Of a stretch of DNA of 64,000 nucleotides, positions 1-64,000 are shown one piece after another (the stretch's first letter is position 1; every line of letters begins with the position of its first letter). The stretch covers positions 248,001-312,000 of the forward strand of contig NZ_KI912443.1 in the NCBI RefSeq assembly GCF_000518485.1, in the 5' to 3' direction. Source of the stretch: Olleya marilimosa CAM030. GTDB lineage: Bacteria > Bacteroidota > Bacteroidia > Flavobacteriales > Flavobacteriaceae. The position numbers and the translations under genes are program-made. The notes beneath the pieces were generated by a model. The model was not told the origin of the DNA and made no database searches. It was given only the letters and a program-made list of their open reading frames with translations.

Positions 1-854
1 GCTCTTAAAGGCTTATTTGTGATTAAGTCAATATATAGATTAACTCTGTTTTTTAATTCTTTACGATGCGTAATAAAATCTAGAAAACCATGCTCTAATA
101 AAAACTCAGAAGTTTGAAAACCTTCTGGTAATTCTTGACCAGTTGTATCGCGTACAACACGTGGTCCTGCAAAACCAATTAATGCTCCAGGTTCTGCAAT
201 ATTAATATCTCCTAACATTGCAAAAGATGCTGTTGTACCTCCTGTTGTTGGGTCTGTACATAAAGAGATATATGGTAAACCTGCGTCTGCTAGTTGTCCT
301 AATTTTGCTGATGTTTTAGCAAGTTGCATTAGCGATAATGCTGCTTCCATCATACGTGCACCTCCAGATTTAGAGATAATCATAAATGGTAATTTATTTT
401 TAAGTGCGTAGTCTGCAGCGCGTGCAATTTTTTCTCCTACTACACTTCCCATTGATCCACCAATAAAGGCAAAGTCCATACAAGCAATTACAAGATCGTT
501 TCCTTTAGATTTACCTACTGCGCAACGCACTGCGTCTTTTAGTTTGGTTTTTTCTTCTGCTGCTTTTAAACGGTCTGGATATTTTTTAGTATCCTCAAAT
601 TTTAATGGGTCTTTAGAGGTAAGGTTTGCGTCTAGCTCTTTAAACTTATTATCATCAAATAATATTTCAAAGTACTCTTTGCTACCTATTCTTACGTGGT
701 ATCCATCTTCTGGACTTACGTAAAAGTTTTTTTCTAGCTCTTTAGAGTCTACTATTTTTCCTGTTGGAGATTTGTACCACAATCCTTTTGGAATGTCTTT
801 TTTCTGTTCGGTTGCGGTAGTAATACCTTTTTCTTTTCTTTTAAACCAAGCCAT
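1..854 (-). CDS. accD: acetyl-CoA carboxylase carboxyltransferase subunit beta (3' end cut by window)
   Basis: Beta half of the carboxyltransferase that moves CO2 from carboxybiotin to acetyl-CoA, the first committed step of fatty acid synthesis, working with AccA. About 284 codons are visible from ATG at 854; the frame is still open at base 1 (last residues TNKPLRA), so only a few codons can be missing. Crotonase-fold landmarks are present: [18 protein letters not shown] and [18 protein letters not shown], then GFAGPRVV. In the N-terminal region, where most AccD proteins carry a four-cysteine zinc ribbon, this one reads WYKSPTGK and YVSPEDGYH with no cysteine. A promoter match lies upstream. 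The family assignment is certain; the missing zinc site is seen directly. Confidence 0.97.
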
Positions 855-942
855 ATTGATTTACTATTTTGGGATTAAGATTAGTAGATGTTTTCTAATA
901 ATCTATTTTAATTTTAGTTTTTGTTTGCTTTATACAAGCGTA

Positions 943-973
943 CAAAATTACATTTTTTATTAATCAATCTCAA
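943..973 (-). promoter_or_regulatory. accD promoter, Bacteroidetes type
   Basis: On the minus strand TTG (973-971) is followed after 20 nt by TAATTTTG (950-943), matching the flavobacterial consensus TTG - 17 to 23 nt - TAnnTTTG. It would start a transcript about 85 nt upstream of the accD ATG. The start site itself is inferred. Confidence 0.5.
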
Positions 974-1012
974 AAATTGATGTCTCTATCTGTTTTTAAT
1001 TGTTTTTAGAGG

Positions 1013-1060
1013 ATAAAAAAAATCCGTTTAGTACTGAGGTTAATCAGTTTAAACGGAATT
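1013..1060 (-). terminator. rho-independent terminator after fba
   Basis: An 8-bp stem (TCCGTTTA at 1023-1030 with TAAACGGA at 1050-1057) is followed on the minus strand by a run of eight T (1022-1015). It ends the fba transcript after it has passed through the repeat element at 1085-1158. Confidence 0.75.
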
Positions 1061-1084
1061 TTATTTTATGTAATTATGTTGGCT

Positions 1085-1158
1085 GCGTTAGGGATGGAGC
1101 AATTGTTGGAGCACATCTTTGATTGCGACTTGCGAGAGCCCGACCCTTGGGTAACGCC
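1085..1158 (+). repeat. dispersed intergenic repeat, copy A (74 bp)
   Basis: One of three related elements in the window (others at 25618-25734 and 44606-44696). The ends form an inverted repeat, GCGTTA (1085-1090) and TAACGC (1152-1157). Next to them are the two best-conserved blocks, GGGATGGAG on the left and GCCCGACCCTTGGG on the right. The middle is variable. The copy lies between the stop codon of fba and its terminator, so it is transcribed in the fba 3' untranslated region. With the accD promoter and fba terminator it accounts for most of the 312-bp gap 855-1166. Function unknown. Confidence 0.7.
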
Positions 1159-1166
1159 AAAATAAT

Positions 1167-2234
1167 TTATAGTGTATTGACGTTGTTTAGGTCTTCAAAT
1201 GCTTTTTTAAGACGTTCTACAAACGTTACTTCTCCTTTGCGTAACCAAACGCGTGGGTCGTAATATTTTTTGTTAGGAGATTCTGGTCCATCTGGATTAC
1301 CTATTTGTGATTGTAGGTAGTCTGATTTTTCTGCCATGTAATCTCTTACACCTGACATGAATGCGTATTGCATGTCTGTGTCAATATTCATTTTTATTAC
1401 TCCGTAACCTATGGCTTCTCTGATTTCTTCTAGGGTAGATCCTGATCCACCATGAAATACAAAGTCAATATGGTTGTGTGGTAAGTTGTGTTTTTGAGAT
1501 AAAAACTCTTGCGAGTTTTTTAAGATTTTTGGTGTTAATTTTACGTTTCCTGGTTTGTATACGCCATGTACGTTACCAAAAGCTGCTGCGATTGTAAATT
1601 GGTCGCTTACTTTGCTAAGCTCCTCATAGGCGTAGGCTACTTCTTCTGGTTGTGTGTATAATTTAGACTCGTCTACATCACTATTGTCTACTCCATCTTC
1701 TTCTCCTCCTGTAATACCTAACTCGATTTCTAAAGTCATACCCATTTTGCTCATTCTAGCTAGATATTGTTTACAAATTTCTATGTTTTCTTCAAGTGGT
1801 TCTTCACTTAAATCAATCATGTGCGAGCTATATAATGATTTTCCAGTTTCTTTAAAGTGTTGCTCACTAGCATCTAATAAACCGTCTATCCAAGGTAATA
1901 GTTTTTTTGCACAGTGGTCTGTATGTAATATTACAGGTACACCATAAGCTTCTGCCATTAGGTGAACGTGTTTAGCACCTGCTATAGATCCTGCTATTGC
2001 CGCTTTTTGATTCTCGTTACTTAAGCCTTTTCCTGCGTTAAATTGAGCACCTCCATTTGAGAATTGTATAATTACTGGAGCGTTTAATGCTGCTGCAGTT
2101 TCTAGCACACCATTAATAGTGTCTGATCCTATTACGTTTACTGCTGGAAGAGCAAATCCTTTGTCTTTAGCAAGTTTAAAAATTTCTTGAACTTCTTTTC
2201 CAGTCGCAACTCCTGGTTTGATATTATGAGCCAT
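1167..2234 (-). CDS. fba: class II fructose-bisphosphate aldolase
   Basis: Cleaves fructose 1,6-bisphosphate to dihydroxyacetone phosphate and glyceraldehyde 3-phosphate (and the reverse) with a divalent metal; cytosolic. At 355 residues it has the length of the class IIA (E. coli type) enzymes. Metal and catalytic motifs are visible: HTDHCAKK around residues 104-111, the EIELGITGGEEDG acidic loop, FGNVHGVY, VFHGGSGS and NIDTDMQYA. A TACTTTTG element on the minus strand at 2274-2267 could be its -7 box, about 32 nt upstream of the ATG, but no well-placed TTG partner is seen. It is followed by repeat copy A and a terminator. Confidence 0.97.
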   Translation of the reverse strand: MAHNIKPGVATGKEVQEIFKLAKDKGFALPAVNVIGSDTINGVLETAAALNAPVIIQFSNGGAQFNAGKGLSNENQKAAIAGSIAGAKHVHLMAEAYGVPVILHTDHCAKKLLPWIDGLLDASEQHFKETGKSLYSSHMIDLSEEPLEENIEICKQYLARMSKMGMTLEIELGITGGEEDGVDNSDVDESKLYTQPEEVAYAYEELSKVSDQFTIAAAFGNVHGVYKPGNVKLTPKILKNSQEFLSQKHNLPHNHIDFVFHGGSGSTLEEIREAIGYGVIKMNIDTDMQYAFMSGVRDYMAEKSDYLQSQIGNPDGPESPNKKYYDPRVWLRKGEVTFVERLKKAFEDLNNVNTL

Positions 2235-2348
2235 TTTAATTTTTTTTAGTTGAATTTGTATAGCTTCAAAAGTAATGAAAATTGGTAGATTTTAAGTCTA
2301 AATAAGTATAAAACCACGCAAACGTTTTAGCTAAAGTGCTAATTTATA

Positions 2349-4886
2349 CTAGAAAGGATAGTTGATTCCGATGTTGTAAACTGCATTTGCAAAGTTATAA
2401 TCATTAAACCATCTGTTACCTATTGGATAGGATGGATCGTAGGTTTTAAAGCCTATGTCACCACGAAGTACAAAAAAGTTAAAGTCATACCTAAGCCCAA
2501 ATCCAGATCCTACTGCAATATCTTTAAGCGAGTCAAATCCGGATAGTGTAGCTTCGTCTTGCTCTATATCGTCAAAGACATTCCAGATGTTTCCTGTATC
2601 AACAAAAATGGCTCCATTAAGTGGTCCAAATAAATTAAATCGTTGTTCTGCACTTACTGCTATTTTTAGGTTGGCTTCATTAAACTCGTTACTAGTTTCT
2701 AGGCTTCCAGGTCCTAAGTTATAGGCTGACCAAGCCCTATTGTCATTAGCTCCACCTGCAAAAAAACTTTTAGAAAACGGTATGTTTGTAGAGTTGCCAT
2801 ATGGTATTGCTATTCCAAAAAAGGTACGAAAAGCTAGTACGTTTTTATATCCTAAACTCCAATGTTTGATATAGTCTAATTCTACTTTTGCGTATTGCGA
2901 GTAGGCTACGTTAAACATTTCGTATTTTCCGTTTGCATTTTTTTGTAATCCTAAAACTCTAGAGGTTAGTGAAAATAGGTTTCCTGCTAATTCTACCCTT
3001 GATTTAAAGATTGAAAAATCTTCATCTGCTAAATTATCTCTTCTGTCTTTTGTAAAACTGAAACTAGTTGCAAAAATAAGGTTGTCTTCAGTTAGCCTTT
3101 GTTTTCTTTCATTTATAGCGTTTACTGTGTCTAAATCGTCAGAGGATAATATGGTGTCATATGACCCATTTTCTACTTGATCCAAAAAGTTATCTGCTTG
3201 TGTTGGTATACTAAGGTTTTGGTCTGAATTAATAAAACCTGAAGTTTGTGCAATTTCATTTAATGAATCAAATGAATTATCATAAACATTAAAGTAGTTT
3301 GCTGTATTAAGGTTTTTTACAAATTGGATATTAAATAAATCTAATTTATTAGTAATGGTGTTATTTGGATACCATCTGTAATTAAATGACCCTGTAAAGG
3401 TTTGCTTGTCTAAACCTATGTTAGTTTGACTAGAGGTTGCTACAGTTAACCTTGTACTAGGAAACATGTATTTAGGAATTATCTTTTCTGTATTAAATGG
3501 TGAAAATAATCTTGGGATAGTAAGTTTTAAATTTGCTCCAATCTCGTTGATATCAAAAAACTGATCCTTTATATTACTAGCATCTTTTGAAGATCCAATA
3601 GATGTAAATCCAGAAATTTCTAATGTCTCTGCCGAGTTAAATACGTTTCTAATTAATAGGCTAGGGTTAATAGAAAAACCAATAGTTTGTATGTTGCTTT
3701 GAAGAGCTTCAGCACTAAACTCTAATTCAAACTTTTTTAATGGTGTTAAAAAAATATTTGCTGTTAGTGTCGTGTCTGCATTTTCTACGTAAGTAATATT
3801 TGGATATTTAAACGTGCGTAAATCACTAATTTTTCTTGATGTTAATGGTCTGTTTTTATCTTTAAAAACAGTGTTAGGTGTTATAAATATTGAGTTTGTT
3901 AATGCTTTGGGTTTGTATTTTAATTCACCAATACTATAAATGTTGTAACCATCGTAATAAGTGGTGTCATTTGTAGATTGATTTCTGTTTTTAAATGAGC
4001 TGTTAGTGTAGATGTTTACATCTTTTACTTTAAAGACCTTAAAGGGTTCTCGTCTAGAAATTTCGTCTTCTCTAATTAAACGGTTTTCAATAATAGTTTC
4101 AATATTCATTTTATTATTGCCAAAAATGGTGTCACCTTCAAACTCGATATAATCTTGGCTAAAGTGGTATACTCCATTATCACGCATTAATTCAACTATT
4201 CTGTCAGCTTCATTATAAACATCATTAATGCGGTATTGTGATCCGGATTTAATTAATGATTCTTCTTTAAACTGGTTGTAGATTTTTTCTACCACTGGAG
4301 ATTTAATGTTTGAAGAAACCGTGTCAAATTTATAAGCGTTTTTGGTTTCAATAATATAATCTATACTTGCTTTTTTGTCATTACCTTTATTGATTTTATA
4401 GTCTGCAGTAGCATTAAACCAACCATTAGTTTTGTAATAATTTTCTATTTTAACTATAGATTTATTAGTCAAGGATGTATCGATTATTACTGGCGCTTCT
4501 CCTGTGCGTTTTAGCCAGCTATTAAAGCTTTTTTTAGAGTCTAAGTACTTGTCCAATTGTTTTCTAGATAGTAATTTAGACTTTCTAGCCATTTTTTTTG
4601 GATTGCTATAAAACCTAGCGTTTAAAACAGAGTCAATATTAGGTCTAGCACTATTATATATATATAGTTTAAGTGGTATTGTTGTAAAGGGTATAGGTAA
4701 TCTAGAGTTTGGTTTTTGATACAATAAATTTGATATCGTATCATTTGTTACACTTTCCCCATTAATAGTTATTGTGTTTTTAGTTAATAAATGCTGGTTT
4801 TGTGCTACACGTTTTACTGAGTCACATGCATTAAATAACACGGTTATTGCTATTAAAACTATTATTTTAAATTGAATTTTTTTCAA
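2349..4886 (-). CDS. TamL-like lipidated Omp85 (BamA/TamA family) outer membrane protein
   Basis: An 845-residue protein whose N-terminus is a lipoprotein signal (MKKIQFKIIVLIAITVLFNAC, Cys at about residue 21) rather than an ordinary signal peptide. POTRA-like repeats follow, then a C-terminal 16-strand Omp85-type barrel: SFFAGGANDNRAWSAYNLGPG resembles the conserved VRGY-like strand region, and the chain ends in an aromatic beta-signal, NIGINYPF. Lipid-anchored TamA variants (TamL) are known from Bacteroidetes and are thought to help insert outer membrane proteins. No tamB is in the window. It is divergent from the RNA methyltransferase at 5050. Family strong; exact role inferred. Confidence 0.85.
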   Translation of the reverse strand: MKKIQFKIIVLIAITVLFNACDSVKRVAQNQHLLTKNTITINGESVTNDTISNLLYQKPNSRLPIPFTTIPLKLYIYNSARPNIDSVLNARFYSNPKKMARKSKLLSRKQLDKYLDSKKSFNSWLKRTGEAPVIIDTSLTNKSIVKIENYYKTNGWFNATADYKINKGNDKKASIDYIIETKNAYKFDTVSSNIKSPVVEKIYNQFKEESLIKSGSQYRINDVYNEADRIVELMRDNGVYHFSQDYIEFEGDTIFGNNKMNIETIIENRLIREDEISRREPFKVFKVKDVNIYTNSSFKNRNQSTNDTTYYDGYNIYSIGELKYKPKALTNSIFITPNTVFKDKNRPLTSRKISDLRTFKYPNITYVENADTTLTANIFLTPLKKFELEFSAEALQSNIQTIGFSINPSLLIRNVFNSAETLEISGFTSIGSSKDASNIKDQFFDINEIGANLKLTIPRLFSPFNTEKIIPKYMFPSTRLTVATSSQTNIGLDKQTFTGSFNYRWYPNNTITNKLDLFNIQFVKNLNTANYFNVYDNSFDSLNEIAQTSGFINSDQNLSIPTQADNFLDQVENGSYDTILSSDDLDTVNAINERKQRLTEDNLIFATSFSFTKDRRDNLADEDFSIFKSRVELAGNLFSLTSRVLGLQKNANGKYEMFNVAYSQYAKVELDYIKHWSLGYKNVLAFRTFFGIAIPYGNSTNIPFSKSFFAGGANDNRAWSAYNLGPGSLETSNEFNEANLKIAVSAEQRFNLFGPLNGAIFVDTGNIWNVFDDIEQDEATLSGFDSLKDIAVGSGFGLRYDFNFFVLRGDIGFKTYDPSYPIGNRWFNDYNFANAVYNIGINYPF

Positions 4887-5049
4887 AAGAATACTAAATA
4901 ATAAGGGTGTTTATTGCTGTTTTGACGCATTACTAATACATCACATTCAAAAATACACTATTTATTGAACAAATAAATTTTAAATAAATAGAAACACGCA
5001 AATGCCAACTGCTTTTTTTTCTTTTTCTTTATAAAAAAATATTAAAAGC

Positions 5050-5760
5050 GTGCTTTCTAAAAATCAAATTAAAAATATAACGCGTTTAAAGCAAAAAAAA
5101 TATAGGCAACAAGAAGGTTTATTTATTGCTGAAGGCGGAAAAGTAATTAAAGAGTTTTTAAATTCTACTTTTAAACTTGTGGATTTATTTACCACAGAGA
5201 CTTTTAATGTAGAAAACGAAAGTATTATATCTGAAGCCGATTTAAAAAAAATTAGTTGTTTAACCACTCCAAACACTGCTCTTGCAATTTTTAAAATGCC
5301 TGATGCAAAAGCTTTAAAAAACGAAGGTTTAATATTAGCGTTGGACGATATACGTGATCCTGGTAATTTAGGTACAATTATACGACTATGCGATTGGTTT
5401 GGAATCAAACAATTAGTTTGCAGTCATAAAACTGTGGATTGTTATAACCCAAAAGTTGTACAAGCAACCATGGGATCTTTAACTAGAGTAAAAATTGTTT
5501 ACACAGACTTAAGTGCTTATTTAAAAGCAATCAATCTACCAGTTTTTGGTGCTTTTATGGAGGGTAAAAATGTGTACCAAACTAATTTGCCTAAAGCAGG
5601 TATTTTAGTTTTAGGAAATGAAGCCAATGGAATATCCTCAATAATTGAAACTTGTGTAACAGACAAAATAAGTATTCCAAGATTTGGAGATCTTCAAGCA
5701 ACAGAAAGTTTAAATGTAGCTACAGCAGGAGCTATTTTGTTAAGCGAGTTTAGACGTTAA
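5050..5760 (+). CDS. TrmH/SpoU-family RNA 2'-O-methyltransferase
   Basis: A 236-residue SPOUT methyltransferase that would methylate ribose 2'-OH of tRNA or 23S rRNA using SAM. The N-terminal substrate-binding segment has LFIAEGGKVIKEF. The SPOUT motifs are LDDIRDPGNLGTIIRLCDWFG (motif 1), LVLGNEANGIS (motif 2) and IPRFGDLQATESLNVATAGAIL (motif 3). The start is GTG at 5050. The in-frame ATG at 5002 runs into TAA before the gene, so GTG is the only sensible start. Convergent with porT, 38 bp away, with a palindrome at the junction. The exact target nucleotide cannot be told from sequence. Confidence 0.92.
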   Translation: MLSKNQIKNITRLKQKKYRQQEGLFIAEGGKVIKEFLNSTFKLVDLFTTETFNVENESIISEADLKKISCLTTPNTALAIFKMPDAKALKNEGLILALDDIRDPGNLGTIIRLCDWFGIKQLVCSHKTVDCYNPKVVQATMGSLTRVKIVYTDLSAYLKAINLPVFGAFMEGKNVYQTNLPKAGILVLGNEANGISSIIETCVTDKISIPRFGDLQATESLNVATAGAILLSEFRR

Positions 5761-5796
5761 ATTATTTAAAACTAAAAATTATTTAGGAGACTAAAG

Positions 5797-5814
5797 TTTT
5801 ACTGTACAGTAAAA
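5797..5814. repeat. perfect 18-bp palindrome at the trmH/porT junction
   Basis: TTTTACTGTACAGTAAAA reads identically on both strands and covers the last codons and stop codon of porT. As RNA it forms a 7-bp stem with a GTAC loop. It has no long T run on either side, so it is a poor terminator. It may serve as a 3'-end stabiliser or a protein site. Confidence 0.4.
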
Positions 5815-6524
5815 TTAATGAATATACCTCGTGTTTGCATTTGACTAATGTTACTAGTCCAAGGACTATTTATGTCTTTGTCTCTAATAAGTTCGTCCTG
5901 CATTGCAAATACACCTCTAATAGATGGTGTAAACTTAAAACGGTCTAAGTAAAAATCAATACCAAAACCAAGTTCAAAAAACTGCATGTTTTTTACCATT
6001 CTAAATTCTCCAGCCGAGTTGTCGTCAGGGTTTTTCTCGTTACTAGACAAGTTAATAGCAGTGGATACACCTGCTAAAACAAATGGTTTAAAGTTGTTGA
6101 CACGCTTAGTTGATATTTTTAATAGTAACGGAAAGTATACATAAGTTGACTTAACTTCGCGTAGTAAATCTGAGTCTGTAATCTCTTCGTCAAAAGTGTC
6201 AAAATAATTTTCTGGATACATCAAGTTACGTTGAGATATTACTAAACCAGGCTCAAAACGCACATCAAAATAATCGTTAATACGTACGTTACCTAACAAC
6301 CCTACATTAAAACCAATGGTGCGTTCCGTTTGTATATCGCCAAGATTATTATTGTAGTCTAATTTAAAATCTAAGTTGTTAAACCCTAAATAATAACCCC
6401 AACTTAAAGTTGCTTTATCTACAGTTTCTAGGTTTTTCACTTTTTCTTTAGTAAAAAGCTGCGCTTGAGAAGCTGTCGTTAAAAATAGAGCAAGTAGTAA
6501 GGTCGAAATATGTTTTGTGTTCAT
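5799..6524 (-). CDS. porT: PorT/SprT-like outer membrane beta-barrel (type IX secretion/gliding)
   Basis: A 241-residue secreted protein with a signal peptide (cleavage after ASQAQ, about residue 21). The rest alternates polar and aromatic residues like an eight-strand outer membrane barrel, with FKPFVLAGVSTAINLSSN and FFELGFGIDFYLDRFKFTPSIRGVF in the second half. This agrees with PorT of Porphyromonas and SprT of Flavobacterium, which are needed for T9SS secretion and gliding. Its ATG overlaps the ubiE stop codon by one base (TAATG), so the two are translationally coupled. The call rests on remembered family features and context; a generic PorT-like porin is the alternative. Confidence 0.72.
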   Translation of the reverse strand: MNTKHISTLLLALFLTTASQAQLFTKEKVKNLETVDKATLSWGYYLGFNNLDFKLDYNNNLGDIQTERTIGFNVGLLGNVRINDYFDVRFEPGLVISQRNLMYPENYFDTFDEEITDSDLLREVKSTYVYFPLLLKISTKRVNNFKPFVLAGVSTAINLSSNEKNPDDNSAGEFRMVKNMQFFELGFGIDFYLDRFKFTPSIRGVFAMQDELIRDKDINSPWTSNISQMQTRGIFINFTVQ

Positions 6525-7258
6525 TATTTTTTAAATGCTTTGTAAATTGTAGCAACACCAAATGTTTGAGGCATGTCTGTAACATTACTAAACCCAATTT
6601 TACGTAAAATATTGTTTAAAGCCTCTCCATAAGGAAAAGCATTAGCACTTTCGCTTAAATATTTATAAGCTGTTTTATCCTTAGAAAATAATTTACCAAC
6701 AGTAGGTAAAATAACTTTAGAATGGAATTGATACCCTTGTTTAAAAGGAAATTTAGTAGGTACAGATGTTTCTAAAATAACAAAAATTCCACCTGGTTTT
6801 AATACACGTAAAATATCTTTTAAACCATTTTCTAGGGTTTCAAAGTTGCGGACACCAAAAGCTACAGTTATAGCATCAAAGGTGTTATCGTCAAAAGGCA
6901 TATTCTCGGAATCACCAATAACCATATCAATTTTTTGATCTAGCTTTTTAGCTTTTATTTTTTGTTTTCCAACGTCTAGCATACCGCTACTTATGTCTAA
7001 ACCAATAATTTTTTTTGCGCTAGTTTCAGCAAGATTAATAGCTAAATCACCAGTTCCTGTCGCAATATCTAAAATGTTTTCTGGATTAGTAGCTTTTACA
7101 ATGTCAACTACTTTTTTGCGCCATTTAATATCTATTCCAAAAGAAATTACACGGTTTAAACCATCATATTCACCAGAAATGGTATCAAACATTTTAGTTA
7201 CCTGTTCTTTCTTTCCTAAGTCGCTATCTTTGTATGGATTTACTTTTATCAAAATCAA
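6524..7258 (-). CDS. ubiE: demethylmenaquinone C-methyltransferase (UbiE/MenG)
   Basis: Makes menaquinone from demethylmenaquinone with SAM, the last step for the respiratory quinone of Bacteroidetes. The 244 residues carry [22 protein letters not shown], the SAM-binding [13 protein letters not shown], and [34 protein letters not shown] element on the minus strand at 7274-7267 lies only 8 bases before the ATG, which would give a nearly leaderless mRNA. The GTG at codon 6 (VNPYKDSD, nearer the family's usual N-terminus) is an alternative start. Its stop codon overlaps the porT start. Confidence 0.95.
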
Positions 7259-7316
7259 TTTTTTTACAAAGATAATGCATATATAATAGTCTGTAAAACT
7301 TCAAAAGAATAAATAA

Positions 7317-7349
7317 TTGACCCTTAAATCTTTAAATTAATTATCTTTG
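7317..7349 (+). promoter_or_regulatory. trkAH promoter, Bacteroidetes type
   Basis: TTG (7317-7319), 22 nt, then TATCTTTG (7342-7349), a full match to TTG - 17 to 23 - TAnnTTTG, about 21 nt before the trkA ATG. Confidence 0.6.
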
Positions 7350-7370
7350 CACTCCCTTTATTAAAGAAAT

Positions 7371-8720
7371 ATGAAAATAATTATTGCTGGAGCTGGTGAA
7401 GTAGGATTTCATTTAGCAAAATTATTGTCTTACGAGTCTCAAGAAATTACACTTATTGATACAGATAGAGACAGTTTGTCTTACGCAGATAACCACCTGG
7501 ATATAAAAGTCTTAAAAGGTGATGCGACATCTATTGCTATTTTAAAAGAAGCCAAAATAGATCGTGCAGATTTATTAATTGGCGTAACAGCATCCGAAAC
7601 TACAAATATTACTGTCTGTGTATTAGCTAAGCAGTTAGGTGCTAAACGTACTATAGCTAGAATTTCTAACACGGAGTTTATCAAACATAAAGATGAGGTT
7701 GGTTTTACCAGATTTGGTATTGACGAGCTGATTTCGCCAGAAAGTTTAGCTGCTGCAGAGATCGAGTTGCTTTTAAATCAATCGGCCTTTAAAGATAGTT
7801 ATGAGTTTGAGGGTGGAGCACTAACTATGGTTAGTTTAAGTTTAACCAGAACAGCAGGTTTTGTTGGTAAGACAGTAAAAGAAGCTGCCGAGTTATTTTC
7901 AGAAATTCATTTTGTGCCAATTGCAATACAACGTTTTGGTACCCAATATACGATTATACCTAGAGGAGATACCGAGTTTAGAGAAGGAGATAATGCAGTG
8001 TTTATTACATGTGCTGGTGGAGGAGATGAGTTATGTAAAATGACAGGTAAAACAAATACACCTGTTAAGGATGTCATGATTTTAGGTGGTAGTAAAATTG
8101 GTTTTAAAACTTCTAGAGATTTGTCATTAAGTGGATTTAATGTAAAATTAATAGAGAATAATAAAGATATTGCTTTTGATTTAGCAGACGACTTACCTAA
8201 AGTTTTAGTCATTAATGGAGATGGTCGTAATGTTGAATTGTTGGAAGAAGAAAATATTAGCGAAATGGATGCTTTTATATCTGTAACTGGTAATTCTGAG
8301 ACTAATATTATGTCCTGCCTTGTTGCTAAATCTAAGGGTGTTAAAAAGACTATTGCCTTAGTAGAGAATATGGATTACTTTGAGTTATCCCAATCTATTG
8401 GTATTGACACGCTAATTAATAAAAAACTTTTAGCTGCCAATAACATTTTTAGATACATACGTAAAGGTGAAGTTATTGCAATGACAAAACTTAACAACAT
8501 GAATGCCGAGTTGTTAGAGTTTAAGGTTAAACCTACTTCAAAAATTTGCAATAAGTTAATTAAAGATGTTGAATTTCCTAGATCTGCTATTGTTGGTGGT
8601 GTTATCAGGAATGGTAAAGGATTGATTGCCTTGGGTAGTTTTAGAATAGAAGAAGGAGATTATATTGTCGTGTGTTGTTTACCACGATCTATTAAAGAAG
8701 TAGAAAAACTATTTTTATAA
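7371..8720 (+). CDS. trkA: Trk system potassium transporter TrkA (NAD-binding gating subunit)
   Basis: Cytoplasmic peripheral subunit that binds NAD(H)/ATP and gates the TrkH channel. The 449 residues are two tandem RCK units, each a Rossmann TrkA-N plus TrkA-C domain. The first glycine motif is IIAGAGEVGFHLAKLL at residue 3 onward and the second is MILGGSKIGFKTSRDL near residue 235. The acidic ends of the beta-2 strands (LIDTD, LIENN) fit nucleotide binding. Its stop overlaps the trkH ATG by one base (TAATG), so channel and gate are made together. A good promoter lies just upstream. Confidence 0.97.
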   Translation: MKIIIAGAGEVGFHLAKLLSYESQEITLIDTDRDSLSYADNHLDIKVLKGDATSIAILKEAKIDRADLLIGVTASETTNITVCVLAKQLGAKRTIARISNTEFIKHKDEVGFTRFGIDELISPESLAAAEIELLLNQSAFKDSYEFEGGALTMVSLSLTRTAGFVGKTVKEAAELFSEIHFVPIAIQRFGTQYTIIPRGDTEFREGDNAVFITCAGGGDELCKMTGKTNTPVKDVMILGGSKIGFKTSRDLSLSGFNVKLIENNKDIAFDLADDLPKVLVINGDGRNVELLEEENISEMDAFISVTGNSETNIMSCLVAKSKGVKKTIALVENMDYFELSQSIGIDTLINKKLLAANNIFRYIRKGEVIAMTKLNNMNAELLEFKVKPTSKICNKLIKDVEFPRSAIVGGVIRNGKGLIALGSFRIEEGDYIVVCCLPRSIKEVEKLFL

Positions 8721-10225
8721 TGGGAAAACGATTACGCCTTAACTACAAAATTATATTTTACTTTTTTGGTTTACTATTAGTCTTTAATGGTGGTTTTATT
8801 TTATTGTCAGCATTGGTAAGCTTAATTTATCAAGATGGTGTGACTTTACAATTGGTGTCTTCTGGCTTAGGAATTTTAATTTTTGGGCTTTTAGGGATGA
8901 TTAATCATCGAAACCATAATAAAGAAATGAATAAGCGTGAAGGTTACATTGTTGTAGCTTTTGGGTGGATTGTTATGTCCTTATCTGGTGCAATACCATA
9001 TTTAGCCACAGGAGCAATTCCTAATTTTACAAACGCTTTTTTTGAAACCATGTCTGGTTTTACAACCACAGGAGCATCCATTTTAAATGATATCGAAATT
9101 GTACCTAAAGGGGTTTTGTTTTGGAGGAGTTTAACCCATTGGATTGGAGGTATGGGTATTATTGTTTTAGCAGTTGCCATATTACCATTACTGGGAATTG
9201 GAGGTATGCAGTTATTTGCAGCTGAAGCACCTGGACCTAGTGCTGATAAATTACATCCTAGAATTACAGATACCGCAAAGCGTTTGTGGTTAATCTATTT
9301 TGGTTATACTGCTGCCGAAACTATTTTGCTTCAAGTAGCAGGAATGAGCTTTTTTGATGCCATAAACCACTCCATGTGTACGTTGTCTACTGGTGGTTTT
9401 TCTACTAAAAATGCAAGTGTAGCCTATTGGAATAATCAACCAATTATACAATATATTATTATCGCTTTTATGTTTTTAGCAGGTTCAAACTTTGTACTAA
9501 GTTACTTTGCTTTTAAAGGTAAAGTTCAAAAAGTAATACATGATGAAGAGTTTAAATTGTACTTTAAATTTGTTGCTATATTTACAGTAATTGCTGCGTT
9601 AATCATTTATTTTAGAGCAGATTTAACAGTGTCTTCAATAGATCATCCAATGGTTTGGGGTAAAGGCGAAAGTGCTTTTAGACACGCATTGTTCCAAGTA
9701 TTATCTGTAATTACTACTACAGGATTTGTCACAGCAGACTATACCTTGTGGACACCATTTTTGGTAGTATTTTTCTTTGGGCTAATGTTTTTAGGTGGCT
9801 CTGCAGGAAGTACAGCAGGAGGTGTAAAAGTTGTGCGTCATTTAGTATTAATTAAAAATGGATTTTTAGAGTTTAAACGTACACTGCATCCTAATGCTAT
9901 TTTACCAGTACGATATAATAAAAGAGCTATATCAGGAGATATTGTATTTAATATTCTAGGCTTTTTTATTTTATACATGATTGCTTTTATAATTGGTGCC
10001 TTAGGTTTTTCTATGATGGGTATAAATTTTGAATCCTCGATTGGGATTGCAGCTTCAAGCCTAGGAAACGTAGGTCCTGCTTTAGGTCAATTTGGACCAG
10101 TAAATAATTATGCAGCATTACCAGCTATTGGTAAATGGTGGTGTAGTTTTTTAATGTTAATTGGTCGTTTAGAGTTGTTTACTGTATTGATTTTATTGAC
10201 GCCTTTTTTCTGGAGAAATAGATAG
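8720..10225 (+). CDS. trkH: Trk system potassium channel subunit TrkH
   Basis: Integral inner-membrane potassium translocating subunit of 501 residues with four MPM (membrane-pore-membrane) repeats. The selectivity-filter segments can be read in order: SGFTTTGAS, TLSTGGFST, VITTTGFVTADY and SSLGNVGPALG. The charged gating loop follows FLGGSAGSTAGGVKV. The N-terminus carries two extra hydrophobic segments, as in many Bacteroidetes TrkH. Forms an operon with trkA. Confidence 0.97.
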   Translation: MGKRLRLNYKIIFYFFGLLLVFNGGFILLSALVSLIYQDGVTLQLVSSGLGILIFGLLGMINHRNHNKEMNKREGYIVVAFGWIVMSLSGAIPYLATGAIPNFTNAFFETMSGFTTTGASILNDIEIVPKGVLFWRSLTHWIGGMGIIVLAVAILPLLGIGGMQLFAAEAPGPSADKLHPRITDTAKRLWLIYFGYTAAETILLQVAGMSFFDAINHSMCTLSTGGFSTKNASVAYWNNQPIIQYIIIAFMFLAGSNFVLSYFAFKGKVQKVIHDEEFKLYFKFVAIFTVIAALIIYFRADLTVSSIDHPMVWGKGESAFRHALFQVLSVITTTGFVTADYTLWTPFLVVFFFGLMFLGGSAGSTAGGVKVVRHLVLIKNGFLEFKRTLHPNAILPVRYNKRAISGDIVFNILGFFILYMIAFIIGALGFSMMGINFESSIGIAASSLGNVGPALGQFGPVNNYAALPAIGKWWCSFLMLIGRLELFTVLILLTPFFWRNR

Positions 10226-10260
10226 TTTTCAAAATAGTATTGGTATTTTATTTGTTGTAC

Positions 10261-10286
10261 TGTAACATTTTAAAGTCTACTTCGTC
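10261..10286 (+). promoter_or_regulatory. candidate ECF sigma-factor promoter for the 82-residue protein
   Basis: TGTAAC (10261-10266), 16 nt, CGTC (10283-10286). This fits the general ECF sigma pattern (-35 with AAC, -10 with CGTC) and not the housekeeping TAnnTTTG pattern. The same arrangement, including the shared TTAAA(A)G in the spacer and TTTAT after CGTC, precedes the ECF sigma operon at 48206-48232. It places the start of transcription about 24 nt before the ATG at 10317. Confidence 0.55.
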
Positions 10287-10316
10287 TTTATTATATAACC
10301 AATACATCAATCAATC

Positions 10317-10565
10317 ATGTCACTATCAATCAACACACAGTCTTTACAAACGGACTCAGTAACTACATTAAATAATTATTCAGGAATCTTAAATTCAAAT
10401 TACAAGTCTATTGTAATAGGTAATTTTAAAAACATTTCGTCTAAATCTTTATTTAACCGTAAGCAACGTCTAAAAAGTTGGTCTTACAATCGAAGCTGTT
10501 GTACAGTTGCTACATCACTTAAAGTATTGTTGTTTTTAGTAATGATTATCATCGCTATTATTTAA
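10317..10565 (+). CDS. small hypothetical membrane protein (82 aa), possible ECF sigma target
   Basis: Not recognised. The first 60 residues are polar and rich in Ser and Asn (MSLSINTQSLQ...), followed by a basic stretch (FNRKQRLKSW) and a Cys pair, SCCTVATS. A single C-terminal hydrophobic helix, LKVLLFLVMIIIAII, runs to the end, so it is probably a C-tail-anchored inner-membrane protein. Support for a real gene comes from its surroundings: an ECF-like promoter 31 bp upstream and a strong terminator 50 bp downstream frame it as an independent transcription unit. Confidence 0.6.
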   Translation: MSLSINTQSLQTDSVTTLNNYSGILNSNYKSIVIGNFKNISSKSLFNRKQRLKSWSYNRSCCTVATSLKVLLFLVMIIIAII

Positions 10566-10615
10566 GTTCCATTAGTCTATTGTTATTTTCTCTAATCAGG
10601 AATGTAACATTTTAC

Positions 10616-10651
10616 AAAAAGCTGCTACATATATGTAAAGCAGCTTTTTTT
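10616..10651 (+). terminator. rho-independent terminator
   Basis: The 10-bp stem AAAAGCTGCT / AGCAGCTTTT around a 12-nt loop is followed by TTTTTTT. It ends the transcript of the small membrane protein gene. Confidence 0.85.
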
Positions 10652-10748
10652 GTATAATAATCTTGATGGTACTTTGATTTTTTAAAGATTTGCTTAAAAG
10701 ATTGTGATGTTTAATTTCTGAAAACATTCAGGTTAAAATTTATAATTT

Positions 10749-11015
10749 ATGGGTGGAGAAGGATCAATGATGGCAGCAAACCAATCATTAAAAAGTAATA
10801 GAAATATGTTAGCAAAACGTAAAGAGAAGTCTTTTAGTTTTGTTAGTAATTCAACAGAAAAAACAGAATACAACTTACCTAAAGCATCAGAAAAGGATAT
10901 TGCGTTTTTGCGAAATAAATTTAAGAGAGAGCACAAATTGAGGCGTACCAAACAAATTATATTACTTATTATATCTTTGGTAGCTATGATTTTTTTGCTA
11001 ATTTATTTGGTGTAA
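10749..11015 (+). CDS. small MGGEGSM-type membrane protein (88 aa)
   Basis: Function unknown. It begins MGGEGSMMAANQSLKSNRNM, an N-terminal motif (MGGEGSM...SLKxNR) that I recognise from small conserved proteins of Bacteroidetes. A basic region follows (AKRKEKS), then an amphipathic segment (EKDIAFLRNKFKREHKLRRTKQ) and a C-terminal transmembrane helix (IILLIISLVAMIFLLIYLV). The high N-terminal conservation suggests a binding motif rather than a signal. No clear promoter or SD was found; start chosen by the motif. Confidence 0.75.
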   Translation: MGGEGSMMAANQSLKSNRNMLAKRKEKSFSFVSNSTEKTEYNLPKASEKDIAFLRNKFKREHKLRRTKQIILLIISLVAMIFLLIYLV

Positions 11016-11193
11016 ATAGAGTTCTATCTTTTTAAATTTAGTCTCTAGTCTGAAAAAAGTCTTAATTGTAAAATTAATCCCATTATTGAAAACTTAATGT
11101 TTGTGTTAGTGTTTTACGTATTGGCAACAGTATTATTGTTGTAAAAAAATTTTATGGATACCAATCTGTAACAGATTATAATTAGTTATATTT

Positions 11194-11229
11194 AAAAAAA
11201 AAAAGCTTCACATGTGTGAAGCTTTTTTT
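11194..11229. terminator. bidirectional terminator between the small-protein gene and aminotransferase
   Basis: AAAAGCTTCACA / TGTGAAGCTTTT is a perfect palindrome, flanked by an A run on the left and a T run on the right, so it can stop transcripts from both sides. The rest of the gap 11016-11193 holds only a short AATCTG/CAGATT hairpin near 11164-11178. Confidence 0.85.
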
Positions 11230-11253
11230 AATTATTTATATATAAAGGGTTAA

Positions 11254-12444
11254 TTAGCTAACCGCTTCTTTAATACGCTTTATAGCTTCAGTGATTTCTT
11301 TTTGTGAAGCTGCATAACTTAATCTAATGCAATTAGGATTTCCAAAAGCTTCTCCAGTAACTGTTGCTACTAATGCTTCTTCTAATAAATATAAAGAAAA
11401 ATCTGTTGCGTTATGTATTGTTTTTCCTCTTAATGTTTTTCCGAAAAAATAAGAAATATCTGGAAACACATAAAAAGCGCCTTCTGGTGTATTTGTATTA
11501 AAACCTTCGATGTTACTAAGTAAATCTAAAACTAAATCACGACGTACTTTAAACTCGTCAATCATAAATTTTACAACACTTGGGTCGGCATTTAAAGCTG
11601 TGATTACTGCTTGTTGTGCAATACAATTTGCTCCACTAGTCACTTGACCTTGCATTTTGTTACACGCACGTGCAATCCAATCTGGAGCACCAATGTAACC
11701 AATACGCCATCCAGTCATTGCAAATGCTTTAGATACTCCGTTTACAGTAATGGTATTGTTAAACATACCATCAACAGAAGCCATACTTGCATGAGATTTT
11801 CCGGTGTAATTAATATGTTCGTAAATTTCATCAGAAACAACGTAAATATTTGGATGTTTTTTTAAAACTTCAGCTAAAGCTTCTAATTCTGTTTGACTAT
11901 ATAATGATCCGCTTGGGTTACAAGGACTACTAAACCATAACATTTTAGTTTTTGGTGTAATGGCAGCTTCTAATTGTGCAGCAGTCATTTTAAAATCCGT
12001 ATCAATACTTGTTTGTACTTCTACAGGAACACCTTCACTTAACTTAACAATATCAGAATAACTTACCCAATAAGGACATGGTAAAATAACCTCATCTCCT
12101 TTGTTTAACATTACTGCTGCAATGTTTGCTAAACTTTGTTTAGCACCTGTAGATACTACAATTTGTGGTAAGGTGTAAGTTAAGTTGTTATCACGCTTAA
12201 ATTTAGTAATAACCGCTTCTTTTAACTCAACATAACCATCTACTGGTGAATAAGAATTGTAGTTGTCATTTATAGCTTGGATAGCAGCATCTTTAATAAA
12301 GTCTGGTGTATTAAAGTCTGGCTCGCCTAAGCTTAATCCTATAATGTCTTTTCCTTCAGCTTTAAGTTCTCTAGTTTTTGCTGCCATAGCTAAAGTGGCA
12401 GAAGTGGACATGTTTAAAATACGATCAGAAAGTGGTTGGCTCAT
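11254..12444 (-). CDS. class I pyridoxal-phosphate aminotransferase (aspartate aminotransferase type)
   Basis: A 396-residue fold-type I aminotransferase, most like the 1-gamma/bacterial aspartate aminotransferases that interconvert aspartate and oxaloacetate with 2-oxoglutarate. Visible landmarks: SLGEPDFNTP, the substrate-loop YSPVDGYVELKEA, SSPCNPSGSLYS, SDEIYEHINY, and the Schiff-base lysine in NGVSKAFAMTGWRIGYIG. Arg in CIRLSYAAS would bind the carboxylate. It follows the desaturase by 30 bp on the same strand, probably co-transcribed. Substrate choice among Asp, Tyr and prephenate cannot be settled by eye. Confidence 0.9.
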   Translation of the reverse strand: MSQPLSDRILNMSTSATLAMAAKTRELKAEGKDIIGLSLGEPDFNTPDFIKDAAIQAINDNYNSYSPVDGYVELKEAVITKFKRDNNLTYTLPQIVVSTGAKQSLANIAAVMLNKGDEVILPCPYWVSYSDIVKLSEGVPVEVQTSIDTDFKMTAAQLEAAITPKTKMLWFSSPCNPSGSLYSQTELEALAEVLKKHPNIYVVSDEIYEHINYTGKSHASMASVDGMFNNTITVNGVSKAFAMTGWRIGYIGAPDWIARACNKMQGQVTSGANCIAQQAVITALNADPSVVKFMIDEFKVRRDLVLDLLSNIEGFNTNTPEGAFYVFPDISYFFGKTLRGKTIHNATDFSLYLLEEALVATVTGEAFGNPNCIRLSYAASQKEITEAIKRIKEAVS

Positions 12445-12474
12445 GTGTGTGTTGTTATATTGTGCAAAAATTAA

Positions 12475-13569
12475 TTATGCCATGTTAGGGTTTTGACCTA
12501 ACATTTTTAGTTGTTGGTAGTGTTCTCCAATAGCTTTCCAAATAGAGTTATATTCATTGTATGGTAAGCTAAATTCATGTGCAGTTTCTTTGACTATTTT
12601 TGCTATGTTTTTGTAGTGTACATGGCTAATATGTGCAAATAAATGGTGCTCTACTTGTCTGTTTAATCCACCTGTATAAAACTCTACTAACCAATTTTTA
12701 GGTGAAAAGTTAGAGGTTGTAAATAACTGGTGAATAGCCCAAGTGTTTTTCATGTTACCATTTTCATCTGGTAAAGGCATCTCTGTATTTGGCATAACGT
12801 GTGCTAATTGAAACACAACACTTAAAATAATTCCTGCAGTGTAATGCATGATTAAAAAGCCAATTAAAACTTGCCACCAAGCATATCCTAATGATAAAGG
12901 TAAAACCACCCAGATGGTATAATATAAAATTTTACCAATAATTAATTTAGTCCATTGTGTTGCTGGTTTAGGAAAATCACCATAAGATAATTTTCTTTTT
13001 AAGTACACATAAGTTTGTTTGAAATCTGTTGTAATTGCCCAATTTACAGTTAATAAACCATAAAGTAAAAAGGCATAATATTTTTGATATTGGTGTATTT
13101 TTAACCACTTAGAGTGCTTAGAAAAACGTATGATTCTTCCAGCGTCAATATCCTCGTCATGTCCTTCAATGTTAGTGTATGTATGGTGTAAAACATTATG
13201 TTGTACTTTCCAATTGTAATCATTACCAGCTAAAATATGGATACTACTTCCCATTAAACGATTAACCCATTTTTTGCTAGAAAAGGACCCATGATTAGCA
13301 TCGTGCATCACATTCATTCCAACACCAGCCATTCCAACACCTATGACCATTACTGATATAATCTGTAGCCAAGTTGGTAAATCTACGGTTAAGATAAGTA
13401 CTAATGGACCTAGTAATAAGGTAAACATTACTATGGCTTTAATGTATAATTTCCAATTTCCTGTTTTTTTAATATTGTTTTCTTTAAAATAATTGTTGAC
13501 ACGTTTATTAAGTGTTTTAAAAAATTTTGCAGAGTCTGTTCGAGAGAACGTTACTGTTTGTTTTGTCAT
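12475..13569 (-). CDS. membrane fatty acid desaturase (acyl-lipid/acyl-CoA type)
   Basis: Introduces a double bond into a fatty acyl chain using a di-iron centre; likely tunes membrane fluidity. 364 residues with the three histidine boxes of the membrane desaturases: HDANHGS (residue 89 on), HNVLHH (124 on) and NRQVEHHLFAHISH near residue 310. The third box, with Gln before VEHH, is typical of front-end or linoleoyl-CoA-type desaturases. There is no fused cytochrome b5 domain. Four or more hydrophobic helices lie between the boxes. A TATCTTTG match at 13631-13624 on the minus strand is a possible -7 element. Divergent from rsmG. Confidence 0.92.
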   Translation of the reverse strand: MTKQTVTFSRTDSAKFFKTLNKRVNNYFKENNIKKTGNWKLYIKAIVMFTLLLGPLVLILTVDLPTWLQIISVMVIGVGMAGVGMNVMHDANHGSFSSKKWVNRLMGSSIHILAGNDYNWKVQHNVLHHTYTNIEGHDEDIDAGRIIRFSKHSKWLKIHQYQKYYAFLLYGLLTVNWAITTDFKQTYVYLKRKLSYGDFPKPATQWTKLIIGKILYYTIWVVLPLSLGYAWWQVLIGFLIMHYTAGIILSVVFQLAHVMPNTEMPLPDENGNMKNTWAIHQLFTTSNFSPKNWLVEFYTGGLNRQVEHHLFAHISHVHYKNIAKIVKETAHEFSLPYNEYNSIWKAIGEHYQQLKMLGQNPNMA

Positions 13570-13703
13570 TGTAATTGTATTCTTTTTACTATAACGGAAA
13601 AATCCGTCAAATAATATTTCTTACAAAGATAATTAATTAAGCAAAACAGATACTCCCTTTTTAGTGTTAAAATGCATATTTTTGTCGAAAATTATAAACG
13701 TTT

Positions 13704-14336
13704 ATGGAGCTGATTTTAAAGTATTTTCCTGATTTAACCCCTTTACAAATAGAACAATTTACTAAGCTTGAAGCATTTTATCAAGATTGGAATTTAAAAA
13801 TTAATGTTGTGTCTAGAAAGGATATTGACGAGTTGTATTTGCGTCATGTACTACACTCTTTAGCAATTGCTAAAATCATTAATTTTAAAGAAGGAAGCTC
13901 AATGATGGATGTAGGCACAGGAGGAGGTTTTCCTGGTATTCCTTTAGCTATTTTATTTCCTGAATGCGAATTTCATTTAGTGGATAGTATTAATAAAAAA
14001 CTAAACGTAGTTAGAGAGGTTGTTGCTGGTTTAGAGTTGCAAAACGTTAAAGTAACACATAGTCGTGTAGAAGAAATTAAAGAAACTTACGACTTTATTA
14101 TCAGTCGTGCTGTTGCAGCAATGCCAACGTTTGTGCATTGGATTAAAGGAAAAGTTTCAAAAACACAGCAAAACCAACTTAAAAATGGAATAATTTATCT
14201 TAAAGGTGGTGATTTAACGGAAGAGCTTCAGGATTATAAAACCACTACAATTTATAATATATCTGATTATTTTGAAGAAGACTTTTTTGACACTAAAAAA
14301 ATTGTGCATTTGCCAATAAAATGGAAAGCTAACTAA
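13704..14336 (+). CDS. rsmG: 16S rRNA (guanine527-N7)-methyltransferase
   Basis: Methylates G527 of 16S rRNA with SAM. The 210 residues have the family's NVVSRKDIDELYLRHVLHSL helix, the SAM site MDVGTGGGFPGIPLAILFP, and FIISRAVAAMPTFVHW. TATTTTTG at 13677-13684 lies 20 bp before the ATG and may be its -7 box. It is not next to mnmG, as it is in proteobacteria, but this is normal outside that group. Confidence 0.96.
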   Translation: MELILKYFPDLTPLQIEQFTKLEAFYQDWNLKINVVSRKDIDELYLRHVLHSLAIAKIINFKEGSSMMDVGTGGGFPGIPLAILFPECEFHLVDSINKKLNVVREVVAGLELQNVKVTHSRVEEIKETYDFIISRAVAAMPTFVHWIKGKVSKTQQNQLKNGIIYLKGGDLTEELQDYKTTTIYNISDYFEEDFFDTKKIVHLPIKWKAN

Positions 14337-14341
14337 TAAAT

Positions 14342-14377
14342 AAAAAAGCCTCTCAAATGTTTTGAGAGGCTTTTTTT
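14342..14377. terminator. bidirectional terminator between rsmG and metK
   Basis: AAAAGCCTCTCAAA / TTTTGAGAGGCTTTT stem with A run before and T run after; serves the convergent genes rsmG and metK. Confidence 0.88.
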
Positions 14378-14395
14378 ATATAAATAAGTTGGATG

Positions 14396-15652
14396 TTATA
14401 ATCCAAACTCAGCTTTTACTTTGTCTACGTAGTCTAATTTTTCCCAAGTAAATAATTCAACATTCATAGTAATGTCTCCTCCATTTGGTCTAGAAAATGT
14501 TTTGGTTACGGTTTCGTTTAGTCTTCCCATATGTCCATAAGCAGCTGTTTCGCTATACATTGGATTACGTAATTTTAAACGGTCCTCAATAGCAGATGGA
14601 CGCATATCAAATATCTTAGATATTTTTTGTGCAATTTCTCCATCTGTCATGTTAAATGGACAAGTTCCGTATGTGTCTACAAAAATTCCCATTGGCTCAA
14701 CAACACCAATTGCGTATGATACTTGTACTAAAATTTCATCAGCAACACCAGCAGCTACTAAATTTTTAGCGATATGTCTAGTAGCGTAAGCAGCACTTCT
14801 ATCAACTTTACTTGGATCTTTTCCAGAAAAAGCACCACCACCATGGGCTCCTTTTCCTCCATAAGTGTCAACAATAATCTTACGACCTGTTAATCCAGTA
14901 TCACCATGAGGTCCACCAATAACAAATTTTCCTGTTGGATTAATGTGGTATTTAATGTCGTCATTAAATAATGCTTGTGTCGCTTCTGGTAATTTAGCTA
15001 CCACTCTAGGTATTAATACCTCGACAATGTCTTTTCTAATTTTAGATAACATCACCTCGTCGTTAGCATCAAAATCGTCATGCTGAGTTGATACTACAAT
15101 TGCATCAATACGTTGTGGTACATTATCATCACTATACTCAATAGTAACTTGACTTTTAGAGTCAGGTCTTAAATAAGTAATGTCTTTGCTTTCGCGACGT
15201 AACTCTGCTAATTCTATTAAAATTTTATGAGATAAATCTAAAGCTAAAGGCATGTAGTTTTCTGTTTCACGTGTTGCGTAACCAAACATCATACCTTGGT
15301 CCCCAGCACCTTGCTCTTCTTTGCTAGCTCTGTCAACACCACGATTTATATCGTCTGATTGCTCATGTATTGCACTAAATACACCACAAGAATTACCATC
15401 AAACATATACTCACTTTTAGTATATCCAATCTTATTAATAGTATCTCTAGCTATTTGTTGTACGTCTAAATACGTGTTTGATTTAACTTCTCCAGCTAAA
15501 ACAACCTGTCCTGTTGTTACTAAAGTTTCGCAAGCAACTTTACTGTCTTTATCAAATGCCAAAAAGTTATCTATTAAAGCATCACTAATTTGATCTGCTA
15601 CTTTGTCTGGGTGTCCTTCAGACACACTCTCTGATGTAAATAAATACGCCAT
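14396..15652 (-). CDS. metK: S-adenosylmethionine synthetase
   Basis: Makes SAM from methionine and ATP. The 418 residues show [19 protein letters not shown] at the N-terminus, the ATP-binding [12 protein letters not shown] and the P-loop-like [19 protein letters not shown], all standard for MetK. The gene lies behind a SAM-II-type riboswitch and its own promoter, giving product feedback on its own expression, and it is the end point of the methionine pathway encoded at 19-26.7 kb. Confidence 0.98.
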
Positions 15653-15678
15653 ATTTGTTTTTTAAAATGTATATAATA

Positions 15679-15758
15679 GATTTGACGAAAGCGTCTAAGG
15701 AAGTTTACACTGCCTTTAGCATTTTTTAATGAGGTTGCAATCAGTCAAATCCGTCCTC
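15679..15758 (-). promoter_or_regulatory. SAM-II-type riboswitch in the metK leader
   Basis: On the minus strand the leader contains GATTTGACTGATTGCA, a CCTCATTAAAAAATGCTAAAGG segment split by the P1 strand CCTC, and the SAM-II hallmark GCTAAAGG at 15720-15713. This follows the order of the SAM-II (metA-motif) aptamer: GAUUU..., UUGCA, A-rich linker, GCUAAA. P1 here is a short GAGG (15758-15755)/CCTC pair with extra bases on the 5' side, so it is slightly degenerate. The aptamer's GATTTGAC can pair perfectly with GTCAAATC (15686-15679) near the start codon, a candidate switch helix. Assigned from recalled consensus; a covariance-model search would settle it. Confidence 0.75.
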
Positions 15759-15773
15759 TAATTTATTGAGCAG

Positions 15774-15805
15774 CAAAAGTAAGAAAATAAAGTAGTTTTT
15801 ATCAA
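15774..15805 (-). promoter_or_regulatory. metK promoter, Bacteroidetes type
   Basis: Minus-strand TTG (15805-15803), 21 nt, TACTTTTG (15781-15774). Predicted transcription start near 15769, about ten bases before the SAM-II aptamer, which fits the aptamer being at the very 5' end of the mRNA. Confidence 0.6.
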
Positions 15806-15999
15806 AACATACCGTTAAAAATAGTTAATTGATGTATTTAGCTATCAATATAACATTTTATAAAAATCAAAATTTAAACATTTAATTATGTAATTCTTAC
15901 AAAGGATAGGCTTTAGTTAATAATTCCTAAAAATTTCAATCATTTTATCAAAGTCAGCTATTGTTCATTAACTTTATAACTTATCTAAAAATAAAAATT
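15806..15999. other. intergenic region upstream of ppc without recognised elements
   Basis: Together with the metK leader this makes a 347-bp gap between metK and ppc. This part is AT-rich. I see no clear hairpin or full promoter match; the ppc promoter must lie here. An in-frame TTG at 15961 would extend ppc by 13 codons but is not the likely start. Confidence 0.5.
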
Positions 16000-18579
16000 A
16001 TGCCTTTACAGCCTAAGTTAACGCGTTTCAATCAAAACGTATTGTCTAAATATCAAATATACAACGGTATTTTTATGACCCTTCCTTTTGATACTATTAC
16101 AAAAACAGGTGTTTTATTACCATTGTTTCATGAGACATGTAAAAAAGGGTTTGAAGATGGACATAACCCTACTGTAATTGTTGATACCTTTTTTAAAAAA
16201 TACCAGGCAAGACGTTCTGATAAATCTAAAATAGATTTATTGTTTCGTTTTATTCAATATATAGAAAGACAAGTTGTTTTATTTGATGCTATTGAGGATG
16301 CTGCTTTTCCAATTGTTAATAATATGGACGGAATTGGTACGCTTAGAAGTTTGAAGGAAAGTGCTGCTGCAGAAGGAAAGCTAGATAAGTTACGTCAGTA
16401 TTTAGAAGAATTTAAAGTTAGAATTGTCTTAACAGCACATCCAACACAATTTTATCCTGGTACTGTTTTAGGAATTATCACAGATTTGACAGAAGCAGTT
16501 AGAGAAAACGACTTACTACGTATTAATGATTTATTAGCGCAGTTAGGAAAAACACCATTTTTTAAACATGAAAAACCAACACCTTACGATGAAGCGGTTA
16601 GCTTAATTTGGTATTTAGAAAATGTGTTTTATGAATCTTTCGGAAAAATATATGATTACATCCAACAAAACATTTTTGATGGAAAACATATAGATAACGA
16701 TATCATTAATATTGGTTTTTGGCCAGGAGGAGACAGAGATGGTAACCCATTTGTTACACCAGAAATTACAGTTAAAGTAGCAACTAGACTGCATGAAACT
16801 ATTATTAAAAACTATCATAAAGATGTCAGAAAGTTAAAACGTAAATTAACGTTTCAAGGCGTTGAAGAGCGTATATCATATATAGAAACAGAGTTGTATA
16901 AAAAAGTGCTACATGAAAAGTCAAGCTTAACATTAAATGATTTAATTTCAGAATTAAAAGCTATCAGACAAATTATAATTGATCAGCATCAATCACTTTA
17001 TGTTACAGAAGTAACTAGTTTGCTTAATAAGATTCATTTATTTGGTTTTCATTTTTCAAGTTTAGATATACGTCAAGATAGTAGAGTGCATCATTCAATA
17101 TTTACCTCTATGGTGGATAGTATGATTGCAAACGGAAGCAAGGATATACCTAGTAACTATCATGATTTAACGGAAGCAGAACAGGTTAAAGTGTTATCTG
17201 AGGTTAAAGGAACAGTGGATTTATCTTTAATTAAAGATGAAGAAACCCTAAAAGCACTAAATACTATTAAGGCCTTAAAATCTATTCAGGAAACTAATGG
17301 AGAGTTAGCTGCAAACCGTTATATAATTAGTAATAATCAAACCACTTTAAATGTGATGCAGTTATTTGCAATGCTTAAAGTAGTAGCATTTAATGATAAG
17401 CTTACGGTTGATATTGGACCTCTTTTTGAAACTATTACAGATTTAGAAAATGCACATATAGTTATGGAGGATTTATATACAAATACTGCCTATGCTAAAC
17501 ACTTAAAATCTAGAGGAAACAAACAAACCATAATGTTAGGCTTTAGCGACGGAACTAAAGATGGAGGTTATTTAATGGCTAATTGGGCTATTTATAAAGC
17601 AAAAGAACGTTTAACAGCTATCTCTAGAAAATATGATGTAACTGTCATATTTTTTGATGGTCGTGGTGGACCACCAGCAAGAGGTGGTGGTAAAACACAC
17701 AATTTTTATGCTTCATTAGGACCAACTATAGAGGATAAAGAAGTGCAATTAACCATCCAAGGACAAACTATTAGCTCTAATTTTGGGACGTTAGATTCTT
17801 CTCAATATAACCTTGAACAATTAATAAGTTCTGGTATATATAATAGTTTAAGTGATACGGATTTGCGCATGTTACCAGAAAACAGAGTTGTTATGGATAA
17901 TTTAGCAAACCTAAGTTACCAAGCGTATGTAGATTTTAAAAACCACCCAAAGTTTATTTCGTATTTAGAACATATGAGTACGCTAAAATACTATGCTAAA
18001 ACAAATATTGGAAGTAGACCATCCAAACGTGGTAAAGCAGAAGGCTTAGTGTTTGAAGATTTAAGAGCTATCCCATTTGTAGGATCTTGGAGTCAATTAA
18101 AACAAAATGTACCAGGATTTTTTGGTGTTGGTACTGCTTTAAAACATTATGAAGATTCAGGCGAATTTGAAAAAGCACAAAAGCTATTTAAAACGTCTAG
18201 CTTTTTTAGAACATTAATAGAAAACAGTATGATGTCCTTATCAAAATCGTTTTTTGATTTGACTAAATACATGAGTGATGATCCAGAATATGGTGCCTTT
18301 TGGAATGTTATACACACAGAGTACTTGACTACAAAACGATTGATTTTAAAATTAACTGGCTATACAGATTTAATGGAAGAAGAGCCAGCTGGTAAAGCCT
18401 CTATTAAGGTTAGAGAGTCTATTGTACTACCTTTATTGACTATACAACAGTATGCTTTAAAACAAATTCAAGAATTAGAGAAAGCAGATGTAAAAGATGC
18501 CGAGTTGATTGCTGTTTATGAAAAATTAGTAACACGATCGTTATTTGGTAATATAAATGCGAGTCGTAATTCGGCTTAA
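16000..18579 (+). CDS. ppc: phosphoenolpyruvate carboxylase
   Basis: Carboxylates phosphoenolpyruvate with bicarbonate to oxaloacetate, replenishing the TCA cycle. 859 residues from ATG 16000 (MPLQPKLTRFNQNVLSKYQ), preferred over an in-frame TTG at 15961 because the family N-terminus starts there. Catalytic landmarks: VLTAHPTQFYPGTV with the active-site His near residue 145, GGDRDGNPFVTPE near 242, and the mobile glycine loop FDGRGGPPARGGG near 555, followed by THNFY. The C-terminus ends in NINASRNSA, close to the usual RNTG end. Single-gene transcript with its own terminator. Confidence 0.96.
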   Translation: MPLQPKLTRFNQNVLSKYQIYNGIFMTLPFDTITKTGVLLPLFHETCKKGFEDGHNPTVIVDTFFKKYQARRSDKSKIDLLFRFIQYIERQVVLFDAIEDAAFPIVNNMDGIGTLRSLKESAAAEGKLDKLRQYLEEFKVRIVLTAHPTQFYPGTVLGIITDLTEAVRENDLLRINDLLAQLGKTPFFKHEKPTPYDEAVSLIWYLENVFYESFGKIYDYIQQNIFDGKHIDNDIINIGFWPGGDRDGNPFVTPEITVKVATRLHETIIKNYHKDVRKLKRKLTFQGVEERISYIETELYKKVLHEKSSLTLNDLISELKAIRQIIIDQHQSLYVTEVTSLLNKIHLFGFHFSSLDIRQDSRVHHSIFTSMVDSMIANGSKDIPSNYHDLTEAEQVKVLSEVKGTVDLSLIKDEETLKALNTIKALKSIQETNGELAANRYIISNNQTTLNVMQLFAMLKVVAFNDKLTVDIGPLFETITDLENAHIVMEDLYTNTAYAKHLKSRGNKQTIMLGFSDGTKDGGYLMANWAIYKAKERLTAISRKYDVTVIFFDGRGGPPARGGGKTHNFYASLGPTIEDKEVQLTIQGQTISSNFGTLDSSQYNLEQLISSGIYNSLSDTDLRMLPENRVVMDNLANLSYQAYVDFKNHPKFISYLEHMSTLKYYAKTNIGSRPSKRGKAEGLVFEDLRAIPFVGSWSQLKQNVPGFFGVGTALKHYEDSGEFEKAQKLFKTSSFFRTLIENSMMSLSKSFFDLTKYMSDDPEYGAFWNVIHTEYLTTKRLILKLTGYTDLMEEEPAGKASIKVRESIVLPLLTIQQYALKQIQELEKADVKDAELIAVYEKLVTRSLFGNINASRNSA

Positions 18580-18605
18580 AATTCAATTAATTTTTTATGT
18601 GTACG

Positions 18606-18650
18606 ATATAGCAAGTTTGAAAATTTTCAGACTTGCTATATTTGTTTTGT
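18606..18650 (+). terminator. terminator after ppc
   Basis: 11-bp stem ATATAGCAAGT / ACTTGCTATAT around a 14-nt loop, followed by TTTGTTTTG. An AT-rich stretch with no recognised gene follows up to 18803; it must hold the promoter of the methionine operon (TTTG- and TATATTTTG-like words are present near 18740-18765 but none is a full match). Confidence 0.75.
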
Positions 18651-18803
18651 AGATTATAAATCTGTTCATATTTAATTTTAGCGAATTATTTTCTGTTTAA
18701 ATTAAAAAATGTTAATTTTTTAGAAAATTATTCTATTTTGTTTGTTTTTAAAATATATATTTTGCAATATTTGTATTCACAAAGTTCAAAAACTTACTGA
18801 AAT

Positions 18804-18923
18804 GTTATCAAGAAAGGTGGAGGGATTAGACCCATTGAAGCCTTAGCAACCCTTAGATTTACTAAGAAGGTGCTAAATTCTACTTAATTTTCGATTCATT
18901 AATCGATACATTGGATAGATAAC
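18804..18923 (+). promoter_or_regulatory. SAM-I (S-box) riboswitch of the methionine operon
   Basis: The aptamer core is unmistakable: GTTATCAAGAAAGGTGGAGGG, then ACCCATTGAAGCCTTAGCAACC, then AAGGTGCTAAATTCTACTT, closed by GGATAGATAAC. The outer helix P1 is GTTATC (18804-18809) with GATAAC (18918-18923). SAM binding stabilises P1 and should favour the terminator that follows, switching off metY-osmC-metX-metH-metF when SAM is plentiful. Confidence 0.95.
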
Positions 18924-18926
18924 TTA

Positions 18927-18963
18927 AACTAATTGCTCATCTGCAATTAGTATTTTCTTTTTA
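18927..18963 (+). terminator. intrinsic terminator of the SAM-I riboswitch (expression platform)
   Basis: 9-bp stem ACTAATTGC / GCAATTAGT with a 6-nt loop and a following ATTTTCTTTTT tract, starting four bases after P1 of the aptamer. The bases GATAAC..ACTAATTG between them are those that an antiterminator would use. About 80 nt of leader follow before the metY ATG, including a small GCTTC/GAAGC hairpin. Confidence 0.85.
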
Positions 18964-19044
18964 ACATTTTTCTATTAAGTATGCTTCAAACGAAGCTTAT
19001 TTGACTTTTGGTTTAATTTATTTATTAACTCAAAATTTAGAAAA

Positions 19045-20337
19045 ATGAGTACACAAAAATTTGCTACACAAGCATTACACGCAGGACACGACACAACCAA
19101 GACAGCAGGTACAAGAGCAGTGCCTATTTATCAAACCACTTCATACGTTTTTGACGATTCGGATGACGCAGCAGGACGTTTTAATTTATCAGTGCCTGGA
19201 TTTATTTATACACGTTTAAATAATCCAACAAACGATGTTTTAGAACAACGTATTGCTGCTCTAGAAGGTGGTATTGCAGCAGTAGCAACTGCTTCCGGAA
19301 CAGCAGCAATTTCTACAACATTATTAACCTTATTAAAAGCAGGAGATCACATTGTAGCTTCTAGTAGTTTGTATGGTGGTACCTATAATCTGTTAAGTGT
19401 AACCCTACCAAGACATGGTATTACAACCACTTTTGTAGATCCATCAGATCCAGAAAATTTTAGCAAAGCAGCACAAGAAAATACAAGAGCGGTGTTTGTA
19501 GAGTCTTTAGGTAATCCAAAATTGGATGTATTGGATTTAGAGGCTATTTCAAAACAAGCAAAAGCACATAAAGTACCATTAATTGTGGATAACACAGTTG
19601 CGACACCATACTTGCTGAATCCAATTGAATATGGTGCAAATATAGTCATCCATTCACTTACAAAATATATTACAGGTAACGGTACCTCGTTAGGAGGCAT
19701 CATAGTGGATGCAGGAACTTTTGACTGGACTAATGGAAAGTTTCCAGAATTTACAGAGCCTTCAGCTGGTTATCATGGATTGGTTTATAGCGATGTTATT
19801 GGAGCTGCAGCATTTATTGCTAAAATTAGGATTGAAGGTTTGCGTGATTATGGTGGTGCATTAAGTCCCTTTAATGCTTTTCAAATAATTCAAGGATTAG
19901 AAACCTTAGAATTAAGAATTTTAAAACACTCTCAAAACGCTTTACAATTAGCTAAATGGTTACAAGAACAACCAGAAGTAACATGGGTAAATTATCCAGG
20001 GTTACAAACTAGTAAATACAATACGTTAGCTAAAAAATATTTACCTAAAGGTCAAAGTGGTGTAGTGACATTTGGAGTTGAAGGAGGTTTTGAATCGGCT
20101 AAAAAAATAGCAGATACTACCAAATTGTTTTCATTGTTAGCCAACATTGGTGATACTAAATCACTAATTATTCACCCAGCAAGTACAACACATCAACAAC
20201 TTAGTGATGAGGCGCAACAAACCACAGGAGTTACAAAAGACTTAATCAGATTGTCTGTTGGGATAGAAAATATAGACGATCTAAAAGCAGATTTAAAAGA
20301 AGCCTTTGCTGTCGTCAATAAAACCGTTTTAGCTTAA
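19045..20337 (+). CDS. metY: O-acetylhomoserine sulfhydrylase (aminocarboxypropyltransferase)
   Basis: Uses PLP to join sulfide to O-acetylhomoserine, giving homocysteine directly. 430 residues, Cys/Met metabolism PLP family, of the longer MetY type: TQALHAGHDTTKTAGTRAVPIYQTTSYVF at the N-terminus, IYTRLNNPTNDVLE, ASGTAAI, DNTVATPYLLNP and the PLP lysine in HSLTKYITGNG. First gene behind the SAM-I riboswitch. With cysDNH nearby supplying sulfide, the organism probably uses direct sulfhydrylation rather than transsulfuration; no metB or metC is seen in the window. Confidence 0.95.
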   Translation: MSTQKFATQALHAGHDTTKTAGTRAVPIYQTTSYVFDDSDDAAGRFNLSVPGFIYTRLNNPTNDVLEQRIAALEGGIAAVATASGTAAISTTLLTLLKAGDHIVASSSLYGGTYNLLSVTLPRHGITTTFVDPSDPENFSKAAQENTRAVFVESLGNPKLDVLDLEAISKQAKAHKVPLIVDNTVATPYLLNPIEYGANIVIHSLTKYITGNGTSLGGIIVDAGTFDWTNGKFPEFTEPSAGYHGLVYSDVIGAAAFIAKIRIEGLRDYGGALSPFNAFQIIQGLETLELRILKHSQNALQLAKWLQEQPEVTWVNYPGLQTSKYNTLAKKYLPKGQSGVVTFGVEGGFESAKKIADTTKLFSLLANIGDTKSLIIHPASTTHQQLSDEAQQTTGVTKDLIRLSVGIENIDDLKADLKEAFAVVNKTVLA

Positions 20338-20365
20338 GCCTAATTTAATTTTAATTATTTAACCC

Positions 20366-20416
20366 GAAATAACGTCACACTTTTTAGTTGCCATTTTAAA
20401 GTGTGATGGTTATTTC
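20366..20416 (+). repeat. long inverted repeat between metY and the OsmC-like gene
   Basis: GAAATAAC-g-TCACACTTT (20366-20383) pairs with AAAGTGTGA-tg-GTTATTTC (20398-20416): 17 base pairs with one small internal loop and a 14-nt loop. No T run follows, so it is not a standard terminator. It may stabilise the metY 3' end or lower expression of the downstream genes. Confidence 0.6.
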
Positions 20417-20430
20417 TAATGCAATAAAGT

Positions 20431-20883
20431 ATGAGTGATTTAAAATTTACAGTAACAGGAAACAGTACTTCTGCTACTCAATTTATAGGACAAGCTAGAC
20501 AGTTTAAATTAGTAATTGATGAGCCAGAAGCTTTAAATGGGACAGATGAAGATGCTAATCCTGTCGAGTATATTTTAGCAGGTTTTGCAGGTTGCGTAAA
20601 TGTCGTTGGACACTTAGTTGCAAAGGAACTTGGTTTTAAAATAGAAAAACTTGATATCGAAGTATCAGGACAAATCAATCCTAATAGATTTTTAGGTGTG
20701 TCTCAAGATGAGCGTGCTGGTTTTAAAACTATAGAGTTAAACTTAATTCCAAAAACAGATGCAAGTATAGAAACACTTGCTAAATGGTTAGAAATTGTTG
20801 AAGCACGTTGTCCTGTTAGAGACAATTTGTCTAATAAAACGCCTATTAAAATTTCGGTTGAAAAAGAATATAGTTTAAAGTAA
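20431..20883 (+). CDS. OsmC-family protein
   Basis: 150 residues of the OsmC/Ohr fold (peroxide-detoxifying or redox-related small proteins acting as dimers). The conserved central Cys is in AGFAGCVNVVGHLVAKELGF (near residue 54) and the second in VEARCPVRDNL (near residue 133), matching the two-cysteine OsmC pattern. Lies within the methionine operon, 93 bp after metY and one base before metX, so a role in protecting or handling thiol or sulfur intermediates is suggested by context only. Confidence 0.88.
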   Translation: MSDLKFTVTGNSTSATQFIGQARQFKLVIDEPEALNGTDEDANPVEYILAGFAGCVNVVGHLVAKELGFKIEKLDIEVSGQINPNRFLGVSQDERAGFKTIELNLIPKTDASIETLAKWLEIVEARCPVRDNLSNKTPIKISVEKEYSLK

Positions 20884-20884
20884 A

Positions 20885-21904
20885 ATGAAAAATTTAAAAT
20901 ATATAAACATTCCTGATTTTGTTAACAATAATGGTAAGGCAACAACTATCAAGTTGTCTTACCAATTATTTGGTAAAGCATTACATACAGCACCAATTAT
21001 ATTGGTTAATCATGCTTTAACAGGCAACTCTTGTGTGGTTGGAGATCAAGGTTGGTGGAATGATTTAATAGGAGATAATAAATGTATTGACACCTTGCAT
21101 TATACCGTTTTAGCTTTTAATATTCCTGGTAATGGATATGATGATTTAGAAGAAAATTTAATTCATAATTATAAAGAATTTACAGCTAGAAACATAGCAG
21201 AAATTTTTGCTAAAGGACTTCAGCACTTATTAATTAACAAGTTGTTTGCAATCATAGGAGGTTCAGTTGGTGGTGGAATTGCATGGGAATTAGCAGTGTT
21301 AAAACCCGATTTGGCAGAGCATATAATACCAATTGCTACAGATTGGAAAGTAACGGATTGGATCATTGCTAATTGTCATATTCAAGACGCTATTTTAAAT
21401 AATTCAAGCCAACCATTAAAGGATGCCAGAATGCATGCTATGACCTTGTATCGTACACCAGAGTCTTTAACAAAAAAGTTTTCCCGTAGTAAAGATTCAC
21501 AACCTTTATTTGAAGTCCAAAGTTGGTTAAATTATCATGGAAACCAGTTGGACAGTAGATTTCATTTGCCAGCTTATAAATTAATGAATCAAATACTCAA
21601 AACTATTGATATAACTAGAGGACGATTATCTTTTAAAGAAATGGCTTCAGTCATTAAAGGTCATGTGCATATTATAACAATCAATAGTGATTTGTTTTTC
21701 AAGGCTGAAGAAAACTGGGAAACTTATATTGATTTAAAATCAGTCAAACAAAACGTAACTATTGGCGAAATAAAATCCCTACATGGTCATGATGCTTTTT
21801 TAATAGAATTTGATCAATTGTCTAGATTATTAAACCCAATTTTTGAAATCAAACAAGTACCAAACCATAGCAAATTTGAAACAGTATTAAAAAAGTGTGT
21901 ATGA
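20885..21904 (+). CDS. metX: homoserine O-acetyltransferase-like alpha/beta hydrolase (MetX type)
   Basis: 339 residues, MetX branch of the alpha/beta-hydrolase fold, which acetylates homoserine with acetyl-CoA. Oxyanion region ILVNHALTGNSCVVGDQGWW; nucleophile elbow IIGGSVGGGIAWE; later INSDLFF supplies the Asp and SLHGHDAFL the His of the triad. Shorter than the classical 350-380 residue MetX, as in many Flavobacteria. Its position between metY and metH makes this the acyl-donor step of the pathway. Its TGA overlaps the next ATG (ATGA). Confidence 0.85.
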   Translation: MKNLKYINIPDFVNNNGKATTIKLSYQLFGKALHTAPIILVNHALTGNSCVVGDQGWWNDLIGDNKCIDTLHYTVLAFNIPGNGYDDLEENLIHNYKEFTARNIAEIFAKGLQHLLINKLFAIIGGSVGGGIAWELAVLKPDLAEHIIPIATDWKVTDWIIANCHIQDAILNNSSQPLKDARMHAMTLYRTPESLTKKFSRSKDSQPLFEVQSWLNYHGNQLDSRFHLPAYKLMNQILKTIDITRGRLSFKEMASVIKGHVHIITINSDLFFKAEENWETYIDLKSVKQNVTIGEIKSLHGHDAFLIEFDQLSRLLNPIFEIKQVPNHSKFETVLKKCV

Positions 21905-22902
21905 GTAGTATCAGAGAAGTCATTAAAAAACGAATTTTAGTACTTGATGGTGCAATGGGTACCATGTTACAACGCTATAACTTTACTGAAGCAGATTTTA
22001 GAGGCGACCGTTTTAAAGACTACCCAACAGCTTTAAAAGGAAATAACGATTTATTATCATTAACACAGCCCAATGCAATTGCAGACGTACATCGCAAGTA
22101 TTTTGAAGCTGGAGCAGATATAGTCGAAACTAATACATTTTCTGGTACAACCATTGCTATGGCAGATTACGATATGGAAGATTTGGTGTATGAACTTAAT
22201 TTTGAATCGGCTAAAATTGCTAAATATGTTGCAACAGAATTCACTAATAAAAATCCCGAAAAACCACGCTTTGTAGCAGGAAGTATTGGTCCAACAAATC
22301 GTACAGCTAGCTTAAGTCCAGATGTTAATAGACCAGAATTTAGAGCTGTAACTTTTGATGAGTTACGCATCGCATATAAGCAACAAGTAGAAGCATTAAT
22401 AGATGGAGGAGTAGACTTATTGTTAGTCGAAACTATTTTTGACACATTAAATGCAAAAGCAGCATTATTTGCAATTGAAGAAGTAAAAGAAGAACAAAAT
22501 ATAGACATTCCAATTATGGTATCTGGTACCATTACAGATGCGTCTGGTCGTACGCTGTCAGGTCAAACCGTAGAAGCTTTTTTAACTTCTATTTCTCACG
22601 TTCCATTGTTAAGTGTTGGGTTTAACTGTGCATTAGGCGCAAAGCAATTACAACCTTATTTAAAACGTCTGTCAAGTCAAACAGATTTTTACACGTCTGC
22701 GCATCCAAATGCAGGATTACCAAATGCTTTTGGAGAATATGATCAAACTCCAGAAGAAATGAAAAACTTAATTGAAGCCTATTTAAAAGACGATTTAATT
22801 AATATTATTGGTGGTTGCTGTGGGACAAATCCAGAACATATTAAAGCAATTGCTCAGGTTGTAAAAAACTATAAACCAAGACAAATAAAACAACTAGCAT
22901 AA
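21901..22902 (+). CDS. metH: methionine synthase, homocysteine-binding module (N-terminal part of split MetH)
   Basis: 333 residues equal to the first domain of MetH: the zinc-bound homocysteine methyltransferase barrel. [16 protein letters not shown] opens it; the zinc cysteines are in [10 protein letters not shown] and [16 protein letters not shown] 21901 (MSSIREV) overlaps the metX stop in ATGA and is a better start than the GTG six bases upstream. Its own stop overlaps the next ATG (TAATG). The natural break after the Hcy domain means the other MetH domains come from the following gene. Confidence 0.93.
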
Positions 22903-25616
22903 TGGACGACTGCGACTGTCAAAAATATTTAACACTTTCTGGTTTAGAACCCTTAATTGTAACACCAGAAAGTAATTTTATAAACGTAGGAGAACGTACT
23001 AATGTTACAGGTTCGCGTAAATTTTTAAGATTAATAAAAGAAGAAAAATACAACGAAGCTTTAGCTGTAGCTAGAGACCAAGTTGAAGGTGGTGCACAAA
23101 TTTTAGATGTCAACATGGACGAAGGGATGTTGGATGGCGTTTATGCTATGACTACTTTTTTAAATCTCATTGCTTCAGAGCCTGATATTTCCAGAATCCC
23201 TATAATGATTGATAGCTCTAAATGGGAAATTATTGAGGCTGGTTTAAAGGTGGTTCAAGGTAAATCTGTTGTAAATTCTATAAGTTTAAAAGAAGGTGAA
23301 ACCGAGTTTATACGTCAAGCTAAACTAGTAAAACGTTATGGAGCTGCTGTAATTGTAATGGCTTTTGATGAAAATGGTCAAGCAGATACGTATAATCGTA
23401 GAATAGAAATTTGTGAGCGATCTTATAAAATATTGGTTGACATTGTCAATTTTCCACCACAAGACATCATTTTTGATCCTAATATTTTTCCTGTTGCCAC
23501 AGGAATGGAAGAACATCGTAAAAATGCACTAGATTTTTTTAAGGCAACTGAGTGGATTAGACAAAACTTACCGTTTGCTAATGTGTCTGGTGGTGTAAGT
23601 AATGTGTCCTTTTCTTTTAGAGGAAACAATACTGTGCGTGAGGCTATGCATGCTTCGTTTTTGTTTCATGCCATAAAAAACGGAATGAATTTAGGTATTG
23701 TAAACCCAACGATGTTGGAGATTTATGATGAAATTGATAAAGAGTTACTGCAATGTGTTGAAGACGTTTTATTTGACAGACGTGAGGATGCTACTGAGCG
23801 TTTATTAGCGTTTGCCGAAACCGTAAAAGGAAATAAAAAAGAATCTACAGAAACGGTTCAAGAATGGAGAAATACCGAGTTGCAAAACAGGATTACACAT
23901 GCTTTAGTAAAAGGAATTGATGCATTTATAATTGAAGATGTTGAAGAAGCAAGACAATCTGTTTCAAGACCAATAGAGGTTATTGAAGGTCACTTGATGC
24001 AAGGTATGAGTGTGGTTGGAGATTTATTTGGAAGCGGAAAAATGTTTTTGCCACAAGTAGTAAAATCGGCTAGAGTCATGAAAAAAGCTGTAGCTTATTT
24101 ACAACCATTTATTGAGGCTGAAAAAGACGGAAAACAAGCCTTTGCTGGAAAAATTTTGATGGCAACCGTAAAAGGAGACGTCCATGATATTGGTAAAAAT
24201 ATTGTGAGTGTAGTTTTAGGTTGTAATAATTACCAGATTATAGATTTAGGTGTTATGGTTCCTCCAGAAAAAATAATTGATACTGCTATTAAAGAGCAGG
24301 TTGATATTATTGGTTTAAGTGGTTTAATTACACCTTCGTTAGACGAAATGGTTTATGTGTCTAAAGAAATGGAAAAGCAAAATCTTGATATTCCTTTGAT
24401 AATTGGAGGAGCAACCACATCTAAAGCACATACGTCTGTTAAAATAGCACCTCATTATAAAGATGCTGTGGTACATATTAATGATGCTTCAAGAGCAGTA
24501 ACAGTTGTTGGCGAATTATTAAATAAAAACAATGTTGTTTATAAAGAGCAGATTAGGGAAGAATACGATGTGTTTAGAGAAAAATTCTTAAACAGAACAA
24601 AACAAAAAGACTACATAAGTATTGAAGAGGCTAGAAAAAGAAAATATAAAATAGATTGGCAAACCTCTAAAATTGTGAAACCAAAACAATTAGGAATTCA
24701 AATAATTGAAGATTTTGATATTACAAAATTAGAAGCGTATATAGATTGGTCTCCATTTTTTAGAAGTTGGGATTTACATGGAAAATATCCAGATATTTTA
24801 ACCGATAGCGTAGTTGGAAGTCAAGCAACAGATTTGTTTATTGACGCTCAAGAATTATTAAAAAGAATTTTTGATGAAAAGCTATTAAAAGCAAAAGCCA
24901 TCTTTGGATTGTTTCCAGCAAATAGCATAAATGATGATGATATAGAGGTTTCTCTCAAAGAAGGTCATACTGAACTCGTTTCAGTATCTCATAATCATGA
25001 GGACCAACTAACCTTTTTAACCTTACGTCAACAATTAAAGAAAAGAGAAGGTGTGCCTAATCATGCGTTAGCAGATTTTATTGCTCCAAAAGAAACAGGA
25101 ATACAAGATTATATTGGTGCATTTTGCGTGTCTACAGGTTTTGGTACAGCCAAATTAGCTGAGCAGTTTGAAGCTGATAACGACGATTATAATTCGATAA
25201 TGATTAAAGCGTTAGCAGATAGATTAGCCGAAGCTTTTGCAGAATATCTACATAAAGAAGTGAGAACAAAACATTGGGCTTATGCACAAGATGAAAGTTT
25301 AACTAACCAAGAATTAATTAAGGAAAACTATAAAGGCATTCGTCCAGCTCCTGGTTATCCTGCGTGTCCAGATCATTTAGAAAAGCAAACCATCTGGAAG
25401 CTATTAAATGTGGAAGAAAATATTGATGTAAAACTTACCGAAAGTCTTGCTATGTGGCCTGCAGCAAGTGTTAGTGGCTATTATTTTGGTAATCCTGAGG
25501 CTAAGTATTTTGGCTTAGGAAAAATTAAGGAAGATCAATTATTAGATTATTCAAAACGAAAAAATATTAGCATAGCGGAAGCTACCAAATGGCTAAACCC
25601 AAATTTAGCAGATTAG
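22902..25616 (+). CDS. metH: methionine synthase, folate/cobalamin/reactivation modules (C-terminal part of split MetH)
   Basis: 904 residues covering the rest of cobalamin-dependent methionine synthase. In order: pterin-binding barrel ([28 protein letters not shown]), the cap helices, the B12 domain with [10 protein letters not shown] (the His that replaces the lower axial ligand) and [13 protein letters not shown], and the SAM-dependent reactivation domain with [12 protein letters not shown] and [14 protein letters not shown]. Residues 687-697 ([11 protein letters not shown]) come from a palindromic repeat inserted in frame within the reactivation domain. Requires cobalamin. Followed within two bases by dispersed repeat copy B. 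Confidence 0.96.
24967..24987 (+). repeat. palindromic repeat inserted within metH
   Basis: ATACTGAA (24967-24974), loop CTCGT, TTCAGTAT (24980-24987): an 8-bp perfect hairpin inside a block (GTCATACTGAACTCG... ATCTCAT) that resembles a repeat common between genes of Bacteroidetes, usually seen as variants of GTCATGCTGAACTTGTTTCAGCATCTC. Here it is read through in frame as [10 protein letters not shown]. Compared with E. coli MetH, the segment between DDIE and LRQQ is about nine residues longer. Confidence 0.65.
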
Positions 25617-25617
25617 T

Positions 25618-25734
25618 GCGTTAGCGATTGATGTGGCATCCTTTTTACGTCAGTTTGAGTAATACGACGTTAGGAGTATTGTACGAGAACAAGTAAAAAG
25701 ATATAACGGAAAGCGCGACCCTTGTGGTAACGCC
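25618..25734 (+). repeat. dispersed intergenic repeat, copy B (117 bp)
   Basis: Starts two bases after the metH stop codon. Inverted ends GCGTTA (25618-25623) and TAACGC (25728-25733). Conserved inner blocks GCGATTGATG and GCGCGACCCTTGTGG. The middle contains an ACGTC (25649-25653) / GACGT hairpin. It fills nearly all of the metH-metF gap and would be part of the operon mRNA. Confidence 0.7.
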
Positions 25735-25768
25735 ATAAAAATAACTGAGATATAATTTTAGGTAATAC

Positions 25769-26725
25769 ATGAAAGTAACAGAGCATATAACTAAAGGAAA
25801 GGGGAAAACACAATTTTCGTTCGAGATTTTACCGCCTTTAAAAGGACAACATATCCAATCTATTTTTGATAATATTGATCCATTAATGGCATTTAATCCA
25901 CCTTTTATTGATGTTACGTACCATCGTGAGGAATATGTGTATAAAGATTTAGGTGATGGTTTGCTTAAAAAACAGGTGGTTAAAAAGCGTCCAGGAACCG
26001 TTGGTATTTGTGCTGCTATCCAAAATAGATATAATGTGGATGCCATACCGCATATATTATGTGGTGGTTTTACTAAAGAGGATACAGAGAATTTTTTGAT
26101 TGATTTAGACTTTTTAAATATTGATAATGTTATGGCATTGCGTGGTGATGCTGTTAAAACTGAAACTTATTTTACGCCAGAAAAAGAAGGTCATGCGTAT
26201 GCTAGTGATTTGGTAAAACAAATAACAGCTTTAAATAAAGCTAATTATTTGGATGATCAACTCCTTAATTGTAGTGCTACGGATTTTTGTGTTGGTGTTG
26301 GAGCGTACCCAGAAAAACATATGGAAGCACCAAGTTTGGATAGTGATATTCATTTTTTAAAAAAGAAGATTAAAAATGGTGCAGAATATGTGGTGACACA
26401 AATGTTTTTTGATAATCAAAAGTATTTTCAGTTTGTAGATAAATGCAGAAGTGAGGGGATTACAGTACCAATTATTCCTGGTTTAAAACCAATATCCACA
26501 TTAAAACAGTTAAATGTTATTCCGCATCGTTTTCATGTGGATTTACCAGAAGCTTTAATTAAAAGTATTATTAAATGTAAAACTAATGTTGAGGTCAGAC
26601 AGGTTGGTATTGAGTGGTGTATCCAGCAATCTTTAGAGCTTAAAAAAGCAGGCATACCAATGTTGCATTACTACTCGATGGGAAAAAGTGATAATATCAA
26701 AGCAATTGCAGAAGCTGTTTTTTAA
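25769..26725 (+). CDS. metF: methylenetetrahydrofolate reductase [NAD(P)H]
   Basis: Flavin enzyme that reduces 5,10-methylene-THF to 5-methyl-THF, the methyl donor for MetH. 318 residues, single TIM-barrel domain of bacterial MetF: FSFEILPPLKGQ, FIDVTYHREE, GIDD-like IDNVMALRGDAV, VGAYPEKHMEAP and YVVTQMFFDNQKYF. It lacks the regulatory domain of eukaryotic enzymes. Last gene of the methionine cluster, 152 bp after metH with repeat copy B between. Confidence 0.96.
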   Translation: MKVTEHITKGKGKTQFSFEILPPLKGQHIQSIFDNIDPLMAFNPPFIDVTYHREEYVYKDLGDGLLKKQVVKKRPGTVGICAAIQNRYNVDAIPHILCGGFTKEDTENFLIDLDFLNIDNVMALRGDAVKTETYFTPEKEGHAYASDLVKQITALNKANYLDDQLLNCSATDFCVGVGAYPEKHMEAPSLDSDIHFLKKKIKNGAEYVVTQMFFDNQKYFQFVDKCRSEGITVPIIPGLKPISTLKQLNVIPHRFHVDLPEALIKSIIKCKTNVEVRQVGIEWCIQQSLELKKAGIPMLHYYSMGKSDNIKAIAEAVF

Positions 26726-26751
26726 TAACAAAAAACGCTTACTTTTGTATT

Positions 26752-27159
26752 ATGCTTTCTAAGAAAACAAAATACGGAATTAAGGCTTTAGTACATTTAG
26801 CAAAAAAGGATCAACGCTGTCCTGTGCAAATTAGTACAATATCTTCGGCTGAAAATATTTCTCAAAAATTTTTGGAAACCATTCTACTTATTCTTAAAAA
26901 AAACGGAATATTAGGTTCTAAAAAAGGAAAAGCAGGAGGATATTATCTTTTAAAAGAGCCTAATCATGTTAGTATGGCAGATGTCATGCGTATTTTAGAA
27001 GGACCTATTGCAATGGTGCCTTGCGTAAGTTTAAATTTTTATGAGGCTTGTAGCGATTGTCCAGATGAAACTATTTGTGCTGTCCATAACTTAATGGAAG
27101 AGGTAAGAGACAGCTCTCTTAAAATTTTTAACAACAAGACCTTAGCAGATTTTATTTAA
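26752..27159 (+). CDS. Rrf2-family transcriptional regulator (probable sulfur-assimilation regulator)
   Basis: 135-residue winged-helix regulator of the Rrf2 family (IscR, CymR, NsrR). N-terminal helix-turn-helix: KTKYGIKALVHLA, ENISQKFLETILLILKKNGI, KKGKAGGYYLLK. Four cysteines in the C-terminal part (PCVSL, EACSDCPDETIC) are spaced like an Fe-S or redox-sensing cluster site rather than like CymR, which lacks them. Directly upstream of the sulfate-assimilation operon, so it probably controls it through the ATTCC-GATA-GGAAT site at 27209-27222. TACTTTTG at 26740-26747 is only four bases before the ATG, suggesting a leaderless mRNA. Confidence 0.9.
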   Translation: MLSKKTKYGIKALVHLAKKDQRCPVQISTISSAENISQKFLETILLILKKNGILGSKKGKAGGYYLLKEPNHVSMADVMRILEGPIAMVPCVSLNFYEACSDCPDETICAVHNLMEEVRDSSLKIFNNKTLADFI

Positions 27160-27164
27160 TTTAT

Positions 27165-27195
27165 TTGTGCAAACAAGCTTCAATCTATACATTTG
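27165..27195 (+). promoter_or_regulatory. promoter of the DUF2061-cysHDN operon
   Basis: TTG (27165-27167), 20 nt, TACATTTG (27188-27195): full match to the Bacteroidetes consensus. Predicted start near 27200, directly in front of the palindromic site. Confidence 0.65.
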
Positions 27196-27208
27196 CATTT
27201 AATCTACT

Positions 27209-27222
27209 ATTCCGATAGGAAT
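27209..27222. promoter_or_regulatory. palindromic operator candidate for the Rrf2 regulator
   Basis: ATTCC-GATA-GGAAT, a perfect 5-bp inverted repeat with a 4-bp spacer, placed about ten bases downstream of the predicted transcription start, where a bound repressor would block RNA polymerase. The neighbouring gene encodes an Rrf2 regulator. The link is inference. Confidence 0.45.
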
Positions 27223-27244
27223 TAAAGAGTAATTGATTTATTAT

Positions 27245-27499
27245 ATGATTTTAGATGCGTTTTTTAAAATAGAAAACAAAAAGAAGGAAGCTAAGTCATC
27301 CGAAGAAAACATTAACAGAAGTATCCTTAAAACAATTAGTTGGAGGATAATAGGAACATTAGATACATTAGTAATAACTTATTTTATTACAGGTACTATC
27401 AAAATGGCATTGAGTATTGGGTTTATAGAGTTTTTTTCTAAAATGTTATTATATTTTTTTCATGAACGTGCTTGGAATAAAATTAAACTAGGAAAATGA
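27245..27499 (+). CDS. DUF2061 small membrane protein
   Basis: 84 residues from ATG 27245 (MILDAFFKIENKKKE), preferred over a TTG twelve bases upstream. The DUF2061 signature is clear: SILKTISWRIIGTLDTLVITYFITGTIKMALSIGFIEFFSKMLLYFFHERAW, with two membrane helices. Function unknown. Members often lie, as here, at the head of cysteine/sulfate assimilation operons, so a role in sulfate or sulfite handling at the membrane is possible. Its stop overlaps the cysH start (ATGA). Confidence 0.88.
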   Translation: MILDAFFKIENKKKEAKSSEENINRSILKTISWRIIGTLDTLVITYFITGTIKMALSIGFIEFFSKMLLYFFHERAWNKIKLGK

Positions 27500-28113
27500 T
27501 ACAAATAGATATAAATCGTGTAAACCAAGAATTAAAAGATAAATCTCCTCAAGACATTGTACGTTGGGCAATTAATATCGCTAAAAACCCTTTGGTGACT
27601 ACTAATTTTAGACCTTATGAAGCTGCAATATTACACCTAGTATCAGCTCAAAAAAAAGATATTAAGGTAATTTGGTGTGACACAGGATATAATACGCCTA
27701 ACACTTATAAACATGCAGAAGCTGTTATCAAAACCTTAGAATTAAATGTAAAACTATACGTACCCAAACAAACTGTTGCACATCGTAACGTAGTCATGGG
27801 TATTCCTGACGTAAATGATCCTAATCATAAAAAATTTACTGAGCAAGTTAAGTTAGAGCCTTTTACTAGAGCTTTTTTAGAGCATAAACCTGATTTGTGG
27901 TTTACTAATTTAAGAAAAGGACAAACTACGTTTAGAGATAGTATAGATGTGGTGTCGATTGATAAGAATGGCGTAATTAAAGTAAGTCCTTTTTATAATT
28001 TTTCAGATGAAGCGCTAGATGCTTACCTAGAAAAACATCAGTTACCAAACGAGTTTAAATACTTTGATCCAACAAAAGTTTTAGGTAATAGAGAATGCGG
28101 TTTACACGCATAA
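27496..28113 (+). CDS. cysH: phosphoadenylyl-sulfate reductase (PAPS type)
   Basis: Reduces activated sulfate to sulfite with thioredoxin or glutaredoxin. 205 residues, PAPS reductase fold: TTNFRPYEAAILHL in the nucleotide loop, IKVIWCDTGYNTPNTY, FTNLRKGQTTFRD, and the catalytic ECGLHA at the extreme C-terminus. Only two cysteines exist in the protein, so the CC...CXXC iron-sulfur ligands of APS reductases are missing; this is the PAPS-using form. No APS kinase gene is seen in the operon. Overlaps DUF2061 and is followed by cysD after 14 bp. Confidence 0.92.
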   Translation: MIQIDINRVNQELKDKSPQDIVRWAINIAKNPLVTTNFRPYEAAILHLVSAQKKDIKVIWCDTGYNTPNTYKHAEAVIKTLELNVKLYVPKQTVAHRNVVMGIPDVNDPNHKKFTEQVKLEPFTRAFLEHKPDLWFTNLRKGQTTFRDSIDVVSIDKNGVIKVSPFYNFSDEALDAYLEKHQLPNEFKYFDPTKVLGNRECGLHA

Positions 28114-28127
28114 ATGATAAATAAACA

Positions 28128-29030
28128 ATGAAAAATACCTCGCAAATAAATCCGTTAGAAAACGAAGCCATATATATTTTTAGAGAAGTCGCTGCACAAT
28201 TTGAAAAACCTGTGCTATTGTTTTCCGGAGGAAAAGACTCAATCACGTTAGTAAGATTAGCACAAAAAGCTTTCTATCCTGCTAGTATTCCATTTCCATT
28301 ATTACATATAGATACAGGTCATAACTTTCCAGAAACTATAGCTTTTAGAGACCGTTTAGTTAAAGAGTTAGGTTTAGAATTAATAGTAAGAAATGTGCAA
28401 GATTCTATTAATCAAGGAAAAGCAAAAGAAGAATCTGGTAAATATGCTAGTCGCAATACCTTACAAACTGTAACACTATTGGATGCTATAGAAGAGTTTA
28501 AATTTGATGCTTGTATTGGTGGAGCTAGACGTGACGAAGAAAAAGCAAGAGCAAAAGAACGCATCTTTTCAGTGCGAGATGATTTTGGACAATGGGACGA
28601 GAAAAATCAACGTCCAGAATTATTTGATATGCTAAACGGAATGATTGAACATGGTCAAAATGTTCGTGTTTTTCCTATATCAAATTGGACAGAATTAGAC
28701 GTTTGGTCTTATATTCAAAAAGAAAATATAGAAATTCCATCAATTTATTTTTCGCATACACGAGCAACTTTTTTACGTGATGGTCTTATTTGGTCAGCAG
28801 ATGATGATGTTGTGTTTAGAGAAGAAGATGAAATTGTAGAAGATCGAGTAGTCAGATTTAGGACAGTTGGTGACATGAGTTGTACAGCTGCAGTATTATC
28901 TGAAGCAAAAACAATAGATTCGGTAGTTGAAGAAATTAGAAATTCTACAATATCAGAACGTGGAGCCAGAATTGATGATAAACGTAGCGAAGTAGCTATG
29001 GAAAAACGTAAGCAACAAGGTTACTTTTAA
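28128..29030 (+). CDS. cysD: sulfate adenylyltransferase subunit 2
   Basis: Adenylyl-transfer subunit that makes APS from ATP and sulfate, driven by the GTPase CysN. 300 residues, PP-loop ATP pyrophosphatase: LLFSGGKDSITLVRLAQKAF near residue 28, HIDTGHNFPETI, CIGGARRDEEKARAKERIFS and the C-terminal SERGARIDDKRSEVAMEKRKQQGYF, all typical of CysD. In one operon with cysH and cysN. Confidence 0.97.
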   Translation: MKNTSQINPLENEAIYIFREVAAQFEKPVLLFSGGKDSITLVRLAQKAFYPASIPFPLLHIDTGHNFPETIAFRDRLVKELGLELIVRNVQDSINQGKAKEESGKYASRNTLQTVTLLDAIEEFKFDACIGGARRDEEKARAKERIFSVRDDFGQWDEKNQRPELFDMLNGMIEHGQNVRVFPISNWTELDVWSYIQKENIEIPSIYFSHTRATFLRDGLIWSADDDVVFREEDEIVEDRVVRFRTVGDMSCTAAVLSEAKTIDSVVEEIRNSTISERGARIDDKRSEVAMEKRKQQGYF

Positions 29031-29060
29031 AGTTTAATTAAAATGCTTAACCCTAACTAT

Positions 29061-29143
29061 TGATGCTTATCAATAACAGTAATTAAAATAAAATTTAAAA
29101 AATTTAGGTGTTGATTATGTGCTATTTGTAGCTTATCAATAAC
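29061..29143 (+). repeat. 13-bp direct repeat in the cysD-cysN gap
   Basis: GCTTATCAATAAC occurs at 29064-29076 and 29131-29143, each inside a longer, looser repeat (CTATT...GCTTATCAATAAC...AGT). The first copy also forms a perfect 6-bp hairpin, ATTGAT-GCTT-ATCAAT. The 128-bp gap is unusual within this otherwise tight operon, so the repeats may regulate cysN or modulate its ratio to cysD. Confidence 0.5.
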
Positions 29144-29157
29144 CATCAGTCAAAAAT

Positions 29158-30405
29158 ATGGAAGTATTAAAATTAGCAACAGCAGGAAGTGTAGATGACG
29201 GAAAAAGTACTTTAATTGGACGTTTATTGTATGACACAAAATCCTTAACGTCAGATAAAATTGAGGCTATCCAACAAAAAAGTGAACAACTGGGTTATGA
29301 TTATTTAGATTTTTCACTAGCAACAGATGGTTTGGTAGCAGAGAGAGAACAAGGAATTACTATAGATGTTGCGCATATATACTTTTCAACTCAAAATAAA
29401 AGTTACATAATAGCAGATACACCTGGACATGTAGAGTATACCAGAAACATGGTTACAGGAGCATCAACATCTCAAGCGGCTATAATTTTAATAGACGCTA
29501 GAAAAGGAGTTATAGAGCAAACTAATAGACACTTTTTTATTAATAATTTGCTTAGGGTAAAAACTGTAATTGTAGCTATAAATAAGATGGATTTGGTTGA
29601 TTTTTCTGAAGAAAGATATAACCAAATAAAATCAGATTTTGAAATCTTGATGAGTAAACGTGATTATCAAGAGCAAAATATAACTTTTATTCCTGTTAGT
29701 GCATTAAAAGGTGATAACGTAGTAGCTAAATCTGTAAACACACCTTGGTACAAAGGAAAAACTTTAATTGATTATCTAGAAACTATAGATAGTCAAGCGC
29801 TTTATAATAGTGGGACACCAAGATTTCCTGTGCAATATGTTATACGTCCAAAAACGGAAGAATTTCATGATTATCGTGGATATGCAGGAAAAGTATATGG
29901 TGGCGAATTAAGTGTTGGTGATGAGGTAGTCGTGTTACCTTCACAAACAAAATCTAAGATTAAAGGTATTCAGTTTTATGATCAAGAGGTCAAAACCGCA
30001 TCTAGACGCTCTTCAGTAACCATAACCTTAACCGACGATGTCAATATTAGTCGTGGTGACATGATTGTTAAAGCAAACGATTTGCCGACTGTAGATAAGC
30101 AGTTTACAGCAACAGTATCTTGGATGGATACTAAGCATTTAAATGTTGGAGGTAAGTATGTTTTACAACATGGTGTAAATAGAGTGTTAGCTAAAGTGGA
30201 TAAGATTCATCATAAAATTAATCCTGATTATTCTGGGATTGATCAGACTGTAGATAGCCTTAAAATTAATGATATCGCAACAGTATCGTTTAAGCTAAAC
30301 AAACCTGTTTTTTATGATGCGTTTAAATCACATAGGACTAATGGGTCTTTTATTTTAATAGACACGTTATCTAATAATACGGTAGCAGCAGGTTTTATTC
30401 AATAG
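29158..30405 (+). CDS. cysN: sulfate adenylyltransferase subunit 1 (GTPase)
   Basis: EF-Tu-like GTPase whose hydrolysis drives APS formation by CysD. 415 residues: G1 AGSVDDGKSTLIGRLLYD, switch I region GLVAEREQGITIDVAHIYF, G3 IADTPGHVEYTRNM, G4 VAINKMDLVDF, G5-like PVSALKGDNV, then two beta-barrel domains. It ends after the second barrel: there is no fused CysC (APS kinase) domain, although the cysH product looks PAPS-dependent. Confidence 0.97.
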   Translation: MEVLKLATAGSVDDGKSTLIGRLLYDTKSLTSDKIEAIQQKSEQLGYDYLDFSLATDGLVAEREQGITIDVAHIYFSTQNKSYIIADTPGHVEYTRNMVTGASTSQAAIILIDARKGVIEQTNRHFFINNLLRVKTVIVAINKMDLVDFSEERYNQIKSDFEILMSKRDYQEQNITFIPVSALKGDNVVAKSVNTPWYKGKTLIDYLETIDSQALYNSGTPRFPVQYVIRPKTEEFHDYRGYAGKVYGGELSVGDEVVVLPSQTKSKIKGIQFYDQEVKTASRRSSVTITLTDDVNISRGDMIVKANDLPTVDKQFTATVSWMDTKHLNVGGKYVLQHGVNRVLAKVDKIHHKINPDYSGIDQTVDSLKINDIATVSFKLNKPVFYDAFKSHRTNGSFILIDTLSNNTVAAGFIQ

Positions 30406-30460
30406 CAACAATACGTTATTAATAATTTACATACTTTTGCGACCTAATTATTAGTGTTTA

Positions 30461-31552
30461 ATGAGGTATTATTTTAATTGCTTGCTTTTGTTTTGTGTTT
30501 TAGTTGTAACAGCACAAGAAAACAATAATCAATATTCTGTTGATGCTAATTTTTTCTACGGAAACATTGCAGAGCATAATAGTGATATTTCACATTTAAT
30601 AAAAGGACATCCTACAGGTTTTATATTAAGTTATAATAAAAAAACCTTTGGTCAAAATGCATGGGAAAGTAGATATAACTATCCAGATTATGGTGCGTCA
30701 ATTATCTATCAAGATTTAAAAAACGAAACTTTAGGAAATAATTTTGGTGTTTATGCACACTACAATTTTTATTTTTTAAAACGTAATTTAATATTCAGAA
30801 TTGGTCAAGGTTTAGCCCACAATTCTAACCCATACGATAAAGTTGATAATTATCGTAATAACGCATTTGGGACACGTTTATTAAGTAGTACATACCTGAT
30901 GCTAAACTATAAAAAAGAAAACATTTTTAGTGGTTTTGGACTGCAAACAGGTTTGTCTTTAATCCATTATTCTAATGCTAATGTTAAAGCGCCAAATAGT
31001 TCAATAAATAGTATCACGTTTAATTTAGGTGTAAATTATGTATTGGATGCAGATAACTCACCAGAATATATTAAACATATTGACCAAGACTTTACAGAAA
31101 AAGTAAAATATAACTTAGCGTTTAGAACAGGTGTCAATGAAAGTGATATTATTGATTCTGGACAATATGCCTTTTATATCGTTTCGGCTTATGCTGATAA
31201 GCGTTTAAATAAAAAAAGTGCCATACAATTAGGTACAGATGTGTTTTTCTCAAACTTTTTAAAAACGCATATTAGATACAAATCAGTTGCATTTCCCTTA
31301 GATAATGTGTCTGGAGACGAAGACTACAAGCGTATTGGAGTATTTGTTGGTCATGAGTTGTTTATTAGTAAAACATCATTAGTAACGCAGTTAGGTTACT
31401 ATGTTTATTATCCATTTGATTTTGAAGGTCGTGTGTATAATAGGGTAGGTTTAAAACGCTATTTTAGTGATAAACTATATGGAGCCTTAACCTTAAAGTC
31501 GCATGGTGCAAAAGCTGAAGCAGTAGAATTAGGAATAGGAATACGTTTATAA
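30461..31552 (+). CDS. acyloxyacyl hydrolase / PagL-like lipid A deacylase, outer membrane
   Basis: 363 residues with a signal peptide (cut near VVTAQ, residue 19) and a beta-barrel pattern. The PagL signature HYSNANVKAPNSSINSITFNLG lies near residue 170; in PagL the His and Ser of HxSN are catalytic with a later Glu or acidic residue. This points to a lipid A 3-O-deacylase-like outer membrane esterase. It is about twice the length of proteobacterial PagL, with an extra C-terminal barrel-like part. TACTTTTG at 30432-30439 may be the -7 element of its own promoter. Followed after one base by a lipoprotein gene. Confidence 0.65.
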   Translation: MRYYFNCLLLFCVLVVTAQENNNQYSVDANFFYGNIAEHNSDISHLIKGHPTGFILSYNKKTFGQNAWESRYNYPDYGASIIYQDLKNETLGNNFGVYAHYNFYFLKRNLIFRIGQGLAHNSNPYDKVDNYRNNAFGTRLLSSTYLMLNYKKENIFSGFGLQTGLSLIHYSNANVKAPNSSINSITFNLGVNYVLDADNSPEYIKHIDQDFTEKVKYNLAFRTGVNESDIIDSGQYAFYIVSAYADKRLNKKSAIQLGTDVFFSNFLKTHIRYKSVAFPLDNVSGDEDYKRIGVFVGHELFISKTSLVTQLGYYVYYPFDFEGRVYNRVGLKRYFSDKLYGALTLKSHGAKAEAVELGIGIRL

Positions 31553-31553
31553 T

Positions 31554-32297
31554 ATGAAACAATTAATATACATACTATCAGTAATATTTCTATTTGGTTG
31601 TGATTCTGAAAACGCACCAGATTGTTTTCAAAATTCTGGAGATATCGTCCAGCAAGAGATTGTAGTGGATGAGTTTACTAAAATTACGGTATATAAAAAT
31701 ATCGAATTATTTATCCAGCAAGGATTAACTCAAAAAGTGGTGTTAGAAACTGGCGAGAATTTAGCAAACGATGTTGAGGTTTATGTTGAAAATGGTCGAT
31801 TGACATTAAAGGATAACAATAGTTGTAATTTAACAAGGGATTATGGGATTACTAAAATATATGTTACAACGCCTAACGTAACAGAAGTTAGAAACAGTAG
31901 TAATCTAGACGTACATAGTATTGGTGTTTTAAATTTTCCTGATCTTAAACTGACTTCAGAAGATGATTCTGGAGATTATTATAATGTTGGATTGTTTAAT
32001 ATGGAAGTTAATTGCACAAACTTGTTTGTTGTAATTAATAATATTACTACAAATATCATCTCTGGTACAACTGAAAATTTAAGAGTTAATCATGCATCAG
32101 GTAATGGTCGTTTTGAAGGTCGTTATCTTATAGCGCAAAACGTAATCGTATATCATCGAGGTACAAATGATATAATTGTAAATCCACAACTTAGCTTAAC
32201 AGCTAGTCTAGTTAGTACTGGAGATGTTATTGCTGTAAATACACCACCAACGGTTACAATATCAGAACAATTTGATGGACGCGTAATTTTTGAATAA
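31554..32297 (+). CDS. lipoprotein with GIN domain (DUF2807, putative autotransporter head-like)
   Basis: 247 residues with a lipobox LFGC at residue 16, then a repetitive right-handed beta-helix-like pattern (ITVYKNIELFIQQG, LTLKDNNSC, ITKIYVTTPNVTEVRNSSNLDVHS). The opening FTKITVYKNIELFIQQG followed by VEVYVENGRLTLKD is the GIN-domain pattern widespread in Bacteroidetes surface lipoproteins of unknown function. Begins one base after the PagL-like gene, so both are probably expressed together; convergent with gldA. Confidence 0.8.
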   Translation: MKQLIYILSVIFLFGCDSENAPDCFQNSGDIVQQEIVVDEFTKITVYKNIELFIQQGLTQKVVLETGENLANDVEVYVENGRLTLKDNNSCNLTRDYGITKIYVTTPNVTEVRNSSNLDVHSIGVLNFPDLKLTSEDDSGDYYNVGLFNMEVNCTNLFVVINNITTNIISGTTENLRVNHASGNGRFEGRYLIAQNVIVYHRGTNDIIVNPQLSLTASLVSTGDVIAVNTPPTVTISEQFDGRVIFE

Positions 32298-32301
32298 TTT
32301 A

Positions 32302-33195
32302 CTAGCTGGTTAATTCTCTAAATAAACTTTCTAAGCTTGCATTTTTTTGATTTAGTTGTAAAATCTTTAACTGATTATCATGTGCAAAGTCAAAGACATG
32401 ACTACGCATATCTTCAGAGGTTTCAAAAGTAATTTCGTAAATAAAATCATGTGTATTTTTTACTTTTTTAGCATTTGGTAATCTAAGTAAAAAAGCATCT
32501 TCTACTCTGTAGTCAAACTCGACAACAACAATTTGTGCTTGTCCATCGCGTAAGTCTTTTAGTTTTTTATTGGCAACAATTTCACCTTTATTAATAATAA
32601 TTACACGATCACACATAGCTTCAACTTCTTGCATAATATGTGTAGATAAAAATACAGTTTTATCTTTTCCTAAATTTTTAATTAGGTTTCTAATATCAAT
32701 TAATTGGTTTGGGTCTAAACCGGTTGTAGGTTCATCTAAAATTAAAACCTCTGGATTATGTAGTAACGCATTTGCAAGTCCAACACGCTGTCTGTAACCT
32801 TTACTTAGTTGTCCAATAGTTTTGTGTGCTTCTGGTGTTAATCCCGTTAATTTTATGACCTCTTCAATACGTGATTTGTCTACTTTATAGACATTAGCAT
32901 TAAAACTTAAATATTCTCTTACATACTGTTCTAAATACAAAGGATTGTGTTCAGGTAAATAACCTACACTTTTTTGTACATTTTTTGTGTCAGTTAAAAT
33001 ATGATGTCCATTAACTTCCGCATCGCCTGATGTAGGATTGATGTAAGTAGTTAAGATTTTCATCATTGTAGATTTTCCTGCGCCATTAGGACCCAAAAAA
33101 CCAACAATTTCAGGACGATTAATTTCAAATGAAATATTATTTAAAGCCTTCTGCGAGCCATAAACTTTAGTGATGTTTTCTACTTTAATTGACAT
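32302..33195 (-). CDS. gldA: gliding motility ABC transporter ATP-binding protein GldA
   Basis: 297 residues: Walker A GFLGPNGAGKSTMMK, ABC signature QLSKGYRQRVGLANALL, Walker B VLILDEPTTGLDP, His switch LSTHIMQ, then a C-terminal extension characteristic of GldA. Sequence features (YLPEHNPLYLEQYVREYLSFNA) agree with Flavobacterium GldA, which with GldF and GldG forms an ABC transporter needed for gliding; gldF and gldG are not adjacent here. A TATTTTTG element at 33219-33212 on the minus strand could be its -7 box. Confidence 0.88.
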   Translation of the reverse strand: MSIKVENITKVYGSQKALNNISFEINRPEIVGFLGPNGAGKSTMMKILTTYINPTSGDAEVNGHHILTDTKNVQKSVGYLPEHNPLYLEQYVREYLSFNANVYKVDKSRIEEVIKLTGLTPEAHKTIGQLSKGYRQRVGLANALLHNPEVLILDEPTTGLDPNQLIDIRNLIKNLGKDKTVFLSTHIMQEVEAMCDRVIIINKGEIVANKKLKDLRDGQAQIVVVEFDYRVEDAFLLRLPNAKKVKNTHDFIYEITFETSEDMRSHVFDFAHDNQLKILQLNQKNASLESLFRELTS

Positions 33196-33300
33196 GGATA
33201 TAATCTTTACTCAAAAATAGACATTCTGTAATTTATACCATAGATTATTAATAAATCTTTAAATATTTACTAAAAAGCACAAAAATAGGTGCTTAGTGTT

Positions 33301-33329
33301 TTGTTATATCATTTTATTATTTACTTTAG
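33301..33329 (+). promoter_or_regulatory. promoter of the aromatic operon leader
   Basis: TTG (33301-33303), 18 nt, TACTTTAG (33322-33329), seven of eight matches to TAnnTTTG. Predicted start near 33333, 13 nt before the leader peptide ATG. The 105 bp between this and gldA (33196-33300) show no other feature apart from the possible gldA promoter. Confidence 0.5.
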
Positions 33330-33345
33330 CAATATTATTACAAAC

Positions 33346-33423
33346 ATGAGCACAATAAACAATACATATTTTAGCTGGTATTATTTCTTTTTTAACAAAA
33401 GGAACGAGACGCTGTATATGTAA
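33346..33423 (+). CDS. aromatic-rich leader peptide (25 aa) of the pheA-tyrA operon attenuator
   Basis: ATG 33346 to TAA 33421-33423. The peptide starts MSTINNT, then has the block YFSWYYFFF (codons 8-16, 33367-33393) and ends NKRNETLYM: nine of 25 residues are Phe, Tyr or Trp, precisely the products of the genes that follow. A terminator lies just after the stop, and codons 20-22 contain CGAGAC, which is complementary to the terminator's first strand. This is the layout of ribosome-mediated attenuation. Too short for ordinary gene calling. Read directly from the sequence; translation not proven. Confidence 0.85.
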   Translation: MSTINNTYFSWYYFFFNKRNETLYM

Positions 33424-33455
33424 TTTAGCAACATATATTTTTAAAAAAAGTCTCG
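33405..33455 (+). promoter_or_regulatory. candidate antiterminator of the aromatic operon attenuator
   Basis: CGAGAC (33405-33410, in leader codons 20-22) can pair with GTCTCG (33450-33455, left arm of the terminator). Between them a TATATGT / ACATATA hairpin (33415-33437), which includes the leader stop codon, stacks the two arms together. A ribosome paused at the Tyr/Phe/Trp codons leaves CGAGAC free to form this structure; one that reaches the stop codon covers it, letting the terminator fold. Confidence 0.7.
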
Positions 33456-33476
33456 ATATATATCGAGACTTTTTTT
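33443..33476 (+). terminator. attenuator terminator upstream of pheA
   Basis: AAAAAAAGTCTCGATAT / ATATCGAGACTTTTTTT, a perfect inverted repeat followed by a T run, 31 bp before the pheA start and 20 bp after the leader peptide stop. There is no gene upstream on this strand that it could serve, which supports its role as an attenuator. Confidence 0.9.
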
Positions 33477-33506
33477 GTTTAAATAACTCAGTAAAAAACA
33501 AATAAT

Positions 33507-34334
33507 TTGATAAAAACAGTAGCCATACAAGGTATAAAAGGATCGTTTCATCACATTGTGTCTCAAAATTATTTTAAGACCAATATTAGTATTGTCCCTT
33601 TTATGTCTTTTGATCAAACGGTAGATAGTGTTCTTAAAAAGGAGACAGATGCAGCTATAATGGCTATTGAAAACTCAATTGCAGGATCTATTATTCCTAA
33701 TTATGCACTAATAGATACTAATAATTTGCATGTAGTAGGAGAGTATTATTTAGATATTCAACACAACTTGATGGCTTTGCCAAATCAAAAGATTGAGGAT
33801 ATTACAGAGGTGTATTCTCATCCTATGGCGTTATTACAATGTAAAGCCTTTTTTAAGCAATATCCTCATATTAAACTTATAGAAGATAAGGATACTGCTG
33901 AGGTTGCTGAGCGTATACATAAAAAACAATTAAACAACACAGGAGCTATTGCTAGTACTTTAGCTGCAGAAATATTTGAGTTAGATATTTTAGCAACAAG
34001 TATCCAGACTATAAAACATAACGAAACCCGTTTTGTAATTGTAAAACAGGATAATTCTGAAATCGCTGAAGCGGAAATAAATAAAGCATCTATCAAATTT
34101 GAATTAGATCATAAAAGAGGAAGTTTAGCAACCATTTTAAATGTTATGAGTGATTGCAAATTAAACTTAACAAAAATTCAGTCTTTACCAATAATTGAAA
34201 CCCCTTGGAAATATGCCTTTTTTGTAGATGTTACATTTCAGGATTATCAAGATTTTAAAAAAGCCAAATCTATAATGGATATTATGGCCACACATTTTAA
34301 GGTTATTGGTCAATATAAAAATGCGAAAATATAA
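33507..34334 (+). CDS. pheA: prephenate dehydratase
   Basis: Converts prephenate to phenylpyruvate for phenylalanine. 275 residues: catalytic domain with AIQGIKGSFHHIVSQNYF, AIMAIENSIAGSIIPNY and the Thr-Arg-Phe signature HNETRFVIV; then a C-terminal ACT domain (SIKFELDHKRGSLATILNVMSD...IQSLPI) for Phe feedback. It lacks a fused chorismate mutase, which is instead on the DAHP synthase of the same operon. Start is TTG at 33507; no ATG fits. Stop overlaps the next ATG (TAATG). Confidence 0.95.
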   Translation: MIKTVAIQGIKGSFHHIVSQNYFKTNISIVPFMSFDQTVDSVLKKETDAAIMAIENSIAGSIIPNYALIDTNNLHVVGEYYLDIQHNLMALPNQKIEDITEVYSHPMALLQCKAFFKQYPHIKLIEDKDTAEVAERIHKKQLNNTGAIASTLAAEIFELDILATSIQTIKHNETRFVIVKQDNSEIAEAEINKASIKFELDHKRGSLATILNVMSDCKLNLTKIQSLPIIETPWKYAFFVDVTFQDYQDFKKAKSIMDIMATHFKVIGQYKNAKI

Positions 34335-35473
34335 TGAAAGTAGCTAATAGATTACATAGTGTAGAGGAATACTACTTTTCTAAAAAATTAAAGGAGGTCA
34401 ATGCTTTAAAAGCAGCAGGAAAACCTATCATTAATTTAGGAATTGGAAGTCCAGATTTACAACCATCAAGCCAAGTTGTTGCAGCGTTAACAGCAGGTTT
34501 GTTAGATGCTAATGCACATAAGTATCAAAGTTATCAAGGATTACCAGAGTTTAGGCAAGCTATTTCAGAATTTTATAAAGCACATTATAACGTATCAATT
34601 AACCCAGATGCAGAAGTGTTACCATTAATGGGAAGCAAAGAGGGAATTATGCATATATCTATGGCTTTTTTAAATGAAGGTGATAGCGTATTAATTCCTA
34701 ATCCAGGATATCCAACGTATGCAGCTGTGACTAAATTAGTGCAAGCTAATCCTATCACTTATAATTTAGATCAAAGCAATAATTGGTTGCCTAATTTAGA
34801 GGAGATTGAAACCTTAGATTTAAGTAAAGTTAAATTAATGTGGATCAGTTATCCGCATATGCCAACAGGTGCTAAAGCGTTTAAAACGGATTTAAAAAAG
34901 TTAATCGATTTTGCTAAAAAGCATGATATTTTACTAGTAAATGATAATCCTTATAGTTTTATTTTAAATAATAATCCGTTAAGTATTTTAAATGTTGAAG
35001 GTGCAAAGGATGTTTGTTTGGAGCTAAATTCTCTAAGTAAAACTTTTAATATGGCTGGTTGGAGAGTTGGAATGGTTTTAGGAAGTCCAGACCATATAAA
35101 CGCAATTTTAAAAGTAAAAAGCAATATGGATTCTGGTATGTTTTACGGAATTCAAAAAGGTGCAATAGCAGCATTAAATAGTCAGCAAGATTGGTTTGAT
35201 AGTTTAAACAAAGTGTATACAACACGTCGTAAATTAGTTTGGCAGTTAGCGGATAAATTAAACTGTACCTATGATAAAGAAGCTTCAGGTTTATTTGTTT
35301 GGGCAAAAGCACCAGAAGGTTATAAATCAGAAACATTTATAGATACATTGTTACACGATAAAAGCCTATTTATAACACCAGGAACAGTGTTTGGAACACA
35401 AGGCGAAGGGTATGTAAGATTTTCGTTATGTGCAACGGAAGAACAAATAGAAGAAGCAATAGCAAGAGTATGA
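34334..35473 (+). CDS. class I/II aminotransferase of the aromatic operon
   Basis: 379-residue fold-type I PLP enzyme: INLGIGSPDLQPSS, KYQSYQGLPEFRQAI, PNPGYPTYAAV, SYPHMPTGAKA, VNDNPYSFIL, and the PLP lysine in LNSLSKTFNMAGWRVG. It sits between pheA and tyrA, so it most likely transaminates phenylpyruvate and hydroxyphenylpyruvate (or prephenate) to the aromatic amino acids. Translationally coupled on both sides by overlaps. Specificity is inferred from context. Confidence 0.88.
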   Translation: MKVANRLHSVEEYYFSKKLKEVNALKAAGKPIINLGIGSPDLQPSSQVVAALTAGLLDANAHKYQSYQGLPEFRQAISEFYKAHYNVSINPDAEVLPLMGSKEGIMHISMAFLNEGDSVLIPNPGYPTYAAVTKLVQANPITYNLDQSNNWLPNLEEIETLDLSKVKLMWISYPHMPTGAKAFKTDLKKLIDFAKKHDILLVNDNPYSFILNNNPLSILNVEGAKDVCLELNSLSKTFNMAGWRVGMVLGSPDHINAILKVKSNMDSGMFYGIQKGAIAALNSQQDWFDSLNKVYTTRRKLVWQLADKLNCTYDKEASGLFVWAKAPEGYKSETFIDTLLHDKSLFITPGTVFGTQGEGYVRFSLCATEEQIEEAIARV

Positions 35474-36324
35474 TACAAAATATATACATAATTGGTGTTG
35501 GATTAATTGGCGGTAGCTTGGCTTTGGACATAAAAAATAAACGTCCTGAAGTTACAGTTTATGGTATTGATAAATCCGAAGACCATATAAATCAAGCTTT
35601 AGAGCTTGGTGTTATTGATCATAAAGCCACTTTTGAAGATTTAGATAAGGCAGATTTAGTAGTACTAGCTATTCCTGTGGATGCTTCTGTTAGTGTTTTG
35701 CCTGATGTCCTTGATAAAATATCAGATTTTACGTTAGTTGCTGATGTTGGTTCGACTAAGTCTGATATCTGCAAAGTGGTAGAAAACCATAAAAGACGAC
35801 GTAATTTTTTAGCAATGCATCCTATTGCAGGAACCGAGTTTTCTGGACCAAAAGCAGCAATCAGAGATTTGTTTAATCAAAAGACAAATATTATTTGCGA
35901 AGTAGAAAAAACAGCCTTCAAGCTACAAGAAAAAGCAGTCGGTTTGTTTACAGAAATAGGAATGCGTATGCGTTACATGAATCCAGAATCTCATGATAAA
36001 CATATTGCTTATGTGTCGCATTTATCACATATTAGTGCATTTATGTTAGGTAAAACGGTTATTGAAAAAGAAAAGAATGAGCGTGATATTTTTGATATGG
36101 CTGGTTCAGGATTTGAAAGTACAGTAAGATTAGCAAAAAGTAGTCCAGCCATGTGGACACCAATTTTTAAACAGAATAAAACTAATGTAGTCGAAACATT
36201 AGAGGATTACATTGCTAATTTAACACAGTTTAAAAAGCTTATAGAAAACGATGATTTTGAAGGTGTCTTTAACGAAATGAAAGATACCAATTACATCAAA
36301 CAAATATTAAACGGAATACAATAA
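35470..36324 (+). CDS. tyrA: prephenate dehydrogenase
   Basis: Oxidatively decarboxylates prephenate to 4-hydroxyphenylpyruvate for tyrosine. 284 residues from ATG 35470 (MIQNIYIIGVGLIGGSLALDI), which overlaps the aminotransferase stop in ATGA; a longer reading from 35428 would add 14 unrelated residues. NAD-binding GVGLIGGS near residue 9, LAIPVDASV, VADVGSTKSDICK, FLAMHPIAGTEFSG with the substrate-binding His, and AYVSHLSHISAF. No ACT domain, so feedback probably comes through the attenuator. Confidence 0.95.
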   Translation: MIQNIYIIGVGLIGGSLALDIKNKRPEVTVYGIDKSEDHINQALELGVIDHKATFEDLDKADLVVLAIPVDASVSVLPDVLDKISDFTLVADVGSTKSDICKVVENHKRRRNFLAMHPIAGTEFSGPKAAIRDLFNQKTNIICEVEKTAFKLQEKAVGLFTEIGMRMRYMNPESHDKHIAYVSHLSHISAFMLGKTVIEKEKNERDIFDMAGSGFESTVRLAKSSPAMWTPIFKQNKTNVVETLEDYIANLTQFKKLIENDDFEGVFNEMKDTNYIKQILNGIQ

Positions 36325-36367
36325 ATAGTAATATTCTATAAAATTTATAGGATTAGATAAGAAGATT

Positions 36368-37450
36368 ATGGAAAATAAAAAAGAAATGAGAAACTGGTTG
36401 GATGACATGAAGTTAGATCATCCATTAGTCATCGCTGGACCTTGTAGTGCAGAGACTGAAGAGCAAGTATTAAAAATAGCACACGAGCTAAAAGATACTG
36501 ATGTTAGCTATTTTAGAGCAGGTATATGGAAACCACGTACTAGACCAGGAATGTTTGAAGGTGTTGGTGCTTTAGGTTTAAATTGGCTTAAAAAAGTTAA
36601 AGAAGAAACAGGTATGAAAACCTGTACTGAAGTTGCAAATGCAGCACACGTAAAATTAGCTATCGAGAATGATGTTGATTTGCTTTGGATTGGAGCACGA
36701 TCTACAGTTAGTCCATTTATCATGCAAGAATTGGCAGACGCACTAGCAGGAACAGATAAAATTGTATTAGTTAAAAATCCAGTAAATCCAGATTTAGCGC
36801 TATGGTTAGGTGGTATTGAAAGATTATATACTGCAGGTATTAAAAACTTAGGAGCAATCCATAGAGGGTTTTCTACTTATGAAAAGACCATGTATAGAAA
36901 CATTCCAGAATGGCAAATTGCTATTGAGTTTCAAAACAGATTTCCTGATTTACCATTAATAAACGATCCGTCGCATATTACTGGAAAACGTGATATGGTT
37001 TTTGATGTCTCTCAAACAGCATTAGATTTAAATTTTGATGGGTTAATGATTGAAACTCATACAGATCCTGATAATGCATGGAGTGATGCAGCACAACAAG
37101 TAACACCTTCTGCTTTAATCCAGATGATGGTAGATTTAAAGATTAGAAAAGAATCTGATCCAGAAGCAGAATACAATCAAGAGTTAACTAACCTAAGAGC
37201 GCAAATAGATGTTGTGGATAATCAAATTATCGAAGCTTTAGGTAAACGTATGAAAATTGCTGATGGAATTGGAGGTCTTAAAAAACAGAAAAACGTTGCA
37301 GTTTTACAAAGCAAACGTTGGAACGAGATTTTAGGAAAAATGGTTTTAGAAGGTGAGTCTAAAGGATTGAGTGAAGAGTTTATCTTAAAAATGTTTAAGG
37401 CAATTCACCAAGAATCAATTAATCATCAAGAAAAAATTATAAAAGGATAA
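36368..37450 (+). CDS. bifunctional 3-deoxy-7-phosphoheptulonate synthase / chorismate mutase
   Basis: 360 residues, a fusion. The N-terminal part, to about residue 255, is a type I-beta (KDO8P-synthase-like) DAHP synthase: LVIAGPCSAETEEQ, YFRAGIWKPRTRPGMFEG, VLVKNPVNPD, LINDPSHITG, GLMIETHTDPDNAWSDAAQQVTP. The C-terminal part, from about residue 275, is an AroQ chorismate mutase: LTNLRAQIDVVDNQIIEALGKRMKIADGIGGLKK. It supplies both the entry and the branch-point reaction of the operon. Last gene before a terminator. Confidence 0.94.
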   Translation: MENKKEMRNWLDDMKLDHPLVIAGPCSAETEEQVLKIAHELKDTDVSYFRAGIWKPRTRPGMFEGVGALGLNWLKKVKEETGMKTCTEVANAAHVKLAIENDVDLLWIGARSTVSPFIMQELADALAGTDKIVLVKNPVNPDLALWLGGIERLYTAGIKNLGAIHRGFSTYEKTMYRNIPEWQIAIEFQNRFPDLPLINDPSHITGKRDMVFDVSQTALDLNFDGLMIETHTDPDNAWSDAAQQVTPSALIQMMVDLKIRKESDPEAEYNQELTNLRAQIDVVDNQIIEALGKRMKIADGIGGLKKQKNVAVLQSKRWNEILGKMVLEGESKGLSEEFILKMFKAIHQESINHQEKIIKG

Positions 37451-37466
37451 TTTTAGTTTTGAATAT

Positions 37467-37500
37467 AAAAAAAAGCCTCTTAAATTTAAGAGGCTTTTTT
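37467..37500. terminator. bidirectional terminator after the aromatic operon
   Basis: AAAAAGCCTCTTAAA / TTTAAGAGGCTTTTT with A and T runs; shared with the convergent gene ending at 37506. Confidence 0.88.
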
Positions 37501-37505
37501 GTGTT

Positions 37506-37985
37506 TTAAAGTGTTCGTTTAAACGTGTATCTTGTAATAAAAATACCTTTACCATCACCTTTTCCTCCTTCACTTTCAACACCAGTATTAATAAAGGCTA
37601 ATTCCCATCCTTGAGCAACCATGTCGTTAACTTTTGAAGTCATAACAGCATCGTTAGCAGCTATATTTTGAAATCTAATTCCACCTAAATTATAAAAGTT
37701 TAATAACTTAGTTTCGTCATAATTTTTAACTCTGATTTCACTTCTTTTAGATTTGTTTTTTTCATCAGAATCTTTATCGTCAGAGCGCACAGTTGTATAT
37801 TCTTTGTAATCTTTAGTTTCATTTGCAGATATCATTCTAGAACGCCCTAAACCATTAGGTACAATAGATTCTACAACAGTCACAACCTTATACTCTACCT
37901 GACCACTTTTGTCAGATTTAGTAATAAATGAGAAAGAAATAAAGCCAACAATGGCTAATGCGATAAATAAATAGTTTTTTTTCAT
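37506..37985 (-). CDS. hypothetical secreted or membrane-anchored protein
   Basis: 159 residues, not firmly recognised. N-terminal hydrophobic segment (KKNYLFIALAIVGFISFSFI) acts as signal or anchor. The mature part has YKVVTVVES near the start and LNFYNLGGIRFQNIA...VNDMVAQGWELAFINTG near the end, a pattern like DUF4177-type small domains (beta-strand YKVV, then LN..A.QGWEL). A charged linker (SDDKDSDEKNKSKRSE) separates the halves. Alone on this strand; upstream of it is an 8-bp hairpin at 38030-38066. Confidence 0.75.
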   Translation of the reverse strand: MKKNYLFIALAIVGFISFSFITKSDKSGQVEYKVVTVVESIVPNGLGRSRMISANETKDYKEYTTVRSDDKDSDEKNKSKRSEIRVKNYDETKLLNFYNLGGIRFQNIAANDAVMTSKVNDMVAQGWELAFINTGVESEGGKGDGKGIFITRYTFKRTL

Positions 37986-38029
37986 GATATAAGTTTATGT
38001 TAAGACACGAAGTTAATAAAAATTTTAAA

Positions 38030-38066
38030 CCAACAAAGGATGCCATTTGGTACTGATTTTTGTTGG
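38030..38066. repeat. inverted repeat in the divergent gap before rsgA
   Basis: CCAACAAA (38030-38037) and TTTGTTGG (38059-38066), perfect 8-bp complement with a 21-nt loop, between the divergent hypothetical gene and rsgA. No T run. May be a 5' untranslated structure or protein site. Confidence 0.4.
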
Positions 38067-38098
38067 AATAGAAGATAATAATTTTCATATTTGTAGTA

Positions 38099-39049
38099 AT
38101 GACAGGACGCGTATACAAATCTACAGGTAGTTGGTACACAGTAAAGACCGAATTAGGTCAGACTTACGAGTGTAGAATAAAAGGGAAGTTTAGACTTAAA
38201 GATATAAAAAGCACAAATCCAATTGCTGTTGGAGATTTTGTGGACTTTGAATTGGATACAAAATCTGACCAAGAAACAGGTGTGATTAACACCATTCATG
38301 ACAGACAAAACTATATTGTCCGTAAATCAGTAAATCTATCTAAACAAACACATATCATTGCATCAAACATTGATCAAGTTTTTTTGTTGGTGACCATAGA
38401 TAATCCACCAACATTTACAAGTTTTATAGATCGGTTTTTAGTAACAGCAGAGGCTTATGATATTAAAGCGGTTTTATTATTTAATAAAATTGATACATAC
38501 GATCAAGACACTTTAGATGAGGTAAGATATTTGGCTCATGTTTACAGACAAATTGGATATGAATGTATAGGTATTTCGGCTACGACCGGAAAAAATCTAG
38601 ACCAAGTTAAAAGCTTAATGGAAGGTAAGGTTAGCATGTTTACAGGACATTCTGGTGTTGGAAAATCAACATTAGTTAATGCTATAGAGCCTACTTTGGA
38701 CTTAAAAACTAAAGCCATATCTATGCAGCATATGCAAGGTCAACATACCACAACGTTTGCTGAGATGTTTGATTTAAGTTTTGATGCTAAAATTATTGAC
38801 ACACCTGGAATTAAAGGTTTTGGCGTGGTTGATATGGAAAAGGAAGAAATTGGAGATTATTTTCCTGAGTTTTTTGCTTTAAAACAAAATTGTAAATTTA
38901 ACAACTGTTTACATATCGAAGAACCTAAATGTGCTGTTAAAGAAGCTTTAGAGAAAGATGAAATTGCAGCATCACGATACAAAAGTTATGTGCAAATTGT
39001 AGAAGGAGACGAGGAACATTATAGAACCGATATTTGGAATCAGGAATAA
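38099..39049 (+). CDS. rsgA: ribosome small subunit-dependent GTPase A
   Basis: Assembly GTPase that checks late 30S subunits. 316 residues: N-terminal OB domain (MTGRVYKSTGSWYTVKTE), then the circularly permuted GTPase order G4 LLFNKIDTYD near residue 128, G1 FTGHSGVGKSTLVNAI near 180, G2/G3 IIDTPGIKGFG, and the zinc-binding tail CKFNNCLHIEEPKC near 265 with its Cys/His ligands intact. The stop codon is directly followed by the dtd ATG. Confidence 0.97.
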   Translation: MTGRVYKSTGSWYTVKTELGQTYECRIKGKFRLKDIKSTNPIAVGDFVDFELDTKSDQETGVINTIHDRQNYIVRKSVNLSKQTHIIASNIDQVFLLVTIDNPPTFTSFIDRFLVTAEAYDIKAVLLFNKIDTYDQDTLDEVRYLAHVYRQIGYECIGISATTGKNLDQVKSLMEGKVSMFTGHSGVGKSTLVNAIEPTLDLKTKAISMQHMQGQHTTTFAEMFDLSFDAKIIDTPGIKGFGVVDMEKEEIGDYFPEFFALKQNCKFNNCLHIEEPKCAVKEALEKDEIAASRYKSYVQIVEGDEEHYRTDIWNQE

Positions 39050-39502
39050 ATGAAAGCAGTCATTCAAAGAGTTAGTAAAGCAAGCGTAACTATTGAAGGT
39101 GATTTAGTAGCTAATATTAACTGTGGACTACTAATTTTACTAGGTATTGTAGAGCAGGATACGCAAGAGGATATTGATTGGTTAGTCAACAAAATTAGTA
39201 ATTGTCGCATATTTAATGATGACAATCAAGTAATGAATAGGTCATTAATAGACATAAATGGTGAGGCGTTGGTGGTAAGCCAATTTACACTACATGCAAG
39301 TACCAAAAAAGGAAATAGACCAAGTTATATAAAAGCAGCAAAACCTGAAATTGCAATCCCATTATATGAAGCTTTTGTAAAACAAATACAATCTGTTTTA
39401 AGTAAGACTGTTCAAACAGGTCAGTTTGGCGCAGATATGAAAGTGGAGTTGTTAAATGATGGTCCAGTGACAATAATTATGGATTCTAAAAATAAAGAAT
39501 AA
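39050..39502 (+). CDS. dtd: D-aminoacyl-tRNA deacylase
   Basis: Removes D-amino acids mischarged on tRNA. 150 residues, full DTD: MKAVIQRVSKASVTIEG, the first signature VVSQFTLHAS (SQFTL), and the cross-subunit GQFGADMKVELLNDGPVTIIMDS containing the NDGPVT segment with the Gly-cis-Pro motif. In an operon with rsgA with no gap. Confidence 0.97.
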   Translation: MKAVIQRVSKASVTIEGDLVANINCGLLILLGIVEQDTQEDIDWLVNKISNCRIFNDDNQVMNRSLIDINGEALVVSQFTLHASTKKGNRPSYIKAAKPEIAIPLYEAFVKQIQSVLSKTVQTGQFGADMKVELLNDGPVTIIMDSKNKE

Positions 39503-39503
39503 A

Positions 39504-39698
39504 GTGAAAAAAAAGGTGATCACATTTTTTGTAGCAGCATTGTTTTATGGTATTTTAAGTTATCTAATTAATTATTTTGTAAAATCTGATTATACAAATA
39601 ATCAAATCATAAATATGTCCATCTTTTTTGGTGTGGCAATGGGTTTATTTGAAACTTTAGTTAGACCACTAATTTTTAAAAGACGTAATACAAAGTAA
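39504..39698 (+). CDS. small membrane protein (64 aa)
   Basis: Function unknown. GTG start one base after the dtd stop codon; MKKKVITFFVAALFYGILSYLINYF and IINMSIFFGVAMGLFETLV are two hydrophobic segments, with a basic end FKRRNTK. The tight spacing suggests it is the third gene of the rsgA-dtd operon. Confidence 0.7.
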   Translation: MKKKVITFFVAALFYGILSYLINYFVKSDYTNNQIINMSIFFGVAMGLFETLVRPLIFKRRNTK

Positions 39699-39782
39699 AA
39701 AAGTAGTTGTAATAAGTATTTTATTCAGGTCATTTTTTTACGTTTTCTACAAATTTTATATATTGGTGTTTAATTATTTTAA

Positions 39783-41684
39783 ATGTCTATAACTTCACTA
39801 TTTAAAAGTATTTTTTTTATACTTTTTTTCTCCGTAAACACCTTTGCTCAAGATACGTATCAAGCACTTTTAATTGATTCGGATTTAAAAAAAAATGCCA
39901 ACGCAATTATTAGATCTAGTCATACCGAAATAACTATTGATGCTAGAGATAAGTTAATAACTAAACAGCAACGTGTGGTTACTGTACTAAATAAATATGG
40001 TCAAAAACACGAAGGTGCTTATGTATATTATGATGATTCTAAATCCATAAAAACACTAGAGGCAGTAATATATGATGCTTTTGGAAAAGAAGTTAAAAAG
40101 TATAAAAAAAGAGATTTTTTAGATTTAAGTGTAGCAGATGGTGTTTCTATATTTAATGATAATAGAGCCAAGCGTATAGATTATACACCTAGTGCTTATC
40201 CATATACGATTGTTTTTAATTTAGAAACAATATCTACAAATACTGCATTTTTACCGCAGTGGTATCCTATAGAAGGCTATCATGTAAGTACAGAACATTC
40301 TTCAGTAAAAATAATCAATAATTCAGAGATACAATTAAGCTTTAAGGAAACAAATTTAGAAGATTTTAAAATCGAAAAACCTTCTGAATTTTATTACGAA
40401 GCTAAAAATATATCTGCTTTAAGTAACGAAGCCTATAGTCCGTCCTTTACACAAATAGTACCATCTGTAAAATTTGCGCTTAAACAATTTAGCATGGAAA
40501 GTGTAGCAGGTGAAAATACAGATTGGAATGAGTTTGGAAAATGGATTAATGACAAGTTAATTGCAGGAACGCAAGATTTACCAGAAACAGTAAAATTAGA
40601 AATTTTAAACCTTACAGCAGATGCAAAAACACCTCTAGATAAAGCTAAAATTGTGTATAATTATATGCAAAATAAAACACGCTACATTAGTGTGCAAATT
40701 GGTATTGGAGGCTGGAAGCCTATGCTAGCAAGTGATGTTGATAGGTTAGGTTACGGAGATTGTAAAGGTTTGTCAAATTATACTAAGGCACTATTGGACG
40801 TTGTTGGTGTACAATCTTATTACACCATCGTTTATGGTGACTCAGATATTAGAGATATAGATGCTACCTTTTCATCCTTACAAGGTAATCACGCCATTTT
40901 ATCAATTCCAGATAATGACAGCTACATTACGTTAGAATGTACAAGCCAAACCGTTCCGTTTGGTTATAATGCTAATTTTACGGACGACAGAGATGTACTA
41001 ATAGTTACACCTACAGGAGGTCAAATAGTGCATACTAAAGCCTATGCTACAAATGAAAATTCTCAAATAACTAAAGCCACAGTTAATTTAGATATTAGCG
41101 GAAATATTAACGCCAAAATAAATATAAAATCTAAGGGTACACAATATTCTAAATATAGAAGGTTAGAAGCTCAAACCGAAAAAGAAAATATTTTAGATTA
41201 TAAAGCGTATTTTGATGGGATTAATAATATTCAAATAACTAATTTATTATTTAATAATGACAAAGATAGTATTGAGTTTGAAGAGCAAATAGCTTTAAAT
41301 GCCAAAAACTATGCTAAAAAAGCAGGTAATAGATTGTTGTTTGAGCCCAACCTATTTAATAAGTCAAAAAACATACCTCCAAAATATGCAAACCGTAAAT
41401 TACCATTTAAAATAGACAGAGGTTTTGTAGATATTGACCAGTACACAATAGTATTACCTAACAATTTAAAAGTAGAAGCGCTACAAGAGGATGTTACTAT
41501 AAAAAACAAGTTTGGAGAGTATCAATTTTCAATTACAAAAACAAATGAAAACACTTTAGTTTACAACAGGACGTTAACAATAAATAAAGGAGATTTCAAT
41601 AAAGAAGACTATAAAGCCTATAGATTGTTTAGAGCCGAAGTTGCTAAGCACGATGCTTCAAAAATTGTATTGCAAATAATCTAA
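39783..41684 (+). CDS. DUF3857 / transglutaminase-like exported protein
   Basis: 633 residues with a signal peptide (ending about VNTFAQ, residue 23). DUF3857 N-terminal domain (residues about 40-230: ARDKLITKQQRVVTVLNKYGQ, AVIYDAFGKEVKKY), then a transglutaminase-like domain with the catalytic Cys in GYGDCKGLSNYTKALL and His in GNHAIL, and a C-terminal DUF3858-like region. Such proteins are common in Bacteroidetes, often several per genome; substrate unknown. Likely periplasmic. Single gene. Confidence 0.85.
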   Translation: MSITSLFKSIFFILFFSVNTFAQDTYQALLIDSDLKKNANAIIRSSHTEITIDARDKLITKQQRVVTVLNKYGQKHEGAYVYYDDSKSIKTLEAVIYDAFGKEVKKYKKRDFLDLSVADGVSIFNDNRAKRIDYTPSAYPYTIVFNLETISTNTAFLPQWYPIEGYHVSTEHSSVKIINNSEIQLSFKETNLEDFKIEKPSEFYYEAKNISALSNEAYSPSFTQIVPSVKFALKQFSMESVAGENTDWNEFGKWINDKLIAGTQDLPETVKLEILNLTADAKTPLDKAKIVYNYMQNKTRYISVQIGIGGWKPMLASDVDRLGYGDCKGLSNYTKALLDVVGVQSYYTIVYGDSDIRDIDATFSSLQGNHAILSIPDNDSYITLECTSQTVPFGYNANFTDDRDVLIVTPTGGQIVHTKAYATNENSQITKATVNLDISGNINAKINIKSKGTQYSKYRRLEAQTEKENILDYKAYFDGINNIQITNLLFNNDKDSIEFEEQIALNAKNYAKKAGNRLLFEPNLFNKSKNIPPKYANRKLPFKIDRGFVDIDQYTIVLPNNLKVEALQEDVTIKNKFGEYQFSITKTNENTLVYNRTLTINKGDFNKEDYKAYRLFRAEVAKHDASKIVLQII

Positions 41685-41810
41685 GCTTTAAAAACTAGTA
41701 ATTTTAAAAGCGTAATTAGTTTTACATATTTAGCAAAACAAACTAGTGACACAATTCAAATAGTAGTAAATTTATAAATTGAAAAAAAAGTACTTAAAAA
41801 AGTTAAAAAA

Positions 41811-42137
41811 ATGGACATTAAAAACGCACAGTTAGAGGTAGATAATTGGATTAAAAATCATGGTGTTCGTTATTTTAACGAGCTTACTAATATGGCACAA
41901 TTAACTGAAGAGGTTGGTGAAGTTGCACGTATTATAGCTAGACGTTATGGAGAGCAAAGCGAAAAAGAGTCTGATAAAAATAAAGATTTAGGAGAAGAGC
42001 TTGCAGACGTTATGTTTGTGGTATTATGTTTGGCAAATCAAACAGGAATAGATCTTCAGGAAGCTTTTGATAAAAAACTAGACCTAAAAACTAAGCGTGA
42101 TCACGACAGACATCACAACAATCAAAAATTAAAATAA
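41811..42137 (+). CDS. MazG-like nucleotide pyrophosphohydrolase
   Basis: 108-residue all-alpha NTP pyrophosphatase: LTEEVGEVARIIARRYGEQ supplies EExxE and EELADVMFVVLCLAN supplies the ExxD metal ligands, as in MazG/dCTPase-like house-cleaning enzymes. Single domain, about the length of the short MazG-like proteins. Lies 36 bp before aroA with a palindrome between. Confidence 0.9.
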   Translation: MDIKNAQLEVDNWIKNHGVRYFNELTNMAQLTEEVGEVARIIARRYGEQSEKESDKNKDLGEELADVMFVVLCLANQTGIDLQEAFDKKLDLKTKRDHDRHHNNQKLK

Positions 42138-42144
42138 AGTACTA

Positions 42145-42164
42145 ATTTCTGTTATAACAGAAAT
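42145..42164. repeat. perfect 20-bp palindrome upstream of aroA
   Basis: ATTTCTGTTATAACAGAAAT, identical on both strands; as RNA an 8-bp stem with a TATA loop. It lies nine bases before the aroA ATG, where it could mask the start or bind a dimeric regulator. Confidence 0.5.
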
Positions 42165-42173
42165 CCTTTAATT

Positions 42174-43406
42174 ATGAATTTACACTTACACCAATCAACA
42201 ATACAACCAACTAACGCTATCCAAATTACAGGATCAAAAAGCGAATCAAATAGACTGTTATTGTTGCAAGCTTTATATCCTGAAATTAAAATAAATAATA
42301 TATCAAACAGTGACGATTCGGTTTTAATGGCTAAAGCCTTAGCCTCAAAAGATACGGTTATAGACATACATCATGCTGGAACAGCAATGCGATTTTTAAC
42401 AGCGTATTTTTCAACACAAGAAGGCAGAACCATAGAGCTTACAGGATCTAAACGCATGAAAGAGCGTCCCATTGCTATTTTAGTTGATGCCTTAAATCAA
42501 TTAGGAGCAGAGATTACTTATAAAGAAAACCAAGGGTTTCCACCATTACTAATTACTGGTAAAAAGTTAACCAATAACAAAGTGACACTTCAGGCTAATG
42601 TAAGTAGTCAGTATATTTCAGCACTATTATTAGTAGCTTCAAAATTAGAAAACGGACTAGAATTGACGCTTGAAGGCGAAATTACGTCTGTACCATACAT
42701 TAACATGACTTTAAGCTTATTGGAAGAGATTGGGACAAAAACCAAATTTCAGGATAATGTAATTACCATTTACCCACAACAGCAACTAGCTGATAAAACG
42801 CAACAATTAACAGTAGAAAGTGATTGGTCATCAGCATCCTATTTTTATAGTATAGTAGCAATGTCTGCAATAGGTACAACAATTTCGTTATCATCATATA
42901 AGCAAAACAGCCTGCAAGGAGATTCCGCTTTAGCGACAATTTATAACGCATTTGGTGTGACCACAACCTTTAAAAACAATACAGTTGTCCTTCAAAAAAC
43001 CGAAGCAACATCACCAGATACTAAAATTAATTTCGATTTAAAAAATGCGCCAGATATTGCGCAAACTATTTCGGTAACCGCATTTGGATTGGGATTAGAG
43101 TGTCACTTAACAGGATTACATACCCTTAAAATTAAAGAAACAGACCGTTTAGTAGCCTTAAAAACCGAAATTGAAAAATTAGGAGGACAAGTAGCTATTA
43201 CAGATAATAGCCTAACATTAAAAAAAGCAATTAATTGGCATCAAAATGTTACTATAGCAACCTATAATGACCACAGGATGGCTATGGCATTTGCACCATT
43301 AGCCTTAAAAGTGCCAATAATTATAGAAGACTCAAAAGTAGTCTCTAAATCTTATCCAACGTTTTGGGACGATTTGGCTGCTTTAGGCTTCATTTTTAGT
43401 GTTTAA
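42174..43406 (+). CDS. aroA: 3-phosphoshikimate 1-carboxyvinyltransferase (EPSP synthase)
   Basis: Sixth step of the shikimate pathway. 410 residues, somewhat short for AroA: ITGSKSESNRLLLLQAL near residue 18 (S3P binding), HHAGTAMRFLTAYF (the usual NAGTAMR region), SKRMKERPI, SSQYISALLLVA, and NDHRMAMAFAPLAL near 365; KIKETDRLVAL is the conserved Glu-Thr-Asp-Arg. His in place of the first Asn of NAGT is notable but common in Bacteroidetes enzymes as I recall. Complements the aromatic operon at 33-37 kb. Confidence 0.95.
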   Translation: MNLHLHQSTIQPTNAIQITGSKSESNRLLLLQALYPEIKINNISNSDDSVLMAKALASKDTVIDIHHAGTAMRFLTAYFSTQEGRTIELTGSKRMKERPIAILVDALNQLGAEITYKENQGFPPLLITGKKLTNNKVTLQANVSSQYISALLLVASKLENGLELTLEGEITSVPYINMTLSLLEEIGTKTKFQDNVITIYPQQQLADKTQQLTVESDWSSASYFYSIVAMSAIGTTISLSSYKQNSLQGDSALATIYNAFGVTTTFKNNTVVLQKTEATSPDTKINFDLKNAPDIAQTISVTAFGLGLECHLTGLHTLKIKETDRLVALKTEIEKLGGQVAITDNSLTLKKAINWHQNVTIATYNDHRMAMAFAPLALKVPIIIEDSKVVSKSYPTFWDDLAALGFIFSV

Positions 43407-43428
43407 TAAATAATAAATGGTCATTTAC

Positions 43429-43460
43429 TTGACAACGCCTATCTCCAGATTGTATATTTG
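43429..43460 (+). promoter_or_regulatory. queA promoter, Bacteroidetes type
   Basis: TTG (43429-43431), 21 nt, TATATTTG (43453-43460), a full consensus match about 33 bp before the queA ATG. Confidence 0.65.
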
Positions 43461-43492
43461 CAATCTTGTTAACTTAACATCTATATTAATAA

Positions 43493-44542
43493 ATGAAATT
43501 ATCACACTTCAATTTTGAACTACCTGAAGAGCTATTAGCAGAATATCCTGCAGAAAACAGAGACGAGTCTCGTTTGATGGTTTTAAACCGAAAAGAGCAA
43601 ACTATCGAACACAAAATGTTTAAAGACTTAATCGAGTATTTTGACGAGAAAGATGTGATGATTCTTAACAACACCAAAGTATTTCCTGCACGTTTATTTG
43701 GTAACAAAGAAAAAACTGGAGCAAGAATCGAAGTGTTTTTATTACGCGAGCTTAACCAAGAACAACGTCTTTGGGACGTATTAGTAGATCCAGCACGTAA
43801 AATACGTATTGGTAACAAATTATACTTTGGAGACGACGAGACGTTAGTAGCAGAAGTTATTGACAACACAACATCTAGAGGACGTACATTACGTTTTTTA
43901 TATGATGGATCATACCAAGAGTTTAGAATCAAACTACAAGAATTAGGAGAAACACCTTTACCTAAATATATTAAAAGAGAAGTAGAGCCAGAAGACGAAG
44001 ACCGTTACCAAACCATTTACGCAAAAGAAGAAGGTGCAGTAGCAGCTCCAACAGCAGGACTTCACTTTTCTAAGCACTTATTAAAGCGTTTAGAAATCAA
44101 AGGTGTAGACTTTGCAGAAGTAACTTTACACGTAGGTTTAGGAACTTTTAATCCAGTAGAAGTAGAAGATTTATCTAAACACAAAATGGATAGCGAAGAG
44201 CTTAAAATTGAAGCTAAAGCTGTTGAGGTAATCAACAATGCTAAAAAAGATAAACGTCGTATTTGCGCAGTTGGTACAACAGCAATGCGTGCAATAGAAA
44301 GCTCAGTATCTTCAAGCGGAACACTAAACGAAATAGAAGGATGGACCAACAAATTTATCTTTCCACCATACGACTTTAGCATCGCAAACGCAATGATTAC
44401 TAACTTCCACACGCCAAAATCTACACTATTAATGATGGTGTCAGCATTTGCAGGACACGACTTCATGAAAAAAGCATACGAAGAAGCAGTAAAAGAAAAA
44501 TACAAGTTTTACAGTTATGGAGACGCGATGTTAATCATCTAA
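43493..44542 (+). CDS. queA: S-adenosylmethionine:tRNA ribosyltransferase-isomerase
   Basis: Transfers and isomerises the ribosyl part of SAM onto preQ1-tRNA to give epoxyqueuosine. 349 residues: [60 protein letters not shown]-like [13 protein letters not shown], and [17 protein letters not shown], all typical. SAM-consuming. Followed by a terminator and repeat copy C. Confidence 0.97.
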
Positions 44543-44562
44543 TCCTATCAATATAAATTACT

Positions 44563-44602
44563 AAAACCTCTTTTCACTTTAATTAGTAAAGGAGGTTTTT
44601 TT
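44563..44602 (+). terminator. terminator after queA
   Basis: AAAACCTCTTTT / TAAAGGAGGTTTT (one G-U pair) around a 12-nt loop, followed by a T run of seven. Confidence 0.8.
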
Positions 44603-44605
44603 ATG

Positions 44606-44696
44606 GCATTACCCAAGGGTCGCGCTCTCGACAGTCGCTTTGCATTTGCTTTAAGGCAAATGCAAGAGCTTCAACAAATGTCTCCATCGCTAATGC
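44606..44696 (-). repeat. dispersed intergenic repeat, copy C (91 bp)
   Basis: Read on the minus strand it has the same order as copies A and B: GCATTAGCGATGGAG ... GCGCGACCCTTGGG-TAATGC. The inverted ends are GCATTA/TAATGC instead of GCGTTA/TAACGC, so both arms changed together and pairing is kept. The middle holds a perfect TTTGCATTTG / CAAATGCAA-type hairpin (about 44639-44665). Unlike copy B it lies behind a terminator, between queA and rlmN, so it need not be transcribed. Confidence 0.7.
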
Positions 44697-44786
44697 ACAT
44701 GCCAAAGACCAGTTTTAAAATAATCTACAGTAAATCGTCAATCCTAATTCGTAAATCAATAAACGATTCACTATTTTTGCATTCCA

Positions 44787-45827
44787 ATGGAAATCAAGAA
44801 AAAAGACATACGCGCATTAAGCAAGGACCAACTTAGAGACTTCTTTCAAAAAGAAGGAGACAAAGCCTTTAGAGGTAATCAAGTTTACGAGTGGTTATGG
44901 AGCAAAGGTGCACATACCTTTGAGGATATGACCAACCTATCCAAAGAGACGCGTCAAATGCTAGAAGACCACTTTGTAATAAACCATATCAAAGTAGACG
45001 TAATGCAGCGTAGTAGTGATGGTACAGTAAAAAACGCAGTACGCTTACATGACAATTTAGTAGTCGAGTCCGTTTTAATACCTACAAAAACAAGGACTAC
45101 AGCCTGCGTATCAAGTCAAGTTGGATGTAGTTTGGATTGTAAGTTTTGTGCAACAGCACGATTAAAACGCATGCGTAATCTAAATCCAGACGAGATTTAC
45201 GATCAAGTAGTCGCAATAGACAGAGAAAGTAGACTGTACTTTGACAGACCATTAAGTAATATTGTATTTATGGGAATGGGAGAACCATTAATGAACTACA
45301 ATAACGTACTTAAAGCAATAGATAAAATAACATCACCAGAAGGATTAGGCATGTCGCCAAAGCGTATTGTGGTGTCTACATCAGGAGTGCCAAAAATGAT
45401 TAAAAAAATGGCGGATGATGATGTAAAGTTTAAATTAGCAGTCTCACTGCACTCTGCAATTGACGAGGTTAGAACATCCATAATGCCTTTTAATGCAACC
45501 TTTCCGTTAGCAGATTTAAGAGAAGCATTAGTCTACTGGTACGAAAAAACAAAAAACCGTATCACCTATGAGTATGTGGTTTGGGAAGGTATAAATGACA
45601 AACGTAAAGACGTTGATGCATTGGTTCAATTTTGCAAATTTGCACCAAGTAAGGTTAATATAATTGAATATAACCCAATTGACGATGGTCAATTCCAACA
45701 AGCAAAATCTCAGGCAATTGATATGTATCAAAGTGTTTTAGAAGAAAATAACATAACCGTAACTATAAGACGTAGTAGAGGTAAGGATATTGATGCAGCA
45801 TGTGGACAATTAGCTAATAAAGACTAA
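44787..45827 (+). CDS. rlmN: dual-specificity 23S rRNA A2503 / tRNA A37 C2-methyltransferase
   Basis: Radical SAM enzyme that methylates C2 of adenosine. 346 residues: helical N-terminus (RDFFQKEGDKAFRGNQVYEWLWSKG), the radical SAM cluster GCSLDCKFCATA with CxxxCxxC near residue 113, IVFMGMGEPLMNY, and the methyl-carrying Cys in the C-terminal DIDAACGQL (Cys near 339) with the partner Cys in the cluster region loop. TATTTTTG at 44772-44779, seven bases before the ATG, may be its -7 box, implying a very short leader. Confidence 0.97.
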   Translation: MEIKKKDIRALSKDQLRDFFQKEGDKAFRGNQVYEWLWSKGAHTFEDMTNLSKETRQMLEDHFVINHIKVDVMQRSSDGTVKNAVRLHDNLVVESVLIPTKTRTTACVSSQVGCSLDCKFCATARLKRMRNLNPDEIYDQVVAIDRESRLYFDRPLSNIVFMGMGEPLMNYNNVLKAIDKITSPEGLGMSPKRIVVSTSGVPKMIKKMADDDVKFKLAVSLHSAIDEVRTSIMPFNATFPLADLREALVYWYEKTKNRITYEYVVWEGINDKRKDVDALVQFCKFAPSKVNIIEYNPIDDGQFQQAKSQAIDMYQSVLEENNITVTIRRSRGKDIDAACGQLANKD

Positions 45828-45847
45828 TTTCAAAATATTTTAAATAT

Positions 45848-45888
45848 AAAAAAGCGACTTTCAAATCAATTGAAAGTCGCTTTTTTTT
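45848..45888. terminator. bidirectional terminator between rlmN and the T9SS protein
   Basis: AAAAAAGCGACTTTCAA / TTGAAAGTCGCTTTTTT, 17-bp perfect stem with a 5-nt loop; serves both convergent genes. Confidence 0.92.
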
Positions 45889-45903
45889 ATAATTATAACA
45901 ATG

Positions 45904-47064
45904 TTATTCCTTAACAAACTTAAGCGTTTGCTTTTTGTCTTGAGTATTAATTGTCATTAAGTAAATACCATTATTTAAAGAGGCTACATTAATTAAGTTT
46001 TCAGTAATATCTGCACCTTTTCTGTTAATCACTAGTTGTCCTAGTTGGTTATATATTTCAACAGATTCAATAGCTAAGTCTGTTTTAATAGTTATAACAT
46101 CTTTAGCAGGATTAGGATAAATACTAAAACTATTGTCTAATGTAAACTCATCAGTCGATAATGCAGGATCTGTTTCAGTTGTAAATGACCAAACAGCACT
46201 AGCAGTAGACCCAAAGCAATTAAAAGACTCAATAGACCAATAGTATGTCGTGTCATAAGCCCAGTTATAAGTAATACCGTTTCCATTAGTAGCACCATTT
46301 ATAGTGCCAATATTTGTTCCTGCTGGATCTGTACCCAAAGATAAATTAAAAACGGTTGCAGATGGTCCAGGAGTCCAGTTAAACGGAGTAATTAAGGGTG
46401 TTGTACCTGTAACATCTATAGCTACATTTGTGGCACCATTAGCAGGAGTAGTTGCAGTTGCAGCAGTAGGAGCAGTAGTTTCTGTACAAGAAAAGACCTT
46501 TACATTGTCAAAAGCCCAAAAATAAGACCAATCTCCAACCCATCTAAACCTTACTTTTGCATTACTTACACCTGCCAATTGTGCAGATACATTATAAGAT
46601 TTAAAACCAAAATCAAGGTCGTTTGCTCCACTAGTATTGTTTGTGCTGTTAAATAGTGCAACTTGTACCCAAGCTGTTCCATCAAATACTTCAACAAAAC
46701 CATTACCACCAATTTCTGCACGAATAACATGATTAAATGTTAATTGCACATCAGTTAATGCAGAAGCATCGAAAGTTGGACTTTCTAAATAAGTATCTTC
46801 AGCTTCACCATCATCACCCAAAGCATCACTATCAAAAATCGGATAACTTCCAGAAAAACCTTGATCATACAAAACAACGTTTCCTGCTCCAAAACCAGGA
46901 GCTTCTCCAGTGTTGTCAAATGACCAAACACCACCATTAGCAAGTTCAATATTAGACCAACCTGCAGGTGTGCTTAATCCTGCATCAAAATTTTCATCAA
47001 TTAAAACTTGACCAAATGCAAATGAAGCAGTGAGAAATAAAAATAAAAATGTAATTTTTTTCAT
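45904..47064 (-). CDS. T9SS-exported surface protein with choice-of-anchor J-type domain
   Basis: 386 residues. Signal peptide MKKITFLFLFLTASFAFGQ, then a jelly-roll domain to about residue 190 (LIDENFDAGLSTPAGWSN, WAFDNVKVFSC) of the cleaved-adhesin/choice-of-anchor J kind, a fibronectin III-like domain (about 200-295: TPANGATNVAIDVTGTTPLITPFNWTPG) and a type A sorting domain at the end (FSIYPNPAKDVITIKTD ... LNNGIYLMTINTQDKKQTLKFVKE). The C-terminal signal sends it through the type IX system, whose other parts are elsewhere in this window. Ligand unknown; single gene. Confidence 0.9.
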   Translation of the reverse strand: MKKITFLFLFLTASFAFGQVLIDENFDAGLSTPAGWSNIELANGGVWSFDNTGEAPGFGAGNVVLYDQGFSGSYPIFDSDALGDDGEAEDTYLESPTFDASALTDVQLTFNHVIRAEIGGNGFVEVFDGTAWVQVALFNSTNNTSGANDLDFGFKSYNVSAQLAGVSNAKVRFRWVGDWSYFWAFDNVKVFSCTETTAPTAATATTPANGATNVAIDVTGTTPLITPFNWTPGPSATVFNLSLGTDPAGTNIGTINGATNGNGITYNWAYDTTYYWSIESFNCFGSTASAVWSFTTETDPALSTDEFTLDNSFSIYPNPAKDVITIKTDLAIESVEIYNQLGQLVINRKGADITENLINVASLNNGIYLMTINTQDKKQTLKFVKE

Positions 47065-47208
47065 GTGTGTGTGTTTAAGGATTAATATGTTTAAATATAC
47101 TAAAAATTAAAGCATTAGCTTTTTTTAGTATAAAAATTGCGAATTAATAATATTATGGTCTATTAGTTTATTCGTATTTTTGGTATTACTAAAAGTTACA
47201 TCTTTATT

Positions 47209-48186
47209 TTGAAAATAACAGAACAAATAAAACAGCCTATTGCTTTTGAGATGGATCTTTTTGAGCAAAAATTTAGGCTTGCTATGTCATCAAAAGTTGC
47301 TCTGTTAAATAGGATCACTTATTACATAGTCAATCGTAAAGGAAAACAAATGCGTCCAATGTTTGTTTTTTTAGTGGCTAAAATGGTGTCAAATGGTGAG
47401 GTTAGCGAAAGGACTTACAGAGGAGCATCTGTTATAGAGTTGATTCACACTGCCACATTGGTTCATGATGATGTTGTGGATGATAGTAATAAGCGTCGTG
47501 GTTTTTTCTCTATTAATGCACTATGGAAAAATAAAATAGCAGTTTTAATTGGTGACTTTTTACTGTCTAAAGGGTTGTTGTTATCCATTGATAATAATGA
47601 TTTTGATTTATTAAAAATCATTTCTATTGCTGTAAGAGAGATGAGTGAAGGCGAATTACTTCAAATAGAAAAAGCTAGAAAACTTGATATAACAGAAGCA
47701 GTTTATTATGATATCATTCGCCAAAAAACAGCAACACTTATTGCTGCCTGTTGTAGTCTTGGTGCAGCATCAGTAAAACCTAATTCTGTTGAGGTTGAAA
47801 GCATGCGTAAGTTTGGAGAACTGATAGGTATGGCATTTCAAATTAAAGATGATTTGTTTGATTATGGTACCCAAAGTATAGGTAAGCCTACTGGTATTGA
47901 TATTAAAGAGCAAAAAATGACCTTGCCTTTAATTTATGTGCTAAATAATTGTTCTACAAAGGATAAGAAGTGGTTAATCAATTCGGTAAAAAACCATAAT
48001 ACGGATAAAAAACGAGTTAACCAGGTTATTCAATTTGTAAAAGACAATGGAGGATTAGATTATGCTGTTTCAAAAATGAAAACGTTTCAGCAAGAAGCAT
48101 TATTGTTACTAAATAGTTTTCCTAAATCAGAATATAAAGACTCGCTTGAGTTAATGGTTAATTATGTCATAGAAAGAAAAAAATAA
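47209..48186 (+). CDS. polyprenyl diphosphate synthase (octaprenyl/solanesyl type)
   Basis: Makes the long isoprenoid chain used for menaquinone. 325 residues of the trans-isoprenyl synthase family: RKGKQMRPMFVFLVAKMV, first Asp-rich motif LVHDDVVDDSNKRRG (DDxxD), and second QIKDDLFDYG near residue 215. Start is TTG at 47209, supported by the family N-terminus KITEQIKQPIAFEMDLFEQKF. TATTTTTG at 47175-47182 is a possible -7 box. Chain length cannot be told with certainty. Confidence 0.92.
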   Translation: MKITEQIKQPIAFEMDLFEQKFRLAMSSKVALLNRITYYIVNRKGKQMRPMFVFLVAKMVSNGEVSERTYRGASVIELIHTATLVHDDVVDDSNKRRGFFSINALWKNKIAVLIGDFLLSKGLLLSIDNNDFDLLKIISIAVREMSEGELLQIEKARKLDITEAVYYDIIRQKTATLIAACCSLGAASVKPNSVEVESMRKFGELIGMAFQIKDDLFDYGTQSIGKPTGIDIKEQKMTLPLIYVLNNCSTKDKKWLINSVKNHNTDKKRVNQVIQFVKDNGGLDYAVSKMKTFQQEALLLLNSFPKSEYKDSLELMVNYVIERKK

Positions 48187-48205
48187 TTTTTTTTTTCATA
48201 CTTCA

Positions 48206-48232
48206 GGCAACCTTCTTAAAAGCTTTTGCGTC
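48206..48232 (+). promoter_or_regulatory. candidate autoregulated ECF promoter of the sigma operon
   Basis: GGCAAC (48206-48211), 17 nt, CGTC (48229-48232). It resembles the TGCAAC...CGTC / TGTAAC...CGAC class of ECF promoters and shares its spacer and flank (TTAAAAG, TTTAT) with the site at 10261-10286. It lies 36 bp before the sigma gene, as expected if the sigma factor drives its own operon. Confidence 0.6.
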
Positions 48233-48268
48233 TTTATAAATAGAAGACCAAACTAAACAACACTATTT

Positions 48269-48829
48269 GTGAAAGTCGTTACCTTATTTAATAACGAAGT
48301 AAAGCTAATTAAAAAAGCTACTCAGAATAATCGTGAAGCCCAACATGTATTGTTTGAGCTGCATGCACCTAAAATGCTAAGTGTATGTCGTTATTATGTA
48401 AAGGACATGCAACATGCGGAAGAAGTCATGCTAAACGGTTTTTTAAAAGTATTTACTAATCTTAAAACATTTAAACACGAAGGTAGTTTTGAAGGTTGGA
48501 TTAGACGCATAATGGTTAGAGAAGCAATCTCCTTTTTACGACAAAAAAAGACGATTCAGTTTGTAGATGAAGAGTATCAACATATAGAAATTCAGGATGA
48601 AACCACACAGCAATATGATGTGGCACAATTGCAAGAGTTAATAGACAATTTGCCTGAAGGATATAAGATGGTATTTGTAATGTATGCAATAGAAGGCTAC
48701 AAACACGCAGAGATTGCAACACTTTTAAACATTAGCATTGGGACTTCAAAATCTCAGTTATTTAAAGCAAGAAAAATGCTGCAAGACAATATTAAGATAC
48801 TTAATACCAAAGAATATGGCACCAAATAA
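48269..48829 (+). CDS. ECF-type RNA polymerase sigma factor
   Basis: 186 residues, sigma-70 region 2 (LFELHAPKMLSVCRYYVKDMQHAEEVMLNGFLKVFTNLKTF, then FEGWIRRIMVREAISFLRQKK) and region 4 (LPEGYKMVFVMYAIEGYKHAEIATLLNISIGTSKSQLFKARKML). GTG start at 48269. Its last 14 bases overlap the next gene, which encodes a single-span membrane protein of the kind that acts as anti-sigma. With the outer-membrane protein behind it, this forms an envelope-sensing unit. Confidence 0.94.
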   Translation: MKVVTLFNNEVKLIKKATQNNREAQHVLFELHAPKMLSVCRYYVKDMQHAEEVMLNGFLKVFTNLKTFKHEGSFEGWIRRIMVREAISFLRQKKTIQFVDEEYQHIEIQDETTQQYDVAQLQELIDNLPEGYKMVFVMYAIEGYKHAEIATLLNISIGTSKSQLFKARKMLQDNIKILNTKEYGTK

Positions 48830-49538
48830 ATTTGAAAAGCAATTAAAAGACACGCTAGAGCGTCGCACAATTGCACCAAGCAAAATAGCTTGGAGCCAAT
48901 TAGATACGCAATTAGATGTTCAAAAAAACAAACAAAAATTCCCGTTTTGGTGGTTTAGTATAGCAGCTACGTTTTTAGGTGTATTTTTAGCAATTTTTGT
49001 TTTTAATGACAAACAAGATCCAATAAATGTAGTTATTGAGGATGTTAAAAATGAAATACTATTACCAAGTGAAATCAATCAAATTAACAAACAAAATAAA
49101 GTAACTAAAATAATAACAAGTCCAGAATTAGTCGTTGATAAGGTAAATGTTAAACCAAAAAATAAAGCGGTAACAAATAAAAACAAAGCAACAATACAAA
49201 GTGTTCAGGCAGAGAAATCTAATGTTGTTTTGGTTGTAAACGACAAAATTAAGCTGGAAGACAAGGCAACTATAGCCTCTGCTACTAATTCAGAAAAACC
49301 TATTGATAAGACTAGTCAAACGACAACAATAACATCTGAAGCAGACCTATTATTAAAAGAAGCATACTCTGATGTGCAAGATAACTATAACACCTATATA
49401 CCAGAAAAAATTGACGCTAACTCATTGTTGGAAGATGTAGAGATGAAATCTGAAAAATCTCTAAAAAATCGTTTGTTTCATGCTGTAAAATCAGGCTACG
49501 AAACATTAAAGACAACAGTGGCAGAGCGTGACTTATAA
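48816..49538 (+). CDS. single-span membrane protein, probable anti-sigma factor
   Basis: 240 residues from ATG 48816 (MAPNKFEKQLKDTLERRTI), overlapping the sigma gene by 14 bases. A cytoplasmic N-terminus of about 40 residues, including APSKIAWSQLDTQLD, which resembles the short helix of Bacteroidetes anti-sigma-like proteins, then a membrane helix FPFWWFSIAATFLGVFLAIFVF, then a long Lys/Asn/Thr-rich periplasmic part. No zinc anti-sigma HxxxCxxC motif. Role assigned by position, topology and overlap; no direct family match. Confidence 0.7.
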   Translation: MAPNKFEKQLKDTLERRTIAPSKIAWSQLDTQLDVQKNKQKFPFWWFSIAATFLGVFLAIFVFNDKQDPINVVIEDVKNEILLPSEINQINKQNKVTKIITSPELVVDKVNVKPKNKAVTNKNKATIQSVQAEKSNVVLVVNDKIKLEDKATIASATNSEKPIDKTSQTTTITSEADLLLKEAYSDVQDNYNTYIPEKIDANSLLEDVEMKSEKSLKNRLFHAVKSGYETLKTTVAERDL

Positions 49539-49569
49539 TTCAATTAATCATTAAAAAAAACGAACAGTT

Positions 49570-50619
49570 ATGCAAACCATTACAAAACACTTAGTTTACT
49601 TAATTATTTTATTTACTGTTAGCCAAATTAGCGCACAAGTAAAAGACACAATTCCTAAAATTGAAACTTTAAAACAAAACATTATTACACAAGAACGAGA
49701 TGCTTTAAAAGTTGAAATTGATGCTATTAATGACAGGTTGGAAGCTGACGATATTACTTTTGACGAAGCAGAGCGTCTAAAAAAAGAAGTCGCAGAAAAA
49801 AGAGCATTAAATATTGAAAACAGAGTAGCAATTGCAGTTAATAGATTAGAGTTTTTAAAACGAAACAAACAATTACAAGATGATGAAGATAACGTTAATG
49901 TCTTTTCAATTAAAATTGGAGCATCAGATAAAGAGTTAATCGGAGTCACAGCAAATCGTACTCCTCCAAAACAAGACATACGTACAAGTAATCAATTATT
50001 ATTTGCTATGGGTTTTAATAACGCAATTATTGATGGTGTTAGTTTAAGTGATTCGCCATATAAACTAGGAGGATCAGGATTTGTAGAATTAGGATGGCTT
50101 TGGAAAACAAGAGTCTTTAAAGAGTCTAACTTCTTAAGATTAAAATATGGACTATCTGTACAGTGGAATAAATTAGATATTAAAAACGATATGTATTTTG
50201 TTCAAGAAGCAAATCAAACCACTTTACAACCTTTTGAAGGAGATTTAAAACGCGCTAAGTTTAGAACAACCAGTTTAGTGATTCCTGTGCATTTTGAGTT
50301 TGGTCCTTGGGATAAAAAAGTGTATGATGATGGTAGAGTCCGTTACAATACCTACAATAAATTTAAAATAGGAGTAGGTGGATACTTTGGCGTTAATGGT
50401 AAAGCGGTTCAAAAATTAAATTATAAAGCAGATGGTGAGCGTGTAGAAGAAACTATTAGGAGAGGTTTTAACACAAACACATTTACTTATGGTGTTAGTG
50501 CATATATAGGTTATGGAGATTTAAGTTTATATGCTAAATATGATTTGGCACCAATATTTAAAAACCAATTAGTAGATCAAAACAATATATCTTTAGGTGT
50601 TAGACTAGATTTAGATTAA
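49570..50619 (+). CDS. outer-membrane beta-barrel protein with coiled-coil N-terminus
   Basis: 349 residues. Signal peptide ends near SQISAQ (residue 23). Residues about 30-105 form a charged coiled coil (LKQNIITQERDALKVEIDAINDRLEADD...AERLKKEVAEKRAL), followed by a beta-barrel-like part (LGGSGFVELGWLWKTRVF, NFLRLKYGLSVQWNKLD, TYGVSAYIGYGDLSLYAKYDLAPIF, ISLGVRLDLD). Not a recognised family. It is the third gene after the sigma and anti-sigma genes and may be the envelope component they watch or respond with. Confidence 0.8.
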   Translation: MQTITKHLVYLIILFTVSQISAQVKDTIPKIETLKQNIITQERDALKVEIDAINDRLEADDITFDEAERLKKEVAEKRALNIENRVAIAVNRLEFLKRNKQLQDDEDNVNVFSIKIGASDKELIGVTANRTPPKQDIRTSNQLLFAMGFNNAIIDGVSLSDSPYKLGGSGFVELGWLWKTRVFKESNFLRLKYGLSVQWNKLDIKNDMYFVQEANQTTLQPFEGDLKRAKFRTTSLVIPVHFEFGPWDKKVYDDGRVRYNTYNKFKIGVGGYFGVNGKAVQKLNYKADGERVEETIRRGFNTNTFTYGVSAYIGYGDLSLYAKYDLAPIFKNQLVDQNNISLGVRLDLD

Positions 50620-50637
50620 ACAAAAAAATATTTATTT

Positions 50638-50676
50638 TAAAAGCGTCTTTTTTATTATTAAAAAAGGCGCTTTTTT
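50638..50676 (+). terminator. terminator of the sigma operon
   Basis: AAAAGCGTCTTTTTT / AAAAAAGGCGCTTTTTT (one G-U pair) around ATTATT, followed by T run. Confidence 0.8.
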
Positions 50677-51038
50677 GCTTTAAAAGGGTTGTAAACACTG
50701 ATGTTGTCAAAACTTTAAAAAAATATTATTTTTTTTAAAAAAAAGTTTTTAATTAAAAAAAAAGTATTTCATTTGCATCATATTAGCTGAACACCTTGAA
50801 CTCTGTTTCTATGTTCGGGCTTTTGGAAATTAGGAAGTCATATTCAAAAGCAGCTTACAGATTAAGTGACCGAATTTTAAAGCTAACTTCCGCTTTCACT
50901 ACAATATTTGCTAGCCAGCATCAGTTTGGCTTCATACCTACTTGTGAGCTAAAAATTCAGATTTGATAGAATTATTTTGACATAATTGCATAATAAAAAT
51001 ATTATGTTTTATCTTTAAAGTAATTTCTAAATAAAGTA
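50677..51038. other. remainder of the 419-bp gap before speA
   Basis: 50690-50768 is mostly A and T tracts. After the RNA candidate, a CATAATA/TATTATG hairpin (50989-51006) with TTTTATCTTT behind it could act as a weak terminator. TTG (50986-50988), 21 nt, TATCTTTA (51010-51017; seven of eight matches) could be a separate speA promoter. Both readings would make the RNA independent of speA. Confidence 0.4.
50783..50952 (+). ncRNA. candidate structured RNA upstream of speA
   Basis: A 170-nt stretch visibly richer in G and C than its AT-tract flanks, without an ORF. Helices that can be drawn: closing TTAGCT (50783-50788)/AGCTAA (50947-50952) continued by CAC (50792-50794)/GTG (50944-50946); TTCGG (50814-50818)/CCGAA (50870-50874); GCTTTTG (50819-50825)/CAAAAGC (50845-50851); CTTA/TAAG (50854-50866); AGCCA (50913-50917)/TGGCT (50927-50931). 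The loop GGAAGT (50833-50838) can pair with ACTTCC (50886-50891), a likely pseudoknot. A-tracts and TTCATTTG (50768-50775) in front suggest a promoter. It could be a separate small RNA or a leader of the polyamine operon. No known family recognised. Confidence 0.6.
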
Positions 51039-52436
51039 ATGAATACAAAATACATAGACTTAATAAGTCAAACCTTTGATTTTCCTCAACCAGAATTTAA
51101 ACTAGAGGAAAAAACGCTACAATTTCACGATATAAATTTAATGGAATTAGTAGAAGAGTATGGTGCACCATTAAAATTTACGTACCTACCACAAATCTCA
51201 AACAATATACAACGTGCTAAATCTTGGTTTAATGACGCCATTAAAAAGTACGATTATAAAGGAAACTATAATTATTGTTATTGTACTAAAAGCTCACACT
51301 TTAAACACGTTTTAAATGAAGCTTTAAAAAATGATATACATATAGAAACCTCTTCTGCTTTTGATATTGATATAGTCGAAAATTTAAAAAAAGAAGGTAA
51401 AATAACTAATAAAACTTTTGTTATCAGTAATGGTTTTAAACGTGATCAATACGTAACCAATATTGCTAGATTAATTAATGGTGGTCAGGAAAACTGTATT
51501 CCGATTATTGATAATTATGAAGAGATAGAGTTGTTGTCAGAGCAAATTGACGGTAATTTTAAAGTAGGTATTAGAATAGCATCAGAGGAAGAGCCTAAAT
51601 TTGAGTTTTATACCTCAAGATTGGGTATTGGATATAAAAACATTGTACCTTTTTTCAAAAATCAAATAAAAGACAATCCTAAGATTGAGCTTAAAATGCT
51701 TCACTTTTTTATCAATACAGGTATTAGGGATAATGCCTATTATTGGAATGAGTTATTAAAGTGTTTAAAAGTGTACACAAGCTTAAAAAAGATTTGTCCA
51801 AGTTTAGATAGTTTAAATATTGGAGGAGGTTTTCCAATAAAAAACTCGTTAGCTTTTGATTTTGATTACGAGTATATGATTGATGAAATTATCAATCAAA
51901 TTCAACAAACTTGCGAAGATGAAGAAGTAGATGTGCCAAATATATTTACAGAGTTTGGAAGCTTTACAGTTGGTGAAAGTGGAGGAGCTATTTATGAGAT
52001 ATTGTACCAAAAGCAACAAAACGATCGTGAAAAATGGAACATGATAAACTCATCTTTTATTACAACGTTACCAGATACTTGGGCTATAAACAAGCGTTTT
52101 ATTATGCTTGCTATTAACCGTTGGAACGATTCTTACGAGCGTGTTTTGTTAGGTGGATTGACTTGTGATAGTGATGATTATTACAATAGTGAGCAGCACA
52201 TGAATGCAATCTATTTACCAAAATATAATAAAGACAAACCTTTGTATATAGGCTTTTTTAATACAGGAGCCTATCAAGAAACCATAGGTGGTTTTGGAGG
52301 ATTACAACACTGTTTAATACCTTCTCCAAAACATATTTTAATAGATAAAGACAAGGATGGCAACATCACCAAAACATTATTTTCAGAACAACAAAAAAGT
52401 GAAGACTTACTTAAAATTTTAGGCTATGCAAAGTAA
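51039..52436 (+). CDS. speA: arginine decarboxylase (biosynthetic, fold type III)
   Basis: Decarboxylates arginine to agmatine. 465 residues, alanine-racemase-fold decarboxylase: the PLP lysine is in YCTKSSHFKHVLNEAL near residue 84, LNIGGGFPIKNS binds PLP phosphate, TEFGSFTVGESGG follows, and the C-terminal substrate Cys motif LGGLTCDSDDYY is present. Much shorter than the E. coli SpeA (about 630), as usual for the Bacteroidetes lineage. Overlaps speB by 11 bases. Confidence 0.92.
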   Translation: MNTKYIDLISQTFDFPQPEFKLEEKTLQFHDINLMELVEEYGAPLKFTYLPQISNNIQRAKSWFNDAIKKYDYKGNYNYCYCTKSSHFKHVLNEALKNDIHIETSSAFDIDIVENLKKEGKITNKTFVISNGFKRDQYVTNIARLINGGQENCIPIIDNYEEIELLSEQIDGNFKVGIRIASEEEPKFEFYTSRLGIGYKNIVPFFKNQIKDNPKIELKMLHFFINTGIRDNAYYWNELLKCLKVYTSLKKICPSLDSLNIGGGFPIKNSLAFDFDYEYMIDEIINQIQQTCEDEEVDVPNIFTEFGSFTVGESGGAIYEILYQKQQNDREKWNMINSSFITTLPDTWAINKRFIMLAINRWNDSYERVLLGGLTCDSDDYYNSEQHMNAIYLPKYNKDKPLYIGFFNTGAYQETIGGFGGLQHCLIPSPKHILIDKDKDGNITKTLFSEQQKSEDLLKILGYAK

Positions 52437-53364
52437 AACTTATGCTGGTATTCCAGAAGAATTAGCAAAATTAGAACAAGCAAAAATTGTATTAATTCCA
52501 GTACCTTACGATGGGACTAGTACATGGCAAAAAGGAGCAGATAAAGGTCCAGAAGCTTTTTTAAATGCTTCAGAAAACATGGAACTTTATGATATCGAAA
52601 CTGATACAGAAGTATACCAACAAGGTGTCTTTTTAGCAGATCCTGTTTCAGAAAATAGCTCACCAGAAGCTATGGTGGAAGCAGTGCATCAAGCAACAAA
52701 AAAGTATATTAAAAAAAATAAATTTGTAACCATTTTTGGAGGAGAACACTCTGTGTCTATTGGTACTATTCGTGCCTTTAACGAGATGTTTCCTAGTTTA
52801 ACGGTGTTACAATTAGATGCACATGCCGATTTACGTAAAGAGTATGAAGGCTCTAAATGTAATCACGCTTGTGCAGTTTACGAGGCTAGCCAAACAACTA
52901 ATCTAATCCAGGTAGGAATTAGATCTATGGACGCAATCGAGAAAACAGTTATGGACGAAGAAAAAACATACTTCGCACATGAAATGGCTGTGGATGATAC
53001 ATGGATGGATAGCGCAATTGATCAAATGACGGACAATGTATTTATTACAATAGATTTAGATGCGTTTGACCCATCAATTATGCCAAGTACAGGTACACCA
53101 GAACCAGGTGGTTTATTATGGTATGAGACCTTAGAGTTTTTAAAACAAGTATTTGAAGAAAAAAATGTGGTAGGTTTTGATATAGTAGAGTTATGTCCAA
53201 ACACAGTTGACAAATCATCAGACTTTTTAGCAGCAAAATTATATTATAAAATGCTAAGCTATAAGTTTATGGATCAAGGTGTAGAGGACGAGTACGACAA
53301 TACTTACGACAGTAACAAACAAAAAAATAATAGTTCAAAATTTAACGAAGACGATGAGTACTAA
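52426..53364 (+). CDS. speB: agmatinase
   Basis: Hydrolyses agmatine to putrescine and urea. 312 residues, ureohydrolase family with dimanganese ligands: FGGEHSVSIG, LQLDAHADLR, NHACAVYEA and TIDLDAFDPSIMPSTGTPEPGG. An acidic, Asn-rich tail (EDEYDNTYDSNKQKNNSSKFNEDDEY) extends beyond the catalytic core. Overlaps both neighbours by 11 bases, so the three polyamine genes are made as a unit. Confidence 0.96.
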   Translation: MQSKTYAGIPEELAKLEQAKIVLIPVPYDGTSTWQKGADKGPEAFLNASENMELYDIETDTEVYQQGVFLADPVSENSSPEAMVEAVHQATKKYIKKNKFVTIFGGEHSVSIGTIRAFNEMFPSLTVLQLDAHADLRKEYEGSKCNHACAVYEASQTTNLIQVGIRSMDAIEKTVMDEEKTYFAHEMAVDDTWMDSAIDQMTDNVFITIDLDAFDPSIMPSTGTPEPGGLLWYETLEFLKQVFEEKNVVGFDIVELCPNTVDKSSDFLAAKLYYKMLSYKFMDQGVEDEYDNTYDSNKQKNNSSKFNEDDEY

Positions 53365-54328
53365 AGGACCAATATCACAATTTATTCAACACCATTATTT
53401 ACACTTTAATGCAGCAGCTTTAGTTGATGCAGCAAAAGGGTATGAAACGCAATTGGATAATGGAGCTAAAATGTTAGTGTCATTAGCAGGAGCTATGAGT
53501 ACTGCTGAGCTTGGAAAAAGTTTTGCAGAAATGATTAGACAAGACAAAGTACACATTATTTCTTGTACAGGAGCAAACCTAGAGGAAGATATCATGAATT
53601 TAGTTGCACATTCACATTATAAGCGTGTACCTAATTATCGTGATTTAACACCTCAAGAAGAATGGGACTTGTTAGAAAAAGGACTTAATCGTGTAACAGA
53701 TACTTGTATTCCAGAGCACGAAGCCTTTAGACGTTTACAACACCATATAGAAAAAATATGGAAAGATGCAGAAGCAAAAGGAGAACGTTATTTACCGCAT
53801 GAATACATGTATAAAATGTTATTATCTGGTGTTTTAGAGGAATATTATGAGATTGACTTAAAAGACTCTTGGATGTATGCTGCAGCCGAAAAAAACCTAC
53901 CAATAGTATGTCCAGGATGGGAAGACAGCACAATGGGTAACATTTTTGCTAGTTATGTACTAAAAGGAGAGCTTCAAGCAAGTACAATGAAATCTGGTAT
54001 TGAGTACATGACTTTTCTTGCAGACTGGTACACAGACAACTCTCAAAAAGGAATCGGGTTTTTCCAAATTGGAGGAGGTATTGCTGGAGATTTTCCAATA
54101 TGTGTTGTACCAATGTTATACCAAGACATGGAGCGTACAGAGACCCCTTTTTGGAGCTATTTTTGTCAAATCAGTGACTCAACAACAAGTTATGGATCAT
54201 ATTCTGGAGCAGTTCCAAACGAGAAAATTACTTGGGGTAAGTTAGATATAGATACACCAAAATTTATTGTAGAAAGTGACGCAACAATCGTTGCACCACT
54301 TATATTTGCTTATATATTAGGATTATAA
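53354..54328 (+). CDS. deoxyhypusine synthase-like protein (possible homospermidine synthase)
   Basis: 324 residues of the deoxyhypusine synthase fold. NAD-site pieces AMSTAELGKSFAEMIRQDKVHIISCTGANLEED and the catalytic lysine in NEKITWGKLD (WGK, equivalent to Lys329 of the human enzyme) are kept; the VKHH segment after GGG in eukaryotic DHS is replaced by IAGDF. Bacteria have no eIF5A to modify, so the expected role is aminobutyl transfer between polyamines, for example putrescine plus putrescine to homospermidine, a major polyamine in this family of bacteria. Position after speA-speB supports this. Confidence 0.88.
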   Translation: MSTKGPISQFIQHHYLHFNAAALVDAAKGYETQLDNGAKMLVSLAGAMSTAELGKSFAEMIRQDKVHIISCTGANLEEDIMNLVAHSHYKRVPNYRDLTPQEEWDLLEKGLNRVTDTCIPEHEAFRRLQHHIEKIWKDAEAKGERYLPHEYMYKMLLSGVLEEYYEIDLKDSWMYAAAEKNLPIVCPGWEDSTMGNIFASYVLKGELQASTMKSGIEYMTFLADWYTDNSQKGIGFFQIGGGIAGDFPICVVPMLYQDMERTETPFWSYFCQISDSTTSYGSYSGAVPNEKITWGKLDIDTPKFIVESDATIVAPLIFAYILGL

Positions 54329-54342
54329 TTGCTATATAAAAA

Positions 54343-54666
54343 ATGAAAAAGCCAGACAATTTAAAACGCGTCATTGTTGATTTTAAAAAACTAACACCAG
54401 AAATTTTAAAGCTGTTAGTAGATAAATATCCAGAAGGATACGATGAAGACCACATTATCGAATTTAGAAACGCTAAAAACGAATTAATCGAAGCTGTTGA
54501 AGTTACAACAGAAGACACTAAATATCTCGTTAAGGTTAGTACTAAATTAGTTAAAACTATGGAAAACTATGACGAGGATGATTATGAAGATTTTGATGAT
54601 GACGATCCAGAAGCAGTACAGGATCCACAGATAGAAGAAAGTGAAGAACAAGATCACGATTTTTAA
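54343..54666 (+). CDS. small acidic protein of unknown function
   Basis: 107 residues. The N-terminal 70 residues look folded (MKKPDNLKRVIVDFKKLTPEILKLLVDKYPEGYDEDHIIEF), and the last 35 are almost all Asp and Glu (YDEDDYEDFDDDDPEA...). No signal peptide. 15 bp after the polyamine genes, possibly in the same transcript. Looks like a conserved flavobacterial family but I cannot name it. Confidence 0.78.
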   Translation: MKKPDNLKRVIVDFKKLTPEILKLLVDKYPEGYDEDHIIEFRNAKNELIEAVEVTTEDTKYLVKVSTKLVKTMENYDEDDYEDFDDDDPEAVQDPQIEESEEQDHDF

Positions 54667-54779
54667 AATTTTAATTAATAAACTAAAAAAACAGTTTCAT
54701 AATCTAAATAGATATTACTAAACGTATTTAAAGTAAAACCACGTGTTATTGTTTGTGGGTAAACAATACTAAAAGCAGA

Positions 54780-54807
54780 TTCGGACTTGAGGTGGCTAAA
54801 ATCCGAA
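54780..54807 (+). repeat. small hairpin upstream of the secreted 111-residue protein
   Basis: TTCGGA (54780-54785) and TCCGAA (54802-54807), 6-bp stem with a 16-nt loop, about 40 bp before the next ATG. Probably in its 5' untranslated region. Confidence 0.3.
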
Positions 54808-54845
54808 ACCAATTAACACAATATCAACTTTAATATAGTATTAAA

Positions 54846-55181
54846 ATGAAAACAAAAATTTTAGTTTTAACTATTGCTTTTTTAAGCTTAACTTTAAGTT
54901 CTTTTACAATTTCAAAAAATCAAGTAGTATCTGGAGTTTATGATGGTGTAGAGGATACCAATTACGTATTTACAATTACTAAAGGTGACAAGACTGAAAG
55001 GATGGAATTTAACTACCTTTCAGAGGATGTTTTTGAAAATTTTGACTTAGACTCAGATGAGCTAATTGGAACCAGCTTTACTATTACTTACGAGAAAGAA
55101 AAAGAAATGATTGTAAATGATGATGGTGAGGATGAAGAAGTGGAGTATTTAACAATAACTAAGTTAAGCGTTAATGACTAG
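54846..55181 (+). CDS. small secreted protein of unknown function
   Basis: 111 residues with a signal peptide (MKTKILVLTIAFLSLTLSSFTIS). The mature part has alternating beta-strand-like segments and is acidic (YEKEKEMIVNDDGEDEEVEYLTITKLSVND), like a small periplasmic OB- or lipocalin-like domain, but no family is recognised. A strong terminator follows. Confidence 0.75.
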   Translation: MKTKILVLTIAFLSLTLSSFTISKNQVVSGVYDGVEDTNYVFTITKGDKTERMEFNYLSEDVFENFDLDSDELIGTSFTITYEKEKEMIVNDDGEDEEVEYLTITKLSVND

Positions 55182-55208
55182 AAATAGTCGCTTTACTTAA
55201 TATAAAAT

Positions 55209-55239
55209 GAAAAGCCGGAATTTATTCCGGCTTTTTTTT
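55209..55239 (+). terminator. terminator after the secreted protein gene
   Basis: AAAAGCCGGAAT / ATTCCGGCTTTT, 12-bp perfect stem with a 2-nt centre and T run of eight. Confidence 0.92.
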
Positions 55240-55420
55240 GCTTAAAAAGCAATGGAGTCTTGGGTTTAATGTAATAATTTAATGGCCAAAAAAAGCACTA
55301 GGATTTTATGTATTTCAAACTAATGTAATTCTAAAAACGTCAAAACTTAAAAGTTTCTAAATTGAAAAACGTGTTATTTTGTATTACTTTTACATTCTAA
55401 AAATTCAATAAAATTTAACC

Positions 55421-57376
55421 TTGATAACAAAATCTACCATAGACCAAGTATATGAAACAGCCAGACTGGAAGAGGTTATTGGTGATTTTGTTCAGCTAAA
55501 AAAAGCTGGAAGTAATTTTAAAGGATTAAGTCCTTTTTCAGATGAGCGTTCGCCTAGTTTTGTTGTGTCTCCAGTTAAGCAGATCTGGAAAGATTTTTCA
55601 AGTGGAAAAGGCGGGAATGTTGTGGCCTTTTTAATGGAGCATGAACATTTTACTTACCCAGAAGCAATAAAATATTTAGCTAAAAAATATAACATTGAAA
55701 TTGAAGAAACAGAGCAATCTAACGAGCAAAAACAAGCACAAGACAAACGTGAGAGCTTATATTTAGTTAGTGAGTTTGCTAATAATTATTTTCAAAATAT
55801 ACTTCATAATACAGATCAAGGTAAAGCTATAGGTTTAAGTTATTTTAAGGAGCGTGGTTTTACCACAGAAACTATCAAAAAGTTTGAACTTGGTTATAGT
55901 TTAGATCAATGGAGTGCCTTCACTGATGCAGCCTTAAAAAAAGGATATAATTTAGATTTTTTAGAAGCTACAGGATTAACCATAGTTAAGGAAAACAAAC
56001 AATTTGATCGTTTTAAAGGTCGTGTTATGTTCCCTATACAAAGTATGAGTGGTCGTGTTTTAGGATTTGGTGGTCGTATTTTAACCAATGATAAAAAAGC
56101 TGCCAAATATTTAAATAGTCCAGAAAGTGACCTTTACCATAAAAGTAAAGTGCTGTATGGTATTTATCATGCAAAACAAACCATTGCAAAGGAGGATAAT
56201 TGTTATTTAGTAGAAGGTTATACAGATGTTATCCAATTCCATCAAACAGGAATTAAAAACGTTGTATCAAGTTCTGGTACAGCATTAACTAGCGATCAAA
56301 TAAGGTTAATCAATCGTTTAACAAAAAATATTACAGTCTTATTTGATGGTGATGCAGCAGGTATGAGAGCCTCTTTAAGAGGTATAGATTTAATCCTTGA
56401 ACAAGGTATGAATGTTAAAGTTTGTACTTTTCCAGAGGGAGAAGATCCAGATAGTTTTGCTAAATCAAACACACTAGAAGAACTAACAGCCTATTTAGAT
56501 CAAAATGCTAAGGATTTTATACAGTTTAAAGCTTCGGTTTTATATGAAAGTGCTAAAAACGATCCAATAAAAAAGGCTGAAACAATTAGAGATATTGTAA
56601 ATAGTATTGCTAAAATTCCGGATAGGATTAAAACAGAAATTTACATCCAAGAGTGTGCTAGAATCATGGATATAAGTGAGGAGGTGTTGTTTTCTACTTT
56701 AGCTCAAATGACTAATAAAGAACAAAATGATGCAGCAAAACAACCTCAAAGTCCCCAAGCTTTTGAAGTCATAAAAAACCAACCACCAGTTAAAAAGGTT
56801 GATGTGCAATATACGCTAGAGCGAAAAATTATTGAGATATTACTACTTTACGGAAACAGAAAAGAAGATTTTGAAGATCTAGTTTTAAAAGAAGCAGATA
56901 ATGGGCAATTAGAGTTAGAGCCAGTCATACAAGAAGCCAAAGTATTTGAAAAGATATACTTAGACCTTCAAGAGGACGAAATGGAGTTTTTAAACCCACA
57001 ATTTAAGGACATTTATTTTGCAATAATTGAAGCTTTAAATCAAAATCCAGAATTTAAAATAGAAAGTATAATAAATACTATAGATCCTATTTTAGCCTCA
57101 GAAATTACGTCTATTTTAATGGAAGATGAGCGTTATTCGTTGTCTGATTGGCATCGTAATAACATTTTTCCAAAAACTAAAGCAGATACCGTATCGCAAT
57201 TAGTTAGCGAGACTATTTTGACTTTACGTTGTTTTTTGATAGATCAAAAAGTATCACAATTTCAAAAAGAAACATTACAAGATAAAAACATGATAAACCG
57301 AGAAATCTTAGAGGAAGTCAAAGATTACTCGGGTTTAAAAATGTTGCTGTCCAGAAAGCTTAATAGGGCTTTATAA
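55421..57376 (+). CDS. dnaG: DNA primase
   Basis: Synthesises RNA primers at the replication fork. 651 residues from a TTG start. TOPRIM catalytic centre: LVEGYTDVIQFH (Glu near residue 263) and VLFDGDAAGMRA (DxD-like, near 306). The N-terminal zinc-ribbon region has the family's shape (LSPFSDERSPSFVVSP...IWKDFSSGKGGNVVAFLMEHE) but none of the Cys/His ligands of the usual CPFHxEKTPSF...CFxCG motif. A DnaB-binding helical C-terminus follows. Its last six bases overlap the convergent response-regulator gene. Confidence 0.96.
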   Translation: MITKSTIDQVYETARLEEVIGDFVQLKKAGSNFKGLSPFSDERSPSFVVSPVKQIWKDFSSGKGGNVVAFLMEHEHFTYPEAIKYLAKKYNIEIEETEQSNEQKQAQDKRESLYLVSEFANNYFQNILHNTDQGKAIGLSYFKERGFTTETIKKFELGYSLDQWSAFTDAALKKGYNLDFLEATGLTIVKENKQFDRFKGRVMFPIQSMSGRVLGFGGRILTNDKKAAKYLNSPESDLYHKSKVLYGIYHAKQTIAKEDNCYLVEGYTDVIQFHQTGIKNVVSSSGTALTSDQIRLINRLTKNITVLFDGDAAGMRASLRGIDLILEQGMNVKVCTFPEGEDPDSFAKSNTLEELTAYLDQNAKDFIQFKASVLYESAKNDPIKKAETIRDIVNSIAKIPDRIKTEIYIQECARIMDISEEVLFSTLAQMTNKEQNDAAKQPQSPQAFEVIKNQPPVKKVDVQYTLERKIIEILLLYGNRKEDFEDLVLKEADNGQLELEPVIQEAKVFEKIYLDLQEDEMEFLNPQFKDIYFAIIEALNQNPEFKIESIINTIDPILASEITSILMEDERYSLSDWHRNNIFPKTKADTVSQLVSETILTLRCFLIDQKVSQFQKETLQDKNMINREILEEVKDYSGLKMLLSRKLNRAL

Positions 57377-58000
57377 ATCTAGGCTTTTTGCTTGGTTAAC
57401 TAAATCAATTAAGTTAGTAACGTTAAGCTTTTTCATTAGCCTAGCACGATAAGTACTAACTGTTTTTTCATTAATTTGTAATTCCTCAGCAATTTCTTTG
57501 TTACGTCTACCATTAGATAAAAGTTTTAAAACTTCAACCTCTCTGGTCGATAGTTTTTTGTAGTAATTACTTTTACCAGAATTTTTATCCAATGCAATTT
57601 TTCTAGATAAATTTGGGCTTATATAAAGTCCTCCCAAATATACTTTCATAATGGCATCTTTTAAAGTTAACAAGTCAGTGGACTTATTTACATAACCGTC
57701 TGCTCCAGCTTTTATAGCACTAACAGCATAAACTTCCTCTTGCTGTGCGCTGTAAATAATAACTTTTACTTCTGGGTTTTCTTTTTTAATGCGACGTAAT
57801 ACGCTTATACCATTTAATTTTGGTAAGTCAATTTCGCAAAGTAAGATGTCTGTTGTGTACTGTTTTAGTGCGTCAAAAATAGCCTCACCATCTGCAACTG
57901 CTTGGACAAATTTTATGTCTCTAGAGTTAGCAAATAGCAATTCCAGTCCTTTAGTTACTATAGGATGATTATCCGCAACCATTAGTTTAACCATGGTCAA
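57371..58000 (-). CDS. NarL/FixJ-type response regulator with non-standard receiver site
   Basis: 209 residues: receiver domain (1-125) and LuxR-type helix-turn-helix (KLSTREVEVLKLLSNGRRNKEIAEELQINEKTVSTYRARLMKKL). In the receiver the phosphoacceptor position is Glu56 (ILLCEIDLP; the family has Asp four residues before Pro), and the usual Asp pair at the N-terminus is Asp10-Asn11 (VADNHP). The switch Lys (YVNKS) is kept. It may therefore act without phosphorylation. Start could be the second Met (MVKLMVADN). No sensor kinase is nearby. Overlaps dnaG tail to tail by six bases. Confidence 0.93.
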   Translation of the reverse strand: MTMVKLMVADNHPIVTKGLELLFANSRDIKFVQAVADGEAIFDALKQYTTDILLCEIDLPKLNGISVLRRIKKENPEVKVIIYSAQQEEVYAVSAIKAGADGYVNKSTDLLTLKDAIMKVYLGGLYISPNLSRKIALDKNSGKSNYYKKLSTREVEVLKLLSNGRRNKEIAEELQINEKTVSTYRARLMKKLNVTNLIDLVNQAKSLDL

Positions 58001-58094
58001 TTCGTTTTTTAAAGGCCTTTTTAATTAAAAAAAGACTTGAGTTATAGAAATAATAATAGCGTCGTAAAGGTATATAAAATTATAGGATTACGGA

Positions 58095-58886
58095 CTATTT
58101 GATTAAATCTTTAGGTATTTCGCAAACAGGAATAGCAATCATTTTGTGTAAATTGTTGGTATTGTATCGTTTAAAAATTTTAAAGACTTCTAATTCTCTA
58201 CCGTTAAAGTCAGATTCAGTCTTACCTTCGTCATTCATATTCATTGCCCACTCTAATTCTGGGTATGATGCACCAATTTGGTCTTCGTCACTTCTAGCAT
58301 CTCCAAATAAACCATCACTAGGTGCAGCTTTCATAATAGATTCCGGGACTTTTAAAAATTCACCTATTTTGTACACTTCGCTTTTCATTAAATCAGCAAT
58401 AGGACTTAAATCCACACCACCATCACCATATTTTGTGTAAAAACCAACACCAAAATCTTCTACTTTGTTACCAGTTCCGGCAACCAATAAACCTAATAAA
58501 CCTGCATGATAATATAACGTAGTCATACGCAAGCGTGCACGTGTGTTGGCAAGAGCCATGTCAACCACTTCTTGTTTTCCTTCTAAAGACACTTCAGTTT
58601 TAAACTCTTCAAAAACTGGTGTTAAATCGGATATTATACCTTCAACGTTAGGATAACGTTTTTTTAACTGTTTAATATGTTCTTGACCTCTAGACACATG
58701 ACTTGCAGCTTGGTGTATTGGCATTTCTACACATAATACCTTTAAGCCAGTCTCAGCACATAGTGTTGAGGTTACAGCGCTATCAATTCCGCCAGATATA
58801 CCTACAACAAAACCATTTACTTTTGCGTTAGTAGCATATGTTTTTAACCAATTTACAATATGTTTTACAACTTTTTCTGTTTGCAT
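58095..58886 (-). CDS. nadE: ammonia-dependent NAD(+) synthetase
   Basis: Final step of NAD synthesis, amidating deamido-NAD with ammonia and ATP. 263 residues from ATG at 58886 (MQTEKVVKHIVNWLKTYA); a TTG two codons upstream is less likely. PP-loop VVGISGGIDSAVTSTLCAE near residue 28, GTGNKVEDFGVGFYTKYGDGGVDLSPIADL, and the C-terminal HKMIAIPVCEIPKDL. No glutaminase domain, so it needs free ammonia. Confidence 0.95.
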   Translation of the reverse strand: MQTEKVVKHIVNWLKTYATNAKVNGFVVGISGGIDSAVTSTLCAETGLKVLCVEMPIHQAASHVSRGQEHIKQLKKRYPNVEGIISDLTPVFEEFKTEVSLEGKQEVVDMALANTRARLRMTTLYYHAGLLGLLVAGTGNKVEDFGVGFYTKYGDGGVDLSPIADLMKSEVYKIGEFLKVPESIMKAAPSDGLFGDARSDEDQIGASYPELEWAMNMNDEGKTESDFNGRELEVFKIFKRYNTNNLHKMIAIPVCEIPKDLIK

Positions 58887-58977
58887 AATCAAAGAATTTA
58901 AAGCAAAGTATAGTACCTTTGCCTAACAAAAATAAAGTAATCCTATTAGTAATAAAAATTAAGCGACCTTAAGTTTT

Positions 58978-59940
58978 ATGAGAGTATTCATTTTAATAAT
59001 ATCATTATTTTTTACATTGTTTTCTTGTCAAGATGATAATAAACAAGCTAGCCAAATAGCAAAGATTAATGTAAATCTTGATGTGGAGCGTTTTGATATC
59101 GCTTTCGCGGAAGCTAAGCCACAGGATTTATCACAATTAAAAAAAACATTTCCATTTATGTTTCCAAAGCAATTTGATGATGACTTTTGGATTCAAAAAA
59201 TGAATGATACGTTACAGATTCAATTAAGTGAAGAGACTATTAAAAAATTTCCAAATCTTAAAACTGAAACTCAAGAGATTAAGCAATTGTTTCAGCATTT
59301 AAAATATTATTTTCCAAATTTTAAAACACCAAGACTTATTACTTCTACCTCTGATGTTGATTACCGTAATAAAGTAATAGTAACAGATACGATTGCTATT
59401 TTAGAATTAGACACTTATTTAGGACCAGATCATTTTTTTTATCAAGGACTACAAACTTACATTACTGCTAACATGAAACCTGAGCAGATTGTAGTAGACT
59501 TGGCAGATGCCTATGCTAAAAAAATGATATTAAATTCCAAAAGATCAAATCTATTAGATGAGATGATTTACTCAGGAAAACTATTGTATTTAAAAGATAT
59601 GATTATACCATTTAAAACAGACGCTCAAAAAATAGGATATACGCAACAGCAGTTAGATTGGGTAACTGTTAACCAGGAGCAAATCTGGCAATACTTTATA
59701 GAAAAAGAGTTGTTGTATAGTACAGATTCTAAATTACCTAATCGTTTTATTAATCCTGCGCCTTTCTCTAAATTTTATTTAGCAGAGATAGATAATGAAT
59801 CACCCGGAAAAGTAGGACAATTTGTAGGCTGGCAAATTGTTAAAGCCTACATGGATAACAATGATGTTACATTAACAGAATTGCTTAACACACCAGCACA
59901 AACCGTATTTAATAAATCTAAATATAAACCAAGACAGTAA
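58978..59940 (+). CDS. gldB: gliding motility lipoprotein GldB
   Basis: 320 residues with a lipobox (FFTLFSCQ, Cys near residue 18). The mature part (VNLDVERFDIAFAEAKPQDLSQLKKTFPFMFP, LDTYLGPDHFFYQG, NRFINPAPFSKFYLAEID) agrees with Flavobacterium GldB, essential for gliding and for stability of the motor/T9SS machinery. Paired with gldC by a TAATG overlap, as in Flavobacterium. TACCTTTG at 58914-58921 may be its -7 box. Confidence 0.93.
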   Translation: MRVFILIISLFFTLFSCQDDNKQASQIAKINVNLDVERFDIAFAEAKPQDLSQLKKTFPFMFPKQFDDDFWIQKMNDTLQIQLSEETIKKFPNLKTETQEIKQLFQHLKYYFPNFKTPRLITSTSDVDYRNKVIVTDTIAILELDTYLGPDHFFYQGLQTYITANMKPEQIVVDLADAYAKKMILNSKRSNLLDEMIYSGKLLYLKDMIIPFKTDAQKIGYTQQQLDWVTVNQEQIWQYFIEKELLYSTDSKLPNRFINPAPFSKFYLAEIDNESPGKVGQFVGWQIVKAYMDNNDVTLTELLNTPAQTVFNKSKYKPRQ

Positions 59941-60272
59941 TGGCTAAAATAACTTCAGAAATAACACTAAAAGTAGAGTTAGACGAAAACAGAGTGCCTG
60001 AAAAATTAAATTGGACAGCACAAGATGGAGGCATAAAAAATGCCGAAGCTAAAGCAATGATGTTATCCGTTTGGGATAATGTAGCACAAGAATCTTTAAG
60101 AATAGATTTATGGACTAAAGATATGCCTGTGGATGAAATGAAAGTGTTTTTTCATCAAACCTTAGTAGCAATGAGTGATACTTTTAATAGAGCCACTCAG
60201 GACGAAAAAATGACTGCTACAATGAAAGATTTTTGTGACTACTTTGCAGATAAATTAGAGCTTAAAAAGTAA
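59940..60272 (+). CDS. gldC: gliding motility protein GldC
   Basis: 110 residues, cytoplasmic (no signal peptide): SEITLKVELDENRVPEKLNWTAQDGGI and LSVWDNVAQESLRIDLWTKDMPVDEMKVFFHQTL are characteristic of GldC, which in Flavobacterium enhances colony spreading. Overlaps the gldB stop by one base. Ends at a strong terminator. Confidence 0.94.
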   Translation: MAKITSEITLKVELDENRVPEKLNWTAQDGGIKNAEAKAMMLSVWDNVAQESLRIDLWTKDMPVDEMKVFFHQTLVAMSDTFNRATQDEKMTATMKDFCDYFADKLELKK

Positions 60273-60294
60273 TTTTTTTTAAATATTTAAGAAT

Positions 60295-60327
60295 AAAAAA
60301 CGCGAACCATTTGGTTCGCGTTTTTTA
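60295..60327. terminator. bidirectional terminator between gldC and pruA
   Basis: AAAAAACGCGAACCA / TGGTTCGCGTTTTTT, 15-bp perfect stem with a TT centre. Confidence 0.92.
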
Positions 60328-60346
60328 TATGTTAGTTTTTATAAAA

Positions 60347-61975
60347 CTATTCTCCTAAAAAAGGATATCTGTAATCTACTGGAGTTACAAAAGTCTCTTT
60401 AATCATTCTTGGAGATACCCAACGTAATAAATTTAAAGCACTACCTGCCTTGTCATTAGTTCCTGATGCTCTTGCACCACCAAATGGTTGTTGTCCAACA
60501 ACAGCTCCTGTAGGCTTATCGTTTATATAGAAGTTTCCAGCACAGTTTTGTAATGCTTTAGTAGCTTCAACTACTGCATATCTATCTTGAGCTAAAATGG
60601 CTCCTGTTAAAGCGTACTCGCTAGTTTGATCTACTAATGTTAATGTTTCAGAAAATTTATCATCATCATATACATAAATTGTAATTACAGGACCAAATAA
60701 TTCTTCACGCATTGTAGTATAGTTAGGATCTTCAGTTACAATAACTGTAGGTTCTATAAAGTAACCTTTAGTTTTGTCATGGTTTCCACCAACTATAATT
60801 TCTACATTACTATCTGCTTTAGCTTGATCTATGTATTTAGCCAATTTATCAAAAGATCCTTCATGTATTACAGCAGTAATAAAGTTGCTTAAATCTTCTG
60901 GAGAACCCATTTTAAAAGAGTTTACATCTTTAATTACATAATCTTTAACTTCATTCCAGATGCTTTTTGAAACATAAGCTCTAGAAGCTGCACTACATTT
61001 TTGTCCTTGAAACTCAAAAGCACCTCTTACAATAGCAGTAGCTACTTGTTTTGGGTGTGCAGTTTTATGTGCTACGATAAAATCTTTTCCACCTGTTTCT
61101 CCAACAATTTTAGGATAAGTTTTATAGTTGTGTATGTTGTTTCCTATTTGTTTCCATAGCTCTTTAAAAACATAAGTAGAACCTGTAAAGTGTAATCCAG
61201 AAAAATCAGGACTAGCTAAAACGGTATCTGTTATCATAACTGGATCACCAAATACAACGTTAATTACACCTGCAGGTACACCTGCTTCTTTAAATACATC
61301 CATGATTACTTTAGCAGAATATATTTGAGAATCACTTGGTTTCCAAACAACAACATTACCCATTAGAGCCATACATGCAGGTAAGTTACCAGCAATAGCA
61401 GTAAAATTAAATGGTGTTACAGCATAAACAAATCCTTCAAGAGGTCTGTATTCTAAACGGTTCCAAGCATCACTTGTACTTTCTGGTTGGTCATGATAGA
61501 TCTCAGTCATGTACTGTACGTTAAAACGTAAAAAGTCAATTAGCTCACAAGCTGCATCGATTTCTGCTTGATGTACAGTTTTTGATTGTGCTATCATTGT
61601 AGCAGCATTAATTTTAGCTCTGTAAGGACCTGCAATTAATTCGGCAGCTTTTAAAAAGATACCAGCTCTATGTTCCCAAGGTGTATCTGCCCAAGCAGTT
61701 CTAGCTTCTAAAGCAGTAGATATTGCCTGGTCAATATGTTTTTTTTCTGCAATAGCGTGTGTTCCAACAACATGTTTATGGTCATGTGGAGGAGACATTG
61801 TATGTGTTTTTTCTGTTTTAACATCTTGCCCATTAATGTACATTGGTACATCAATTTTACTGTTAAACATTGTTTTATATTCGTCTAAAACTGCTGCTCT
61901 TTCTGGAGAGCCAGGAGCGTAACTTTTTACAGGTTCATTAACAGCAATTGGTACATTGAAAAATCCTTTTCCCAT
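60347..61975 (-). CDS. pruA: L-glutamate gamma-semialdehyde dehydrogenase (P5C dehydrogenase)
   Basis: Oxidises glutamate semialdehyde to glutamate in proline breakdown. 542 residues, aldehyde dehydrogenase fold of the stand-alone PruA type: FVYAVTPFNFTAIAGNLPACMAL, VVWKPSD, LHFTGSTYVFKELW, general-base Glu in KIVGETGGKDF, nucleophile Cys in FQGQKCSAASRAYV, and QQPFGGARASGTNDKAGS. Its partner proline dehydrogenase is not in the window. TAACTTTG at 62018-62011 on the minus strand may be its -7 element. Confidence 0.96.
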   Translation of the reverse strand: MGKGFFNVPIAVNEPVKSYAPGSPERAAVLDEYKTMFNSKIDVPMYINGQDVKTEKTHTMSPPHDHKHVVGTHAIAEKKHIDQAISTALEARTAWADTPWEHRAGIFLKAAELIAGPYRAKINAATMIAQSKTVHQAEIDAACELIDFLRFNVQYMTEIYHDQPESTSDAWNRLEYRPLEGFVYAVTPFNFTAIAGNLPACMALMGNVVVWKPSDSQIYSAKVIMDVFKEAGVPAGVINVVFGDPVMITDTVLASPDFSGLHFTGSTYVFKELWKQIGNNIHNYKTYPKIVGETGGKDFIVAHKTAHPKQVATAIVRGAFEFQGQKCSAASRAYVSKSIWNEVKDYVIKDVNSFKMGSPEDLSNFITAVIHEGSFDKLAKYIDQAKADSNVEIIVGGNHDKTKGYFIEPTVIVTEDPNYTTMREELFGPVITIYVYDDDKFSETLTLVDQTSEYALTGAILAQDRYAVVEATKALQNCAGNFYINDKPTGAVVGQQPFGGARASGTNDKAGSALNLLRWVSPRMIKETFVTPVDYRYPFLGE

Positions 61976-62118
61976 GATAAGTGTTGTGTTTTTAGTTTAA
62001 AAAATTACTGCAAAGTTACAATTTTTTGTTGGGTTATTACTGTTAGTAAAACCGTAAAAAAAATGGAACTATTAGTATGAAGGTTGTTTTTGGAAAGTAA
62101 AATTAAGTGGTGTTACTT

Positions 62119-62505
62119 TTAATTAAGTGCAAATGGAGCGCTTAATTTAAAAGTAGGAATGATAACTTCAAAGTTTTTTGCAGTAGTATAATTTACCATA
62201 CTGTAAAAACCTTTCATTGCTCCAAAAGGAGAGGTTAGTAAGCATCCTGAAGTGTAAGTGTGCGTTTCACCTGGTTGTAAAATTGGTTTTTGACCAATAA
62301 CTCCTTCGCCTGAAACTATTTCTATGTTATTTAAAGCATCATAAATAGTCCAATGTCTTGCATTAAGCTGGACAACGTCCTTGCTTTGGTTTTCAATGGT
62401 TACGTTATAGCCAAATGCGAAGTTTATTTTATAGTTTTTATAAAACGTCCCTTCAAACTTAGTTTCGACTGATATTTTTATACCTCTTGTAACTTGCTGC
62501 ACCAT
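62119..62505 (-). CDS. apaG: ApaG protein
   Basis: 128 residues, FN3-like ApaG domain: GIKISVETKFEG, FAFGYNVTIENQSKDVVQLNARHWTIYDA, EVSGEGVIGQKP-like IVSGEGVIGQKPILQPGETHTYTSGCLLTSPFGAMKGFYSM. Named after Co2+/Mg2+ efflux phenotypes; biochemical role unsettled. Single gene. Confidence 0.95.
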   Translation of the reverse strand: MVQQVTRGIKISVETKFEGTFYKNYKINFAFGYNVTIENQSKDVVQLNARHWTIYDALNNIEIVSGEGVIGQKPILQPGETHTYTSGCLLTSPFGAMKGFYSMVNYTTAKNFEVIIPTFKLSAPFALN

Positions 62506-62593
62506 ATTATATGTAGTTGCTTATTGTAAAAATAAGAAATTTATATGTTTATTTTGTCGTTTTTAAGTGATTATACTTACTTAATATGCCACT

Positions 62594-63844
62594 TTAGTTG
62601 GTTATTCCAACCGAGTTAGCTTCGCCTAAACCTATAATTTTATCATATCTAGCTCCTAACTCTCTGTAATACACCAAGACTTTGTAGTTGTTTTCTGTTT
62701 GCCAAAAACTACCTCCTATAGTGTGTTCATCTATTGTTCCATCCTTATCTACAATAGCATATTTATAGTTGTAAAAACCTTGTTTTAATTTTATAGCTAC
62801 GCTGTAAATACCTTCTTCTTCAAAATGCTCAAGTTTAGTTTGTGGTTCAATATGGTAATTGTTAAAGTTTCCAAAAACGTATATGGATTGACCCTCTTTG
62901 ATGTTTGGGTACTGTAATGAAAAATGAACCCAAGCGTAATCTGCTTCTGTATCTGGTTTGTCAGAGTTTAAAGCAGTAATAAAAAAGTTTCCGTTTATAT
63001 CAGGATTGTAGGTGTATTCTAGGTTAGCACGAGAGGTGTTGGTGTACAGATAAGTTTGGTATAAGTCTTCAAGACTAATATATTGCACGCCATTATTTGC
63101 TGCGCGAATTTCTTTGTTTTCAAAACTTAAAAATTCATTTCCGCCAAAAAAGCTAGAAGCTTCATTGTATCTATAGCTTAACTCGTTACCAAGTATATAT
63201 TGAGGTTTTAAGTCTGTAATAGCTGTGTTTAAATTGTTATTTTGAATTATTACTGTTTTTACAGTTTCTTTTGGGTTTACAAATTGTAATTGGCCAGAAC
63301 TTATAGTAATATCTACAGATTGTTTTTGGTCTATGGTTTGGACATCACGAGAGCGTCTTATTTGTAAACCTACGTTAGCTTGTTGCTCGTATACCATAAA
63401 TTTTCTACTAAAAATAATATCATCATAGTCATCATAAATGGTAATGATATAATTTCCTGTAAGTTTGATGCTTTTTGTAAATTGGTTTGGAATGCTGACT
63501 TTATAATGAGAAAAAGTTTGCAAAGTGTTAAAAGAATTTTCGTAGGTTCTAATACGTTGCTCATCAAAACCATCTAAATATTCTGATTCAACTAATATGG
63601 AAGGTGTCCAGTCAAAATTATAGTGCTTAATTTCGTAATAATAATCATCTTCGTTACCATTTAAAACGTCAAACTCTAATAGTATGGGTTGACCTAATTG
63701 TATGATAGGTAGCTGGCTTTCAGGTGTTCCGCCATTAAAATAAATAGTCTTAACGTAATCTGGAGGCGTGATTTCTTCAACTTGTGCAAAACATAAGGAA
63801 GTAATAAAAAAAGTCAGAAAAGTATGTTTAATGTTATTAAGCAT
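62594..63844 (-). CDS. type IX secretion system plug protein (DUF5103)
   Basis: 416 residues, signal peptide ending near SLCFAQ (residue 21). The rest (PPDYVKTIYFNGGTPESQLPIIQLGQPILLEFDVLNGNEDDYYYEIKHYNFDWTPS..., KLTGNYIITIYDDYDD) is the DUF5103 family, now known as the T9SS plug protein that closes the periplasmic side of the SprA translocon. The C-terminal part has a beta-sandwich (SIYVFGNFNNYHIEP, QGFYNYKYAIVDKDG). No sprA nearby. TATCTTTG at 63872-63865 on the minus strand may be its -7 element. Confidence 0.85.
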   Translation of the reverse strand: MLNNIKHTFLTFFITSLCFAQVEEITPPDYVKTIYFNGGTPESQLPIIQLGQPILLEFDVLNGNEDDYYYEIKHYNFDWTPSILVESEYLDGFDEQRIRTYENSFNTLQTFSHYKVSIPNQFTKSIKLTGNYIITIYDDYDDIIFSRKFMVYEQQANVGLQIRRSRDVQTIDQKQSVDITISSGQLQFVNPKETVKTVIIQNNNLNTAITDLKPQYILGNELSYRYNEASSFFGGNEFLSFENKEIRAANNGVQYISLEDLYQTYLYTNTSRANLEYTYNPDINGNFFITALNSDKPDTEADYAWVHFSLQYPNIKEGQSIYVFGNFNNYHIEPQTKLEHFEEEGIYSVAIKLKQGFYNYKYAIVDKDGTIDEHTIGGSFWQTENNYKVLVYYRELGARYDKIIGLGEANSVGITN

Positions 63845-63907
63845 TTACAGGCAGTTTTATACTACAAAGATAAACAAAATCTATGCCTAAAAGTTTTTCT
63901 GTATAAA

Positions 63908-63941
63908 TTGTCAATTAATTACCTATTTATTATTAAATTTG
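63908..63941 (+). promoter_or_regulatory. promoter of a gene beyond the window end
   Basis: TTG (63908-63910), 23 nt, TAAATTTG (63934-63941), a full consensus match on the plus strand. No start codon with a following frame is visible before 64000, so the gene lies to the right. Confidence 0.5.
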
Positions 63942-64000
63942 CACGGATTTTTAAGCCTATAAAAATCACAATCAGTATAACTATTAACCAATAGATTTAT

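Follow-up and report, generated by a model that had tools for sequence, protein, structure and literature searches.

Ribosome-mediated attenuation is mostly taught from Proteobacteria and, according to the established view, works only when the ribosome follows close behind RNA polymerase. In the classical pheL-pheA attenuator of E. coli, a Phe-rich leader peptide is followed by an intrinsic terminator and a mutually exclusive antiterminator, with the prephenate dehydratase gene downstream. Its Rfam family is Phe_leader (RF01859). The leader that precedes pheA in Olleya marilimosa CAM030 resembles the E. coli system in its Phe-rich leader, its terminator, its mutually exclusive antiterminator and the prephenate dehydratase gene behind them, and differs from it in having a mixed Tyr/Phe control block and a four-gene operon for Phe and Tyr. 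When the whole 64-kb window (the complete stretch of DNA that was analysed) and the loci L033, L082 and L143 were searched with cmscan, no Rfam family reached its curated score in the pheA leader.

Several elements of this kind have been described in other operons or organisms. Bacteroid-trp (RF01692) comes from the same phylum and is also a leader-peptide element of an amino-acid operon; it differs in serving tryptophan, in its sequence and in its operon, and it gave no match to the pheA leader. The available part of PMC2864571 (2010) lists it as the Bacteroid-trp motif, and its Rfam name is tryptophan peptide leader. In the available part of the F. psychrophilum transcriptome study (PMC9723704, 2021), transcribed structured 5' regions were flagged before pheA and hisG, leader-peptide attenuation was named for amino-acid operons, and the pheA element was reported to be conserved in other genera. 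Judged by that description, the F. psychrophilum pheA 5' element is very probably the same element as ours; in section 19 of that paper, unlike in the present analysis, the pheA element is described without a peptide, a pairing, a spacing or covariation. Two elements from other phyla, as far as the excerpts describing them go, belong to related pathways: the Leu/phe leader of Lactococcus lactis (RF01743), which had no match here, and the 5' element called the Actinobacteria pheA motif, which carries no Rfam number in the table that lists it. Short ORFs resembling leader peptides are mentioned for Bacteroides thetaiotaomicron in the available text of PMC7366714. The corresponding portion of PMC9413887 holds nothing on a pheA leader element, and the same is true of that of PMC8305728, on the his genes of Bacteroidota, where the word 'leader' is absent.

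A literature search of partial coverage, which took in the available part of PMC9723704, recognised no paper giving the anatomy or the coevolution of a flavobacterial pheA leader. The guess made in the initial annotation, that such an element is little described in this family, was roughly right, with the reservation that the pheA element had been flagged in 2021 (PMC9723704) and that Rfam contains a trp leader from Bacteroidetes. Novelty is limited by what was already known of the F. psychrophilum pheA and hisG 5' elements and of Bacteroid-trp; what is new here is the anatomy, the coevolution and the breadth of the pheA attenuator.

The pheA operon

The window corresponds to C3:248001-312000 of the 3.34-Mb genome, and the DNA is AT-rich (32% G+C). 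The genes around the leader are the following:

32302-33195, minus strand: gldA, divergent from the leader and pheA
33507-34334, plus strand: pheA, prephenate dehydratase, with a TTG start (best NCBIfam match 195.4 bits, cut-off 219)
34334-35473, plus strand: PLP aminotransferase, probably aromatic (the NCBIfam matches shown are all under their cut-offs)
35473-36324, plus strand: tyrA, prephenate dehydrogenase (above the curated cut-off)
36368-37450, plus strand: DAHP synthase fused to chorismate mutase (both domains matched, under their cut-offs)

Among the four operon genes, tyrA alone passed the curated cut-off of its NCBIfam profile, and the aromatic role of the aminotransferase is probable from its gene context. 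The genes behind the leader had been proposed beforehand to make prephenate, phenylalanine and tyrosine. The closest relatives of this pheA, among the best 80 of 231 matches, belong to Olleya and share at most 96% identity with it.

Leader ORF and candidate promoter

The leader lies between gldA and pheA, and its 5' part contains these elements:

33299-33303, plus strand: putative -33 promoter element, TTTTG, recognised by sequence and by the family promoter pattern
33322-33329, plus strand: putative -7 box, TACTTTAG, one mismatch from the consensus TAnnTTTG
33346-33423, plus strand: leader peptide ORF, MSTINNTYFSWYYFFFNKRNETLYM, with an ATG start, 25 codons and a TAA stop
33367-33393, plus strand: control codons YFSWYYFFF, codons 8-16 of the leader ORF

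Nine of the 25 codons are aromatic (Y8, F9, W11, Y12, Y13, F14, F15, F16 and Y24), giving a short ORF in which the codons of Phe and Tyr, the amino acids that the operon serves to make, are clustered. The length of the ORF, its nine aromatic residues and the position of the block at codons 8-16 were all confirmed in the sequence.

The Bacteroidetes-type -7 consensus TAnnTTTG was taken from the available part of the F. psychrophilum paper (PMC9723704). Of 193 distinct family elements, 124 carried the combined pattern TTG-N16-21-TAnnTT[TA]G 5' of the leader; a further 44 had the -7 box only and 25 had neither. Transcription would start at roughly 33335, leaving a 5' UTR of ~10 nt. An E. coli-type promoter scan did not include the leader promoter in its list. 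The promoter that had been proposed between gldA and pheA stands as a candidate pair of Bacteroidetes type and not as one listed by the E. coli-type scan. A weaker terminator-like hairpin is located at 33275-33294 (plus strand), immediately 5' of the leader promoter.

Terminator and antiterminator

The 3' part of the leader contains the strands that would form the alternative RNA structures, numbered here as regions 2, 3 and 4:

33384-33404, plus strand: possible 1:2 (pause) hairpin, in which Phe codons are paired with the codons that follow (-3.4 kcal/mol, z -2.4)
33405-33410, plus strand: region 2, CGAGAC, 5' strand of the antiterminator, complementary to region 3
33414-33421 with 33431-33438, plus strand: helix nested in the antiterminator (predicted fold)
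33443-33476, plus strand: intrinsic terminator, AAAAAAA-GTCTCGAT-ATAT-ATCGAGAC-TTTTTTT, recognised by sequence and fold
33450-33455, plus strand: region 3, GTCTCG, 5' arm of the terminator
33464-33469, plus strand: region 4, CGAGAC, 3' arm of the terminator

The terminator begins 19 nt past the leader stop codon and precedes pheA (33507); its predicted fold has -17.4 kcal/mol and a z of -7.6. By sequence and fold, an intrinsic terminator is thus found between the leader ORF and the first gene, as had been claimed. Since gldA is divergent, this terminator does not serve gldA. A generic terminator scan did not detect it at 33443-33476, probably because the stem continues into the T tract.

Region 2 overlaps codons 20-22, running from the third base of codon 20 as far as the second base of codon 22, and its complementarity to GTCTCG, pointed out in the initial annotation, is indeed present; the pairing coevolves in relatives (see below). 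The antiterminator is mutually exclusive with the terminator. The predicted fold of the antiterminator stretch 33401-33457 has -12.2 kcal/mol and a z of -3.3, and that of the whole 149-nt leader a z of -4.5. The hairpin at 33384-33404 stops short of region 2 in the predicted fold and leaves it unsequestered. Across the family this Phe-codon hairpin had a mean of -4.82 kcal/mol with its own tails, compared with -3.91 kcal/mol when tails were swapped between loci (lowest of 20 shuffles, -4.03) and with -3.33 kcal/mol when tails were shuffled (lowest, -3.62). It may pause RNA polymerase, although this is a guess.

Conservation of the leader in the family

An aromatic leader (6 or more aromatic residues within a stretch of 12) plus a terminator was found 5' of pheA in 200/205 family loci; the leader is kept and its aromatic codons are enriched across relatives. 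The 205 loci consist of 110 loci, the one studied here included and 80 of them being the best 80 of 231 matches, together with 95 more diverged regions. A pheA match was present in 178 family genomes, and the upstream region was read in 125 of them (30 loci and the 95 regions); some of the remaining 53 were covered by a covariance model search of 100 genomes. Five loci stand outside the 200. In L030 the leader is cut by the contig end, in L072 leader and terminator are both visible and were missed by the script, and in L165 the covariance model placed the element 344 nt upstream. In the other two, L199 and L205, of which L205 lies at the start of a contig, neither leader nor terminator was seen upstream of pheA.

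Among the best 80 of the 231 matches (L033-L112), an aromatic ORF was found upstream of pheA in 80/80 and was followed by a terminator, under a strict definition, in 70/80. Control windows of 450 nt were drawn from the loci of these 80 relatives, on both strands and with coding sequence included, and were scored for at least 7 aromatics in 12 residues; 20/2627 contained an aromatic ORF and 0/2627 an ORF followed by a terminator.

The covariance model of the element gave 77 matches in 76/100 family genomes. A total of 68 were upstream of a located pheA, 66 of these within 105 nt, and nine were unplaced, eight in genomes without a listed pheA position and one as a second match in G048. In genomes with a listed pheA the model matched 68/73; among the five misses, G092, G087 and G064 do carry the leader, and G023 and G035 correspond to L199 and L205.

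Outside the family, in other families of the same class, an aromatic ORF preceded 24/37 pheA genes and was accompanied by a terminator in 19/37, with 12/260 and 0/260, respectively, in class-level controls; the class search rested on a PF00800 match in only 44/158 genomes. No leader element was seen in L288, one further locus of the class, in five loci of the same order and another family, or in the 29 loci that scored best among other classes of the phylum. The loci from other classes, like those of the other operons described below, are the best-scoring ones returned and not random draws.

Coevolution of the antiterminator with the terminator arm

By a looser test, a complement to the terminator arm of the same locus was present in 195/200 family loci, compared with 114-130/200 in 30 permutations of the arms. 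One of the 5/200 loci without it (L034, which is also counted among the 200) is a case of a wrongly picked terminator, and it was excluded from the 192 rows used for Watson-Crick pairing and from the alignment set. In these 192 rows, at least 6 uninterrupted Watson-Crick pairs were formed with the own arm in 120/192, and with an arm from another class in 5.5 rows on average and in no more than 10 (20 draws). The arm classes (n=192) were GTCTCG (110), GTCCCG (34), ATCCTG (21), GTCCTG (15), GTTCCG (4) and others (8); with G-U pairs allowed, region 2 paired with its own arm in 98/110, 33/34, 21/21, 13/15, 4/4 and 5/8 of them, respectively.

A motif table that was blind to the own arm gave a nearly diagonal correspondence: GTCTCG went with GAGRY in 106/116, GTCCCG with GGGRC in 36/38, CCTG with AGG in 31/39 and TTCCG with CGGAA in 1/4, leaving 10/116, 2/38, 8/39 and 3/4 in off-diagonal cells, plus 3 unclassed. 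Small classes lag. Six Watson-Crick pairs with the own arm were found in 5/15 GTCCTG and 1/4 GTTCCG loci, compared with 7/15 and 3/4 when these loci were matched with the GTCCCG arm; in several of them region 2 suits GTCCCG better and pairs with its own arm through G-U. All these coevolution counts were made over related sequences and not along a tree, and they do not represent independent events. With a narrower region-2 motif, which excluded CGAGAC, 48/113 rows were fully paired, compared with 30 on average and 38 at most after permutation; this motif left 77/190 rows without a region 2 and was superseded by the 192-row Watson-Crick test.

Because the gapped alignment offsets region 2 by one base between classes, the covariation pair count was limited to the terminator. 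In 67 diverse sequences, 8/8 terminator pairs had changed on both sides, and 95.5% of the cells of the terminator alignment were paired compared with 86.1% after shuffling. Judged from these comparisons of sequences, the antiterminator strand is coevolving with the terminator arm.

Spacing between the control codons and region 2

The last four codons of the block are kept in order in the family, with Tyr, Phe, Phe and Phe in 159, 167, 175 and 168 of 192 elements, respectively. Region 2 starts 8-13 nt past the last block codon in 170/188 distinct elements, with a mode of 11 nt (87/188). Taking the leading edge of the ribosome to lie 10 nt beyond the A-site codon, region 2 would be free in 186/188 with the penultimate block codon in the A site, and under this strict footprint in only 142/188 with the very last one. 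A ribosome at the stop codon would, with the same footprint, cover at least half of region 2 in 187/188 and all of it in 154/188. Under the assumed footprint, region 2 would hence be exposed when the ribosome stalls on the control codons and covered when it terminates. In 12/188 elements the stop codon lies wholly before region 2, with spacings of 7-11 nt among those printed. Since region 2 is wholly past the stop in these elements, selection acts on the RNA strand and not on the peptide.

Proposed mechanism and alternative explanations

The elements of the leader, their conservation, the coevolution of the pairing and the spacing are established here. We consider it very likely, in support of the interpretation given in the initial annotation, that the pheA leader is a classical ribosome-mediated transcription attenuator, which would sense charged tRNA-Phe and tRNA-Tyr. 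That the leader is translated, that the ribosome stalls, that transcription terminates and that starvation changes the outcome is inferred from the sequence; the steps would be as follows. Transcription would start just 5' of the leader, and a ribosome would enter the leader ORF and follow RNA polymerase closely. With Phe or Tyr in short supply, the ribosome would stall in the WYYFFF block, with region 2 (CGAGAC) just past its leading edge and able to pair with region 3 (GTCTCG). This pairing would block the terminator and allow transcription of pheA and of the three genes behind it, which encode the aminotransferase, TyrA and the DAHP synthase/chorismate mutase. If Phe and Tyr were abundant, the ribosome would reach the stop codon and cover region 2, region 3 would then pair with region 4, and transcription would end.

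One alternative is that the product of the ORF is a functional small protein and that the terminator is incidental. The strong conservation of the aromatic core at the amino-acid level would be expected of such a protein, but the length and the C-terminus are variable, with the peptides of L088, L105, L106, L091 and L112 ending directly after the block, and the RNA strand downstream, which coevolves with the terminator, remains at a near-constant spacing from the block; we regard this explanation as highly improbable. Still less credit can be given to the idea that a ligand- or protein-binding 5' element (a riboswitch, a T-box or the site of an RNA-binding protein) controls the terminator and that the ORF is a by-product of AT-rich composition. 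DNA of 32% G+C does yield aromatic ORFs by chance, as the 20/2627 control windows indicate, but the Tyr-Phe-Phe-Phe order of the last four codons is maintained (159, 167, 175 and 168 of 192). Moreover, positions 33301-33509 gave no Rfam match, and the predicted 5' UTR would have little space for a sensor besides the ORF.

The hairpin might also be merely a constitutive terminator or insulator that holds the operon at low basal expression; it is indeed strong and perfect, and a T tract accompanies it. With gldA divergent, however, no gldA transcript arrives to be stopped, and this proposal leaves both the coevolving antiterminator and the spacing unexplained, which makes it extremely improbable as well. 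Ribosome-mediated attenuation is the reading that we retain.

Other amino-acid leaders in the genome

Leaders of this type, and one weak candidate (before thrA), were also found before other biosynthetic operons of the same genome:

L208, 5' of hisG: His leader, MNFIQLHHHHFHTCTQAS, plus terminator; no Rfam match
L209:1220-1344, 5' of trpE: Trp leader, MNTILNHTWWWNSRNSIFVN, plus terminator; match to Rfam RF01692 (Bacteroid-trp) with 52.7 bits, curated score 49
L211, 5' of ilvD: Ile/Val leader, MSKQVIIIISIISIVIISRSQGML, plus terminator
L272:989-1045, 5' of thrA: short Ile/Thr-rich ORF, MKKRHTIFTLIMTITLLG, behind which a weak hairpin and then a T run can be seen by eye

For his, trp and ilv, the locus of this genome and the 29 best-scoring others were compared, one his and one ilv locus being dropped because they had no anchor. 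By a strict test, leader plus terminator was present in 28/29 his, 29/30 trp and 11/29 ilv loci of the family, compared with 0/232, 0/240 and 1/340 of the respective controls. The ilv leader is the least uniform of the set and appears to be less uniform, or differently built, elsewhere. The short ORF before thrA is possibly a threonine leader. The presence of the his, trp and ilv leaders makes the pheA attenuator one of a set.

Other RNA elements were observed in the window. SAM riboswitches of two classes lie ~3 kb apart, RF00162 at 18802-18925 (plus strand) and RF01726 at 15706-15764 (minus strand), and a Flavo-1 RNA (RF01705) is located at 25603-25724 (plus strand).

Implications for gene expression in the Flavobacteriaceae

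On balance, we lean towards the view that amino-acid operons of the Flavobacteriaceae (Phe/Tyr, His, Trp and partly Ile/Val) are as a rule controlled by leader-peptide attenuation, and that the same holds for pheA in many other families of the class. Such attenuation would operate without a Shine-Dalgarno sequence and with a 5' UTR of ~10 bases, and would imply that the leading ribosome stays tightly coupled to RNA polymerase where genes begin. The breadth of the finding suggests that the family normally uses ribosome-mediated attenuation and that, as a consequence, ribosome and RNA polymerase are closely coupled there at gene starts. Transcription-translation coupling outside E. coli is debated, according to the available part of PMC7858274, and our literature search on this subject, of partial coverage, found no dedicated study for the phylum. 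Since attenuation needs a ribosome that follows closely, the conserved elements are ready reporters for this debate. A 5' element that had been noted only briefly is now worked out as a switch, with specified base pairs that can be mutated, and attenuation is seen to be widespread beyond the Proteobacteria, in a major lineage of marine and soil bacteria.
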